From Verrucomicrobiia bacterium (lineage in GTDB: Bacteria; Verrucomicrobiota; Verrucomicrobiia; Verrucomicrobiales; Akkermansiaceae), in NCBI GenBank assembly GCA_947462875.1, contig CANHQJ010000029.1:1-45807 (forward strand): DNA of 45,807 nucleotides. The letters run 5' to 3'. Positions 1-45,807 of the stretch are shown here, in pieces. The position numbers were made by a program, and so were the translations under genes. Each line of letters opens with the position of its first letter. The stretch's first letter is position 1. Below the pieces are notes generated by a model. That model saw nothing but the letters and a program-made list of their open reading frames with translations, was not told where the DNA came from and searched no databases.

Positions 1-237
1 CAGCACCGCTTCGAGATACTTCTCTGCATCCTTGGCGTAGCCAGTGCCTCGGTTGTGCCGACCACCTCCGGGCAGGAAAATTCCCCCTTCGATCTCGATG
101 AGCGTGCGGCTCGGTAAGTGGGCAAAATCTGCGCGCCAAGCACGGGAAGCATGGAACTGAACTTCCCGCTCCAGGGGAGGACCTTGCGCGACGCGCCAGA
201 GGAAGAGAAACTTTGATTCTAACTTGGATTCGGCCAT
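1..237 (-). CDS. Phage-type nuclease, N-terminal 79 codons (runs off the window)
   Basis: An ATG at 237 opens a minus-strand frame that stays open to the window edge. It begins MAESKLESKFLFLWR and continues through REVQFHASRAWRADFAHLPSRTLIEIEGG and then a Gly-rich RHNRGTGYAKDAEKY stretch. The pattern of F-R/A-DFA, followed by an E-x-E-GG strand and a G-R-H-x-R-G-x-GY motif with downstream DAEKY, is what I recognise from small PD-(D/E)xK-like endonucleases of prophages; the acidic residues would bind metal. The C-terminal half is missing because the sequence ends. The frame opens further upstream to a TTG near 258, but ATG is preferred. It is the most distal gene of the element visible here. 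The family call is from motif memory. Confidence 0.6.
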   Translation of the reverse strand, partial: MAESKLESKFLFLWRVAQGPPLEREVQFHASRAWRADFAHLPSRTLIEIEGGIFLPGGGRHNRGTGYAKDAEKYLEAVL

Positions 238-300
238 TTGCCATGCGCCCGGAGTCAACGTCGATGACCCTCGTTATGTGGGAAGTCCCAATGGCACATT

Positions 301-528
301 TCACGTAAATTGGACATGGGTGCGGACATCCCCGCCAGCTATCAAGGGTTCAATAGATTCCTTGATGGGTTCGAATCCATTTGAACCCGATTGAACCCCG
401 TCCAGCATGGCGATGATGTCGGGTGTCACGTCGATGCTGGCTTGCCCATGTTGCACAGCGATCAGCCGCGCTCCTTCGCGGAGGATGCGTGTGACCCTGT
501 GAACTGGTGTCGTGGTGTTGAGAGGCAT
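301..528 (-). CDS. Small hypothetical protein of the mobile element (75 aa)
   Basis: This open frame lies between the tRNA-like gene and the partial nuclease, with an ATG at 528. The same frame extends upstream into the tRNA-like gene, so the internal ATG is the sensible start. The product begins MPLNTTTPVHRVTRILREGARL, with a mixed helical pattern and no motif I recognise. Its last third is written over the GGTTCAA/TTGAACC repeat cluster at 346-399, which produces NGFEP and SIEP in the protein, so that part may reflect DNA repeats rather than protein selection. No convincing ribosome-binding site is visible. It may be a real small gene or chance. Confidence 0.35.
   Translation of the reverse strand: MPLNTTTPVHRVTRILREGARLIAVQHGQASIDVTPDIIAMLDGVQSGSNGFEPIKESIEPLIAGGDVRTHVQFT
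346..399. repeat. GGTTCAA/TTGAACC motif cluster A
   Basis: Four copies of a GGGTTCRA-type motif occur in 54 bases: direct copies at 346 and 367, inverted copies ending at 388 and 399. The copies at 367-376 and 379-388 form an almost perfect 10-bp inverted repeat around CC. A second inverted repeat, ATCAAGG/CCTTGAT (341-347 and 359-365), encloses the first spacer. The same motif is clustered again at 2225-2290, so it is probably a binding site or iteron of the element. Confidence 0.5.
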
Positions 529-540
529 GGTGATCGTGAG

Positions 541-611
541 TGGTTGCGGGGGCGGGATTTGAACCCGCAGGGGCGAGGGTATGAATCTCGCTTGGAACAT
601 TCCTCCCCGCG
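541..611 (-). tRNA. Divergent initiator-tRNA-like gene, anticodon CAU
   Basis: Read on the minus strand, the 71-nt segment starts CGCGGGG and ends CCCCGCA-ACCA. The acceptor stem has six G-C pairs plus a C1 x A72 mismatch, the hallmark of bacterial initiator tRNA, and CCA is encoded. The T arm is perfect (GCGGG, loop TTCAAAT, CCCGC). The anticodon loop TTCATAC carries CAU. Departures from a normal tRNA-fMet are large: only 14 nt lie between the acceptor and anticodon stems instead of 19, with no GG in a D-loop; pair 31-39 is A x C; and the three G-C pairs typical of initiator anticodon stems are absent. It starts 5 nt after the stop of the LmbU-like gene, so it is probably co-transcribed. It may be a functional tRNA mimic or a decayed tRNA. 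Confidence 0.55.
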
Positions 612-616
612 TTTGG

Positions 617-1231
617 TTAGAGCGCCTCGTAGATGTCGAGGATCAGCTTGAAGTCCTTCTTGAGTCCTTCGCGTCGATCATCGTCCCATTCATCGACGGG
701 TGCCTTCTGGGTTTCACGCGCCCACCAACGGCGGATGCGATTGAGCAACGCAAGGTAGGTGACGTAGCCACGGTCGGCAGGATCGCCTTCGACCTCTTCC
801 TCCGTGGCGATACGACCGAAATTAATGGATTTCTGCAGACGGCGATAGCTCAGATCGTTCTTCTCGGCTTGATCGAGCCAATGCTTTTGTTCCTCTGAGT
901 CTTTAAGTTTAGCCACAACTAGATGATGGCGGAACGGCAAATTGTCTGCGCGCGCAGACAATTGGACTCGTTTCGCGACCCATGCATAGTTCCTGAGCGT
1001 TTGGTATTCGAGACCAGTTACAGCGATTGCATCGTTGTATTTCTCGCCCCACTTTTCCTCGGCATAGTTGATCCAGTCACCAATCAGAAAACCAATGGAG
1101 CGTTCGGCGTCACCGAGTTTTGCTCCGATGGATTCCCACTCGTCAATGGTGAGGTCGCCGTGGAACTGGATGCCCTTTGGGGTCATCGTAAATTTAGCGT
1201 CGTTTTCTTGTAGTGCGGTAAGGGTGTCCAT
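617..1231 (-). CDS. LmbU-like transcriptional regulator of the element
   Basis: The 204-residue product contains a central block, roughly residues 30-135, that I recognise from the LmbU family: WESIGAKLGDAERSIGFLIGDWI, then GLEYQTLRNYAWVAKRV, then FRHHLVVAKL and a HWLDQAE segment. LmbU was described as a DNA-binding activator of lincomycin biosynthesis; relatives are common on plasmids and phages, where their role is poorly known. The C-terminal 60 residues are charged and include a WW pair. The start overlaps the 3' end of the upstream HTH gene by 38 nt, so the two are translated from one message. The stop lies 5 nt before the tRNA-like gene. It probably regulates replication or transfer of the element; the target is unknown. 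Confidence 0.65.
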   Translation of the reverse strand: MDTLTALQENDAKFTMTPKGIQFHGDLTIDEWESIGAKLGDAERSIGFLIGDWINYAEEKWGEKYNDAIAVTGLEYQTLRNYAWVAKRVQLSARADNLPFRHHLVVAKLKDSEEQKHWLDQAEKNDLSYRRLQKSINFGRIATEEEVEGDPADRGYVTYLALLNRIRRWWARETQKAPVDEWDDDRREGLKKDFKLILDIYEAL

Positions 1232-1772
1232 GTTTTTTCTTTTTGTGATGTTTGGTTCGTGAGTTGCGGTAAGTCTTGCGTGCCTTCTCGCTGCGCATGG
1301 CTCGGGAAGGCGGAAGGTTCAGTTGCTGAGTGATGTCAACGCAGCGCTTCGAGACGGCGGCGCGGGTCACGCCATGGCGCTTGGCGATGCTCGTCATGCT
1401 CTCGCCGTTGTAGGCGCTGAGTCCGAGAGCGACGGCCAGGCACTCGACGGTGAGCCGGGTGTTGCCTTCCGAGATCAAGTCCGCGACGAAGTGACGGAGC
1501 ACCTCGATGGCATCGTGATTGATCGTGTCGGTCTGTTCATCATCGCGATCGATCAAGGCCGCGATGTCGGGTTCATGGCTGGCCGCAGCTGAGTCAGCCA
1601 TGTCTTGCTCTGCCGCTCCATTGCCGTGTCGTTGGACGCAGGATTTGAGCACGCCTAGCTTCTCAGCCTCGCGTCGTTCCTGCGGGGTCATGGACTTCAC
1701 CCATGCCTCGTATTCGCGCTCATACTGGGCGTCGCGTTGTGATTGCTTTTTGGCGTAGTCGTCGGAGTTCAT
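1194..1772 (-). CDS. Sigma-region-4-like HTH DNA-binding protein (192 aa)
   Basis: The start is fixed by a near-perfect Shine-Dalgarno (AAAGGAGGT) ahead of the ATG at 1772; the frame is open 17 codons further but without such a signal. The N-terminal third is highly charged (SQRDAQYEREYEAWVKSMTP) and probably helical. Residues about 120-165 form a helix-turn-helix: LTVECLAVALGL followed by GESMTSIAKRHGVTRAAVSKR, the pattern of sigma-70 region 4 and phage small sigma-like proteins. The tail is very basic (a HHKKKK run), suited to nucleic-acid binding. Its first codon overlaps the stop of the upstream small gene in an ATGA arrangement, and its end overlaps the LmbU-like gene, so it belongs to a compact regulatory operon. 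Confidence 0.65.
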   Translation of the reverse strand: MNSDDYAKKQSQRDAQYEREYEAWVKSMTPQERREAEKLGVLKSCVQRHGNGAAEQDMADSAAASHEPDIAALIDRDDEQTDTINHDAIEVLRHFVADLISEGNTRLTVECLAVALGLSAYNGESMTSIAKRHGVTRAAVSKRCVDITQQLNLPPSRAMRSEKARKTYRNSRTKHHKKKKHGHPYRTTRKRR

Positions 1773-2053
1773 GGCTGACCTCCTTTCCGTCCAGCCCACA
1801 AGCCTGTCTTGTGATCGTAGCAAAGCGTTCCCCGTTTCCGAGCACAGCCAAAGACCTTCTCAGCATCATCAAGGGACATCCCGAAGGACTCGCCGATGTA
1901 GCCAAGAACCTGGCTGTTTTCTGGTCGATAGAGCTCTGGTCGATTTGGCCAATGATCGAGTGGAGGCATGAAGTCCAACTCTGGCCATAGGTGCATGTGC
2001 TTCGATGTCCGGGGAATTTTCCGGGTCTTTTTTGACCGATGTCTAGGGTTCAT
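1769..2053 (-). CDS. Small element protein, related to the next upstream gene (94 aa)
   Basis: The ATG at 2053 (MNPRHRSKKTRK) is chosen because the frame upstream is unusual in composition and runs through repeats and hairpins; a weak GGGTGA lies just upstream. The stop overlaps the start of the HTH gene (ATGA). The C-terminal half reads PENSQVLGYIG...SLDDAEKVFGCARKRGTL-YDHKTGLWAG, which aligns with the C-terminal half of the neighbouring gene at 2286-2671 (PQESGLLAYLS...TLKEAQRVFYCAN..GPIIFDKATRLWRG). The shared pattern is a helix with AxxVF, a short turn and an F/YDxxTxLW strand. The function is unknown. A basic N-terminus suggests nucleic-acid contact. Confidence 0.5.
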   Translation of the reverse strand: MNPRHRSKKTRKIPRTSKHMHLWPELDFMPPLDHWPNRPELYRPENSQVLGYIGESFGMSLDDAEKVFGCARKRGTLCYDHKTGLWAGRKGGQP

Positions 2054-2120
2054 AATCACCCGTACGATCTGCGTCAACGATGACAGAAATCGTGCTGTCG
2101 CTCTTACTAGCGTAACAGCA

Positions 2121-2167
2121 AACGCGAATACTGGTTCACCAGTTCGCGTTGTTATACTATGTATAAC
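2121..2167. promoter_or_regulatory. Adjacent hairpin and operator-like palindrome
   Basis: AACGCGAA (2121-2128) pairs with TTCGCGTT (2143-2150) and encloses CTGG-TTCA-CCAG, giving a 12-bp stem with a 2-nt bulge. It is directly followed by GTTATAC-TAT-GTATAAC (2151-2167), a perfect 7-bp inverted repeat with a 3-nt centre. Both lie 70-115 bases upstream of the ATG at 2053 on the minus strand. The second has the size of a dimeric repressor operator. The role is inferred from shape and position only. Confidence 0.45.
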
Positions 2168-2224
2168 TGTCAGGTTCCCAGTAAGGTGACTTACATAGGG
2201 AAAATACTTTTCGTTAGATTTTGA

Positions 2225-2290
2225 GGGTTCAAATGGGTTCAAACCAATTTGAATCCTAGGTTCAAACGTAGCGGAAATGACGGGTTCAAA
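2225..2290. repeat. GGTTCAAA motif cluster B
   Basis: Five copies of GGTTCAAA or a one-base variant occur in 66 bases: direct copies starting at 2225, 2235, 2259 and 2282, and an inverted copy at 2248-2256. Copies 2 and 3 (2235-2256) form a hairpin. The first two are spaced exactly 10 bp, one helical turn. The cluster overlaps the 3' end of the gene at 2286-2671 and lies upstream of the gene starting at 2053. The same motif occurs in cluster A at 346-399. Confidence 0.55.
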
Positions 2291-2671
2291 TTGCATAACG
2301 GCACCCCCTCCACAGGCGAGTTGCTTTGTCGAAAATGATGGGTCCGTTCTTCATGTTGGCGAAGCAGTAGAAGACGCGCTGAGCTTCCTTGAGCGTGCAG
2401 TCGCCATCGATCTCGGCGATACGATCCGAGAGGTAGGCGAGCAAACCCGATTCCTGCGGGATGCGTCCGTTCGGCAACGGGGGCATTTTTTCTATGGCCT
2501 TCTTATGATAGCCGGCTTCTACATAATCTGGATGCCTGTATTCTGCCACCCACGACAGCGCGGGCCTTTTTGTCCATTGTTGGACCAAACCAGCACCACG
2601 TCATTTCCAAACAATTTGAGCAGATTTTGTGAAATCAAATCCGCCGAATCGTTGACGCTGTTGCTATTCAT
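2286..2671 (-). pseudogene. Small element protein split by a -1 frameshift at an A5 run
   Basis: An ATG at 2671 sits behind a perfect AGGAGGT Shine-Dalgarno, so translation surely starts there. That frame (MNSNSVNDSADLISQN...) stops after 50 codons at 2519. The frame one base back continues to 2286 and contains the part with clear similarity to the downstream gene: PQESGLLAYLS, KEAQRVFYC and FDKATRLWRG. The two frames meet at AAAAA (2567-2571); a -1 shift there gives one 128-residue protein. This may be inactivating decay, programmed slippage or a base missing from the assembled run. A TTG at 2588 could start the second frame but has no ribosome-binding site. Confidence 0.55.
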
Positions 2672-2745
2672 GGAGGACCTCCTTTCACAGATAGTTGGGA
2701 GTCTGATCTTGTTTGCACATCACAGGCGACGGGAGGAATCAAATC

Positions 2746-3056
2746 CTATCGCCGTTTTCGTTCCCACGAACGATTTGCCGCAATGTGGAGAAGTTGCCTC
2801 AGCTTGTGATTGCTCAGCGGAACGTTGCACTGTTCCGATAACATACGCACACGTTTGCTGTTCGCTGCCGCAGAACAAGCTTTCTTCCTTGCACGCTCCC
2901 GAATCGAGAGTGGTTCCTTGCGAAGTAGAAAGCGCCAGGCAATGCGGTCACTACCGGATCGCCAAACAAAAAGGTCGAAGCGATTTTTTCCGTAATCGTG
3001 AGCAGATCGCAGCCAACATCTCGATGTGGTTTACGCTCTGGCTCTAGGAGCTCCAT
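2746..3056 (-). pseudogene. Possible element gene split by a -1 frameshift at an A6 run
   Basis: A minus-strand frame is open from 3030 to a stop at 2746 and encodes a protein-like, basic sequence (KNRFDLFVWRSGSDRIAW, then KEPLSIRERARKKA and LSNHKLRQLLHIAANR), but it has no ATG. The neighbouring frame supplies an ATG at 3056 (MELLEPERKPHRDVGCDL) and meets it at AAAAAA (2984-2989). A -1 shift there gives one 103-residue protein. The family is not recognised. The same kind and direction of shift is needed in the next gene. No good ribosome-binding site precedes 3056, so this call is weaker. Confidence 0.35.
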
Positions 3057-3136
3057 CGGCGGCGTGTGATCCACGGCAACGCGGGAGCCACCATTCTAGT
3101 AGTAATGATGAATCATGGCTTTTGTAATTCCTCAAA

Positions 3137-3325
3137 TCAGATGTTAGATTTTTGCCCCAGCGTAAACGTTAAGCTGGCAAGAGCAGCATCGAGATCAGTC
3201 TGGCAATAACGCACCGCGCGACCGATGCGGATGAAGGGAATCAATTCCTGAATACGCCATGCGTAGAATTGGCGATTACGGATTCGAATATATTCACATG
3301 CCTCAACATCGGTTAGGAGGCGCAT
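3137..3325 (-). CDS. Excisionase-like small HTH protein (62 aa)
   Basis: From the ATG at 3325 the product reads MRLLTDVEACEYIRIRNRQFYAWRIQELIPFIRIGRAVRY, the winged HTH_17/MerR-like layout of recombination directionality factors. A helix that would sit in DNA (IRNRQFYAWRI) is followed by the typical FIRIGRAVRY wing. Length and position beside the integrase support an excisionase or helix-turn-helix regulator that controls the direction of recombination. The frame also has a TTG start at 3385, but this would add 20 residues running through a palindrome, and the motif begins at the ATG. It shares its orientation with the integrase, 94 bases downstream of it. Confidence 0.65.
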   Translation of the reverse strand: MRLLTDVEACEYIRIRNRQFYAWRIQELIPFIRIGRAVRYCQTDLDAALASLTFTLGQKSNI

Positions 3326-3365
3326 GTCACGGCGGTTTGATTGGAATTGCGTGTTAACGCACCAG

Positions 3366-3385
3366 TTGTCATGTCGACATGACAA
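3366..3385. promoter_or_regulatory. Perfect 20-bp palindrome between integrase and excisionase
   Basis: TTGTCATGTC is followed at once by its reverse complement, so the 20 bases are self-complementary without a spacer. It lies in the 94-bp gap between the end of the integrase and the excisionase ATG. This is a likely dimer-binding site for regulation of excisionase or a recombination accessory site. No protein can be assigned to it from sequence. Confidence 0.5.
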
Positions 3386-3418
3386 GCGGAGTGAAACCCC
3401 AAGTATTCAGGCGAATTT

Positions 3419-4852
3419 TCATTTGCTGTGAATTTTAGGTCTTATCATAAACTGCCCCTTACAACGGATCGCCAACCGCCAGTCCGCAGGTGGCCAGACC
3501 TCGGGCGGCATGATCGCAAACCATTCTTTTGCCTCGTCCTCTGTCACTACTTGCCGGTAGTGGCGAAAGATCATTTTCGGGGAGTTGCCCGCCTCAAGAG
3601 CGGTTCGCGGCACGTCCCCTGTCTCTGCCACACGATAGCTGATGAACGAGTGTCTGAGGGCATTCTGACGCCATCCCCCGGGAATCTGAGCTTTGATCGC
3701 AGTATCATTCAAAGCCCCTGAGTAGTCGGAAATTTTCACAATCGGTCCAGTCGCCTCTCGCCACGGGGCGAGCCATGCTTTGAGGTTCTCGGTCAATGGG
3801 GCTAGACGGCGAGCGGCAGTCTTGGCTTTTCTACCGGCAATTTCAATGTGTCCTCGATCCCATTTGATGTCCTCCCAATCAAGACGATGGATTTCCGCCG
3901 ACCGGATACCTGCGAATGCTCCAATGGCAATCAGCGGCAGAATCCGATGATTTGCGGCCAGAAGAATTTTCTGCATTTCGTCCGGAGTGAAGATCGAGAT
4001 TTCAGATTCGTCCTCCTTAAACTTTTCGCTCTGTTCTGCTGCGGTCTTTCGATCTGGATGGATGTATCCGTGTTTCTTAGCAAAGCTGAACATGGTCACG
4101 ATATTGCGCCGGATGCCATTCTTACTCACGGGGCTCAGGTGCTTGAGTCCACTGAGATAGCCATTGATGTCGGCAACAGTGACTTCTGAAATTCTCCCCG
4201 TGACCTTGGCGCCGAACTTATCCAGATGCCCACGGGCGCAGTAGACGTAGGAATCGCTCACGCCCTTGCGTTCGAGAGAGGTCACGAACTCATTCGCAAC
4301 TTCGGCCGTGCTACGGTTGGGGAATCTGTCAGGGCCGTTGGTGGCGTAAAACCGCACGGCATCGGAAAGGGCAATCTCGGGGGCTGTTTTCCGAACCGCC
4401 GCCCATTCTTCCACCGCCGCCACGAGAGCAACTCCGAATGGTCTGACCAGTTCCTCGCAATGTTGCAGAATCTCGATGTCGCGGTGGGTCGCTTCTCGAC
4501 CCGTAGCTTGCTTGTTGGAAAGGCGCACGCTGATCTGCTGCGCAATCAGTTGTGCTTCCGCAAAATCCGAGAAGCAGCGGGTTCGTCTTCGCCCGCCCTC
4601 ATACCAGCAGATGTTGTTTTGCTTGTAGCCGTTCTTTCGCGTGAACGGGTAGATTTTCACACTGGCAGCGCCCTTGCCAATGATCACAGTTCCTTTCGGT
4701 TGCCGACGACTCTTGGTTTCCATATCCAAGGTCGCGGATGTCAATGGTTTGCATGAGTTGGCGTTGGAAATTCCATCCACCAACTCTTTTAAATTTCCTA
4801 AAATCGTTAATAGTGAATGACTTTCTATGGATGAACCTGATAGATCCGCCAT
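3419..4852 (-). CDS. Tyrosine recombinase (integrase)
   Basis: The 477-residue product has an N-terminal arm-binding part (about 50-110), a core-binding SAM-like domain (about 170-265) and a catalytic domain (about 285-450). Catalytic positions are visible: R317 in AGIRSAEIHRLDW, a beta-hairpin lysine near 342-344, R400 in NALRHSF and the nucleophile Y432 in FRHY. Asparagines occupy the two usual histidine positions: N397 before LR400, and N423 in AGNSPKMI. From memory this is normal for a subgroup found in Verrucomicrobiota. An AGGAAG lies upstream of the ATG at 4852; METKSRR at residue 44 is an alternative start. It should catalyse integration at the tRNA-derived site at 5337-5355. Confidence 0.88.
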   Translation of the reverse strand: MADLSGSSIESHSLLTILGNLKELVDGISNANSCKPLTSATLDMETKSRRQPKGTVIIGKGAASVKIYPFTRKNGYKQNNICWYEGGRRRTRCFSDFAEAQLIAQQISVRLSNKQATGREATHRDIEILQHCEELVRPFGVALVAAVEEWAAVRKTAPEIALSDAVRFYATNGPDRFPNRSTAEVANEFVTSLERKGVSDSYVYCARGHLDKFGAKVTGRISEVTVADINGYLSGLKHLSPVSKNGIRRNIVTMFSFAKKHGYIHPDRKTAAEQSEKFKEDESEISIFTPDEMQKILLAANHRILPLIAIGAFAGIRSAEIHRLDWEDIKWDRGHIEIAGRKAKTAARRLAPLTENLKAWLAPWREATGPIVKISDYSGALNDTAIKAQIPGGWRQNALRHSFISYRVAETGDVPRTALEAGNSPKMIFRHYRQVVTEDEAKEWFAIMPPEVWPPADWRLAIRCKGQFMIRPKIHSK

Positions 4853-4971
4853 TCTTCGCTTCCTGCGGCAGCTACGAATGGCATGCCATTGGTTGCTGGA
4901 GAAGGATGCGAAGAATGCCCTTCGTAGCTCGCAGAGCGAAGTAGGGCTGGTTCTTAGTTAAACAAAGAACC
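4850..4971. repeat. Interleaved palindromic repeat (REP-like) beside the GIY-YIG gene
   Basis: CATTCTTCGC (4850-4859) pairs with 4908-4917, and GCTACGAA (4871-4878) pairs with 4921-4928. The arms alternate (a, b, a', b'), so they cannot all form one simple hairpin. Between them lies a perfect 14-bp palindrome, AATGGCATGCCATT (4877-4890). Downstream, GGTTCTT (4949-4955) pairs with AAGAACC (4965-4971). The CTCGCAGAGCGAAG stretch resembles dispersed repeats that I associate with small GIY-YIG genes in many genomes. Confidence 0.5.
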
Positions 4972-4980
4972 CTCTCGCTC

Positions 4981-5236
4981 ATGCACTACGCATACATTCT
5001 TCGTTCTTTGTCCGATGCTGACAAAGAACTACTACGGTAGCACTTCGGATCGAAAGGCCCGATTTTCGGTTCACAATGCAGGAGGCAATGTTTCCACGAA
5101 ACCATTTCGATCATGGGAACTTGCGTGGTATGGTGGATTCGCTAACAAGCAAACGGCTATCGAATTTGAAAAATATCTCAAAACGGCATCCGGCAAAGCA
5201 TTCGCCAAAAAGCGACTGATTCCCTCGCCTTTCTAA
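4981..5236 (+). pseudogene. GIY-YIG nuclease-like small protein, frameshifted
   Basis: The first frame (ATG at 4981) gives MHYAYILRSLSDADKE, the expected start of the small UvrC-like GIY-YIG family, and then stops at 5038. The next frame supplies NYYGSTSDRKARFSVHNAG, TKPFRSWELAWYGGF and the conserved C-terminus FEKYLKTASGKAFAKKR. Joining them at about 5028 needs one base removed (or two added) and restores an ~84-residue protein of the normal family length. An ATG at 5015 would start the second frame but loses the first GIY-YIG strand. Repeats lie immediately upstream. Members are thought to be DNA nucleases, perhaps mobile; this copy looks inactive. Confidence 0.7.
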
Positions 5237-5336
5237 TTATTCCATCCCTGCCCATAGGGCTATGGGTTTGAACGCGTCCTTCGCTTTTAGCGAAATTTGA
5301 AAAAATCGCGTAGCGCAAACTGGCATGGCCAGCGGC

Positions 5337-5355
5337 AATCCCTCTCGTTCCGCCA
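5337..5355 (+). other. tRNA-Ser 3'-end fragment, probable attachment-site copy
   Basis: The 19 bases AATCCCTCTCGTTCCGCCA have the form of a tRNA 3' end: the last part of the T-loop, the T-stem strand CCCTC, a seven-base acceptor strand, discriminator G (typical of tRNA-Ser) and CCA. Upstream bases do not form the rest of a tRNA. A tRNA 3' fragment beside an integrase module is the usual mark of an att site. This orientation predicts a complete tRNA-Ser on the plus strand beyond the left end of the window. Confidence 0.5.
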
Positions 5356-5693
5356 TTCCGTTGATCAGCGCAGATTTAGTATTTCTTTGTGGAGTCATTG
5401 AGTTTTTTTTGACTTAGGTTGTTTTCAGTCTCGCAAGATTGCCCTTGCATGGTCGAAGCACCTATTTCTGTCGCGGATTCGGAGTTTAATTCTGGGTATG
5501 GCAAATGGCCTTCAAGAACATTTGCTCAGAATCTGTTGGGTTGCCAGCTAATTTTCAGATCGGATTGGTTGCCGATTGAAAGTATATTCGTCTTGGCCGA
5601 AACCGGAAAGAGAAGGGCCGCTTAGTTGATCGGGCGAGTCGATACTGTGTTTCATTCGCTTGATTTTGTTGCTAACGAGCAGCTCCCATGACC
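5356..5693. other. Intergenic, no gene recognised
   Basis: This stretch lies between the probable element boundary and the end of the giant protease gene. The only open frame (5419-5625, plus) has no recognisable motif, a Cys-rich start and no ribosome-binding site, and I do not consider it a gene. A T8 run occurs at about 5402-5410 with no clear hairpin before it. Confidence 0.5.
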
Positions 5694-8600
5694 TCACGGA
5701 TTTACCAATTTCACACGCACGAACTTCCTCTGCTTTGTGCCAACGGCGGGAGTGATGCGGATGCGGACGATTTCGTGGATGCCATCGCCAGCGGTGGTGG
5801 CGGAGATTTCCTCCACGTCGCCGGCGGTGGATGACCAGGTGACAAGGTCTTCGCTGGTTTCGATGACATAATTGTAGCCGGGGCGGACGATGCGGCGGTG
5901 ATAGTCAAGAGTGAGGTATTGCTGCCCGCTACTAGATTGAATAGATGAAGCGATAGAGATGGGGCCGATTGTCAGGGCGAAGGGATTTGAGGTGCCGAAG
6001 GCTCCGGTGCCGCTGCGGGTGGCAGAAAGTCGGACGGTGTCGCCGATGCCGTTGACGGTGACATTACCGGTCCAGGCACCGCTGCTGAAGGCGGAGGTGG
6101 CAGCGGGGGTGATGGTGAGGGCTTTGCCGCTGACGCTGGCACTGAGCGCGGCGTTGCTGGTATAGGCGGTGACGAGATCGTTGCCGCTGCTGCGGGCGTT
6201 GATCGTGACCGGGAAGGCCACGCCCGGGGCCTGGGTGCCGATGTTCGCGAACTCAAAGTAGCTCGGATCGTTGTCACGCACCGTGACCGGACCGCTGGCG
6301 CTGGTGAAGGTGGCGGCGCTGGCGGTGATGAAGACGGCGAGATCGCCATCGTCGGTGGTGTCGTTGACGGTGGTGAGGTTGAAGCCGCTGGCCGTGTTGC
6401 CCGCGGTGATCGTGACGGTGGCGGGGACGGTGAGCTTAGCCGGGTTGCTGGAGCTGAGGTTGACCACCAGCGGCGTGGTCATCGAGCCGGGGATAATGAC
6501 GCTGCCGCCGCCATTGCCACCTTCGGTGATAAGGCTCTGCATATTGAGCGAGAGAGTGCGCGTCTCGTTGTCATTCACGAGCACGATGGTGCTGCCGCTG
6601 GTGGCACCGGGGGCGCTGGCGGTGACGGTGATGGTCTGCTGGCCGTCGAGGCGGGTGTCGTCCACGGGTGTGACGCGCACTCTACCCCGGCCTGTTCCGG
6701 CCAGGATGGTGGCGGAGCCCATGGTGTTCACGCCGTTGACGGTCCCGGTGGTGAAGGCCTCCGCCGGATCGCTGATGGTGAAGGAGACCACCAAGTCCTC
6801 GCTAGTCGCGGGGGAAATGGAGACGGTGCCCACGTTGGTGGGAGGATCCAGGTTCTCCTTGATCTGCGCAGGCAGGCTGAGGCTGAGCGCACCAGTCTCG
6901 TTGTCCGTGATGAAGGTGTTGGCATAGCTGGTGGGATACCCGGAGGCCGTGACCGTGACGATGGTGCCAAAGCCGCCGCCGGAGTCGAGGAAGCCATTGT
7001 CCGGGGCGGTGATGCTGGCCGTGGCGGTGGTCTGGCCCGCGAGGACGGTGACGCTGGCGGGCACGGTAAGCCGTGCGGGCGCGTTGGAAACGAGGTTCAC
7101 GGTGACATTGCCCGCGGGCGCGGAGGGCAGGCGAACGGTGATGTTCTGCGTGGACCCCTCGGGATACTGGGCAGGGAGTTCGAGTGCCGGAGCGGTGGTG
7201 GCGTTGGCCTTCACCACGACATCATCGATGGCGATGCCCGCGTCCGGGGCCGGGCGGCTGGTGACACAAAGGAACTTGATGCGGAAGGTGCTGTTGTAGC
7301 TGAGCCCGTAGCGTTGAATGATCGGGTCGAGCACCACGCGGCGCATCGTGTTGGGCGAACCATAGGTGGTGGGCAGGGCGAAACTCGGGGTGCCGGGTCC
7401 AAGTGGCTCGGCGTAGATCGTCGGCGCGGCGAGATACCAGTTGGTGCCGTCCGCGCTGATGGCGATGCCGTCGAAGATGCCGTTGCTGGTGGTGAAGGGC
7501 TGGGTGCCGGGCGCGTTGTTGGCCACCTCTCCGGTCATGAACTTGGCCCAGTATTCGAGCGTCACGTTGCTGCGGCCCGTCAGGTTCAAAGACAGCTCGG
7601 CGGCGGAGAGCACACCTTGAAAGCCGGAGAGGACGATGCTGCTGTCGAGCATGAGATGCTGGGTGCCGCGCGGTGTGCCCACCGTGGTGATGGCCGCGCG
7701 TGGTGCGGTGGGCGGTGCGCCCTGGATCGGGAAGCTGCCCGCCGTGCTCCAAGTCGGCCCGAGCGTGCTGCCACTCTCGAAATTGTCACTGAAGATCGTC
7801 TCGGAACTGCTCGGCGGCAGGGTGGTGGGCGCCGGATTCACCGTGAGTCGCGGGCTGAATCCCATCGCGCCCGAAGCCTCGCTGGCCAGCATCCAGGCGG
7901 ATCGGCCCACGGGGGTGTCGCCCAGGCTGCGTCGGGTGCTGCCAAGAGCCGGGATCGCGACCTGGCCGGACCAGACACCGTTGCTGAAGCCCGCTGGCGA
8001 GCCCGGCACCTGGCCGAGATCGCGCGCGAAGTAGATGTCCATCGCGGGCAGCTCCGTGGAGGTCTGCGTCGCAGGGCCGTTGGTGATGGACCAGTTCAGG
8101 GGATTGCCGTGGGCACTGGCGCTGGTGCCGGACAGCACGCGCGGGTTGGCCGACGCGGTGTAGCGCAGCGTGGCGGCGGTGCCGGTGGTGGTGTTGTCAA
8201 AGCTGATGTCCACCAGCACACTGCTCGTGCCATCAAACCAAAAAGGTCTCGTGAAGGCGAAGTTCGGCGCACTTCCGGTCTGGGTCAGGGCGGTGAAAAC
8301 GGTGGTCCAGCCGTCCGTTTCCCAGGCCGCGCCTTCCATCGTCGTGCGCGGGCTGAGCTTCATGCGGATGTTGAAATTGCTCATGAGCGGACTGCCGCTG
8401 GCGGCCATGGTGAAGGAGATGGCCCCGAGCCAGCCCGGGGCACCGCCAAGTTCTTCCGCGGTGTAGAGCAGCGTGGCGCGCGAATCCTGCGCGGTGGTGT
8501 TGAAGACCTGCGAGGTCTGCGGCGAGGCATTGACCGGGCTACCAATGGTGCGGTCGTAATAGAGCACATGGGCGCGGAGGCTGGCGCTGCCGTTGAAGCC

Positions 8601-11600
8601 GGTCGAGACGGCATCGCTGTCGTCCTTCGCCGTCACCGTGGCGTTCAGCCTCGCATTGACCGCGCCGGACCCGAGCAGGCCGGACCAATCGAAGTGATCC
8701 AGCGGCACCACCACCACGTCGAAGGCATTGCTTTGCCCCGTGCGGCCAAAGCTGTCCGTGGCGGTGAGGACGATGCCGGTGGCCGCAGCGGTGAAGGTGA
8801 GGGTGGCCGTGGACACGCCATTGCTGAAGGTGCCAACGGCGGTCGGCGAAAACGCCACCGTGCTCGATGTGGCGGTGCCGCTCAGCGTGACCGAACCAGC
8901 CGGCGTGGCGATGATCTCGCCATTCACATCCCGCGCGGTCAGGGTGATCACGAAGGCATTGTTGCGCCGTTGCGGAGAGGCGATGGGGGCGAAGGTGTAG
9001 GAGTCGGCGTCGTTGTCGCGGATGGTCAGGTCCAGCGCCCCGCTTTGATAGCCCGCCGTGCTGGCGGTAACGGTGGCGGGCTGCGAGCCATCGCGCAGGG
9101 CATTGTTCACGATGGTGGCGCTGAAGGTGGCGCTTTGCTGGCCCGCCGGGATGACCACGCTCGATGCCACGGTGACCTTGCCCGTGTTGCTCGAAGCAAG
9201 ATTCACGATCAGGTCGGAGGCGAGGGCTGCGTTCATGGCGACGGTCAGCGTGCGCGGCGCATCGCCTTCCGCCGCGATGGCAGGCCCGGTGAGAGTGAGA
9301 CGCGGGCTCTCATCATCCGCCACGGTGACAGTGGTAGCCGCAGTGGCCCAGCCAGCGATGGAGGCGCTGAGTTGCACCGTTTTCGGGCCTTCAAAGAGCG
9401 TGTTATTGGGTGCACTGAGCAGCACCGTCACTGGAGCGGTGGAGTTTGCCGGGATCAAAACGGTCGCCGTCACAGTGAGCGCGGCGTTGTCGCTCTGCAG
9501 GGTCACGACTTGATCCCGGGCCGACGCCGTGGTGAGGCGCACGTTGGCCTCCACGGTGCCGCCGCCCTCGGTCACGACCGTCGGTGCGGTGAGCAGCAGC
9601 GTGGACGACTCGTCATCCAACACCGCGAGATCCCGCACCGCCGGGGAGATGCCGGAGGCGGTGGCAGTGATCGTGGCCGTTTGATGCCCGTCGGCGACCG
9701 GGTCGTTCACCGGAGTCACCGGGAAGGTCACGCTGGTCTGATTGGCCGGGATCGTCACGCTCGCCGGGACGGTCGTGGCCGAGGAATCGCCGGAAACGAG
9801 CGCGACGGTGAGCGGTGAAGCCTGTGCCGTGCTGATCCCGAGCGTGGCGGTCACCGGTCCCGCGTTCTCATTCACCGAATCCGCGAAGGTCAGCGACAAG
9901 GCCGCGCCGACCGGTTCACCGAGGATTTCGATGTCATCGAGGTTCCAGCCGGAATACGCCGTGGGCGAGGCGAGCGTCTGATGCCCCCAGCGCACATAGA
10001 CGGCGGCCTGCTGGTCGGCCACCGGGCCGATCTCATACTCCATGCGCCGCCACGCATCGTCCGCCGCACCACTGTAGCCGGTGGCGAAGAGCGTCTGCCA
10101 TGTCGTGCCATTCGTGGAGATCTCGATGGTGGCGTTGGCAAAGGTCAGCGGCTGCATGTTCAGCCACTGCCGGAAGCGCAGCCGCGTGTTGCGCAACGTG
10201 GAGAGGTTCACCGGACCCAGCGTGACGTAGTCCGGACCGGTCACGGCCACCGAGTGGTTTCCGGAGAGGTTCACGCCGAGCTCCTTCGTGCCGGTGGCGG
10301 CCACCCTGGGATCGGCATAGCCTGCGCCGCCTGCTGCCAGCCCGCCACCGCCCTGCGGGGTGCCGTAGGCCCACTCCCCGCTGCGAGCCCAGCCCGGATC
10401 GGTTTCCAAATTGAAGCGCACCACGGCAGGCGGCGCGACATTGAGCCGGGCACCGACAGGCTGGTTGAAGCTCGTGCCCTCGTTGCGCAGCACCAGCATC
10501 GTGCTGCGGCGGCCCGGAGCGAGGCCCGCGGCATTCGCCTGCACCGTGATCGTGGTGCTCGCCCCCGCCGCGAGCGAGCCGCTCGTGGGACTGGCCTGCA
10601 ACCACGCCGCGCCCGGCGTGGCGCTCCAGTTCAGCAACGACGTGCCGGTGTTGCGCAGCGTCAGCGTGGTGGCGCTGGTGGTGCCGGGATCGAGGTTGAA
10701 GTTCCAGCCGTCGAGATTGGAAACCTCGAGCGCGTCCGGCACGGTGCCGGATTCGATCGCGCCAGAGGCGTAAAGACTACCGCCTGGAGGTGCCACCGCG
10801 CCGCTGCCCATCTTTCGCTTCGCAAAGGCCGTCCAGATTTCACCGCGATTCAGCCCGCCGCTGTTCACGAGGTCCGCTTGGAGGATCGCATCCCGCGCCT
10901 GCACGAAGGTCGGATTCGCCGGGGACAGCTTGAGGCCGTCCGTGACCAGTCGCAGGGCCAGATCATTGCCCGCCACCGCGCCGTAGCGGGCGATGAGGTT
11001 GGCCCGCATGTCCCACAGCATGCCGCACCACACCTCGCCCTCGCGGTGGACACTCGGGGTGTTGATGTTGTTGGTGTTCGGGTTCAGCGGCACCTCGGGA
11101 TAGGCACGGTCGATGGAGAGGTCGATGTCTCCAAAGCGCAGTGGATTCATCGTCGTGTCCACCGAGTAAGGATAGCGGCGGATGCCGAAGTAAAAATTGG
11201 CATCGCCGAGCCGGCTCAGTTGATACGTCGAGTAGCCGGCCTTCGCATAAGCCGCCTGCGGATCGGCCGAAGCGGGTGTCAGCAGCGCCAGGCCATAGAA
11301 ATCCGACCAGCCCTCGCCCATGCCGCGTGTGTGCCAGTCCGTGATGCCCGCGCCGCCGCCGACGAGGCGGTTTGTCAGGCCGTGGGCATACTCGTGGACC
11401 ACGATGAGCCCGTCTAAATCGCCGTCGCGGTCCGGGTTTGGCGAGGTCCACAGATACATCTGCATGCGCCCCGGCGAGCCGTCGTCGGGCGTCTGGAAGT
11501 TCGCGTTGTTGCGTGATCCATTTTGCGCGTTGTCCTGGGCATCGGCGAGGACCGGGTCATTGCCGAGACCTCCGCGCGCGAAGTTGTTCGTCTGGAAATT

Positions 11601-12938
11601 GCCCGCCGACTCCGTGAAGCCCAGCTCGTAGAAGCGGTCGTGGATCATGTTGCAGTAGTAAAAGAGCTGCACCACCGCCGCGTCCTTGTAGTTCGCGGGA
11701 TCTTGCGAGAGGTTCAGCGGCAGATCGAAGACGCGGGAAGGCGAGCCCTGCGGACGCGGCAGGTCGGGGGTGTTGTCGCCATCGCGGTCGGTGTGCGCCT
11801 CGACATTGTTGCCTCGTGTCTCGTTCACGCCGTCGTCGATCCATCCATTGGGCGATGCCGTGGTGTTGAAAGCCGGCGTCACGATCAACGAACGACTTCC
11901 CGCCGCCGGTTGCAGCGTTGAAACGCTTGCTTGCGTGGGCTGCATCGGCGTGGGGCTTTCACCCGTGAAAACACGGTAGCTCGCATCGCTGATGTATTCG
12001 GTGAGCGACTGCCGCACCAGCACCTCCGCCGTGCCCGCATCCACCAGCACGCGATACATTTCACCGCGTGCCTTGCTCACCGTCACCACCTCCCAAGCCG
12101 GACGCATCGCCTCGGCGCTCAGCGGCACCCACAGCAAACGCGTCGAGGCCTCCGTGAGCAGCGCGGCCTTGAACGCCTGCTTTTTCTCGGGTCCATCCGC
12201 CGGTGGTCCCAGCGCACGCACCGAGCTCTCCGTGACACGATCACCGATCTCCTGCCCCGCCACCGCGACCGCCTTGCTCGCGCTCACCGTGGGAGCTGCG
12301 AGAAGCTCGCGATAACCCGGCGTCCCATTCGCCGCCGCCCGCGCCGCATCCGGCACCACCTGGCTGCCGATGTTCACCAGTTCGCCCAGACGTGTCACCG
12401 TCGCCTTCAAAATGCCTTCAAACACCGCCAATCCTTCGTGCCGCTGCTGCCATACCAGCGTGCGCATTCCATTGTGCTTTGTTACATCGTCACGTGTCTT
12501 CACCGAGACATCTAAAACACTGGTATCATGCCCGAACAATTCGCGCCGCCCGTTCACAAAACTTCGAACCACCGCCTCGCCATCCTTGTCCGGCGTGTCT
12601 TTCGTCAAAAATGCACCCGGAGCCGCTACCCATTTCGGAGTGCCAGTTACGCGATGACGCTCCATTGTCAACCCCGGCACCTCTTTCTGCAACGACACCC
12701 ATTCCGCGTTGAACACAGCCTGTGACGTCCCAGCGCGACGATCCACATTTGGTAAGGGTCGCATTGTCGGCATAGCACCCGTTTCTATAGCCTTTGGTTG
12801 ATGCTTCAACTGTTGCCGCTCGTTGGCTTTATTCGTTAATGCGACATCATGGTCCGACTCGCTCGCCAACCAATAGAGACATAGTAGGCTGACAAAAATA
12901 ATAAGAGGAATCACGATAGGCAATCGTTTTGTACTCAT
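5694..12938 (-). CDS. Giant secreted M36 (fungalysin) metalloprotease with Calx-beta-like repeats
   Basis: The 2414-residue product starts with a signal sequence (residues 1-27, IVIPLIIFVSLLCLYW). A propeptide with an FTP-like segment follows (about 60-215; LVWQQRHEGLAVFEG). The catalytic domain carries the zinc site H515-E-Y-A-H519 and the third ligand E542 in GEGWSDF, diagnostic of peptidase family M36. Next come a BACON-like domain (about 745-835), a jelly-roll segment (about 850-1005; GWNLDDIEI), Calx-beta-like repeats (about 1010-1360 and again 1900-2300, with VPASVTIPANQTSVTF-type strands), a second jelly-roll (about 1715-1890) and a C-terminal domain with YVIETSEDLVTW. It probably degrades extracellular protein while binding a surface or polymer. 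No membrane anchor is seen. Upstream are its likely regulators, the anti-sigma-like and sigma genes. Confidence 0.85.
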   Translation of the reverse strand: MSTKRLPIVIPLIIFVSLLCLYWLASESDHDVALTNKANERQQLKHQPKAIETGAMPTMRPLPNVDRRAGTSQAVFNAEWVSLQKEVPGLTMERHRVTGTPKWVAAPGAFLTKDTPDKDGEAVVRSFVNGRRELFGHDTSVLDVSVKTRDDVTKHNGMRTLVWQQRHEGLAVFEGILKATVTRLGELVNIGSQVVPDAARAAANGTPGYRELLAAPTVSASKAVAVAGQEIGDRVTESSVRALGPPADGPEKKQAFKAALLTEASTRLLWVPLSAEAMRPAWEVVTVSKARGEMYRVLVDAGTAEVLVRQSLTEYISDASYRVFTGESPTPMQPTQASVSTLQPAAGSRSLIVTPAFNTTASPNGWIDDGVNETRGNNVEAHTDRDGDNTPDLPRPQGSPSRVFDLPLNLSQDPANYKDAAVVQLFYYCNMIHDRFYELGFTESAGNFQTNNFARGGLGNDPVLADAQDNAQNGSRNNANFQTPDDGSPGRMQMYLWTSPNPDRDGDLDGLIVVHEYAHGLTNRLVGGGAGITDWHTRGMGEGWSDFYGLALLTPASADPQAAYAKAGYSTYQLSRLGDANFYFGIRRYPYSVDTTMNPLRFGDIDLSIDRAYPEVPLNPNTNNINTPSVHREGEVWCGMLWDMRANLIARYGAVAGNDLALRLVTDGLKLSPANPTFVQARDAILQADLVNSGGLNRGEIWTAFAKRKMGSGAVAPPGGSLYASGAIESGTVPDALEVSNLDGWNFNLDPGTTSATTLTLRNTGTSLLNWSATPGAAWLQASPTSGSLAAGASTTITVQANAAGLAPGRRSTMLVLRNEGTSFNQPVGARLNVAPPAVVRFNLETDPGWARSGEWAYGTPQGGGGLAAGGAGYADPRVAATGTKELGVNLSGNHSVAVTGPDYVTLGPVNLSTLRNTRLRFRQWLNMQPLTFANATIEISTNGTTWQTLFATGYSGAADDAWRRMEYEIGPVADQQAAVYVRWGHQTLASPTAYSGWNLDDIEILGEPVGAALSLTFADSVNENAGPVTATLGISTAQASPLTVALVSGDSSATTVPASVTIPANQTSVTFPVTPVNDPVADGHQTATITATASGISPAVRDLAVLDDESSTLLLTAPTVVTEGGGTVEANVRLTTASARDQVVTLQSDNAALTVTATVLIPANSTAPVTVLLSAPNNTLFEGPKTVQLSASIAGWATAATTVTVADDESPRLTLTGPAIAAEGDAPRTLTVAMNAALASDLIVNLASSNTGKVTVASSVVIPAGQQSATFSATIVNNALRDGSQPATVTASTAGYQSGALDLTIRDNDADSYTFAPIASPQRRNNAFVITLTARDVNGEIIATPAGSVTLSGTATSSTVAFSPTAVGTFSNGVSTATLTFTAAATGIVLTATDSFGRTGQSNAFDVVVVPLDHFDWSGLLGSGAVNARLNATVTAKDDSDAVSTGFNGSASLRAHVLYYDRTIGSPVNASPQTSQVFNTTAQDSRATLLYTAEELGGAPGWLGAISFTMAASGSPLMSNFNIRMKLSPRTTMEGAAWETDGWTTVFTALTQTGSAPNFAFTRPFWFDGTSSVLVDISFDNTTTGTAATLRYTASANPRVLSGTSASAHGNPLNWSITNGPATQTSTELPAMDIYFARDLGQVPGSPAGFSNGVWSGQVAIPALGSTRRSLGDTPVGRSAWMLASEASGAMGFSPRLTVNPAPTTLPPSSSETIFSDNFESGSTLGPTWSTAGSFPIQGAPPTAPRAAITTVGTPRGTQHLMLDSSIVLSGFQGVLSAAELSLNLTGRSNVTLEYWAKFMTGEVANNAPGTQPFTTSNGIFDGIAISADGTNWYLAAPTIYAEPLGPGTPSFALPTTYGSPNTMRRVVLDPIIQRYGLSYNSTFRIKFLCVTSRPAPDAGIAIDDVVVKANATTAPALELPAQYPEGSTQNITVRLPSAPAGNVTVNLVSNAPARLTVPASVTVLAGQTTATASITAPDNGFLDSGGGFGTIVTVTASGYPTSYANTFITDNETGALSLSLPAQIKENLDPPTNVGTVSISPATSEDLVVSFTISDPAEAFTTGTVNGVNTMGSATILAGTGRGRVRVTPVDDTRLDGQQTITVTASAPGATSGSTIVLVNDNETRTLSLNMQSLITEGGNGGGSVIIPGSMTTPLVVNLSSSNPAKLTVPATVTITAGNTASGFNLTTVNDTTDDGDLAVFITASAATFTSASGPVTVRDNDPSYFEFANIGTQAPGVAFPVTINARSSGNDLVTAYTSNAALSASVSGKALTITPAATSAFSSGAWTGNVTVNGIGDTVRLSATRSGTGAFGTSNPFALTIGPISIASSIQSSSGQQYLTLDYHRRIVRPGYNYVIETSEDLVTWSSTAGDVEEISATTAGDGIHEIVRIRITPAVGTKQRKFVRVKLVNP

Positions 12939-13034
12939 GGAGCAATAATGGCTGGTGCTTCGGTTTTATTAAAATCAGTTTTGTACAACAACAATAATTG
13001 GTCGTCAGGTCAGACTCTGCTTCAGCTTATGTCC

Positions 13035-14504
13035 TTATACATCGGCGAAGCGGCAATCGACGTCGTTGGTGTTGCTGGTGGTGGTGCTGGTGGATTTAGC
13101 ACGGATGGAAGAGGATGCGGGCGGCTGGTTCGATGGCTTGGTTTGTCTGTCAGCTGGAGGTCTAGGCGGAGGCGGAGGCGGAGGCGGAAGAGGGGGCGCC
13201 GCGGGAGTCTCTATAGCGCTCGTCTTCCCACCGCGATTCATTCTAGGACTATCATTTCCAAGTCCGGGATCTAACTGGCTGCGAAGGTTGTTGAATGCCG
13301 CAAACTCGGTCTTGCTGAGCGCACCATTGGCGTCGGTGTCCAGCTTGTCAAAGATGCGGTCGGCGCTCTCGGGTCGGTTGGCGAAGACTGGTGGGTTGGC
13401 GGGATGTTGATGGAATCTCTCGCGGCTGATCACGTCCGCGCCACTCACCCGCATCAGCCGCATCAGCCGCACGAATTCGGCGATGACCTGCGCACGGCGG
13501 CCGAGGGGTGAGTTTCGATCTAGAACCATACCATCAGGATCAAGGTGGCCTTCGAGCGAGTAGGAGGTTTCGCTTTTAAGGGTGGACTCAATGAAGCTGA
13601 AGCTGACCACGGGCACTGGGTGGCCTGCGTGACCGCGATAAAGGATCAAACGCCGTAGCAAATGACTCTGTACGTCGATCTCCAGCAACGCGGAGCTGTA
13701 TCTAACGTGTGTTGCGCCTACCTTCGGCTCGGCGTGAATGATTTCTGTCTCCAGGGAGTTATGCTCACGCCGCAGCTCGTAGTCCGTCAAAAACTCCCGC
13801 AGCAGCGTCTCCATCCGCACACTTCTTAGCTCACAGTCCGTCTTCAGCTCTTCCGGCACCTCAGCATCAGTAAGCCGTGCGCCGAGCTTTGGTGAAATCG
13901 TGAACCACAGAACGCCAGTCGCATCACGACCCCACGTCGCAGTTTGCCCCACAGAACGAATCTGTGTCCAAAAAGCATCACCCCGCGTCCACAGCAGCGC
14001 TTCCTGACGCGTCGTCGCGTCGCCATCACGCCCTGTACGCACCTCCACCCGATAGCAATGATCCATATGCGACGAATGTGTCTTCAACGCCTCGCGCACG
14101 ATCGACTCCTCGCTCGCTGGTGTGAGCGAGACAAACATCAAGGCGCCGAACAACAGCGTCAGCATCAAACATGCCACCCAGGCCAGCGGAGCACGCCACA
14201 GCCATTTCCGCGGCTTCTGAGCATGCGGAAGTGCCTGTTCGATGCGCGCCACAAAAGCATAATCGGATAGCGTAGGCTTCAATCGAGCCGCAACGGATTC
14301 CCAAAAAAACTCCGCCGTTGGTTCAGCCTCCTGACGCAGCAGGCCATCCATCAGCAACTGCTCCCGCAAAGCCTCGACTAGACTCGCATCGCCCTGCATC
14401 GCCTCCGCGATGAGTTGATCGTCACCAGGCTCGGATTCTCCTTCGATGAACCTCTCGATTGCGGTTTTAAGTTCCTCAGGGTTTTCGCGGGATGTTGCAA
14501 TCAT
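13035..14504 (-). CDS. Membrane anti-sigma-like protein with an EF-hand
   Basis: The first ATG overlaps the sigma-factor stop (ATGA, 14501-14504), so the two are translationally coupled. The N-terminal ~100 residues are acidic and helical (FIEGESEPGDDQLIAEAM), as in FecR/anti-sigma proteins of Planctomycetes and Verrucomicrobia. One transmembrane segment follows (about 105-127; WVACLMLTLLFGALMFV). The outer part, about 130-340, is beta-rich and unknown. An EF-hand loop is complete at D389-T-D-A-N-G...E400, and a run of eight prolines follows near residue 440, then a low-complexity Ser/Thr tail. It probably holds the sigma factor at the membrane and senses something outside, perhaps calcium. 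It is 489 residues long, large for an anti-sigma factor. Confidence 0.6.
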   Translation of the reverse strand: MIATSRENPEELKTAIERFIEGESEPGDDQLIAEAMQGDASLVEALREQLLMDGLLRQEAEPTAEFFWESVAARLKPTLSDYAFVARIEQALPHAQKPRKWLWRAPLAWVACLMLTLLFGALMFVSLTPASEESIVREALKTHSSHMDHCYRVEVRTGRDGDATTRQEALLWTRGDAFWTQIRSVGQTATWGRDATGVLWFTISPKLGARLTDAEVPEELKTDCELRSVRMETLLREFLTDYELRREHNSLETEIIHAEPKVGATHVRYSSALLEIDVQSHLLRRLILYRGHAGHPVPVVSFSFIESTLKSETSYSLEGHLDPDGMVLDRNSPLGRRAQVIAEFVRLMRLMRVSGADVISRERFHQHPANPPVFANRPESADRIFDKLDTDANGALSKTEFAAFNNLRSQLDPGLGNDSPRMNRGGKTSAIETPAAPPLPPPPPPPPRPPADRQTKPSNQPPASSSIRAKSTSTTTSNTNDVDCRFADV

Positions 14505-15049
14505 AGTGTCTGGGCCTCCAATCGTTTCGTGATGCAGTCATGCAGGGCCGCCCGCAGGCGGAAGAGCGCCTGGCGAACGTCATTGGCTGTGCGGCCTTCC
14601 AGACTCGCGATGACCGACGGAGCCATATTTTCAAAATACCGCTGTTGCACCAACCGTCGCGACCTCTCAGGCAACTGTGACAGGCATTGTCTCAGCGCCG
14701 CCGCCCGCTCAGGTGTATCATGGGAAAGGCATTCCTTAGATTCTGAGTCCGTAAGAACTGCCGCCACATGCTCACCCAGAAGTCGCGCCCGCCGTTCCTC
14801 TTTTCTCAGCTCCTTGCTTACCAAAAACCTCGCTATGGTGCGTAGCCAGGCCCCAAAGTTAGTCCCGCGCTCAAAGGTCTGCAGCTTTCGGTATGCCGCA
14901 ATGAATGCCTCCTGCGCCACATCATCCGCCACCTCAGCCCGCATCCCCAGCGACCGGATGAACGCCCGTAACCCCGCCTGTTCATGGCGCACCTGCTCCA
15001 TGAACCAAACATGGTCCGGCTGATTTGGATCTGTAGATTCTTCATTCAC
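14501..15049 (-). CDS. ECF-type RNA polymerase sigma factor
   Basis: The 182-residue product has sigma region 2 (about 25-90; VADDVAQEAFIAAYRKLQTF then FGAWLRTIARF) and region 4 (about 120-175; LSQLPERSRRLVQQRYFE, then SVIASLEGRTANDVRQALFRLR), with no region 3, the ECF layout. The LRxCLSQLP and ALFRLRxALxxCI pattern matches the Rhodopirellula/Verrucomicrobium subfamily of sigma factors. It is encoded first in a row with the anti-sigma-like gene and the giant protease, and should direct polymerase to the promoters of this or related operons. The 222 bases upstream contain no other gene. Confidence 0.9.
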   Translation of the reverse strand: MNEESTDPNQPDHVWFMEQVRHEQAGLRAFIRSLGMRAEVADDVAQEAFIAAYRKLQTFERGTNFGAWLRTIARFLVSKELRKEERRARLLGEHVAAVLTDSESKECLSHDTPERAAALRQCLSQLPERSRRLVQQRYFENMAPSVIASLEGRTANDVRQALFRLRAALHDCITKRLEAQTL

Positions 15050-15271
15050 ACCTAATTATACCCGGAGCTTCCACTTCGTTACGAGGATGTGTAAAAAAAG
15101 CAAGCGGTCAGACCAGCGTAGCCAATGAGAATTTAATGATAGGGTTCATTTTATAGCGTGAACACAAGGCGGTAGAGACGGCAGGTCGCGTGCGGACATC
15201 AGCGGACTGATAGTGGCTGGTCCGTTCTCACGGGCGACAACGGATGCGATGACCTTGGTTGATGGGCGAGG

Positions 15272-15997
15272 CTACGGTGCGCTTTCGAGCAAGGGGAATG
15301 TGATGCTTTCGTAATCGACACGGCCGAACCGGGAGTCCCAATTGAAAATGCAGAGCTCCCGGCGGGTCGAATAGAGCGCCACGGTCGATGCGGTGATGAG
15401 TCTCCACTCTTCTTTTGACGCGTCATAGTAGCTGAATTTGATGGGCAGACTGACTGTTTTTGCCGTGCCCAGCGGATTGTGAATGTTCACTTGTCCGGGA
15501 CCCACTCCAATTTTGGCTCCTCCGAGTTCGATGCCGATTTTCAGGGTCGTCATGTTCAAAAACATGGTATCACCGCCCTTGAGTGCCGCGAGATCCTGCA
15601 CTTTTGCTTGAAAAAGCAGACCGTTCGGGTTCTTGGCGATGGGCATGAGAATGACCATGGCATCGGTAACGGATTCGGGAACCGTCGCTTGTGCCAGAGT
15701 CATGTAGGCCGGCTTCTTGGGATCCTCCTGGTTCGGGATTTTGCGCACGATGCGAAGGATGCCGTCCGCGGGAATTTTCACAGGATCGCTGGGAGAGAGT
15801 TTCGACAGGACTATTTGGCTGATTTCCGTACCCGATAGCACGCTCACGGGATTTTCGAGTCCCTCCGGCATGCTGGTGTAGACAAAATACGCGGCTCTTC
15901 CGCGTGACGGTTTTTTTTCCGGTTGCGCGGGTTCTTGTGCAGGCGCGGGCGAAACCAAAAGGCATCCCAGGGTCAGTGTGCGAAGCAGTTTGTTCAT
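15272..15997 (-). CDS. Secreted protein of unknown function (241 aa)
   Basis: A signal peptide ends near residue 20 (MNKLLRTLTLGCLLVSPAPAQ), followed by a Pro/Lys-rich linker. The mature part is beta-rich and has no known catalytic motif: SGTEISQIVLSKLSPSDPVKIPADGILRIVRKIPN and a C-terminal FNWDSRFGRVDYESITFPLL. The gene starts 20 bases after the stop of the Verru_Chthon-type pseudopilin gene in the same direction, so they probably form an operon. I infer a periplasmic or surface partner of that protein; nothing in the sequence names a function. Confidence 0.6.
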   Translation of the reverse strand: MNKLLRTLTLGCLLVSPAPAQEPAQPEKKPSRGRAAYFVYTSMPEGLENPVSVLSGTEISQIVLSKLSPSDPVKIPADGILRIVRKIPNQEDPKKPAYMTLAQATVPESVTDAMVILMPIAKNPNGLLFQAKVQDLAALKGGDTMFLNMTTLKIGIELGGAKIGVGPGQVNIHNPLGTAKTVSLPIKFSYYDASKEEWRLITASTVALYSTRRELCIFNWDSRFGRVDYESITFPLLESAP

Positions 15998-16017
15998 GGA
16001 TGATAGGAGCGGTCGGA

Positions 16018-19000
16018 TTAAATTTCGTTTTGATTCAGCCAGCGGAAGCTCTCGATCTGGAATCTCCGGCCGAAGGCGCGATTCAAGGGCCGCAGCGCGT
16101 TGTTGATCGCAAATGTGCCCGAGCCATTCATCGTAGTGGCTGACACATCAGAATCATTGGCGGGATCGATGTATTCCGGCACGCGTTGCACCACCGCCTC
16201 GCACCAGGCGCGCGCGGAAACTCCGCCATTGGCATCGAGGGCCTCGCCGTAGGCACGGATGCGGAACGTGTCATCCCGCACGTTGAGTGTGTTGGCGATG
16301 GGCTTGAGCAAATCGGACTGAATGATGTATCCCGGGACGCCCGCCAAGCGCGATCCGGTAGCTGCTTCTGGTGTCGCAAAGCTGTTGGTGCCGAGGTCGG
16401 CTTGCGTGATCATCAGGAGATTTTTGGGATTTTTGTAGCGGAAATTGATCGATCGCGAATCGGGATTCTGGTCATCGTAATCGATGGCACTTTGCAGCGC
16501 TCCCATGAGGCCGAGTTCGTTGGTGGCAAGGCGCCGGTTGATGAATTCGGAAAAGTTGAGAAAGGGACCGCGCGCTTTCACTTGTTTCACGCATTCTTCC
16601 GCCAGTGTTCTGAGCTGGTTGTCATCGAGAAAGCGAACGCCGCTCCAACCGTTCGTTCCATCCGGCATCGTGACGCCGCGGCCCGCATCATCCATCTCTT
16701 TGTCGGAAACTTCGGTGTCGAAGCGGGACAGGGCGATTCGTTTTCCTGAGGGCACCGCGATTTTCTGTAAGCTGCCGTTGGCGGTGCGATACACCAACTG
16801 GCGCTCGCGTATGCCGGCGAAAAGCGCCTGCCATGCCTCCACGGAGGTGCTGTTCACATTGAACATGCCGTCGACCACAAGATGTTTCGCGGCTTTCAGA
16901 TAGCCGTTGGACGCTTGCAGATCGGTTTTGATGGCGGTTGGCTGCCTGCCGCCGTCATGGAAGCGGTAGCGCGAATTGGCCAGGCCTTGCTCGGCAATCA
17001 GACGGTCCAGGTTCGCACTGAGACTGACCGCCGAACTGGCGCCCGGCCGCGTCTGGTTCGCCAGCGAGGAAACAAAATAATCGTCCCATAGGGCGTCGTT
17101 GAGAAGAAACACGTGATCCCAGTAGTCGCAGTAGGCTTTTGTATCGACTTGCTCGGTGATGCTGGGGTTTTGGCGATCGATCACATCCTGGCTTTTCGAG
17201 TTGTCGATGAATCGGTACACATCATCGCGCCGCAGCATGGGATGCATGAACGAATTGCCGATGCCGGGACCGGTGACGCCGCTCTGGTAGGCGACGCGCT
17301 TGCTCTCCGCGCAGTACAGCGAGCATTGCGCCACGCTGCTGCCGTTTCCGGTAAACGATTGGGGAAAATTGGGGGCGAGTTGATCCGCTCTGAGCCAGCC
17401 GGGATTGATGCGCATGTTGGCGAAGCCCGCGAGGCTGCTGACCGGCGCGGTAGGCAGCTCTAACAAGGCAGCGGAAGTGACTTGCTCGTATGCGGGCGCT
17501 CCCGACCCGAGAAACGCCTTGTCCCCGATCTGGCCGACGATTTTACTGACGCCTAACGAGGTCGTGGCGCCAAACGTGACGATGTAAGGGCAGTCGAGCC
17601 TTTGGGTATGGGCGATGGTGTCATCCATGGACATGTACATGCCGCTGCCGAAGTAGTAAGGCGGAGAGTGGATCCAGTTGCGGCTGCGCCAGTCCTTTTC
17701 CCAATCGATGCTCGGATAATCGAACTGGAAGATCCCCTTGATGGCCATTTGCGCATAGGCCACAATCTTGGGATTGCCATCAAAGGTCCACTCCGCGAGA
17801 TTGCCGATGCCCGGGGGGGTGATCGCCGTGTTGGTCTGGTCCGGAACGTGTGGGCTGCGTTGAAACCAGTCGTTGGAATAGGTCATGGGCAAGCCGCCGG
17901 ATGCGGGTGTCAGCCGTGATTCCATGAACATGGCCCCGGGTGTGTTGCCATTGTTCACGCCGCCGCCCCACTGGGCGCAGGAAAACTCGTAGGAGACCGC
18001 GGGCTTTTCCGCGGGGGAGAACGTGCTCACCTGACTGGCCCCGCTGCCCACTCGCCAGATCCGCTCATCGCCGACCACCACATTCGGGTCGAAGCCCGGG
18101 GCGAGGTCCGCGGTTATCGCCTGACTTGACGTGGAGCTGTCAATGGTGGCTTTCATGGAAAAGACTTTCAACTCGCCCGGTTGGAAAACGATGTCTCCCG
18201 AGCCGCCGGATGTCAGCCTGCCATTGAAGTTCTTGGCATCGAAGTAGCCATTCATCGTTTTGTAGACGCCGTTGGTATAAAATTTCGAGTTTGTCGGCCA
18301 CATTCTGTATCCTTTGCAAGACATCGTCATCATGCCGGAAGGAATGACCAGCTCGGTATTGTAGGGATTCCAAAAGGTGAATACCGGGCTGTAGTACTGA
18401 AGGCAGGAAAATTTCCCATTGGCCGCGGGGCGGGTCGCCAAACTGTAGATCAAGGTCAGCTTCGCCAGCACAGGAGCCCGCCAGTAGTGATTGGATCCGT
18501 CCCACGGAGGGTTGGTCACCGACATCGAGGAGGAAGAGGCGAAGTCGGTGAAGGGTTTGCTGCCCCTCCAATTCAGCGCGCCAATTTTCCCTTGTTCGGT
18601 CTGGCTGGCATCACTGCCCGTGCGATACATGCGATAGTAATGCCGCATATTCGTCCATGAGGCGAAGTGGCGATTGGGGATCACCGGTCTCTTCGCGACC
18701 AGATCCGAGCTCATCGGGCGGATGGATGGTTCGCGAATGTCGCTTCCCATCGAGAAATTGAACGGAGCGGGCATCGAACCGCCGGGGCGCTCGAACAAGA
18801 GGCTGAGATCTTTTTTCAAATGCCCTGATCGCACACTCGCGACCACGCCCTGGCTCTGCGCCGTGAGATCGAAGAAATGGTTCGCCACGGTTGTTGTGTC
18901 GATCTCCGCAGGTGCCAGACTCTGGGTGGTGACCAATTTGTCTGCGATCGCAGGATCGCTGTCGATGGCGGCAAAGCCATTGATGGATCCCACGCCCACT

Positions 19001-19716
19001 TCGGCGGTGTTCCCCTGTGACGCTTGCCACGCATCAACGGACAAATTGCGCGTCTTTTTGGCGAGGCTGATCTTCGCTTTGTGATTCTCCGGGCTGATCC
19101 ACCATGCGTGTTTGCCATTCTGATTGACGGGTTTCAGATACGCACGGGTGATGTTTTCGGGATTGGCATTCGCGCTGGCACCCAAGCTGCCTTTGCCCAC
19201 CATGATGACGGAATTGCTGTCATCCCATCCGTTCAGAGAATCCGCCGCGTTGGCATTGGTCATGCTCGCGGTTGGCATCGATAACAACCATGATCGAAAC
19301 ATGTTGGAGCGTTTGGGAATGTAAGTGCTTCGAATGGAGGGGAGATTGCTGCCGCCGGGTGGCGTATAACTGGTGTTCAGCCAATTCCCCCAGGAATTGT
19401 ATGCGGCCAACCAGTGCGGTTGTGCGACGCCCTCGATGGCCGCCGTTTTCGGATTGCCATCAAAAATCGCCGCCTCGGCGCTGATGCGCATGTCGGGGCC
19501 CATCTGCTTTTGCAATTCACCGATGGCGATCATCAGCGCCAGCCGCGCGTTAGAGCGAGCGATCGATTGGCCATTTGTCTGTGCCGTCCCCCGCAGTGTC
19601 ACCGATGACAAGGACAGCAGCCCTATCGAGATCATCACTAACAATACCAACAAGGAAATCGTTAGAATCAGCGTGAACCCTTGATTTCTGTGGAAAATGA
19701 ATCGGTTCTTTTTCAT
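16018..19716 (-). CDS. Verru_Chthon cassette protein A-like pseudopilin-type protein
   Basis: The start at 19716 gives a type IV pilin-like leader: MKKNRFIFHRNQG then FTLILTISLLVLLVMISIGLLSLSSVTLR. The prepilin-peptidase G|F junction is at 13-14, with a long hydrophobic helix and no glutamate at +5. The frame is open 65 codons further but without leader features. The following ARLALMIAIGELQKQMGPDMRISA is the conserved start of the Verru_Chthon cassette protein A family (TIGR02600-like, as remembered). The remaining ~1130 residues are mixed beta structure. Cassette partners B, C and D are usually described nearby; none is seen, only the secreted protein at 15272-15997. It probably belongs to a pseudopilus-like envelope assembly. 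Confidence 0.75.
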   Translation of the reverse strand: MKKNRFIFHRNQGFTLILTISLLVLLVMISIGLLSLSSVTLRGTAQTNGQSIARSNARLALMIAIGELQKQMGPDMRISAEAAIFDGNPKTAAIEGVAQPHWLAAYNSWGNWLNTSYTPPGGSNLPSIRSTYIPKRSNMFRSWLLSMPTASMTNANAADSLNGWDDSNSVIMVGKGSLGASANANPENITRAYLKPVNQNGKHAWWISPENHKAKISLAKKTRNLSVDAWQASQGNTAEVGVGSINGFAAIDSDPAIADKLVTTQSLAPAEIDTTTVANHFFDLTAQSQGVVASVRSGHLKKDLSLLFERPGGSMPAPFNFSMGSDIREPSIRPMSSDLVAKRPVIPNRHFASWTNMRHYYRMYRTGSDASQTEQGKIGALNWRGSKPFTDFASSSSMSVTNPPWDGSNHYWRAPVLAKLTLIYSLATRPAANGKFSCLQYYSPVFTFWNPYNTELVIPSGMMTMSCKGYRMWPTNSKFYTNGVYKTMNGYFDAKNFNGRLTSGGSGDIVFQPGELKVFSMKATIDSSTSSQAITADLAPGFDPNVVVGDERIWRVGSGASQVSTFSPAEKPAVSYEFSCAQWGGGVNNGNTPGAMFMESRLTPASGGLPMTYSNDWFQRSPHVPDQTNTAITPPGIGNLAEWTFDGNPKIVAYAQMAIKGIFQFDYPSIDWEKDWRSRNWIHSPPYYFGSGMYMSMDDTIAHTQRLDCPYIVTFGATTSLGVSKIVGQIGDKAFLGSGAPAYEQVTSAALLELPTAPVSSLAGFANMRINPGWLRADQLAPNFPQSFTGNGSSVAQCSLYCAESKRVAYQSGVTGPGIGNSFMHPMLRRDDVYRFIDNSKSQDVIDRQNPSITEQVDTKAYCDYWDHVFLLNDALWDDYFVSSLANQTRPGASSAVSLSANLDRLIAEQGLANSRYRFHDGGRQPTAIKTDLQASNGYLKAAKHLVVDGMFNVNSTSVEAWQALFAGIRERQLVYRTANGSLQKIAVPSGKRIALSRFDTEVSDKEMDDAGRGVTMPDGTNGWSGVRFLDDNQLRTLAEECVKQVKARGPFLNFSEFINRRLATNELGLMGALQSAIDYDDQNPDSRSINFRYKNPKNLLMITQADLGTNSFATPEAATGSRLAGVPGYIIQSDLLKPIANTLNVRDDTFRIRAYGEALDANGGVSARAWCEAVVQRVPEYIDPANDSDVSATTMNGSGTFAINNALRPLNRAFGRRFQIESFRWLNQNEI

Positions 19717-19740
19717 GACGTGAAACGTTGCCTGAGCATA

Positions 19741-19755
19741 CATTGTATGACAATG
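19741..19755. promoter_or_regulatory. Operator-like inverted repeat upstream of the pseudopilin gene
   Basis: CATTGT-ATG-ACAATG is a perfect 6-bp inverted repeat with a 3-nt centre, 25 bases upstream of the minus-strand start at 19716. It lies in the 276-base divergent gap that also precedes the sialate O-acetylesterase. Size and place fit a repressor site, but it is short enough to be chance. Confidence 0.3.
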
Positions 19756-19992
19756 CTTTCGCATCGCAAGGAGAAAAATCATGATTTCGGTTTTTACAGC
19801 ATGAAAAGTCATCATGATGCATTCTGCGAGCATTGGTCTGAGATCTTCTCTCACCCCATATGAGCGATTCGATCGCAAACCGGTATTTTTTTGAAGCGCA
19901 ATCCCTTCCACAGTTCGGATTTTCCATTGATCATTCTGCGGATCATCGACAGGATCTCGTCAACCCGTTCGTAATCCCATTCCATCCAACCC

Positions 19993-21576
19993 ATGAAAAA
20001 CCGTACACATCTCTCATCGATCCTGGCCATCGCAGCCTTGGCCATCGCCACCGCGCAAGCCGAGGTGAAACCCAATCCACTCTTCTCCGACGGCGCTGTG
20101 CTGCAGCGTGGTCAGAAAATTCCCGTGTGGGGCAGCGCCCGCGATGGCGAGAAAGTCACCGTGGAAATGCAAGGGCAGAAAGTCAGCACCACGGCCAGCT
20201 CCGGCAAGTGGAGCGTGCGCCTGGACGCGCTTAAGGAAGGCGGTCCGTTCACGATGAAAATCACGGGCGACAATGCCGTGACCATCAACAACCTGCTCGT
20301 TGGTGAGGTGTGGGTTTGCTCCGGTCAATCCAACATGGAATGGACCTTTGCCAAGGCGCACAATGCGAAAGAAGAAGGGCCCAAGGCGAACTATCCGAAC
20401 ATCCGGATGTTCACGGTGAAAAAAACCATTTCCGCCAAACCGCTCGAGGAAGCGACCGGCTCCTGGGTGGTGTGCTCGCCGCAGACGGTCCCGGGTTTCT
20501 CCGCCGTGGGCTACTTTTTCGCCCGTGATCTCCATCAAAAACTCGGTGTGCCCGTGGGCATGTTGCACACCTCGTGGGGCGGCACACCCGCCCAGTCGTG
20601 GACCAGCCTGGAAGGATTCGGCACGCAGCCGGAACTCCAGGAATACGTCACGGCGGCCAAGCAGAAACTCGCCACCTATGATGCCGAGATCGCCGCCTTC
20701 GATGCGAAGACGAAAGAATTCGCGAACCAAAACAAGCAATGGATGGAGACGGTGAACAAGCCTTTCCAGGAAGCCACCAAACAATGGAACGAAGCCGCCG
20801 CCCAGGCCAAAAAAGCCGGTCAGCCCGCTCCTCCCAAGCCGACTCTTGCTTCGCCACAACCCAAGCCGCCCGTTCATCCGCTCGGCAGCCCGCATCATCC
20901 GACCGGTCTCTACAACGGCATGGTCGCGCCTCTCATTCCCTTCGGCATCAAGGGCGCGATCTGGTATCAGGGTGAGTCGAACGCCGGCAAGGCCTTGCAG
21001 TATCGCACGCTGTTCCCCGCGATGATCGCCGACTGGCGCTCGCGCTGGAACGTGGGAGATTTTCCTTTCCTCTTCGTGCAAATCGCTCCGTTCAAGGGAC
21101 AACCCGCGGAAATCCGCGAGGCGCAGTTTCTCACCCTTGGAAAAGTGAAAAATACCGCCATGGCCGTGACCACGGATGTGGGCAATGCCAACGACATCCA
21201 TCCCAACCAAAAGGAACCGGTCGGCCAGCGTCTCGCCCTCGCCGCGCGTGCTCTGGCCTATGGCGAAAAAATCGAATACTCGGGACCGCTCTATGATTCG
21301 ATGAAAGCGTCTAACGGAAAAATCACCTTGCGCTTCCGTCACACCGGCGGTGGCCTCGTTGCCAAGGATGGTCCGCTGAAAGGCTTCACCATTGCCGGGA
21401 AGGATCAGCAGTTCGTGCCGGCCGTCGCCGAAATCCAGGGCGACACCGTTGTCGTTTCCGCCGACTCCATCGCCGATCCCCAGGCGGTCCGCTACGGTTG
21501 GGCGAACGTTCCGGATGTCAATCTGTTCAACAAGGAAGGTCTTCCCGCCTCGCCGTTCCGCACGGATGTGCCGTGA
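19993..21576 (+). CDS. Secreted sialate O-acetylesterase family protein
   Basis: The 527-residue product has a signal peptide (1-23, ending AQA) and a beta-sandwich N-terminal domain (about 25-105; NPLFSDGAVLQRGQKIPVWG). An SGNH-type hydrolase core follows, with the nucleophile S113 in CSGQSNM, a GAIWYQGESN block near 320, and the D-x-H pair in NANDIHPNQ near 400. This is the SASA/DUF303 family, which removes O-acetyl groups from sialic acids and other acetylated glycans. Residues about 215-300 are a Lys/Ala/Pro-rich helical insertion not needed for catalysis. A sulfatase follows 46 bases downstream on the same strand, suggesting joint attack on a decorated polysaccharide. Confidence 0.85.
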   Translation: MKNRTHLSSILAIAALAIATAQAEVKPNPLFSDGAVLQRGQKIPVWGSARDGEKVTVEMQGQKVSTTASSGKWSVRLDALKEGGPFTMKITGDNAVTINNLLVGEVWVCSGQSNMEWTFAKAHNAKEEGPKANYPNIRMFTVKKTISAKPLEEATGSWVVCSPQTVPGFSAVGYFFARDLHQKLGVPVGMLHTSWGGTPAQSWTSLEGFGTQPELQEYVTAAKQKLATYDAEIAAFDAKTKEFANQNKQWMETVNKPFQEATKQWNEAAAQAKKAGQPAPPKPTLASPQPKPPVHPLGSPHHPTGLYNGMVAPLIPFGIKGAIWYQGESNAGKALQYRTLFPAMIADWRSRWNVGDFPFLFVQIAPFKGQPAEIREAQFLTLGKVKNTAMAVTTDVGNANDIHPNQKEPVGQRLALAARALAYGEKIEYSGPLYDSMKASNGKITLRFRHTGGGLVAKDGPLKGFTIAGKDQQFVPAVAEIQGDTVVVSADSIADPQAVRYGWANVPDVNLFNKEGLPASPFRTDVP

Positions 21577-21622
21577 TGATGCCTTGTCACGCACATGGGC
21601 TATACCCGTATCGGATTGATGT

Positions 21623-23092
21623 ATGAAACACCTTTTGCTCGCTCTTCTCCTGATCAATGCCGCCTTTGCGGAGTTGCCTAACATCATTCTGATGATGGGC
21701 GATGACCACGGTTGGGAAGAGACGGGCTACAACGGCCACCCGCATGTGAAAACTCCGGTGCTCGATGAAATGGCGGCCACGGGTTTTCAGTTTCAGAATT
21801 TCCACGCCGCTCACTCGAGTTGCTCGCCCACGCGGGCCAGCTTCCTCACGGGCCGGCATCCGAACCGCATGGGCACGTTTGCGCCCGGGTGGTCGTTCCG
21901 TCCGGAAGAAATCACCAGCGCCCACTTGCTCACCAAGGCGGGCTATCATTGCATGCACTTCGGCAAGTGGCACGTCGGTGCCGTGAAGGCGGGATCGCCG
22001 GTGAATCCGGGGGCCATGGGATTTCACGAATGGCTCTCGCACGACAATTTTTTCGAGATGAATCCCTCGTTCTCGCGCAATGGCGCCGCGCCGCAGGTGA
22101 TCAAGGGCGAAAGCTCGGAGATCCTCGTGCGCGAGGCCATGGCGGGAATCGATCGCGCGCGCAAGGCGGGCAAGCCGGTGTTCCAGGTGATCTGGTTCGG
22201 CTCGCCGCACGAACCCTACAGCGGCCTGCCGCAGGATCTGGCGCTCTACGATGATCTGCCCGCCAAATACACCAAACCCGTGAGCCTCACTTCGAACGAG
22301 ACCGGTGGCTCCACCCGCCGACCGCAGGGCGAAGTGCTGCGCGAACGCTACGCGGAGATCACCGCCATGGATCGCGCCATCGGACTGCTGCGCAAGCACC
22401 TCGCATCGTCCGGCCTGCGCGATAACACGCTGCTTTTTTATTGCGGTGATAACGGCACATCACCGGAGAGCGCGCTCGGGTTTCCGCACCGCGGTGCCAA
22501 GGGCACGATCTATCAAGGCGGCACGCTGGTGCCCGGTGTAATGGAGTGGCCGGCGCGCATTCCCAAGCCGCGACGCAGCGCTTTCCGCGCCTCCACCAGC
22601 GACCTCCTGCCCACCCTTGCCGCCATCACCGGTCAAGCGCTTCCGGAGCGACCTCTGGACGGCATCGATCTCGCTCCCGCGCTTGCTGGCAAGGTTACCG
22701 AGCGTCCCAGCGCCATGGCTTTCTGGGAGTTTCACACCGCGCATCGATCGGGTGCGGAGCCCTACATCGATCCGGAGCTGCAAAAAGGCACCACGCCACT
22801 CGTGAAAAAATCCGGTGGCAAGGCCACGCGTGATTTTATCAACCTGCGCTACACCGCTATCACGGAAGCTGATTATCACGGCGCGCGTTCTTACATCGAT
22901 GGCCGGCACAAACTCATTCTTCGCGATAAGAAAAACGAGACCATCACAGAGCTCTACGACCTCAACGCCGATCCTGCCGAGAAAAACGACATCAGCGCGC
23001 AGCACCCCGAGCTCATAAGGAAACTCAGCGCCGATCTCCGGAAATGGCAGGACTCCGTGCTTCAGAGCCTGATGGGCAAGGACTACCGCTAG
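21623..23092 (+). CDS. Secreted sulfatase (CSPTR type)
   Basis: The 489-residue protein has a signal peptide of about 16 residues, metal-binding D27-D28 in MMGDDHG, and the sulfatase signature C67-S-P-T-R71 where the cysteine becomes formylglycine. Also visible are FGKWHVG, the late metal-binding block YCGDNG and the C-terminal LYDLNADPAEKNDIS. This is arylsulfatase A-like (S1 family); the substrate cannot be told. It follows the sialate O-acetylesterase closely on the same strand. An insertion near residue 360-410 includes HTAHRSGAEPYIDPELQ. Activity needs a formylglycine-generating enzyme or anSME encoded elsewhere. Confidence 0.9.
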   Translation: MKHLLLALLLINAAFAELPNIILMMGDDHGWEETGYNGHPHVKTPVLDEMAATGFQFQNFHAAHSSCSPTRASFLTGRHPNRMGTFAPGWSFRPEEITSAHLLTKAGYHCMHFGKWHVGAVKAGSPVNPGAMGFHEWLSHDNFFEMNPSFSRNGAAPQVIKGESSEILVREAMAGIDRARKAGKPVFQVIWFGSPHEPYSGLPQDLALYDDLPAKYTKPVSLTSNETGGSTRRPQGEVLRERYAEITAMDRAIGLLRKHLASSGLRDNTLLFYCGDNGTSPESALGFPHRGAKGTIYQGGTLVPGVMEWPARIPKPRRSAFRASTSDLLPTLAAITGQALPERPLDGIDLAPALAGKVTERPSAMAFWEFHTAHRSGAEPYIDPELQKGTTPLVKKSGGKATRDFINLRYTAITEADYHGARSYIDGRHKLILRDKKNETITELYDLNADPAEKNDISAQHPELIRKLSADLRKWQDSVLQSLMGKDYR

Positions 23093-23165
23093 AACAGTGG
23101 AACTCCGCCCGCCGGATAATCCCGCTTGGCAAAATATGCGCAGGTCGCTAGTCTCGCCCCGTTTC

Positions 23166-24971
23166 ATGAATTCCACCACGCCCGTATATAGCAACATTTC
23201 CGGATATCTTTTCGCCAATCTCGACAACTTGAAAGAGTGGCGGGTGAAGCTGATGGAGGAGTGCAAGGCGCACCAACTCAAGGGAACCATCCTTCTGAGC
23301 ACGGAAGGAATCAATTTGTTTTTGGCGGGTCAGCGTGAGGACATCGAGCATCTCATCGCGGTGGTGCGGAGCATCCCGGGGCTGGAGAAATTCCAGGCGA
23401 AGTTCAGCGAGAGCGATCATCAGCCGTTCAATCGCATGCTGGTGCGCATCAAAAAGGAAATCATCTCGTTCGGCGTGCCAGAGGTGGATCCGGCGAAATA
23501 CACGTCGCGCCATTTGCCTGCCGCGACCTTGAAGCAGTGGCTCGATGAAGGCCGCCCGGTGACCTTACTGGATACCCGCAATGACTACGAGGTGAAGCTC
23601 GGCACGTTTCGCAATGCCATTCCCATCGGCGTGGATACCTTCCGCCAGTTTCCCGATGCCGTCGCCAAGCTGCCGGAGGATCTGAAAAAACAACCGATCG
23701 TCACGTTTTGCACGGGTGGCATCCGCTGTGAAAAAGCGGCTCCCTACATGGAGTTGCAGGGTTTTGAAAACATCTATCAACTCGATGGCGGGATCCTGAA
23801 GTACTTCGAGGAGGTGGGCGGCGATCACTACGACGGCGAGTGTTTTGTGTTCGATCACCGCGTCGGCCTCGACCCCAGCCTGCGCGAGACACCCTCGGCG
23901 ATTTGTTTTCATTGCCAGGCCCCGCTGGAGCTGGAGGAACAACAGGATCCGCGCTACGTGGAAGGGGAGTCGTGCCCGTATTGTTTTGTGGGAGAGGAGG
24001 AAAAAATGCAGCAGACTCTGGAAAAGCGCAGGCTGGCGCTGGCACAGGTGGTGCATCCCTTGCCCGGCAGCGTGCCGTATGAAAACATCCGTCCGTTGTT
24101 CATCAAGCAGGATTTCGATGGCTGGACCTTGCTCGATCTGTTGGTGCGCCTGTTCCCTCACATCGAGGAAACGGAGTGGCGGCATCGGCTCGATGAGGGA
24201 CGTTTTACCAATGCGCGAGGCGAGGTGGTGACGGGTTCACAGACCGTGCGCGGCGGCGAACGCTACGAGCAGCGCATGACCCTCGCGGCCGAGCCCGATG
24301 TGAATGCGGACATCCGTTTTCTCTACGAAGACAGCGCCCTCATCGTCATACGCAAGCCCGCTCCGCTGCCCATGCATCCCTGCGGGCGCTTTCATCGCAA
24401 TACCTTGCAGCACATCATCAACCAGGTCATCCACCCGGCACCGCGCCCGGTGCATCGGCTGGATGCGAATACCGCGGGACTTGTCCTCTTCGCGCGCACA
24501 CGGCCGATCTGCGCGAAGATGCAGCGGCAGTTCCAGCAGCATACGATGGAAAAAACCTATCTGGTCCGCGTGCAGGGCCAGCCCGCATGGCAGCATTATG
24601 TTTGTGAGGCACCATTGACCACCGCTCCGGATGTCGCCGGCTCGCGCGATATTGATGAAGAGGAAGGCCAGTCCGCCCGCACGGATTTTGTGGTGCTGCA
24701 CCGTTATGCTGACGGCACGGCGCTGTTGCAGGCATCCCTGCACACAGGCCGCACCAATCAGATCCGCGTTCACCTGTGGCATCTGGGCTTCCCCGTTTGT
24801 GGCGATCCCACCTATTTGCCGGAGAAAAAAGTCGCGGCGACGCAGACCTTGGATTGCAGCGATAAGCCGATGTTGTTGCATGCCTGGCGCTTGTCTTGTG
24901 ATCATCCTCATAGCGGACAGCGGCTAACCTTTGAGGATGAGCGACCAGCGTGGGCGGTGGTGCCATTCTAA
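23166..24971 (+). CDS. Fused tRNA U34 hydroxylase (TrhO rhodanese) and RluA-type pseudouridine synthase
   Basis: The start MNSTTPVYSNISGYLF at 23166 begins exactly at the TrhO N-terminal domain; the frame is open 23 codons further without similarity. Residues 1-280 are TrhO-like: ferredoxin-like N-domain, rhodanese with active C182 in FCTGGIRCEKA, then two Cys pairs (C247/C250 and C270/C273) that look zinc-binding. Residues about 310-365 resemble an S4 RNA-binding domain (GWTLLDLLVRLFPHIEE). Residues 375-601 are an RluA pseudouridine synthase with HRLD430-433 (catalytic D433), HTGRTNQIRVHLWHLGFPVCGDP and a TYLVRVQG strand. One chain would thus carry two RNA-modifying activities. No frameshift is needed; the fusion is read in one frame of 601 codons. 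Confidence 0.85.
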   Translation: MNSTTPVYSNISGYLFANLDNLKEWRVKLMEECKAHQLKGTILLSTEGINLFLAGQREDIEHLIAVVRSIPGLEKFQAKFSESDHQPFNRMLVRIKKEIISFGVPEVDPAKYTSRHLPAATLKQWLDEGRPVTLLDTRNDYEVKLGTFRNAIPIGVDTFRQFPDAVAKLPEDLKKQPIVTFCTGGIRCEKAAPYMELQGFENIYQLDGGILKYFEEVGGDHYDGECFVFDHRVGLDPSLRETPSAICFHCQAPLELEEQQDPRYVEGESCPYCFVGEEEKMQQTLEKRRLALAQVVHPLPGSVPYENIRPLFIKQDFDGWTLLDLLVRLFPHIEETEWRHRLDEGRFTNARGEVVTGSQTVRGGERYEQRMTLAAEPDVNADIRFLYEDSALIVIRKPAPLPMHPCGRFHRNTLQHIINQVIHPAPRPVHRLDANTAGLVLFARTRPICAKMQRQFQQHTMEKTYLVRVQGQPAWQHYVCEAPLTTAPDVAGSRDIDEEEGQSARTDFVVLHRYADGTALLQASLHTGRTNQIRVHLWHLGFPVCGDPTYLPEKKVAATQTLDCSDKPMLLHAWRLSCDHPHSGQRLTFEDERPAWAVVPF

Positions 24972-25044
24972 AACGGTTCGTACACTGCTAAAAACAACTT
25001 GCCAGCGTGCTGATTCGCTATTACAGGTTCGCACGTCCTATTCC

Positions 25045-25518
25045 ATGAAGTTATCAGAAATCCTTACTCCGAGCCATATCTTGCCTGATTTGCAAGCGGG
25101 TGATCGTTGGGAAGCGATGGATGAATTGCTGGATCACCTGATCAGCGTGGGAGATTTTTCTCCGGAGTGGCGCTCGGAAGTTTCGAACAGCCTGCGCCTG
25201 CGCGAGGCGATGATCAGCACGGGTGTGGGCGGCGGCGTGGCGATTCCGCACGCCTTTTCCGAGCACATCAACGAAGTGGTGGCCGTCTTCGGACGCTCGC
25301 GCGCGGGGATCGACTTTGAGGCCCAGGATCGCGAGGCGGTGCACTTTGTGGTGTTGTTCATTTCACCCCTGAAGTCCTACCAAAAACACCTGCATGCCCT
25401 CGCCGCGATCGCGCGCATGTTCACCAAGCCGGAAACGCGCGAGCGCATGATGTTTGCGAGCGATGGGGACGAATTGTATCAACTGTTCCGCCAAAAGGTC
25501 GTCGCGATCAAAGTGTGA
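25045..25518 (+). CDS. PTS EIIA domain protein (PtsN/fructose type)
   Basis: From the ATG at 25045 the product is 157 residues, the usual length of a free-standing EIIA of the fructose/nitrogen family. The phosphorylated histidine is H69 in GVGGGVAIPHAF, and VHFVVLFISPLKSYQKHLHALAAIARMF is the family's second signature. PtsN-like proteins usually act as regulators, phosphorylated by NPr/EI-Ntr, and not as sugar transporters; no permease lies nearby. The frame is open upstream to 24931, but this would overlap the preceding gene. The Hsp70 gene begins 12 bases after its stop, suggesting an operon. Confidence 0.85.
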   Translation: MKLSEILTPSHILPDLQAGDRWEAMDELLDHLISVGDFSPEWRSEVSNSLRLREAMISTGVGGGVAIPHAFSEHINEVVAVFGRSRAGIDFEAQDREAVHFVVLFISPLKSYQKHLHALAAIARMFTKPETRERMMFASDGDELYQLFRQKVVAIKV

Positions 25519-25530
25519 ATCTAACAGATT

Positions 25531-27285
25531 ATGAATGATCCCATTGTCGGCATTGATCTCGGCACGACCAATTCCGCCATCGGCGTGGTCGATTCCGGAT
25601 TTCCCCTGTTGCTGGCCGATGAAGAGGGGAAGCGCATCATGCCCAGCGCGGTATGGATCGGGGAGGATGGCTCGGTGGAGATCGGGAGAAAAGCGCTGCG
25701 TCGCCGCGGCGCGGATGGTGCGCGCGTGATTACCAGTGTGAAACGACTGATGGGGCGTGAGCTGGATACTCGGGAAAAACAATCGTTGTTCGGGAAATCG
25801 CCCGAGGAAATCAGCGCCCTGATTCTCGGCGAACTGAAACGCGTGGCGGAGTGGCGTCTCGGGCAACCGATTCGCAAGGCGGTGATCACCGTACCTGCGT
25901 ACTTTCACGATGGACAACGCCAGGCCACCAAACGCGCGGGCGAACTCGCCGGGCTGGAAGTGGTGCGCATCATCAATGAACCCACCGCCGCGGCTCTTTG
26001 CTATGGCCTCGATCAGCTCGGCGAACGCTCTCGGGTGGCCGTGTATGATCTGGGAGGAGGGACCTTTGATCTATCGATTCTGGAAATGCAGGAGGGCGTC
26101 TTTCAAGTGCTTGCGACGCATGGCGATACCCGGCTCGGCGGTGATGATCTCGATCTCGCCATGGCCACCGCGATGGCAAGACGTGCCGGATTGGACTGGC
26201 AGGCGCTGCCGCAGGAACAACGCGTGCGTTGGCAGGTCGAGGCGGAGCGGGTGAAGTGCGCCCTGTCATCCAGCGAACGGGAAACGTTTGCCCTGCCGTT
26301 TTATGATGGTGTGAACAGTTTTTCCGCCGATGTGACGCGCGAGCAATGGCAGGAATGGATGCAGCCATGGATTGCCAAAACCATCGCCTGTTGTCACAAG
26401 GCTCTCAACGATGCTCAACTCCTGCCGCAGGAAATCAATGCCGTTGTCCTGGTGGGGGGCAGCACCCGCATCCCCGCGGTGCGCGCGGCGGTGGAGCAGT
26501 GTTTCGGTCGTGTGGCGGATGTTTCCCAACATCCCGATGAGGCGATCGCACTCGGTGCCACGATTCAGGCGGGCATGCTCAGCGGCGCGATGAAACAAAT
26601 GGTTTTGTTAGACGTGACGCCGCTCAGCCTCGGCATTGAAACTCTCGGAGGGCTGATGAACGTGCTGATTCCGCGCAATACCACGATTCCTTGCAAGGCA
26701 GGGGAAACGTTCACCAATGCCGTGGCCGGTCAAAAAGCCATGCGCATCCGCGTGCTTCAGGGTGAGCGCGAAATGGCGCGCGACAACTGGGAACTCGGCC
26801 AGGTCGATGTGCCCTTTGAACCGGCGGCGAAAGGGCAGGCACGCATCGGCGTGCAGTTCCGTCTCGACGAAAACGGCATCCTCGAAGTGCTGGCACGCGA
26901 TGTTTCCACGGGCATTGATCGCATTCTGGTGATCGAAAATTCCGCTGTGGACGTCAGTGATGAAAAAGTCGGGCAAATGGTCAGTGAATCGGTGGAGCAT
27001 GCCTTTGAAGACATGGCCGAGCGGGTCTGGACCGAAGCGAAACTGAAAGCGGAAGAGCTTTTGCCCGCGGTGGAGGGCGCGCTCTCTATCGGCAGCGAAT
27101 GGTTGAGCGAGGAGGAACTGCAAACCATTGAAGCCGCTCGAGCCGATGTGCGCCATGCACTGGAGGGGAAAGAAGCCCATCGCCTGAAACAAGCGGTGCA
27201 AGAGCTCGATCGCGCGACCGAAGCACTCGCCGCAAAAATCGTGGAGTACGCGATGGAGCAGGCCACGGGTGGCTTGGGCTCGTGA
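25531..27285 (+). CDS. Hsp70-family chaperone (HscA/DnaK-like)
   Basis: The 584-residue protein shows all Hsp70 signatures: [13 protein letters not shown] at residue 7, NEPTAAAL near 150, [13 protein letters not shown] near 171 and [14 protein letters not shown] near 310. The substrate domain begins with [16 protein letters not shown] and includes [22 protein letters not shown]. The C-terminal lid, from about 470, is helical and ends [11 protein letters not shown], without the EEVD-like or Gly-rich tail of a major DnaK. Length and sequence fit an auxiliary Hsp70 of the HscA group, but no iron-sulfur cluster genes (iscU, hscB) or J-protein lie here. It follows the PtsN-like gene at 12 bases. 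Confidence 0.85.
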
Positions 27286-27304
27286 GATCGATGATTCGAA
27301 TTTA

Positions 27305-28720
27305 CTAGGAACCTAGTAATTCTGTCAGGTGGCGGAACACGTCGGTATTGATCACCATGCCGGAAAAGCGCTCGCTCTGCGGGCCTGTGGCCGTGACGAT
27401 GGTGGGATCGGAGGTGTGTGTGGTGCCGGTCCAGCCGACGCCCGTGTGGTTGCCGGCGAATTGACCAAGTAGGCCCTCGGGCTTTGCCAACTGGTGATTC
27501 CATTCGATGGTTGTTGTTTTCTCCAGAATTTCCAGGAGCGCCGTTTTTTCATTCGCTTCGAGTTCGAAACCAAGACTCTCGCGCACGAGAGCGCCGATGT
27601 CTGGCTGTGGTTTTTTCTGCAAGCGCTCGAACAGGCTTTCGTGCGATTCCTTCATCTTGGCGATGCGCTGGAAACAGGTGGTGCTGTTTTTATACGAAGC
27701 GCCCATGCCGTTCAGGCCGGGATTCGAGTTGCCGTGATCGCTGGTGACAACGACCAGGATATCGGGATGGGCGGCTGTGAGGCTGAGGACCTGCGCCAGT
27801 GCGTCATCGAATTCGAGTTGCTCGTGGAGCAGGGCACCGATGTCGTTCAAGTGTGCGGCATGGTCGATGCGCGCGCCTTCGATTTGCAGGAGAAACGGCG
27901 TGCTTCCCTCCAGAAATCTCGTGGCAGCGGCCTTCGCCATTTCCGCGAGTGTGGGGATTTTTTTCTGCATTTCGGCGCTTTGCTGGCGGTCGATGGAGTA
28001 GGGGATGTGGCTGGGCGAAAAGGTGCCGAGAATTTTTTCCTCGCGCGAGCCGAGCAAGGCGTCGCGTTGCGACAGAACTTGGTATCCCGCTTTTTGATAG
28101 GCGGCGAAGAGGTCTTTTTTGTCCTTGCGCACCTTGCCATCAAAAAATGCCGAGCCACCACCGAGGATCACATCCACGCGATCGAGATACTGTTCCGCGA
28201 TGGAATCTTCATTGTTGCGATCCGTGACCGCCGCGGCGAATCCCGCCGGTGTGGCATGCGTCGCGGTGGCGGTGGTCACGAGGCCGATGCGATGCCCCTT
28301 GTCCTTCAGAATTTTTCCGATCGGCGTGATGGCTTTACCAGAGGGGCTGAAATTGATCATGCCATTGTTCACGCGTTGACCTCCGCCCCAGGCGGAGGAG
28401 GCGGCGGCGGAGTCCGTGACCATGGAATTGGCCGATGCCGTATCCATCAGACCGCGAGCGGATTTGGGGTCATTGATCAGATCCCACCAACGTGTGCCGC
28501 GACCGCGGGTCTGTTGGGAAAAGGCCTGTGCCATCGTCAGCACGCCGGGGCTCATGCCATCGGACACCATATAGATGATGCCGCGCACTTTGTCTGCTTT
28601 GGCAAACGGATCGCTCTCCGCGTGAACGGACGGAGCGGCCAGCGAGCCGAGGCCGCCTAGCGATAAGGTCTTCAGCCAATCGCGGCGGGCGATCTTGGGT
28701 GCGTTTTTGTCATCTTGCAT
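27305..28720 (-). CDS. Tat-exported alkaline phosphatase (PhoA family)
   Basis: The 471-residue protein starts with a twin-arginine leader (ARRDWLKTLSLGGLGSLAAP). The PhoA signature is VTDSAAASSAWGGG, with the phosphorylated serine at S104; D54 in MVSDGMS is a metal ligand. VTSDHGN near 330 and GNHTGVGWTGTTHTSDP near 435 carry the remaining metal ligands. It hydrolyses phosphate monoesters outside the cytoplasm. It converges with the Hsp70 gene (20 bases between stops) and is divergent from the second sulfatase. No PHO box was recognised. Confidence 0.9.
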   Translation of the reverse strand: MQDDKNAPKIARRDWLKTLSLGGLGSLAAPSVHAESDPFAKADKVRGIIYMVSDGMSPGVLTMAQAFSQQTRGRGTRWWDLINDPKSARGLMDTASANSMVTDSAAASSAWGGGQRVNNGMINFSPSGKAITPIGKILKDKGHRIGLVTTATATHATPAGFAAAVTDRNNEDSIAEQYLDRVDVILGGGSAFFDGKVRKDKKDLFAAYQKAGYQVLSQRDALLGSREEKILGTFSPSHIPYSIDRQQSAEMQKKIPTLAEMAKAAATRFLEGSTPFLLQIEGARIDHAAHLNDIGALLHEQLEFDDALAQVLSLTAAHPDILVVVTSDHGNSNPGLNGMGASYKNSTTCFQRIAKMKESHESLFERLQKKPQPDIGALVRESLGFELEANEKTALLEILEKTTTIEWNHQLAKPEGLLGQFAGNHTGVGWTGTTHTSDPTIVTATGPQSERFSGMVINTDVFRHLTELLGS

Positions 28721-28824
28721 GGCGGGGATACGCTAGTCTGTGATGCCTGGCTTGCAAGAAAATGTTCGCCACTGAGCGGGGCATTATTGTTGCATGGAAT
28801 CTCAGCTATCGTATCCTCACCGCC

Positions 28825-30243
28825 ATGAAGCAGTGCTGGAAAATCTTTCTGATGATGTGGCTGGTCGGAACTCAGGGGGCTCACGCCCAAGCGCCGAATC
28901 TGATCTGGATCATGGCGGATGACCTAGGATACGGCGAACTGGGCTGCTACGGGCAGAAGGTGATTCCCACGCCGCATATCGATCGCATGGCGAAGGAGGG
29001 CATGCGTTTCACCCATTATTATTCGGGGGCCACGGTCTGCGCGCCGTCGCGCTGTGTCCTGATGACGGGACTGCATCAGGGGCACGCGCGGGTGCGGGGA
29101 AACAAAGCGGCGGTCGGGCTCACCAAGGCGGATGTTTCGGTAGCAACCGTGCTGCAACAGGCGGGCTACCGCACGGCGTGCATCGGCAAGTGGGGGCTCG
29201 GAGAGCACGATGGCACGGAGGAGGGCCTGCCGAAACATCAGGGCTTCGATCGGTTTTTCGGTTATCTCAACCATACCCATGCGCACAATCATTTTCCCGA
29301 CTATCTGTGGCGCGATGATGCGAAGGAAAAGCTGCCGAATGTAGTCGTGCCCGTCGGTGCCAAAGGCGGAGGATATGCGACCAAAGCGGTGGCATACGCG
29401 GATGATCTGTTCGCGGACGAGGCTCTGAAATTTGTCTCGGAAAAATCGACGAAGCCGTTTTTTCTCTACTGGAGCATGGTTTCCCCACATGCGAACAATG
29501 AACGTCAAACGGCTCTGGGCGACGGGGCGAATGTCCCTGACTACGGAGACTTTGCCGACAAACCATGGCCGGTGCAGGATCGCGGGCATGCTGCGATGAT
29601 CGCACGACTGGATCGCTACGTCGGGCGCATGCTGGAGCAGTTGCAAACCCTGGGCATCGCGCAAAACACCCTGGTGATTTTCACCAGTGACAATGGCCCG
29701 CACAAAGAGAGCGGTCATGACTTGACGCGTTTCCAACCATCGGGTCCGTTCACCGGCATCAAGCGCAGTCTCACGGATGGCGGCATTCGCGTGCCCTTCA
29801 TCGCCTGGTGGCCGGGAAAGGTGCCTGCGGGTGCGAGTGCCGAATTTGTCGGCTCTTTCGCCGACTGGTGGCCTACAGCGGCGGAGTTGGCCAAAGCGAA
29901 AACGAGCACGAAGGTGGACGGCGTCAGCATCGTGCCCACCCTGCTCGGAAAGTCACAGGCACCCCAGGAGTTTCTCTACTGGGAATTTCATGAGGGTGGC
30001 TTTTCACAGGCCGCGCTCTATCAGGGCCGCTGGAAGGGCATACGCCGTGGAGGACCGGATCAGACCATCGTTTTATACGATACCGAAAACGACATTGCCG
30101 AGAAGACCAATGTCGCTGCGAAACATCCGGAAATCGCCAGAAAGATCAGCGACTATCTGAAACAGGCGCGAACGGAATCGCCGGACTGGGTGCCCGAATG
30201 GAAATCGACTGACGCTCCGAAGAAAAAGCAGCAGAAGCGTTAG
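28825..30243 (+). CDS. Secreted sulfatase (CAPSR type)
   Basis: The start MKQCWKIFLMMWLVG at 28825 gives a signal peptide (about 22 residues); the frame is open 21 codons further without signal features. Metal-binding D32-D33 lies in MADDLGYGELGCYG, the formylglycine cysteine is C72 in CAPSR, and CIGKWGLGE and FTSDNGPH complete the active site. This is a 472-residue sulfatase of the arylsulfatase A type, different in its signature from the other two here. The C-terminus is Lys-rich (PKKKQQKR). Its stop codon overlaps the stop of the convergent MATE gene (30240-30243), leaving no room for a separate terminator. Confidence 0.9.
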   Translation: MKQCWKIFLMMWLVGTQGAHAQAPNLIWIMADDLGYGELGCYGQKVIPTPHIDRMAKEGMRFTHYYSGATVCAPSRCVLMTGLHQGHARVRGNKAAVGLTKADVSVATVLQQAGYRTACIGKWGLGEHDGTEEGLPKHQGFDRFFGYLNHTHAHNHFPDYLWRDDAKEKLPNVVVPVGAKGGGYATKAVAYADDLFADEALKFVSEKSTKPFFLYWSMVSPHANNERQTALGDGANVPDYGDFADKPWPVQDRGHAAMIARLDRYVGRMLEQLQTLGIAQNTLVIFTSDNGPHKESGHDLTRFQPSGPFTGIKRSLTDGGIRVPFIAWWPGKVPAGASAEFVGSFADWWPTAAELAKAKTSTKVDGVSIVPTLLGKSQAPQEFLYWEFHEGGFSQAALYQGRWKGIRRGGPDQTIVLYDTENDIAEKTNVAAKHPEIARKISDYLKQARTESPDWVPEWKSTDAPKKKQQKR

Positions 30244-31574
30244 ATTTTTTCCATGCGTCGCAGAAGTTGTCGCAGCCGTGGCCCCAAGGTCACGCAGGCG
30301 ACAAACAACCCCGCCGCCAGTCCCCACCACACGCCGCGTGCCTCCATCCGCCAGTGCCAGCTCAGCAGCATCGCCACGGGAAGGCCGATCAGCCAGTAGG
30401 CGACAAAGCCCATGACCGCGGGAATGCGCGTGTCATGCAGACCGCGCAACATCGAACTCGATGCCACCTGCACGCTATCGAACAGTTGGAACACGCCGAC
30501 GATGACGAGCAAGGCGACAGTGAGCGAAATGACTGTGAGGTCATTGGTGAATTGCGCGGCCCAGTAGCTGCCGGCGAAGAAAAAAGCCGCGGCATTGAGC
30601 AAGCCGAAAGCCGTGGCCAGCAGCCAGCCGGATTGCACCACGGCGCGCAAACGAGCCGTCTCTCCCGCGCCAGCGACCGAGCCAGTGCGGACGGTGAGCG
30701 CCATGGACAAGCCTAACGGGATCATGAACGCCGCCGATGCGCAGGTGATGGCGATCTGATGCGCCGCCATCGCGATTTCCCCGAAGCGGCCCATCATGAA
30801 GCCCGCTGCGGAAAAGGCACCCACCTCGCATAGCATCTGAAAGCTGGCAGGCAAGCCGATGCGCGCGTGGGCTAACAAGTCCGCCTTCAGCGGTCGGCGA
30901 AACCAGGAATAGGGCACCCAGTCGCGCAGGCTCTTGTTCGTTTCAAGCCAGACGAAAAGCGCCACTACAATCAGCACGCGGGAAATGAGCGTCGCCCAGG
31001 CCGCTCCGTCCATACCGAGCTCGGGGAAGCCCCATTTGCCATAAATCATGATCCAATTGAGCAGGATGTTGAGCAGTACCCCGCCGAGAAAAATCCAGAA
31101 GGGCGGCCACGGGCGATCAAGGGCATCGGCGTGATTTTTCAGCGCCAGCGATGCGAGCGCGGGCAGCAGGGAAACCATGAGTATCGTAAAATACGAACGG
31201 GAAATTTCCACAACGGCTGGCGGTTGGCCGAAGCGATCCAGGAAAGGCAGCAGGACAAGCGATAGTCCGATGAACAGGATCGATACCGCAATGGCAATGT
31301 AGAGCCCGTTGCGGCAACTGCTGCGCGCGGCGGTCGGATCGCCACCACCCCGCGCGTGTGCCGTGTGTACGGAAATGCAGGTGAGCAAGCCGAGGCTGAA
31401 GACAAAGGGCAGATAGAAAATCGAATTCACGAACGTCAGTGTCGCCAGTTCGGTGACGCCGAGATGGCCGACCATGAAAGTATCCGTCACTCCCAACAAC
31501 ATCTGGCTCAACTGCCCGATCATCAGGGGCAGCGCGAGGCGCAGGGTGATTTTGGATTCGGTGAGCAGAGACAT
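30240..31574 (-). CDS. MATE-family multidrug/Na+ exporter
   Basis: From the ATG at 31574 (MSLLTESKITLRLALPLMIGQL) the 444-residue product has about twelve hydrophobic helices in two repeated halves. Typical MATE segments are MIGQLSQMLLGVTDTFMVGHLG in helix 1-2, ALDRPWPPFW and IALMIPLGLSMALTVRTGSVAGAG-type segments at the start of the second half, then STLRGLHDTR-like SSMLRGLHDTRIP. Such carriers expel cationic drugs or metabolites in exchange for Na+ or H+. The frame extends to 31688, but those residues are not membrane-like and would crowd the divergent hydrolase gene, so the internal ATG is preferred. Confidence 0.87.
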   Translation of the reverse strand: MSLLTESKITLRLALPLMIGQLSQMLLGVTDTFMVGHLGVTELATLTFVNSIFYLPFVFSLGLLTCISVHTAHARGGGDPTAARSSCRNGLYIAIAVSILFIGLSLVLLPFLDRFGQPPAVVEISRSYFTILMVSLLPALASLALKNHADALDRPWPPFWIFLGGVLLNILLNWIMIYGKWGFPELGMDGAAWATLISRVLIVVALFVWLETNKSLRDWVPYSWFRRPLKADLLAHARIGLPASFQMLCEVGAFSAAGFMMGRFGEIAMAAHQIAITCASAAFMIPLGLSMALTVRTGSVAGAGETARLRAVVQSGWLLATAFGLLNAAAFFFAGSYWAAQFTNDLTVISLTVALLVIVGVFQLFDSVQVASSSMLRGLHDTRIPAVMGFVAYWLIGLPVAMLLSWHWRMEARGVWWGLAAGLFVACVTLGPRLRQLLRRMEKI

Positions 31575-31717
31575 GAGCGGGGCGCGAAGTTCGTCGCCCG
31601 CATGAGAAAAGTCAATGACACTTCTGAGACGAATGCCGTGGCTGTGGGATTGCGCGATGATCCGGCTTGACGTGATTCGCATCATCATGCATGGATCTTG
31701 TCATCATCGAACAACGT

Positions 31718-32797
31718 ATGCACTATCTGTTCCGTTTCATCATTTCCGCCGTTCTGCTTTGCGGTCTGCAAGCTAAGGAGGAAATTCTCAAGGACAAGCA
31801 GGGCATGGACTGTTTTGTTTATCTGCCCGATGCCCTTGATCCGGCGGTGACCTATCAGCTTGTGGTCGGCGTGCACGGCGCGGGCGGCAAAGGCAACGGC
31901 GCGGCGGGATTGAAGGATTGGGCGAAGCGCGGCGACGTGATCGTCATCGGTCCCTCGTTCGAAACGAAAGGCGAGCGCCCCTATCAGAACGGCGACGGCA
32001 TTCATGCCGAAAAGCTCATCGATCTTTTCGAGACCTTGAAAAAGTCCTACAAGCTCCGCGACAGGATGTTTCTTCACGGTTTTTCCGGCGGCTGCCAGTT
32101 CACGCATCGCTTCACCATGCTGCATCCGAAGCTCGTTTGCGGTCTCTCCGCGCATTCCGGCGGCAGTTGGGCGACCGATGGTTTCGGCGAGATCAGCAAC
32201 GCGGCGAAAGACATTCCCTTTGTCATTTCCTGTGGCGAAAAGGACACCGCGAAGTCCTTTCCCGAGGCCCTTTACACCCGGCTCGAATGGTATGGACGCT
32301 TTGCGCAGGAGATGGAAAAACGCAAGTTCTGTTACCTGGGCGCGACCTGGCCGAATGTGGGGCACAGCATCTGCGAGGGCGCCTGGGACCAGATGAAACA
32401 ATGTTTCCAGATCGCCACGGGCCTTCCCGGCGCTTCGGCCACGGAGCAAGTCGCCATCAGTCCCACATGGAAAAACCTCGATCCGGAGCTTAGCAAAGCA
32501 GCGGCCACCACCGCGCCCAAGCCTGCCGCGGACGAGGCGAAGCGCGATGCCCTGCTGCAAGCGGCGTTTCAGAAAGCGGCTGCGGAAAACGTGCCGGATG
32601 AACGACTGATCGCCTTCATGAAACAGCACCCGCCCGTTTCCTGGAAAGGCAAGGCGGGGTCCGGGAAACTGCTGGTCCAGTGCGAGCGCGCCGCTCTCGC
32701 CTGGCATCAGGCGGCGAAAAGCAAAGGGCTCTGGAACGAGGTGAATCGCCGGCAGTTCGCCGAATTCACCGCCGGACTGGATCTGAAAACGGAGTGA
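31718..32797 (+). CDS. Secreted alpha/beta-hydrolase
   Basis: The start MHYLFRFIISAVLLCGLQA at 31718 gives a signal peptide of about 19 residues. The hydrolase core includes VVGVHGAGGKGNG (oxyanion region), the nucleophile serine in HGFSGGCQFTHRF (about 128-140) and GHSICEGAW with a candidate catalytic histidine near 215. The layout resembles PHB-depolymerase/poly-ester or feruloyl-esterase-like enzymes seen in Verrucomicrobiota. A C-terminal ~110-residue extension from about 245 is Lys/Ala-rich and helical. The substrate is unknown. The gene is divergent from MATE and precedes trpE by 69 bases. Confidence 0.75.
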   Translation: MHYLFRFIISAVLLCGLQAKEEILKDKQGMDCFVYLPDALDPAVTYQLVVGVHGAGGKGNGAAGLKDWAKRGDVIVIGPSFETKGERPYQNGDGIHAEKLIDLFETLKKSYKLRDRMFLHGFSGGCQFTHRFTMLHPKLVCGLSAHSGGSWATDGFGEISNAAKDIPFVISCGEKDTAKSFPEALYTRLEWYGRFAQEMEKRKFCYLGATWPNVGHSICEGAWDQMKQCFQIATGLPGASATEQVAISPTWKNLDPELSKAAATTAPKPAADEAKRDALLQAAFQKAAAENVPDERLIAFMKQHPPVSWKGKAGSGKLLVQCERAALAWHQAAKSKGLWNEVNRRQFAEFTAGLDLKTE

Positions 32798-32866
32798 CGG
32801 CCCTGTCCGCATTCACCCGCATTTCTCCTTTACCATCACTGGCCGCACGGCTATCAATCGGGCGTC

Positions 32867-34384
32867 GTGCATTCTCTTCCTGTCGAACCTTCTCTCGAAT
32901 CGTTTATCACTCTCGCGCAGTCGGGAAATGTGATCCCTGTCTATACACAGTTGGCGGCGGATTTCGAAACACCGCTGTCGGCCTATCTGAAAATCCGCGA
33001 CGGGGCTCATGCGTTTTTATTGGAGAGTGCCGAAAGCACGGAAAAAGGCGGGCGCTGGTCCATCGTCGGCAGCAAACCGCGCAGCATTTTTAGTGCTCAC
33101 GGGAAAACGATCACGATCACGCGCGATAGCCACGTGGAGACCATCATCGCCGGGGATGACGTGCTGGCCGAACTGGAGCGCCAGATGGCCCGCTACAAGC
33201 CGGTCCCGCATGGTGCGATTCCACCGTTTTACGGAGGCATGCTCGGTTATTTGTCCTACGACGCCGTGCGGCAGTTCGAGCCGAGCATCGGCATCGCGCC
33301 CACGGATGATTTGCAAATCCCCGATGCGCTCTTTTTGTTAGCCGACACGCTTCTCGTTTTCGATCACCGCCTGCGGCGGCTGTTGGTCATTGCGAATGCT
33401 TTCACCGAGGAAGCTTCCTCCGCCGAGGAAGCCTACATCCACGCGCGCGGCCGGGTCGCGGCGATGGTGGAAATTCTCAACCGCCCGCTGCACACCCCGG
33501 CGCTGAACGGCCTCACCGCTCCCGCCCCTGCCGTGGCCAAAAGCAACACCACGCAGCAGCAGTTCGAGGAAAACGTGCGCAAGGGAAAAGAATTCATCGC
33601 CGCCGGGGATGTGTTCCAGTTTGTGCCCAGCCAGCGATTTGAAACTCCCTACACGGGTGCCGCTGTCGATCTCTACCGCGCGCTGCGCCACGTCAATCCC
33701 TCGCCCTACATGTTTTTGTTAGAGCTGGGCGACTTCGCTTTGGTCGGCAGTTCGCCGGAAGTGCATGTGCGCTCGATCGGCGGCCGCATCGACATCCGCC
33801 CCATCGCCGGCACGCGTTGGAGAGGAAAAACGCCCGAGGAGGACGATGCGCTCGCCGCCGATCTTCTCAATGATCCCAAAGAACGCGCCGAACATTTGAT
33901 GCTCATCGACCTCGCACGTAACGACGTCGGTCGCATCGCGAAACACGGTTCGGTGAAAGTCGATGACTTCATGATCATCGAGCGCTACTCGCATGTGATG
34001 CACATTGTTTCCAACGTCACTGGCACGCTCGATCCCTCGCACAGCGCCTACGATGTCCTGCGCGCGACCTTTCCTGCCGGAACCGTCAGCGGCGCGCCGA
34101 AGATCCGCGCGATGCAGATCATCAACGAGCTGGAGCCGACGAAACGCTGCGCCTACGCCGGAGCGGTCGGCTATTTCGGCTTCGATGGCTCGCACGACTC
34201 CTGCATCACCCTGCGCACCTGCCTGTTGAAAAACGGCAAGGCATACGTGCAAGCCGGTGCGGGCGTGGTGGCCGATTCCGATCCCACCTACGAATACCAG
34301 GAAACCTGCAACAAGGCGCAGGGCATGCTCAAGGCCATCGCGCTCGCGAACACCATCTCCAACGATCTCTCTAACGAATCCTGA
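32867..34384 (+). CDS. trpE: Anthranilate synthase component I
   Basis: TrpE makes anthranilate from chorismate and glutamine-derived ammonia, the first step of tryptophan synthesis. The 505-residue product begins with GTG at 32867 and has the N-terminal tryptophan-binding part, including [21 protein letters not shown] (the LLES motif for feedback inhibition). The chorismate-binding domain carries [16 protein letters not shown]-like [49 protein letters not shown] and [12 protein letters not shown]. It is followed 5 bases later by trpG. It could be a PabB-type enzyme, but the LLES motif favours TrpE. No leader-peptide attenuator was found in the 69 bases upstream. Confidence 0.92.
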
Positions 34385-34389
34385 CCGCC

Positions 34390-34953
34390 ATGTTGCTGAT
34401 CATCGACAACTACGATTCCTTCACCTACAATCTCGTGCAGTACTTTGGCGAGCTGGGAGCGGAAATGAAAATCATCCGCAACGACGCGATGGAACTCGCG
34501 CAGATCAAGGCGCTCAAGCCCTCGCGCATCTGCGTTTCGCCGGGTCCCTGCACCCCGAACGAAGCCGGTGTCTCCTGCGCCGTCATTGAAGCCCTCGGTG
34601 CGACCACTCCCATCCTCGGTGTCTGCCTGGGTCACCAAAGTATCGGTCAAGTCTACGGCGGCGACGTCGTCCGCGCCGATCGCCTCATGCACGGCAAAAC
34701 CTCACCGATCCACCACAAAGGAACCAGTGTCTTTCGCGGTCTTTCGAATCCCTTCGAAGCCACGCGCTATCATTCCCTGATCGTCAAACGCGAGACATTG
34801 CCCGATTGCCTCGACATCACCGCCTGGACCGAAGAAGGCGAAATCATGGGCCTCGCCCACAAAGAGTATCCCGTCCACGGCGTCCAGTTCCACCCCGAGT
34901 CGATCCTGACACAGGAAGGCAAACAACTGCTGCAAAACTTCCTGGAGATATGA
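34390..34953 (+). CDS. trpG: Anthranilate synthase component II (glutamine amidotransferase)
   Basis: The 187-residue protein releases ammonia from glutamine for TrpE, and may also serve PabB. The class I triad is visible: C79 in [11 protein letters not shown] and H168-x-E170 in [26 protein letters not shown] and [11 protein letters not shown] are typical TrpG/PabA blocks. It begins 5 bases after trpE, so the subunits are made from one message. A perfect inverted repeat starts just after its stop. Confidence 0.93.
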
Positions 34954-34954
34954 C

Positions 34955-35025
34955 TGTGGCGGAGGCGTCTCGCCTCCAAGCCTTGTCTTGGCATTTTGGC
35001 AGGGAGGCGAGACGCCTCCGCCACA
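34955..35025. repeat. Perfect 23-bp inverted repeat between convergent genes (REP-like, possible terminator)
   Basis: The left arm (34955-34977) and right arm (35003-35025) are exact reverse complements of 23 bases, built on GTGGCGGAGGCG and its partner, with a 25-nt loop. It begins 2 bases after the trpG stop and ends 6 bases before the end of the convergent sulfatase gene. There is no T-run on either side, so it is not a standard intrinsic terminator. Such GC-rich, self-complementary elements are usually dispersed. Confidence 0.75.
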
Positions 35026-35030
35026 TTGGA

Positions 35031-36407
35031 TCACTGCGTGAATCCGACTGCCTTCATTTGCTTTTCTAGTTCGGCGGCGAGTTCTTTGGCCAACGGGCCG
35101 TCGGCAGGGAGGTTTTTCAGCTCGTAGGGGTCGGCTTTGAGGTCGAAGACTTCCGTCCACTCAGGGTGTTTCGGATAGATGACGAGCTTGGCGTTTTCCG
35201 TGCGGATACCGCGGCAGGTGGGGGTATCGCCTAGCTCTTTGCGGTAGTAGCACAAAAAGGACGTGCGCCAGTCTTTCGGTGCCTCGCCGAGGGCCAGCGG
35301 CTTGAAGCTGCGGCCCTGCATGCCGGGGTGGGCGGGCAGGCCTGCGAGATCGAGCCAGGTCGGCGCGAGGTCCTGATTGATCACGAGTTGATCGACGACT
35401 TTTCCTTTCGGGAAAAGTTTGGGATAGCGGGCGATGAAGGGGATGCGGATGCCTTCCTCATACAGCGCGCGTTTGTCGCCCAGGCCGCGCTCGCCGAGGA
35501 AAAAGCCGTTGTCGCTGGTGTAAAGGACCACGGTGTCTTCGGTGAGTTTCAGTTCATCCAAGGTATCCAACAAACGGCCGAGATTTTCATCGATGCCCTT
35601 GATGTGGCGGAGGTAGTCGAGGTGAACCGCGTTATCGACGAGGCCACGGCCCTGGCGTTTTTCTGGATTGGCGAAAGGTTTGCCATAAACGGCGGGGATG
35701 GCGCAGTTAGGAGTTTGCTGCGTTTTTTTCCCTTCATACAGATGGCGCAGGCGTGCTGGCAGGTTTTCGCCGCCGCGTTTGTTGTGCGGGCTTTTGAAAC
35801 CGAGCACGAGGGAGAAGGGTTTTTGTGCGTTCTTTTTGACCCAATCGATCGCCATATCGGTGGAGACATCGTCCACCCAGCCTTTGGTGGGGGTGAGGGT
35901 GCCGTTGATTTCCATGGGGCAGTCCATGTATTGCCCCTGGCCCACAAAACTAGCCGAGTATGTGAACCCCGGGCGCTGGCCCTTTTGCGGGCCCATGTGC
36001 CACTTGCCGAAGTAGGCAGTCTGGTAGCCGGCATCGCGCAGCAGCGTGGCATGGGTGACCGAATTCACAGGAAACAGCGTGTTGTTGTCCATGATGCCGT
36101 TTTTGTGCGTATACTGGCCTGTGAGGAATCCGGCGCGACCCGGCGAGCAGATCGAGTGGGTGATGAAGGCATTGCGGAAGCGCACGCCCTCGGCGGCGAG
36201 ACGGTCCATGTTCGGTGTCTCGAACCATGCATAGCGGGCCTTGTCGCCGTGCTCCTTTTGCACCACGCCCATCGCATCCCAGCGCTGGTCATCGGCGATG
36301 ACGAAGATGAAGTTCGGCTTGCGGTCCGCGGCGTGGGCGGATGAAACGAGCAGCAACAGGGCGCAGACGAACGAGAAAAGGGGGTGGAAGCGAGAGGATG
36401 GGTTCAT
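35031..36407 (-). CDS. Secreted sulfatase (CSPGR type)
   Basis: The 458-residue protein has a signal peptide (about 26 residues, SSAHA), D39-D40 in VIADDQRWDAMG, and the sulfatase signature C87-S-P-G-R91. FGKWHMGPQ, LGFKSPHNKRGG and LYTSDNGFFLGERG complete the site. The order resembles choline-sulfatase/iduronate-sulfatase-like groups more than arylsulfatase A, but the substrate is not predictable. Glycine at the fourth signature position is less common than Ser/Thr. It converges with trpG across the 23-bp inverted repeat and lies 42 bases past purA on the same strand. Confidence 0.9.
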   Translation of the reverse strand: MNPSSRFHPLFSFVCALLLLVSSAHAADRKPNFIFVIADDQRWDAMGVVQKEHGDKARYAWFETPNMDRLAAEGVRFRNAFITHSICSPGRAGFLTGQYTHKNGIMDNNTLFPVNSVTHATLLRDAGYQTAYFGKWHMGPQKGQRPGFTYSASFVGQGQYMDCPMEINGTLTPTKGWVDDVSTDMAIDWVKKNAQKPFSLVLGFKSPHNKRGGENLPARLRHLYEGKKTQQTPNCAIPAVYGKPFANPEKRQGRGLVDNAVHLDYLRHIKGIDENLGRLLDTLDELKLTEDTVVLYTSDNGFFLGERGLGDKRALYEEGIRIPFIARYPKLFPKGKVVDQLVINQDLAPTWLDLAGLPAHPGMQGRSFKPLALGEAPKDWRTSFLCYYRKELGDTPTCRGIRTENAKLVIYPKHPEWTEVFDLKADPYELKNLPADGPLAKELAAELEKQMKAVGFTQ

Positions 36408-36429
36408 GGGCTTGGGTTTTTTTGATGAC

Positions 36430-36446
36430 GGGCAAGATGCCTGCCC
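36430..36446. repeat. Short hairpin downstream of purA
   Basis: GGGCA-AGATGCC-TGCCC forms a 5-bp hairpin, with an inner GGCA/TGCC alternative, 4 bases past the purA stop. There is no T-run after it in the direction of purA, so it is a weak terminator candidate at best. The GGCAAGATGCC core looks like a dispersed repeat I have seen in related genomes, but this cannot be shown here. Confidence 0.3.
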
Positions 36447-36449
36447 TAT

Positions 36450-38365
<1,916 letters not shown>

Positions 38366-38393
38366 GAATGTTCGTGTGGATAACGAAATTTTT

Positions 38394-39533
38394 TCACTTC
38401 ACCGAATCGATCATCGCGGCGAATTCCTGGAAGAAATACGAGGCATCGTTCGGGCCAGGGGCGGCTTCCGGGTGATATTGCACACTGAACACCGGATGCT
38501 CCTTGTGGCGGATGCCCTCGACCGTGTCGTCGTTCAGATTGATGTGCGTGACTTCCACGTTGGAAGGCAGCGAATCGGCATCGACGGCGAAGCCGTGGTT
38601 TTGCGAAGTGATCGAGATGCGGCCGCTGCGCAGGTCTTTCACCGGTTGGTTGCCGCCGCGATGGCCGAATTTCAGTTTGAAGGTTTTTCCGCCGAACGCG
38701 TGGCCGAGAATCTGGTTGCCGAGGCAGATGCCGAAAATCGGTTTTTTGCCGATGAGCTGGCGCATTTCCTCGTGGATGTAGCCGAGCGCTGCTGGATCCC
38801 CTGGACCGTTCGAGAGGAAAATGCCATCAGGATTGCGCTTCAGCACCTCGGCGGCACTGGTGCGGGCGTTGAGCAGTTCGACCTCGAAACCGGCCTGGCG
38901 CAGGCGGCGGAGGATGTTGTACTTGATGCCGAAATCAAAGGCCACGATGCGATGGCGCACCGGAGCGAGCGGCAGGTAGTGTGTTTCCTGACCGGTGCAG
39001 GCGTTCGGGATGGTCCATTCGCGCGACTCGGCGGTCCAGAGGTAGGACTCGGGGGTGGAAACTTCTTTCACGAAGTCGCTGCCTTCCATCGGCGCGGATT
39101 GCTGGGCGTGCGCGATGGCTTCCTCGGCCGTCATTTCCGTGGTCAGGCAGGAGCGCATGGCGCCGCGCGAGCGCAGGTGCTTGGTGAGCGAGCGGGTATC
39201 GATGTCCTCGATGCCGAGCACTCCGTGTTCCGAAAAATAATCGGCGAGAGATTTGGTGGCGCGCCAGTTCGAAGGGTGTTGGCAGAGTTGGCCGATGACA
39301 AAACCACGCACGTGCGGCGAGGCCGACTCGCCATCGAGTTCATTGATGCCGTAGTTGCCGATTTCCGGATAGGTCATCGTGACGATTTGCCCGCGGTAGG
39401 AGGGATCGGTGATGACCTCCTGATAGCCCGTCATCGAGGTATTGAAACAGATCTCTCCCGTGGTCGTGCCGGCGGCACCAAAGGAAATTCCTTCGAAGGT
39501 GCGACCGTCTTCAAGTGCTAAAATGGCTCTCAT
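38394..39533 (-). CDS. carA: Carbamoyl-phosphate synthase small subunit
   Basis: CarA hydrolyses glutamine and channels ammonia to CarB for carbamoyl phosphate, feeding pyrimidine and arginine synthesis. The 379-residue product has the N-terminal CPSase domain (GEICFNTSMTGYQEVITDPSY) and a class I amidotransferase domain with C270 in GICLGNQILG and H354-P-E356 in VQYHPEAAPGP. An asparagine follows the glycine in GICLGNQ where histidine is more usual; the catalytic triad itself is intact. carB is not next to it in this window. Confidence 0.95.
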   Translation of the reverse strand: MRAILALEDGRTFEGISFGAAGTTTGEICFNTSMTGYQEVITDPSYRGQIVTMTYPEIGNYGINELDGESASPHVRGFVIGQLCQHPSNWRATKSLADYFSEHGVLGIEDIDTRSLTKHLRSRGAMRSCLTTEMTAEEAIAHAQQSAPMEGSDFVKEVSTPESYLWTAESREWTIPNACTGQETHYLPLAPVRHRIVAFDFGIKYNILRRLRQAGFEVELLNARTSAAEVLKRNPDGIFLSNGPGDPAALGYIHEEMRQLIGKKPIFGICLGNQILGHAFGGKTFKLKFGHRGGNQPVKDLRSGRISITSQNHGFAVDADSLPSNVEVTHINLNDDTVEGIRHKEHPVFSVQYHPEAAPGPNDASYFFQEFAAMIDSVK

Positions 39534-39616
39534 GTGCGTGGCGGGGCTAGGCTAGTGGTTCACACTTCGTGATGCAAGGGAAGAACGAAATTCATGACAT
39601 TTTCTGTAAAATCATC

Positions 39617-40867
39617 CTAAAATCGATCCACCGCGAGGCGATCCATGGCGAAGCCAGGGTCCGTGCGGTTCAGCAAATCCGCGATGATTTTACCGGTAAT
39701 AGGCGCGAGGCTCAGGCCCATCATGGCGTGGCCGGTGGCGATGATGACGTTTTGGTGCTGCGGGGCGCGGCCCATATACGGCATGCCATCGGGGGAAACC
39801 GGTCGCAATCCGGCCCACGGGGTGACATCGGCAAAGTCTGCCTCCGAGAACTCAGGGAAATACGGTTGCACCGAGCGGATGATGCCTTTTACGCGCCGCG
39901 GGTTAATTTTGAGCGACAGGTCGCCGACTTCCATCGTGCCGGCAAAACGCAGCGTGCCATTCATCGGTGTGATGGCGACTTTTGCCTCACAAAAAATCGA
40001 ACAGAGCTCCGGCAGTTGTTTCGGGTTTGTGAGTGTGAGCGAGTAGCCTTTTCCGGCTTGCAAGGGCAGGTGAATGCCCAGATCGCGCAGGATTTCCGCC
40101 GACCACGACCCGCCGGCGATGACCAGTTGATCGACGGCATGTCGTTCGCCATTGCTGTGAATGGCGGTCACTTGGCCGTTGGCGTGTTCGATGGAGTCCA
40201 GCGATTTGCTGTAAAGAATCTCGCCGCCCGCCGCGCGCACGCGCTCGCGCATCACGGCGGAAAAAGCCTGGGGATTGAGGTGGCAGTCATCGGGGAACCA
40301 CACCGAGCCCGCGACATTCATCGTGATGCCCGGATCCATTTTTGCGGTGGCGGCGGCATCCAGGACTTCCGCGCGGGCGCCCAGTTCGTGCGCCATGGCG
40401 GCGACGGCGGCTTCTTCGTCAAGGCCGTGCTGGGTGTTGCAGAGCATCAACAAACCGCGCTGCCGGAGACCGAAGTCGGACTCTTTTGCCAATTCCGCGA
40501 ACAAGGAGCGGCTGCGCAAATTCAGATCGAGCAACAGCTGTTTGCATGCATCGACATGTTCCGAATTGGCATGAAGATAGAACAACCATCCCCAGCGCAT
40601 GAGGGAGGGGCTGAGGCGTGGTTTCACGTAGAAGGGGCTCTGCGGATTGAGCATCCAGCGCAGGCCTTTCGACAGCATGCCCGGAGCGGCGAGCGGGATG
40701 AAATGACTGGGCACGACCATGCCGGCGTTGCCGAGCGAGCAGTTGTCGCCTTGCTCCGCTTCGCGCTCCCAGACGGTCACCCGCATGCCTTGCTGCAGCG
40801 CGTAGTAGGCGGAGCACAGACCAATCACACCACCACCGATGATAAAAACATGCCGATCCTGATTCAT
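39617..40867 (-). CDS. FAD-dependent D-amino-acid dehydrogenase-like oxidoreductase
   Basis: From the ATG at 40867 (MNQDRHVFIIGGGVIGLCSAYYAL) the product is 416 residues with an N-terminal Rossmann dinucleotide-binding motif. It has the DAO/DadA layout: GNAGMVVPSHFIPLAAPGM, then VIAGGSWSAEILRDLGIHLPLQAGKGYSL, and the C-terminal FAD segment GLRPVSPDGMPYMGR...ATGHAMMGLSLAPITG. Such enzymes oxidise D-amino acids or hydroxyproline isomers, passing electrons to the respiratory chain. Substrate specificity is not visible. The six residues upstream in the same frame were rejected because the FAD motif normally begins within about ten residues of the start. Confidence 0.8.
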   Translation of the reverse strand: MNQDRHVFIIGGGVIGLCSAYYALQQGMRVTVWEREAEQGDNCSLGNAGMVVPSHFIPLAAPGMLSKGLRWMLNPQSPFYVKPRLSPSLMRWGWLFYLHANSEHVDACKQLLLDLNLRSRSLFAELAKESDFGLRQRGLLMLCNTQHGLDEEAAVAAMAHELGARAEVLDAAATAKMDPGITMNVAGSVWFPDDCHLNPQAFSAVMRERVRAAGGEILYSKSLDSIEHANGQVTAIHSNGERHAVDQLVIAGGSWSAEILRDLGIHLPLQAGKGYSLTLTNPKQLPELCSIFCEAKVAITPMNGTLRFAGTMEVGDLSLKINPRRVKGIIRSVQPYFPEFSEADFADVTPWAGLRPVSPDGMPYMGRAPQHQNVIIATGHAMMGLSLAPITGKIIADLLNRTDPGFAMDRLAVDRF

Positions 40868-41004
40868 AATGTCTCTCGGGCGCAACTTGGCATCGCTCGG
40901 GGAAAATGACCAGTATGATTTTTGAGATTACACAAAGTCTAACGGTAACAGGGTTCGCCGCAATTCCCGCGCAGCGTCAGGAATCCGTGGACAACGGCAA
41001 ACGA

Positions 41005-41625
41005 ATGAAGTATAAAAACCGCGTGAAACTTCCTCCAGTCGCACTCTTCTGCTTGCTTGGCACATCGGCGTTGCATGCCGAGTGGAAGGTGGCAACGGTC
41101 CGCATGACGGACCTGTTCCATCATCATCCCGAGGTGATTGCCTACCGCGAGGAGGTGAAGGAGAAAAAACTCAAGATCACCCAGGATGTGCGTGCCAAGG
41201 CGCTGGAGGAAAAGCGCAATGAAATCAAGCAGATGAATCTCGAATGGCGCAAGGTGATGTTGGATTTCCAGATGCGCAAGGAAAAGGACGAGAAAGGTCC
41301 CGAAGCGGAGAAGGTGCGCGAGTATCGCACACGCCGCAATCTCGCGGAAGATCAGGTGGTGGCGCTGACCCTGGAGTTTCAGGATTATCAGCGCGAGCAG
41401 CTTGCGATCATCAATCAGGAAATGGCGCACCATCACCGCAAGATACTGGAACGGTTGACAGCGGCGGTGCAAAAATACGCGACAGAACGTGGTTTCGATG
41501 TGTTATACGAAGTCAGCGGCAATTCGCACGTGGGCCTGCCGACCCTGGTGTACGTGAGGCCTGAGCTGGCGACAGACCTCACGGAAGAGATGAAGAAAAA
41601 GATCGACGCGGGCGAGTGCCGCTGA
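41005..41625 (+). CDS. OmpH/Skp-like periplasmic chaperone
   Basis: The start at 41005 (MKYKNRVKLPPVALFCLLGTSALHA) gives a signal peptide of about 25 residues. The mature protein begins with WKVATVRMTDLFHHHPEV, as in OmpH/Skp proteins, where an N-terminal strand is followed by two long helices. A coiled coil covers about residues 45-160 (KALEEKRNEIKQMNLEW). The C-terminal strand is VQKYATERGFDVLYEVSG. Skp escorts unfolded outer-membrane proteins across the periplasm. No bamA or lpxD lies beside it, unlike the usual arrangement. Confidence 0.8.
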   Translation: MKYKNRVKLPPVALFCLLGTSALHAEWKVATVRMTDLFHHHPEVIAYREEVKEKKLKITQDVRAKALEEKRNEIKQMNLEWRKVMLDFQMRKEKDEKGPEAEKVREYRTRRNLAEDQVVALTLEFQDYQREQLAIINQEMAHHHRKILERLTAAVQKYATERGFDVLYEVSGNSHVGLPTLVYVRPELATDLTEEMKKKIDAGECR

Positions 41626-41631
41626 GTTCGA

Positions 41632-42768
41632 TCAGCGCTGGGGGATGGAGTAGTAGATTTGCTCCAGAGCCATCACGGTGTAGGCGGTGGTCAGCACGGC
41701 GTTGGATTCCATCCAGCGGCCATTGTCGTTCACCCATGAGCCATCCTCGCGTTGTTTGCTGAGCAGGCGCTCGCAGAGATCCTTGCGCCAGTCGACGGTC
41801 TTGCCATTTTCCAGGGGGAGTTTGTCGATGCCGGCCGCGGCCAGGGCCTTGGACATGGTGTTGTAGTAGTAGTAAAGGCCTTGTGCGCCGACGCCGGGAT
41901 TTTCATCGAGCGTGTAGTTCTTGCCCAGCCATTCTTTCACCGCAAGGACACGCGGGTCATCGGCGGAGACTTTGGCATAGACCATCGAGAGCAAGCCCGC
42001 GTAGGACATGGAGCCGTAGGAACGCAGGGGCACTTTGCCATTGGCATCGGGCTCCGCGGCGACCTTGCTTTCGTTCGGCCCGTAGATGAAGCCGCCCTTG
42101 TCTTTCGGGTCTTCCGTCGCCCACTCGCTGGAGTTGGTTTCTTTGAGATTTTGGCAACGCGAAAGGAAAGATACGGCAGCACCCCAGTCGAGATCCGGTT
42201 GATCGCCGTGTTTGCCGTCCTCGATCACTTTTTTCGAGAGAGCCAGGGCCTCGATGGCGAGGTAGGTGTTCGACATGTCCGAGCGGTCGTTTTTCGAGCC
42301 ATAGCCGATGCCGCCATCGTTCGGTCCATCCGCTTTGCCTTTTTCGCCGGTATCCCACTGGTTGTTGATGAGGTGCTTGCGGGCGCGCACGATGGCGGCC
42401 TCGTAGGCTTCATCGCCAGCGGAGGCGAGTGCGGTGACGGAGGTGGCGGTGTTATAGACACTGAGGCCGCGGTTGTAGATGCCGCCGTCCTCTTTTTGAT
42501 TGCTGAGCAGCCAGGTGAAGCCGGTTTTGATATGGGCGGGGCGCTCGGCACCTTTGAGATTGGGATCGCGCACGGCGGCGGTGAGCGCGAGTGCGGTGAA
42601 AGCGGGGATTTCCGGGTCATCCCAGTTCCCTTCCGGCTTCTGTTGTTTGGCGAGCCAGGCATTTCCCCGGGCGATGGCTTGTTTCATTTCCTCTTGCAGC
42701 GAGACGTAGGGAGAAACGTCGGCAAGGGATAGCGAGGCGGTGGCGAAAAGGCACAGAATGGCTTTCAT
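41632..42768 (-). CDS. Secreted prenyltransferase/squalene-oxidase-repeat protein
   Basis: The 378-residue protein has a signal peptide (about 16 residues) and an alpha/alpha-barrel of repeated helices with QxxxGxW-like or QKxDGGxx motifs: AWLAKQQKPEGNWDD near 38, WLLSNQKEDGGIYN near 90, LSKQREDGSWVNDNGRWMESNAVLTTAYTVMALEQI near 340. These repeats occur in terpene cyclases and protein prenyltransferases, but the secreted bacterial members lack known cyclase activity; no DxDD motif is seen. GGIGYGSKNDRSDMSNTYLAIEAL is a conserved repeat unit. The role is unknown, and it may bind a hydrophobic or polymeric ligand. A YdjY-type gene lies upstream on the same strand, 20 bases away. Confidence 0.75.
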   Translation of the reverse strand: MKAILCLFATASLSLADVSPYVSLQEEMKQAIARGNAWLAKQQKPEGNWDDPEIPAFTALALTAAVRDPNLKGAERPAHIKTGFTWLLSNQKEDGGIYNRGLSVYNTATSVTALASAGDEAYEAAIVRARKHLINNQWDTGEKGKADGPNDGGIGYGSKNDRSDMSNTYLAIEALALSKKVIEDGKHGDQPDLDWGAAVSFLSRCQNLKETNSSEWATEDPKDKGGFIYGPNESKVAAEPDANGKVPLRSYGSMSYAGLLSMVYAKVSADDPRVLAVKEWLGKNYTLDENPGVGAQGLYYYYNTMSKALAAAGIDKLPLENGKTVDWRKDLCERLLSKQREDGSWVNDNGRWMESNAVLTTAYTVMALEQIYYSIPQR

Positions 42769-42788
42769 GGTAACGAGTGGTTGATGGG

Positions 42789-43556
42789 TTACGGTTTGTG
42801 TGGTTGAATGATGAAATCGACGTTGGTTCCTTGGGCCGGCACGCGTTTGGTGTTTACCATCCAGACGTCGTCGTTGAAATTGTCCTGACCGGGATACAGC
42901 AGCAGGGAACCGCGACTGACAAAAATGGATGCTACGTCGCCCGTTTGTTCGGCGAGGAAGGCGCCGTCATAGATCATGGAGCCGCCATAGATCCAGGGTT
43001 CCTGGCCCATGGGTTTGCTGGTTTGTGCCTGCTCGATGCAATCGGCGAGGGTGAGGGTTTGTGTTTTTCCGTCCTTTTTCCACTCGACCTTGAGGTCCAC
43101 TCGGGCGGCTTTTTTGGTCTCCTCCGGTACCACCGGGTATTCACCGCTCAGGATGCCAGGTTCTTTTTCAATCGCGTAGAGCTCTTCCGATGGCACGTAG
43201 CGCAGGAGTTTCATCACCACATTGATGTCGGTGGGCGAGCATTTGGTGATGAGGAGAGACTCGTGGATTTTGCCATTTTCATGAACGACGGCAAACTCGA
43301 GCAGTCCCTCTGTCATGTTGATGGTGCAGGGGACACGAACCTGGCGGGTTTTCGGATCGAAGATGATTTCGCCGAATTTCATGCGGCCGTCCTCGAGTTT
43401 GACCAGCGCCGGCTTGGCTTTCGGCGCGGGTTGTTCCGCCGCTGGAGCCGCTGGTGCCTCTGCCGCGGGAGTGGCTGGCGCAACAGGAGCCGTCTCGGCC
43501 GGTTCGGCCCAGAGGAGAGAGTGAAAACAGAGCAACAGGAGAGAGGATCGGATCAT
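42789..43556 (-). CDS. YdjY-domain secreted protein
   Basis: The 255-residue protein has a signal peptide (ending near residue 17) and an Ala/Pro-rich linker (about 20-50). The YdjY-like domain (about 50-250) carries DPKTRQVRVPCTINMTEGLLEFAVVHENGKIHESLLITKCSPTDINVVMKLL and a C-terminal GDVASIFVSRGSLLLYPGQDN. YdjY proteins are periplasmic or surface proteins of uncertain role, common in Verrucomicrobiota and Planctomycetota and often next to redox or repeat proteins. It is probably transcribed with the downstream prenyltransferase-repeat gene. Function is not known. Confidence 0.7.
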   Translation of the reverse strand: MIRSSLLLLCFHSLLWAEPAETAPVAPATPAAEAPAAPAAEQPAPKAKPALVKLEDGRMKFGEIIFDPKTRQVRVPCTINMTEGLLEFAVVHENGKIHESLLITKCSPTDINVVMKLLRYVPSEELYAIEKEPGILSGEYPVVPEETKKAARVDLKVEWKKDGKTQTLTLADCIEQAQTSKPMGQEPWIYGGSMIYDGAFLAEQTGDVASIFVSRGSLLLYPGQDNFNDDVWMVNTKRVPAQGTNVDFIIQPHKP

Positions 43557-43600
43557 GCCAGTAGTATTATAACGTCACCAAGAGGAAATTCTTAGAAAAA

Positions 43601-44593
43601 TCATGGTGCTTTTTGTGGAAAAGTTTGACTCCAGAGCGCCCAGGTGCGGCGTGTGATGGCGCTGCGCAATAAAAGCTCCGTATCGCCGCCGCTGGGGGGC
43701 TCGGCGAGGGGGCGGAGAGTGGATTGTGAGGCAACACCATCGCGAATGAGCTTGTAGATCTGCAAGAGTAGCAGGTTTTTCTGCTCTGGCAAATTTTCCG
43801 GCAGGGTGGGGATTGTCAGAGTTTTGGAGGCCGGTGAATCAGCAGAGGTTCCTTGAAACCAGAGGGCGACCGGTGGACGCGGTTTGTCGGCATCGGGTTT
43901 GGCCCCGGCTTGCAATTCAAGCTTGCATTCGATCAGTCCGGAACTTGTTTCATTCAGCGATGCGGCGATTTCCTGCAAGATGGGCTCGATGACCTTGGCG
44001 CGATCGCGATCACAACTGGCGTGAAGCACGATGCGTTGAGCGGTGAGGGGATCCACATTCCACAGTGGCACTTGGGGTCGGAGAAGTGCGATCGCCTTGC
44101 GCGCGGTTTCCTGTTGCTCGGGGGTGGCGGGGGTGGCATCGAGCACCCGTTCCCAGGCGAGCAGGGCCCGCTGCGCCTCGCTTTTGAGTTCGAGCTGCGT
44201 GGCAAGATCGACCATGACATCGGCACCGCGCTCGGCGAGTGGCAGGTAGCAATCGATGGCGGGGGATACGGTCAATTCGCCGAAATCCTGTGGCTGCAGG
44301 GTGGAGGGCTTCGGTTTGCCGGGCTCTTCCGATTCCGGCAGCACGAGCTTGGTGGGTTTTACCTTGATGGCGGCGCTGGGTTCCTCGGGAGCGATGGAAT
44401 CGGTGGCCTTGAGTGCCACCAAGGTTTTTTCACGCACGCCGGCCAACGCCGAATCGGCGGGAGGATTGGTGAATTTTTTTTCTTTCGTGCCCTGCCACCA
44501 GATCAGACCCATGGTGAGGCCGACGAGTGGCAGAGTGACATAGATCGGGACGCGCACGGGCGGAACGGTAGTGGGTCGCTTGCCCCCTCGCAA
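43601..44593 (-). CDS. Single-pass membrane protein of unknown function
   Basis: The 330-residue product has a basic N-terminus (MRGGKRPTTVPPVR) and one transmembrane helix (about 17-36; IYVTLPLVGLTMGLIWW), with the remainder outside the cytoplasm. It has a Pro/Lys-rich linker (about 70-105), a helical part (about 120-185; TQLELKSEAQRALLAWERVL) that looks TPR-like, and a domain near 185-320 with KVIEPILQEIAASLNETSSG. No catalytic motif is recognised. It lies alone between the YdjY gene and the rplS terminator, in the same direction. Its function is not inferable. Confidence 0.6.
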   Translation of the reverse strand: MRGGKRPTTVPPVRVPIYVTLPLVGLTMGLIWWQGTKEKKFTNPPADSALAGVREKTLVALKATDSIAPEEPSAAIKVKPTKLVLPESEEPGKPKPSTLQPQDFGELTVSPAIDCYLPLAERGADVMVDLATQLELKSEAQRALLAWERVLDATPATPEQQETARKAIALLRPQVPLWNVDPLTAQRIVLHASCDRDRAKVIEPILQEIAASLNETSSGLIECKLELQAGAKPDADKPRPPVALWFQGTSADSPASKTLTIPTLPENLPEQKNLLLLQIYKLIRDGVASQSTLRPLAEPPSGGDTELLLRSAITRRTWALWSQTFPQKAP

Positions 44594-44613
44594 GCACTAT
44601 GCATACGAGAGAC

Positions 44614-44645
44614 AAAAAAAGACACGGCAGATGCCGTGTCTTTTT
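44614..44645 (-). terminator. Intrinsic terminator after rplS
   Basis: GACACGGC (44621-44628) and GCCGTGTC (44633-44640) form a perfect 8-bp stem with a 4-base loop. Read on the minus strand the stem is followed by a T7 run (the A7 at 44614-44620); the T5 at 44641-44645 makes it work in the other direction too. It lies 24 bases past the rplS stop and ends rplS transcription before the downstream membrane-protein gene. Confidence 0.9.
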
Positions 44646-44669
44646 AAGAAAGCTGGTTGTGAAACGCGA

Positions 44670-45017
44670 TCAAGCGTCCATTGACTTGACCAAGGTCGCA
44701 CGCTTGCCCACGCGTGAGCGAAGGTAGTTGAGCTTGGCACGACGCACTTTGCCGCGGTTGGTGACTTCGATTTTGGCGATACGCGGGGTGTGGACGGGGA
44801 ATACGCGCTCGACACCTTCGCCGTAGGAAATTTTACGCACGGTGAACGAGGAGTTCACGCCGTGACCTTTGCGGCCGATGACGATACCGGCGAAGATCTG
44901 AACGCGCTCTTTGCCACCTTCTACCACGCGGCAATGTACTTTGACGGTGTCTCCCACGTTGAAGTCGGCGATGTCCGATTTCAGTTGCTCGTTTTCAATT
45001 TTGGCGATGATGTTCAT
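44670..45017 (-). CDS. rplS: 50S ribosomal protein L19
   Basis: The 115-residue product is full length for L19, which sits at the 30S-50S interface. Signatures are [33 protein letters not shown] and [28 protein letters not shown], then [15 protein letters not shown] near the C-terminus. The usual neighbours trmD, rimM and rpsP are absent; it stands alone between hisI and a strong terminator. No Shine-Dalgarno is clear, as for most genes here. Confidence 0.96.
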
Positions 45018-45153
45018 AGTCGTGTGTAGGAGATGGTGGGTGAGTGGATTCCAGGCGGCTCATCCGATGAGCGGCGCGAGGGGCGCGCAAGCTAGAGTTT
45101 TTTTCCTACGATGGCAACCCTGAATTTCACTTTGTGCGATTTTTTTCAAAAAA

Positions 45154-45576
45154 TCAGTCATTTTGCTGCAAAAACCGCAGGGCAGCGGGGCTACCGGGGT
45201 GGATGCTGCGGTAAAAGCAGGAATTACGCCCGGTGTGGCAGGCGCCGCCGCCGGCTTGTTCGACGTAGAGGATGACGGCGTCCTGATCGCAGTCGGTGCG
45301 CATTTCGATGACTTTCTGAATTTGCCCGGAGGTGGCGCCCTTGTGCCAGATTTCCTGGCGCGAACGCGACCAATAGACGGCCTCGCCTTTTTCGAGGGTG
45401 AGGCGCAGGGATTCGCGATTCATCCACGCGAGCATCAGGGGTTCGCGGGTATGGGCATCGATCGCCACGGCGGCGAGCAGGCCATTTTCATCAAACTTCG
45501 GGGCAAATTCGAGTCCGTCTTCGATTTGTTTTTTATCGAGACGCGGAGCAAAGCAGGAGTGCGATTCGTCGTTCAC
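45154..45576 (-). CDS. hisI: Phosphoribosyl-AMP cyclohydrolase
   Basis: HisI opens the purine ring of phosphoribosyl-AMP in histidine synthesis, using zinc and magnesium. The GTG at 45576 (VNDESHSCFAPRLDKKQ) is chosen because the product is then 140 residues, near the family norm; the frame is open 50 codons more with no similarity. Signatures are VAIDAHTREPLMLAWMNRESL, YWSRSRQEIWHKGATSGQ and the metal-binding DCDQDAVILYVEQAGGGACHTGRNSCFYR, with the three zinc cysteines and Mg-binding aspartates intact. It ends before a T6/A7 inverted repeat that may act as a terminator. No hisE domain is fused. Confidence 0.92.
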   Translation of the reverse strand: MNDESHSCFAPRLDKKQIEDGLEFAPKFDENGLLAAVAIDAHTREPLMLAWMNRESLRLTLEKGEAVYWSRSRQEIWHKGATSGQIQKVIEMRTDCDQDAVILYVEQAGGGACHTGRNSCFYRSIHPGSPAALRFLQQND

Positions 45577-45667
45577 GCGCGCAGGGTAGGGGAGAAAGGG
45601 AATTTGGCAAGTCTGGAAGCAACCTTGGCGGCTCATCCTGCTGTCAGGATCCATCCATGCCATGCCT

Positions 45668-45730
45668 GTTGCCTCATAATTCGAGCACACCCAAAGGTTC
45701 CTGAATGATCGGGATCGTTGCCTCATAATT
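45668..45730. repeat. Direct repeat GTTGCCTCATAATT, 49-bp period
   Basis: The same 14 bases occur at 45668-45681 and 45717-45730. They lie upstream of hisI on its coding strand side, beyond the chosen GTG start, so they may be a binding-site pair or a short duplication. No promoter was recognised around them. Beyond them the window ends in a GC-rich, partly self-complementary stretch (45770-45807; CGCTTCGGAGCGTAGCGGAGG) that looks like part of a dispersed repeat. Confidence 0.4.
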
Positions 45731-45807
45731 GAGACACCATAGCGGCTTTGTTTTTGGTGGTTGGTTTGGTTGCCCCTGCGGGCGCTTCGGAGCGTAGCGG
45801 AGGAGCG

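Follow-up and report, generated by a model that had tools for sequence, protein, structure and literature searches.

The window analyzed here is a 45,807-nucleotide stretch (contig CANHQJ010000029.1) of the genome of a Verrucomicrobiia bacterium (assembly GCA_947462875.1). A single fused gene occupies positions 23166..24971 of its forward (+) strand, the strand to which all the coordinates below refer. The open frame runs from an ATG at 23166 to a TAA ending at 24971, encodes 601 amino acids followed by the stop, contains no internal stop codon, and has full-length homologues that cover both a TrhO half and a pseudouridine-synthase half. The coordinates, strand, and length given by the original prediction, which had described one uninterrupted 601-codon frame, were therefore correct. 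An alternative in-frame GTG at 23097 would give a protein of 624 amino acids, but the matches of full-length fused relatives start at residue 1–9 of the ATG-started protein, and ATG 23166 is thus the better start. The upstream neighbor encodes a sulfatase, the downstream ones a PTS EIIA-type protein and an Hsp70, and all are uninformative with regard to tRNA.

The N-terminal half contains a UPF0176_N acylphosphatase-like domain (residues 8–99, 23187..23462; Pfam PF17773, E 5.2e-24) and a rhodanese domain (residues 119–214, 23520..23807; Pfam PF00581), both of which scored above the Pfam cut-offs, as did the PseudoU_synth_2 domain of the C-terminal half. The NCBIfam TrhO model was passed with 246.1 bits (cut-off 170), and the top NCBIfam model was PRK05320, named "sulfurtransferase" (342.8 bits, cut-off 331). 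The rhodanese active site was found where it had been placed, at C182 in the loop CTGGIRC (residues 182–188, 23709..23729), which aligns with C200–C206 of E. coli TrhO (MG1655 record); C200, T201, G202, G203, R205, and C206 are identical. According to passages of Sakai et al. 2019 (PMC6599085), a subset of tRNAs is bound by TrhO and hydroxylated at U34, residues C200, T201, G203, and R205 of the E. coli protein are essential, and the K112A and R114A mutants are defective. The four essential residues correspond to C182, T183, G185, and R187 of the fused protein, and K112 and R114 to R94 and K96, which are conservative changes of basic strand residues. The two cysteine pairs that had been noted were also identified by sequence and alignment in the TrhO C-terminal region (23904..23984), as C247-FH-C250 (CFHC, residues 247–250) and C270-PY-C273 (CPYC, residues 270–273). 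They are ordinary for TrhO, since they align with CHQC (267) and CPVC (292) of the E. coli protein, and probably form a metal site. The Rhodanese_C model (PF12368) remained under its cut-off (20.3 versus 26.9 bits), even though the protein has both Cys pairs of the E. coli enzyme. With the active-site loop and basic residues aligned in this way, the TrhO half is very likely to hydroxylate U34.

The C-terminal half carries a conserved linker, PLPGSVPYENIRP (residues 298–310, 24057..24095), then an S4-like region (approximately residues 318–374, 24117..24287) and a pseudouridine synthase catalytic domain (residues 392–537, 24339..24776; Pfam PF00849, E 2.2e-29). Alignment of synthase halves revealed a subfamily motif, HPCGRFHRNTLQ (residues 404–415, 24375..24410), and the catalytic HRLD (residues 430–433, 24453..24464) was confirmed together with its Asp433. 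The linker, of the form PLPGSxPYxNxRP, which has a similar counterpart close to the beginning of the unfused relatives of this half, and the HPxGRFxRNTL-type motif are the marks of this subfamily; the HPxGRF motif presumably resembles that of eukaryotic Pus9/RPUSD2. The label "RluA" initially given to this half held at the level of the RluA-type family, the TIGR00005 model (RluA subfamily, NCBIfam) being passed with 197.5 bits (cut-off 192.7) by a match starting at residue 318, but proved too specific, as the RluA equivalog (tRNA Psi32 / 23S Psi746) was not passed (91.8 bits versus a cut-off of 286) and the half branches away from E. coli RluA. The RluC, RluD, and TruC equivalogs were not passed either (95.1/378, 85.2/351, and 75.7/328 bits, respectively). 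Equivalog scores and tree placement together ruled out that the synthase half is RluA, RluC, RluD, or TruC.

An AlphaFold2 model was obtained from 18 rows (mean pLDDT 84.4, pTM 0.54) and, in view of this pTM, no distance between the two active sites was drawn from it. The fold search was performed by VIA-align, in which an unlisted family may still match. The B. subtilis complex of TrhO with tRNA-Ala, 9j5o, was matched by residues 4–280 of the model (Z 21.6), and 4f67 by residues 2–251 (Z 23.1). The top structural match of residues 375–595 was the RluA-RNA complex 2i82 (Z 24.4), whose lead over RluC (Z 23.3) and RluD (Z 22.8) was small. Residues 304–601 aligned with residues 2–311 of RluD 2ist, N-terminal domain included, with a Z of 22.8 and a high rmsd of 7.9. 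This alignment supports the S4-like N-terminal region that had been proposed, although no Pfam S4 family matched the fused protein at E ≤ 1.

The phylogeny of the synthase half was analyzed in two trees. In the first one (54 rows), the 23 fused rows, sampled out of 51, formed one clade (96/91). The second one comprised 58 rows, eight having been added and four dropped (L091 and L092, which shared a long branch, the near-copy L085, and an Eleftheria protein). It grouped the fused rows, the TrhO-adjacent synthase of locus L043, and two stand-alone proteins into a clade supported at 98/96, and the two stand-alone rows may sit inside the fused ones. The sister of this clade was a group of Tsukamurella, Arthrobacter, Neisseria, Acinetobacter, and Xanthomonas proteins (99/88), while E. 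coli RluA, TruC, RluC, and RluD and the TrcP-type domain were found across a 97/84 branch. The sister group, represented here by the proteins of these five genera, appears to be the Rv3300c "Pus9" group. Three further stand-alone proteins (L084, L086, and L087) fell outside the fused and Pus9-like clades, yet on the same side of the second tree.

The distribution of the fusion was examined at several scales. Among the matches listed, down to approximately E 3e-19, in a set of 57 genomes, 26 genomes carried the fusion, which in one case was divided between contig ends, 23 carried TrhO alone, and eight had neither. In the phylum of the window (288 genomes, E ≤ 1e-32, at most four candidates scored per genome), 18 genomes were fused, 51 had an unfused TrhO, four had a synthase match alone, and 215 were without a match. 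A Planctomycetaceae-named record led to a second phylum, which yielded 20 fused genomes and five with TrhO alone (244 genomes, E ≤ 1e-50), and one order of a third group, which holds two records named Gammaproteobacteria, yielded 11 and 28, respectively (198 genomes, E ≤ 1e-60); the record names of metagenome bins may be wrong. A pattern scan with one genome per species returned 21 loci, 12 of which were fused, and no plasmid record contained a locus with 80% query coverage. The very long frame of L108 is apparently due to spurious translation upstream of the gene.

A separate whole TrhO was found beside the fusion in none of the 26 fused genomes among the matches listed (10.5 expected) and in none of the 18 fused genomes of the phylum sample at E ≤ 1e-32 (3.2 expected); both expected values assume independence, and shared ancestry softens both comparisons. 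On these counts, the fusion would replace TrhO. Second TrhO pieces were seen in two relatives and rejected as separate genes, one being the fusion split over two contig ends and the other a partial copy running into an N stretch. In a tree of the TrhO half (84 rows, seven duplicates or near-copies omitted), built by a quick method and with several long branches, four changes of the fused state were needed, which is compatible with one origin. It is thus likely that a single fusion event was followed by losses.

The linkage of the synthase subfamily to TrhO was analyzed in the phylum sample (288 genomes, E ≤ 1e-32), where the subfamily was fused in 18 genomes, TrhO-adjacent in one, and located elsewhere in two (G031 and G019). 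In the adjacent case, L043, the TrhO and synthase genes are unfused, neighboring, and on the same strand, and the synthase frame has possible starts between 17 bases upstream and 16 bases downstream of the TrhO end, so that the two frames overlap or adjoin, as in a coupled gene pair. The stand-alone subfamily synthase of G019, a genome with no TrhO among the matches listed, counts against the linkage; its congener G031 carries a different type of TrhO at another place in the genome. No unfused members of the subfamily were listed in the second-phylum (1e-50) and third-group (1e-60) samples, but these cut-offs are too strict to count as absence, since both would miss distant proteins such as that of G019, and 1e-60 also that of G031. 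Eleven genomes with a close TrhO (53–63% identical) were without the synthase half at E ≤ 1e-32, and none was present in the flanks fetched, showing that the synthase half is dispensable to TrhO.

In parallel, the tRNA genes of three genomes were compared: 38 tRNAs from 38 matches in the window genome, 42 from 42 of 43 matches in the fused genome G145 (the weakest match being left out), and 54 detected by ARAGORN in stretches around 51 matches in G313, a congener with TrhO only. No Ala(UGC) tRNA was found in any of the three sets. In the window genome, U32 was present in four of the five TrhO-type tRNAs, tRNA-Ser(UGA) being the exception, versus 14 of the 33 others (Fisher p 0.17). In G145, three of the five TrhO-type tRNAs had U32, which was missing from Ser(UGA) and Leu(UAG). 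The loops of the TrhO-type tRNAs shared by G145 and G313 were identical, extra copies apart, and the tRNA genes thus neither support nor exclude U32 as a target. With regard to the later steps of U34 modification, CmoB (TIGR00452) was above its cut-off in none of the 18 fused genomes and in two of 44 overall, a cut-off below which distant enzymes could fall. Methyltransf_3, which we take to be the family of TrmR, was above its cut-off in two of the eight fused genomes checked and had no match in the window genome; here, too, distant enzymes could be missed. As neither CmoB nor Methyltransf_3 passes its cut-off there, ho5U34 may be the end product in the window genome.

These data lead us to lean towards a bifunctional tRNA-modification enzyme that would introduce both ho5U34 and a pseudouridine into the anticodon arm of the same tRNA. 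The TrhO half would use O2 and its rhodanese loop (C182) to form ho5U34 on NYN-decoding tRNAs, and the synthase half, through Asp433, would isomerize a further uridine of these tRNAs, also located in the anticodon arm. Both reactions would take place on a tRNA bound by the TrhO half, perhaps together with the S4-like region, much as the N-terminal part of Vibrio TrcP serves its RluA-type domain. From the chemistry, the pseudouridine site would not be U34 once ho5U34 has been made, because C5 is then occupied. It is best inferred, as had been suggested, that the two halves work on one and the same RNA, in view of the 18 fused, one adjacent, and two other occurrences of the subfamily and of the precedent of TrcP discussed below; that the synthase half acts on the anticodon arm of that same tRNA is given slightly better than an even chance.

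Within the arm, our best guess, and a tentative one, is U32 of the ho5U34 tRNAs, because there are precedents for Psi32 and because no RluA was found over the cut-off. E. coli RluA and yeast Rib2/Pus8 and Pus9 are reported to make Psi32 (passages of PMC7822408), and the human RluA-family enzyme RPUSD2 to make Psi31/32 and Psi34 (passages of PMC12716993). An RluA (Psi32) above the E. coli-type cut-off of 286 bits, which may be too strict for other phyla, was not found in any of the 29 genomes examined, among them 18 fused ones; the best match to the RluA equivalog in these genomes had 158 bits and came from a fused one (G319). The position of the synthase half outside the RluA (Psi32) clade in the tree counts against U32.

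Other readings of the locus were also considered. That the join is an assembly artefact or a read-through of two separate genes has as its sole point one relative in which the two genes are separate, and is met by a full-length in-frame fusion in all ten searched genomes of the genus, the window's included, in the single-contig genomes G027 and G145, and in the records named Planctomycetaceae and Gammaproteobacteria. Since the join recurs in many independent assemblies, this reading is refuted and has practically no chance of being correct; the fusion of TrhO with an RluA-type synthase, as originally described, is real and well supported by its domains and recurrence. A C-terminal half with dispensable catalysis, which mainly offers the TrhO half a platform for tRNA binding or help with folding, would fit locus L106 of the second phylum, where HPPD replaces HRLD and GRTNQIR is lost while the TrhO loop is intact, and where the synthase half is probably dead. 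It would also fit the faster evolution of this half, whose dN exceeded the value for the TrhO half by a factor of 1.4 to 3.2 in comparisons with nine relatives of the genus. However, HR[LI]D is kept in 50 of the 51 fused loci that remained after removal of four copies of the same loci (CTGGIR in all 51), and the dN/dS of the synthase half was 0.06–0.14 in the seven of nine comparisons in which dS could be estimated. Wherever dS was estimable, dN/dS did not exceed 0.14 across the nine comparisons; in the comparison with L002, the nearest relative, it was 0.04 for the TrhO half and approximately 0.09 for the synthase half, and in the other eight dS was mostly well above 1. Both halves are under purifying selection, the synthase half evolving faster and yet constrained. 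We therefore regard a mere platform as very improbable, and predict with high confidence from the retained motifs that the synthase half is catalytic.

Two further readings accept catalysis and differ on the target. The synthase half might modify 23S rRNA in the manner of RluC and RluD, the fusion just fixing the dosage of two translation-related enzymes that work on different RNAs. Such a role would agree with the structural nearness of RluC and RluD to RluA (Z 23.3 and 22.8 versus 24.4), with the close profile scores (RluC 95.1, RluA 91.8, and RluD 85.2 bits), with the alignment of the S4-like N-terminal region with RluD, and with the target of the Mtb "Pus9", called unclear and possibly rRNA in passages of PMC10531406. 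On the other hand, the window genome already has two other RluA-type proteins, one of which groups on the RluD side of the tree, and an rRNA site would not predict that the subfamily is fused or adjacent to TrhO in 19 of the 21 genomes of the phylum sample that hold it; we consider the rRNA target fairly unlikely. It is also unlikely that the tRNA site of the synthase half lies beyond the anticodon arm, or that its tRNAs differ from those of TrhO, the fusion merely linking two tRNA enzymes. TruC makes Psi65 (annotation), human RPUSD1 makes Psi30 and Psi72 (passages of PMC12716993), and U32 is lacking in tRNA-Ser(UGA) of both the window genome and G145 and in Leu(UAG) of G145, but these points are indirect, and TrcP, the nearest architecture studied so far, acts within a single tRNA loop. 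A pseudouridine in the anticodon arm of the ho5U34 tRNAs remains the reading that we retain.

The possibility that the fusion was already a known, annotated family was only partly borne out: it recurs across the phylum, but neither Pfam nor NCBIfam has a model spanning both halves. No description of a TrhO-synthase fusion was found in the open-access PMC literature, including the passages available from PMC7694415, PMC12588516, and PMC7408541. The fused protein would be a new architecture of known families, its parts being known and their join being new. Many RluA-type synthases have no known target, and the fusion to a U34 enzyme narrows the target search for one orphan branch to a few tRNAs. 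It is possible, at somewhat less than an even chance, that a widespread enzyme couples ho5U34 to a pseudouridine a few bases off in the same anticodon loop, the tRNA being handed between the two active sites. If true, ho5U34 and pseudouridine would constitute the finished decoding modification where neither CmoB nor a TrmR-type methyltransferase passes the cut-off, and the target of an entire orphan branch of bacterial pseudouridine synthases would become apparent from the fusion.

Compared with known systems, the N-terminal half resembles TrhO (YceA) in its UPF0176_N and rhodanese domains, Cys pairs, CTGGIRC loop, basic strand residues, and the fold of 4f67 and 9j5o, but E. coli TrhO is a protein of 350 amino acids without a pseudouridine synthase and is distant in the tree of the fused TrhO half. 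The C-terminal half shares with RluA, RluC, RluD, and TruC the PseudoU_synth_2 domain, the HRLD motif, and a score above the TIGR00005 cut-off. It differs from them in having GRTNQIR rather than GRTHQIR in 21 of the 23 fused rows shown, and in the HPxGRFxRNTL-type motif of its subfamily, which is absent from E. coli RluA, RluC, RluD, and TruC. The bacterial "Pus9-like" group (Mtb Rv3300c and its homologues) is sister to the fused clade and does not include the fused half; a Tsukamurella member of this group also has an N-terminal stretch aligned with the S4-like region, but the five proteins of the group in the tree are stand-alone, unlike the fused protein. In the fungal enzyme Rib2, a deaminase and a synthase are found in one chain. 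Fungal Rib2/Pus8 is alike in joining an RluA-type synthase to another enzyme, and differs in its partner, a deaminase of riboflavin synthesis (PMC8256712). Strong homologues of Rv3300c have been reported in Pseudomonas aeruginosa, Acinetobacter, Neisseria, and Actinomycetia (passages of PMC10531406).

The closest parallel is TrcP, the C-to-Psi editor of Vibrio, in which an RluA-type domain likewise follows an RNA-modifying N-terminal part in the same polypeptide, both serving a single tRNA loop. According to passages of PMC9553926, position 32 of tRNA-Tyr is modified by the two parts of TrcP in succession, and joining the N-terminal part to RluA conferred RluA activity on tRNA-Tyr. The N-terminal part of TrcP consists of a deaminase and a helical domain, in contrast to the TrhO of the fused protein (PMC9553926). 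The synthase domain of a 559-amino-acid Vibrio protein (L254) that is presumably TrcP-type grouped with RluA (99/94). After TrcP, the fused protein would be the second bacterial example of an RluA-type domain fused to a different tRNA-modifying domain, and the two probably represent the same idea with separate origins.

Separate TrhO and synthase genes lie on the same strand at L043 (genome G174); the first candidate start of the synthase lies 17 bases ahead of the TrhO gene's end and the last one 16 bases past it. This gene pair is an unfused counterpart of the TrhO-synthase fusion (23166-24971, + strand). Two stand-alone members of the synthase subfamily were also found, L051 in G019 and L050 in G031. 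In the homologue search of the genomes, no TrhO was among the matches listed for G019, and the TrhO of G031 is of a different kind and is located at another place than the synthase. Judging from their place in the tree of the synthase half, L051 and L050 may be fission products of the fused gene. Eleven other genomes carry a TrhO that is 53-63% identical to the fused TrhO half (L032-L042), and the synthase half was not found in these genomes, either by a search at E<=1e-32 or in the fetched flanks. One genus holds both a genome with the fused gene (G145) and one with TrhO only (G313).

In the fused protein L106 (genome G539), HPPD replaces the catalytic HRLD motif and GRTNQIR is absent from the synthase half, while the loop of the TrhO half is kept. 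Only the synthase half thus appears, from its motifs, to have decayed.

In the profile search of the window genome, neither CmoB nor Methyltransf_3 had a match over the cut-off, so modification of the wobble base may end at ho5U34 in this organism. Its 38 tRNA gene matches did not include tRNA-Ala(UGC) or tRNA-Ile(GAU); the assembly may lack rRNA operons.

The source records of two stand-alone bacterial "Pus9-like" synthases, L258 (Neisseria gonorrhoeae, 2.2 Mb) and L259 (Acinetobacter baumannii, 4.1 Mb), are filed as plasmids and are chromosome-sized. In the tree, the "Pus9-like" synthases (L257-L260 and L121) were sister to the clade of the fused half, and the fusion of a synthase with TrhO provides a hint to the substrate of this group.
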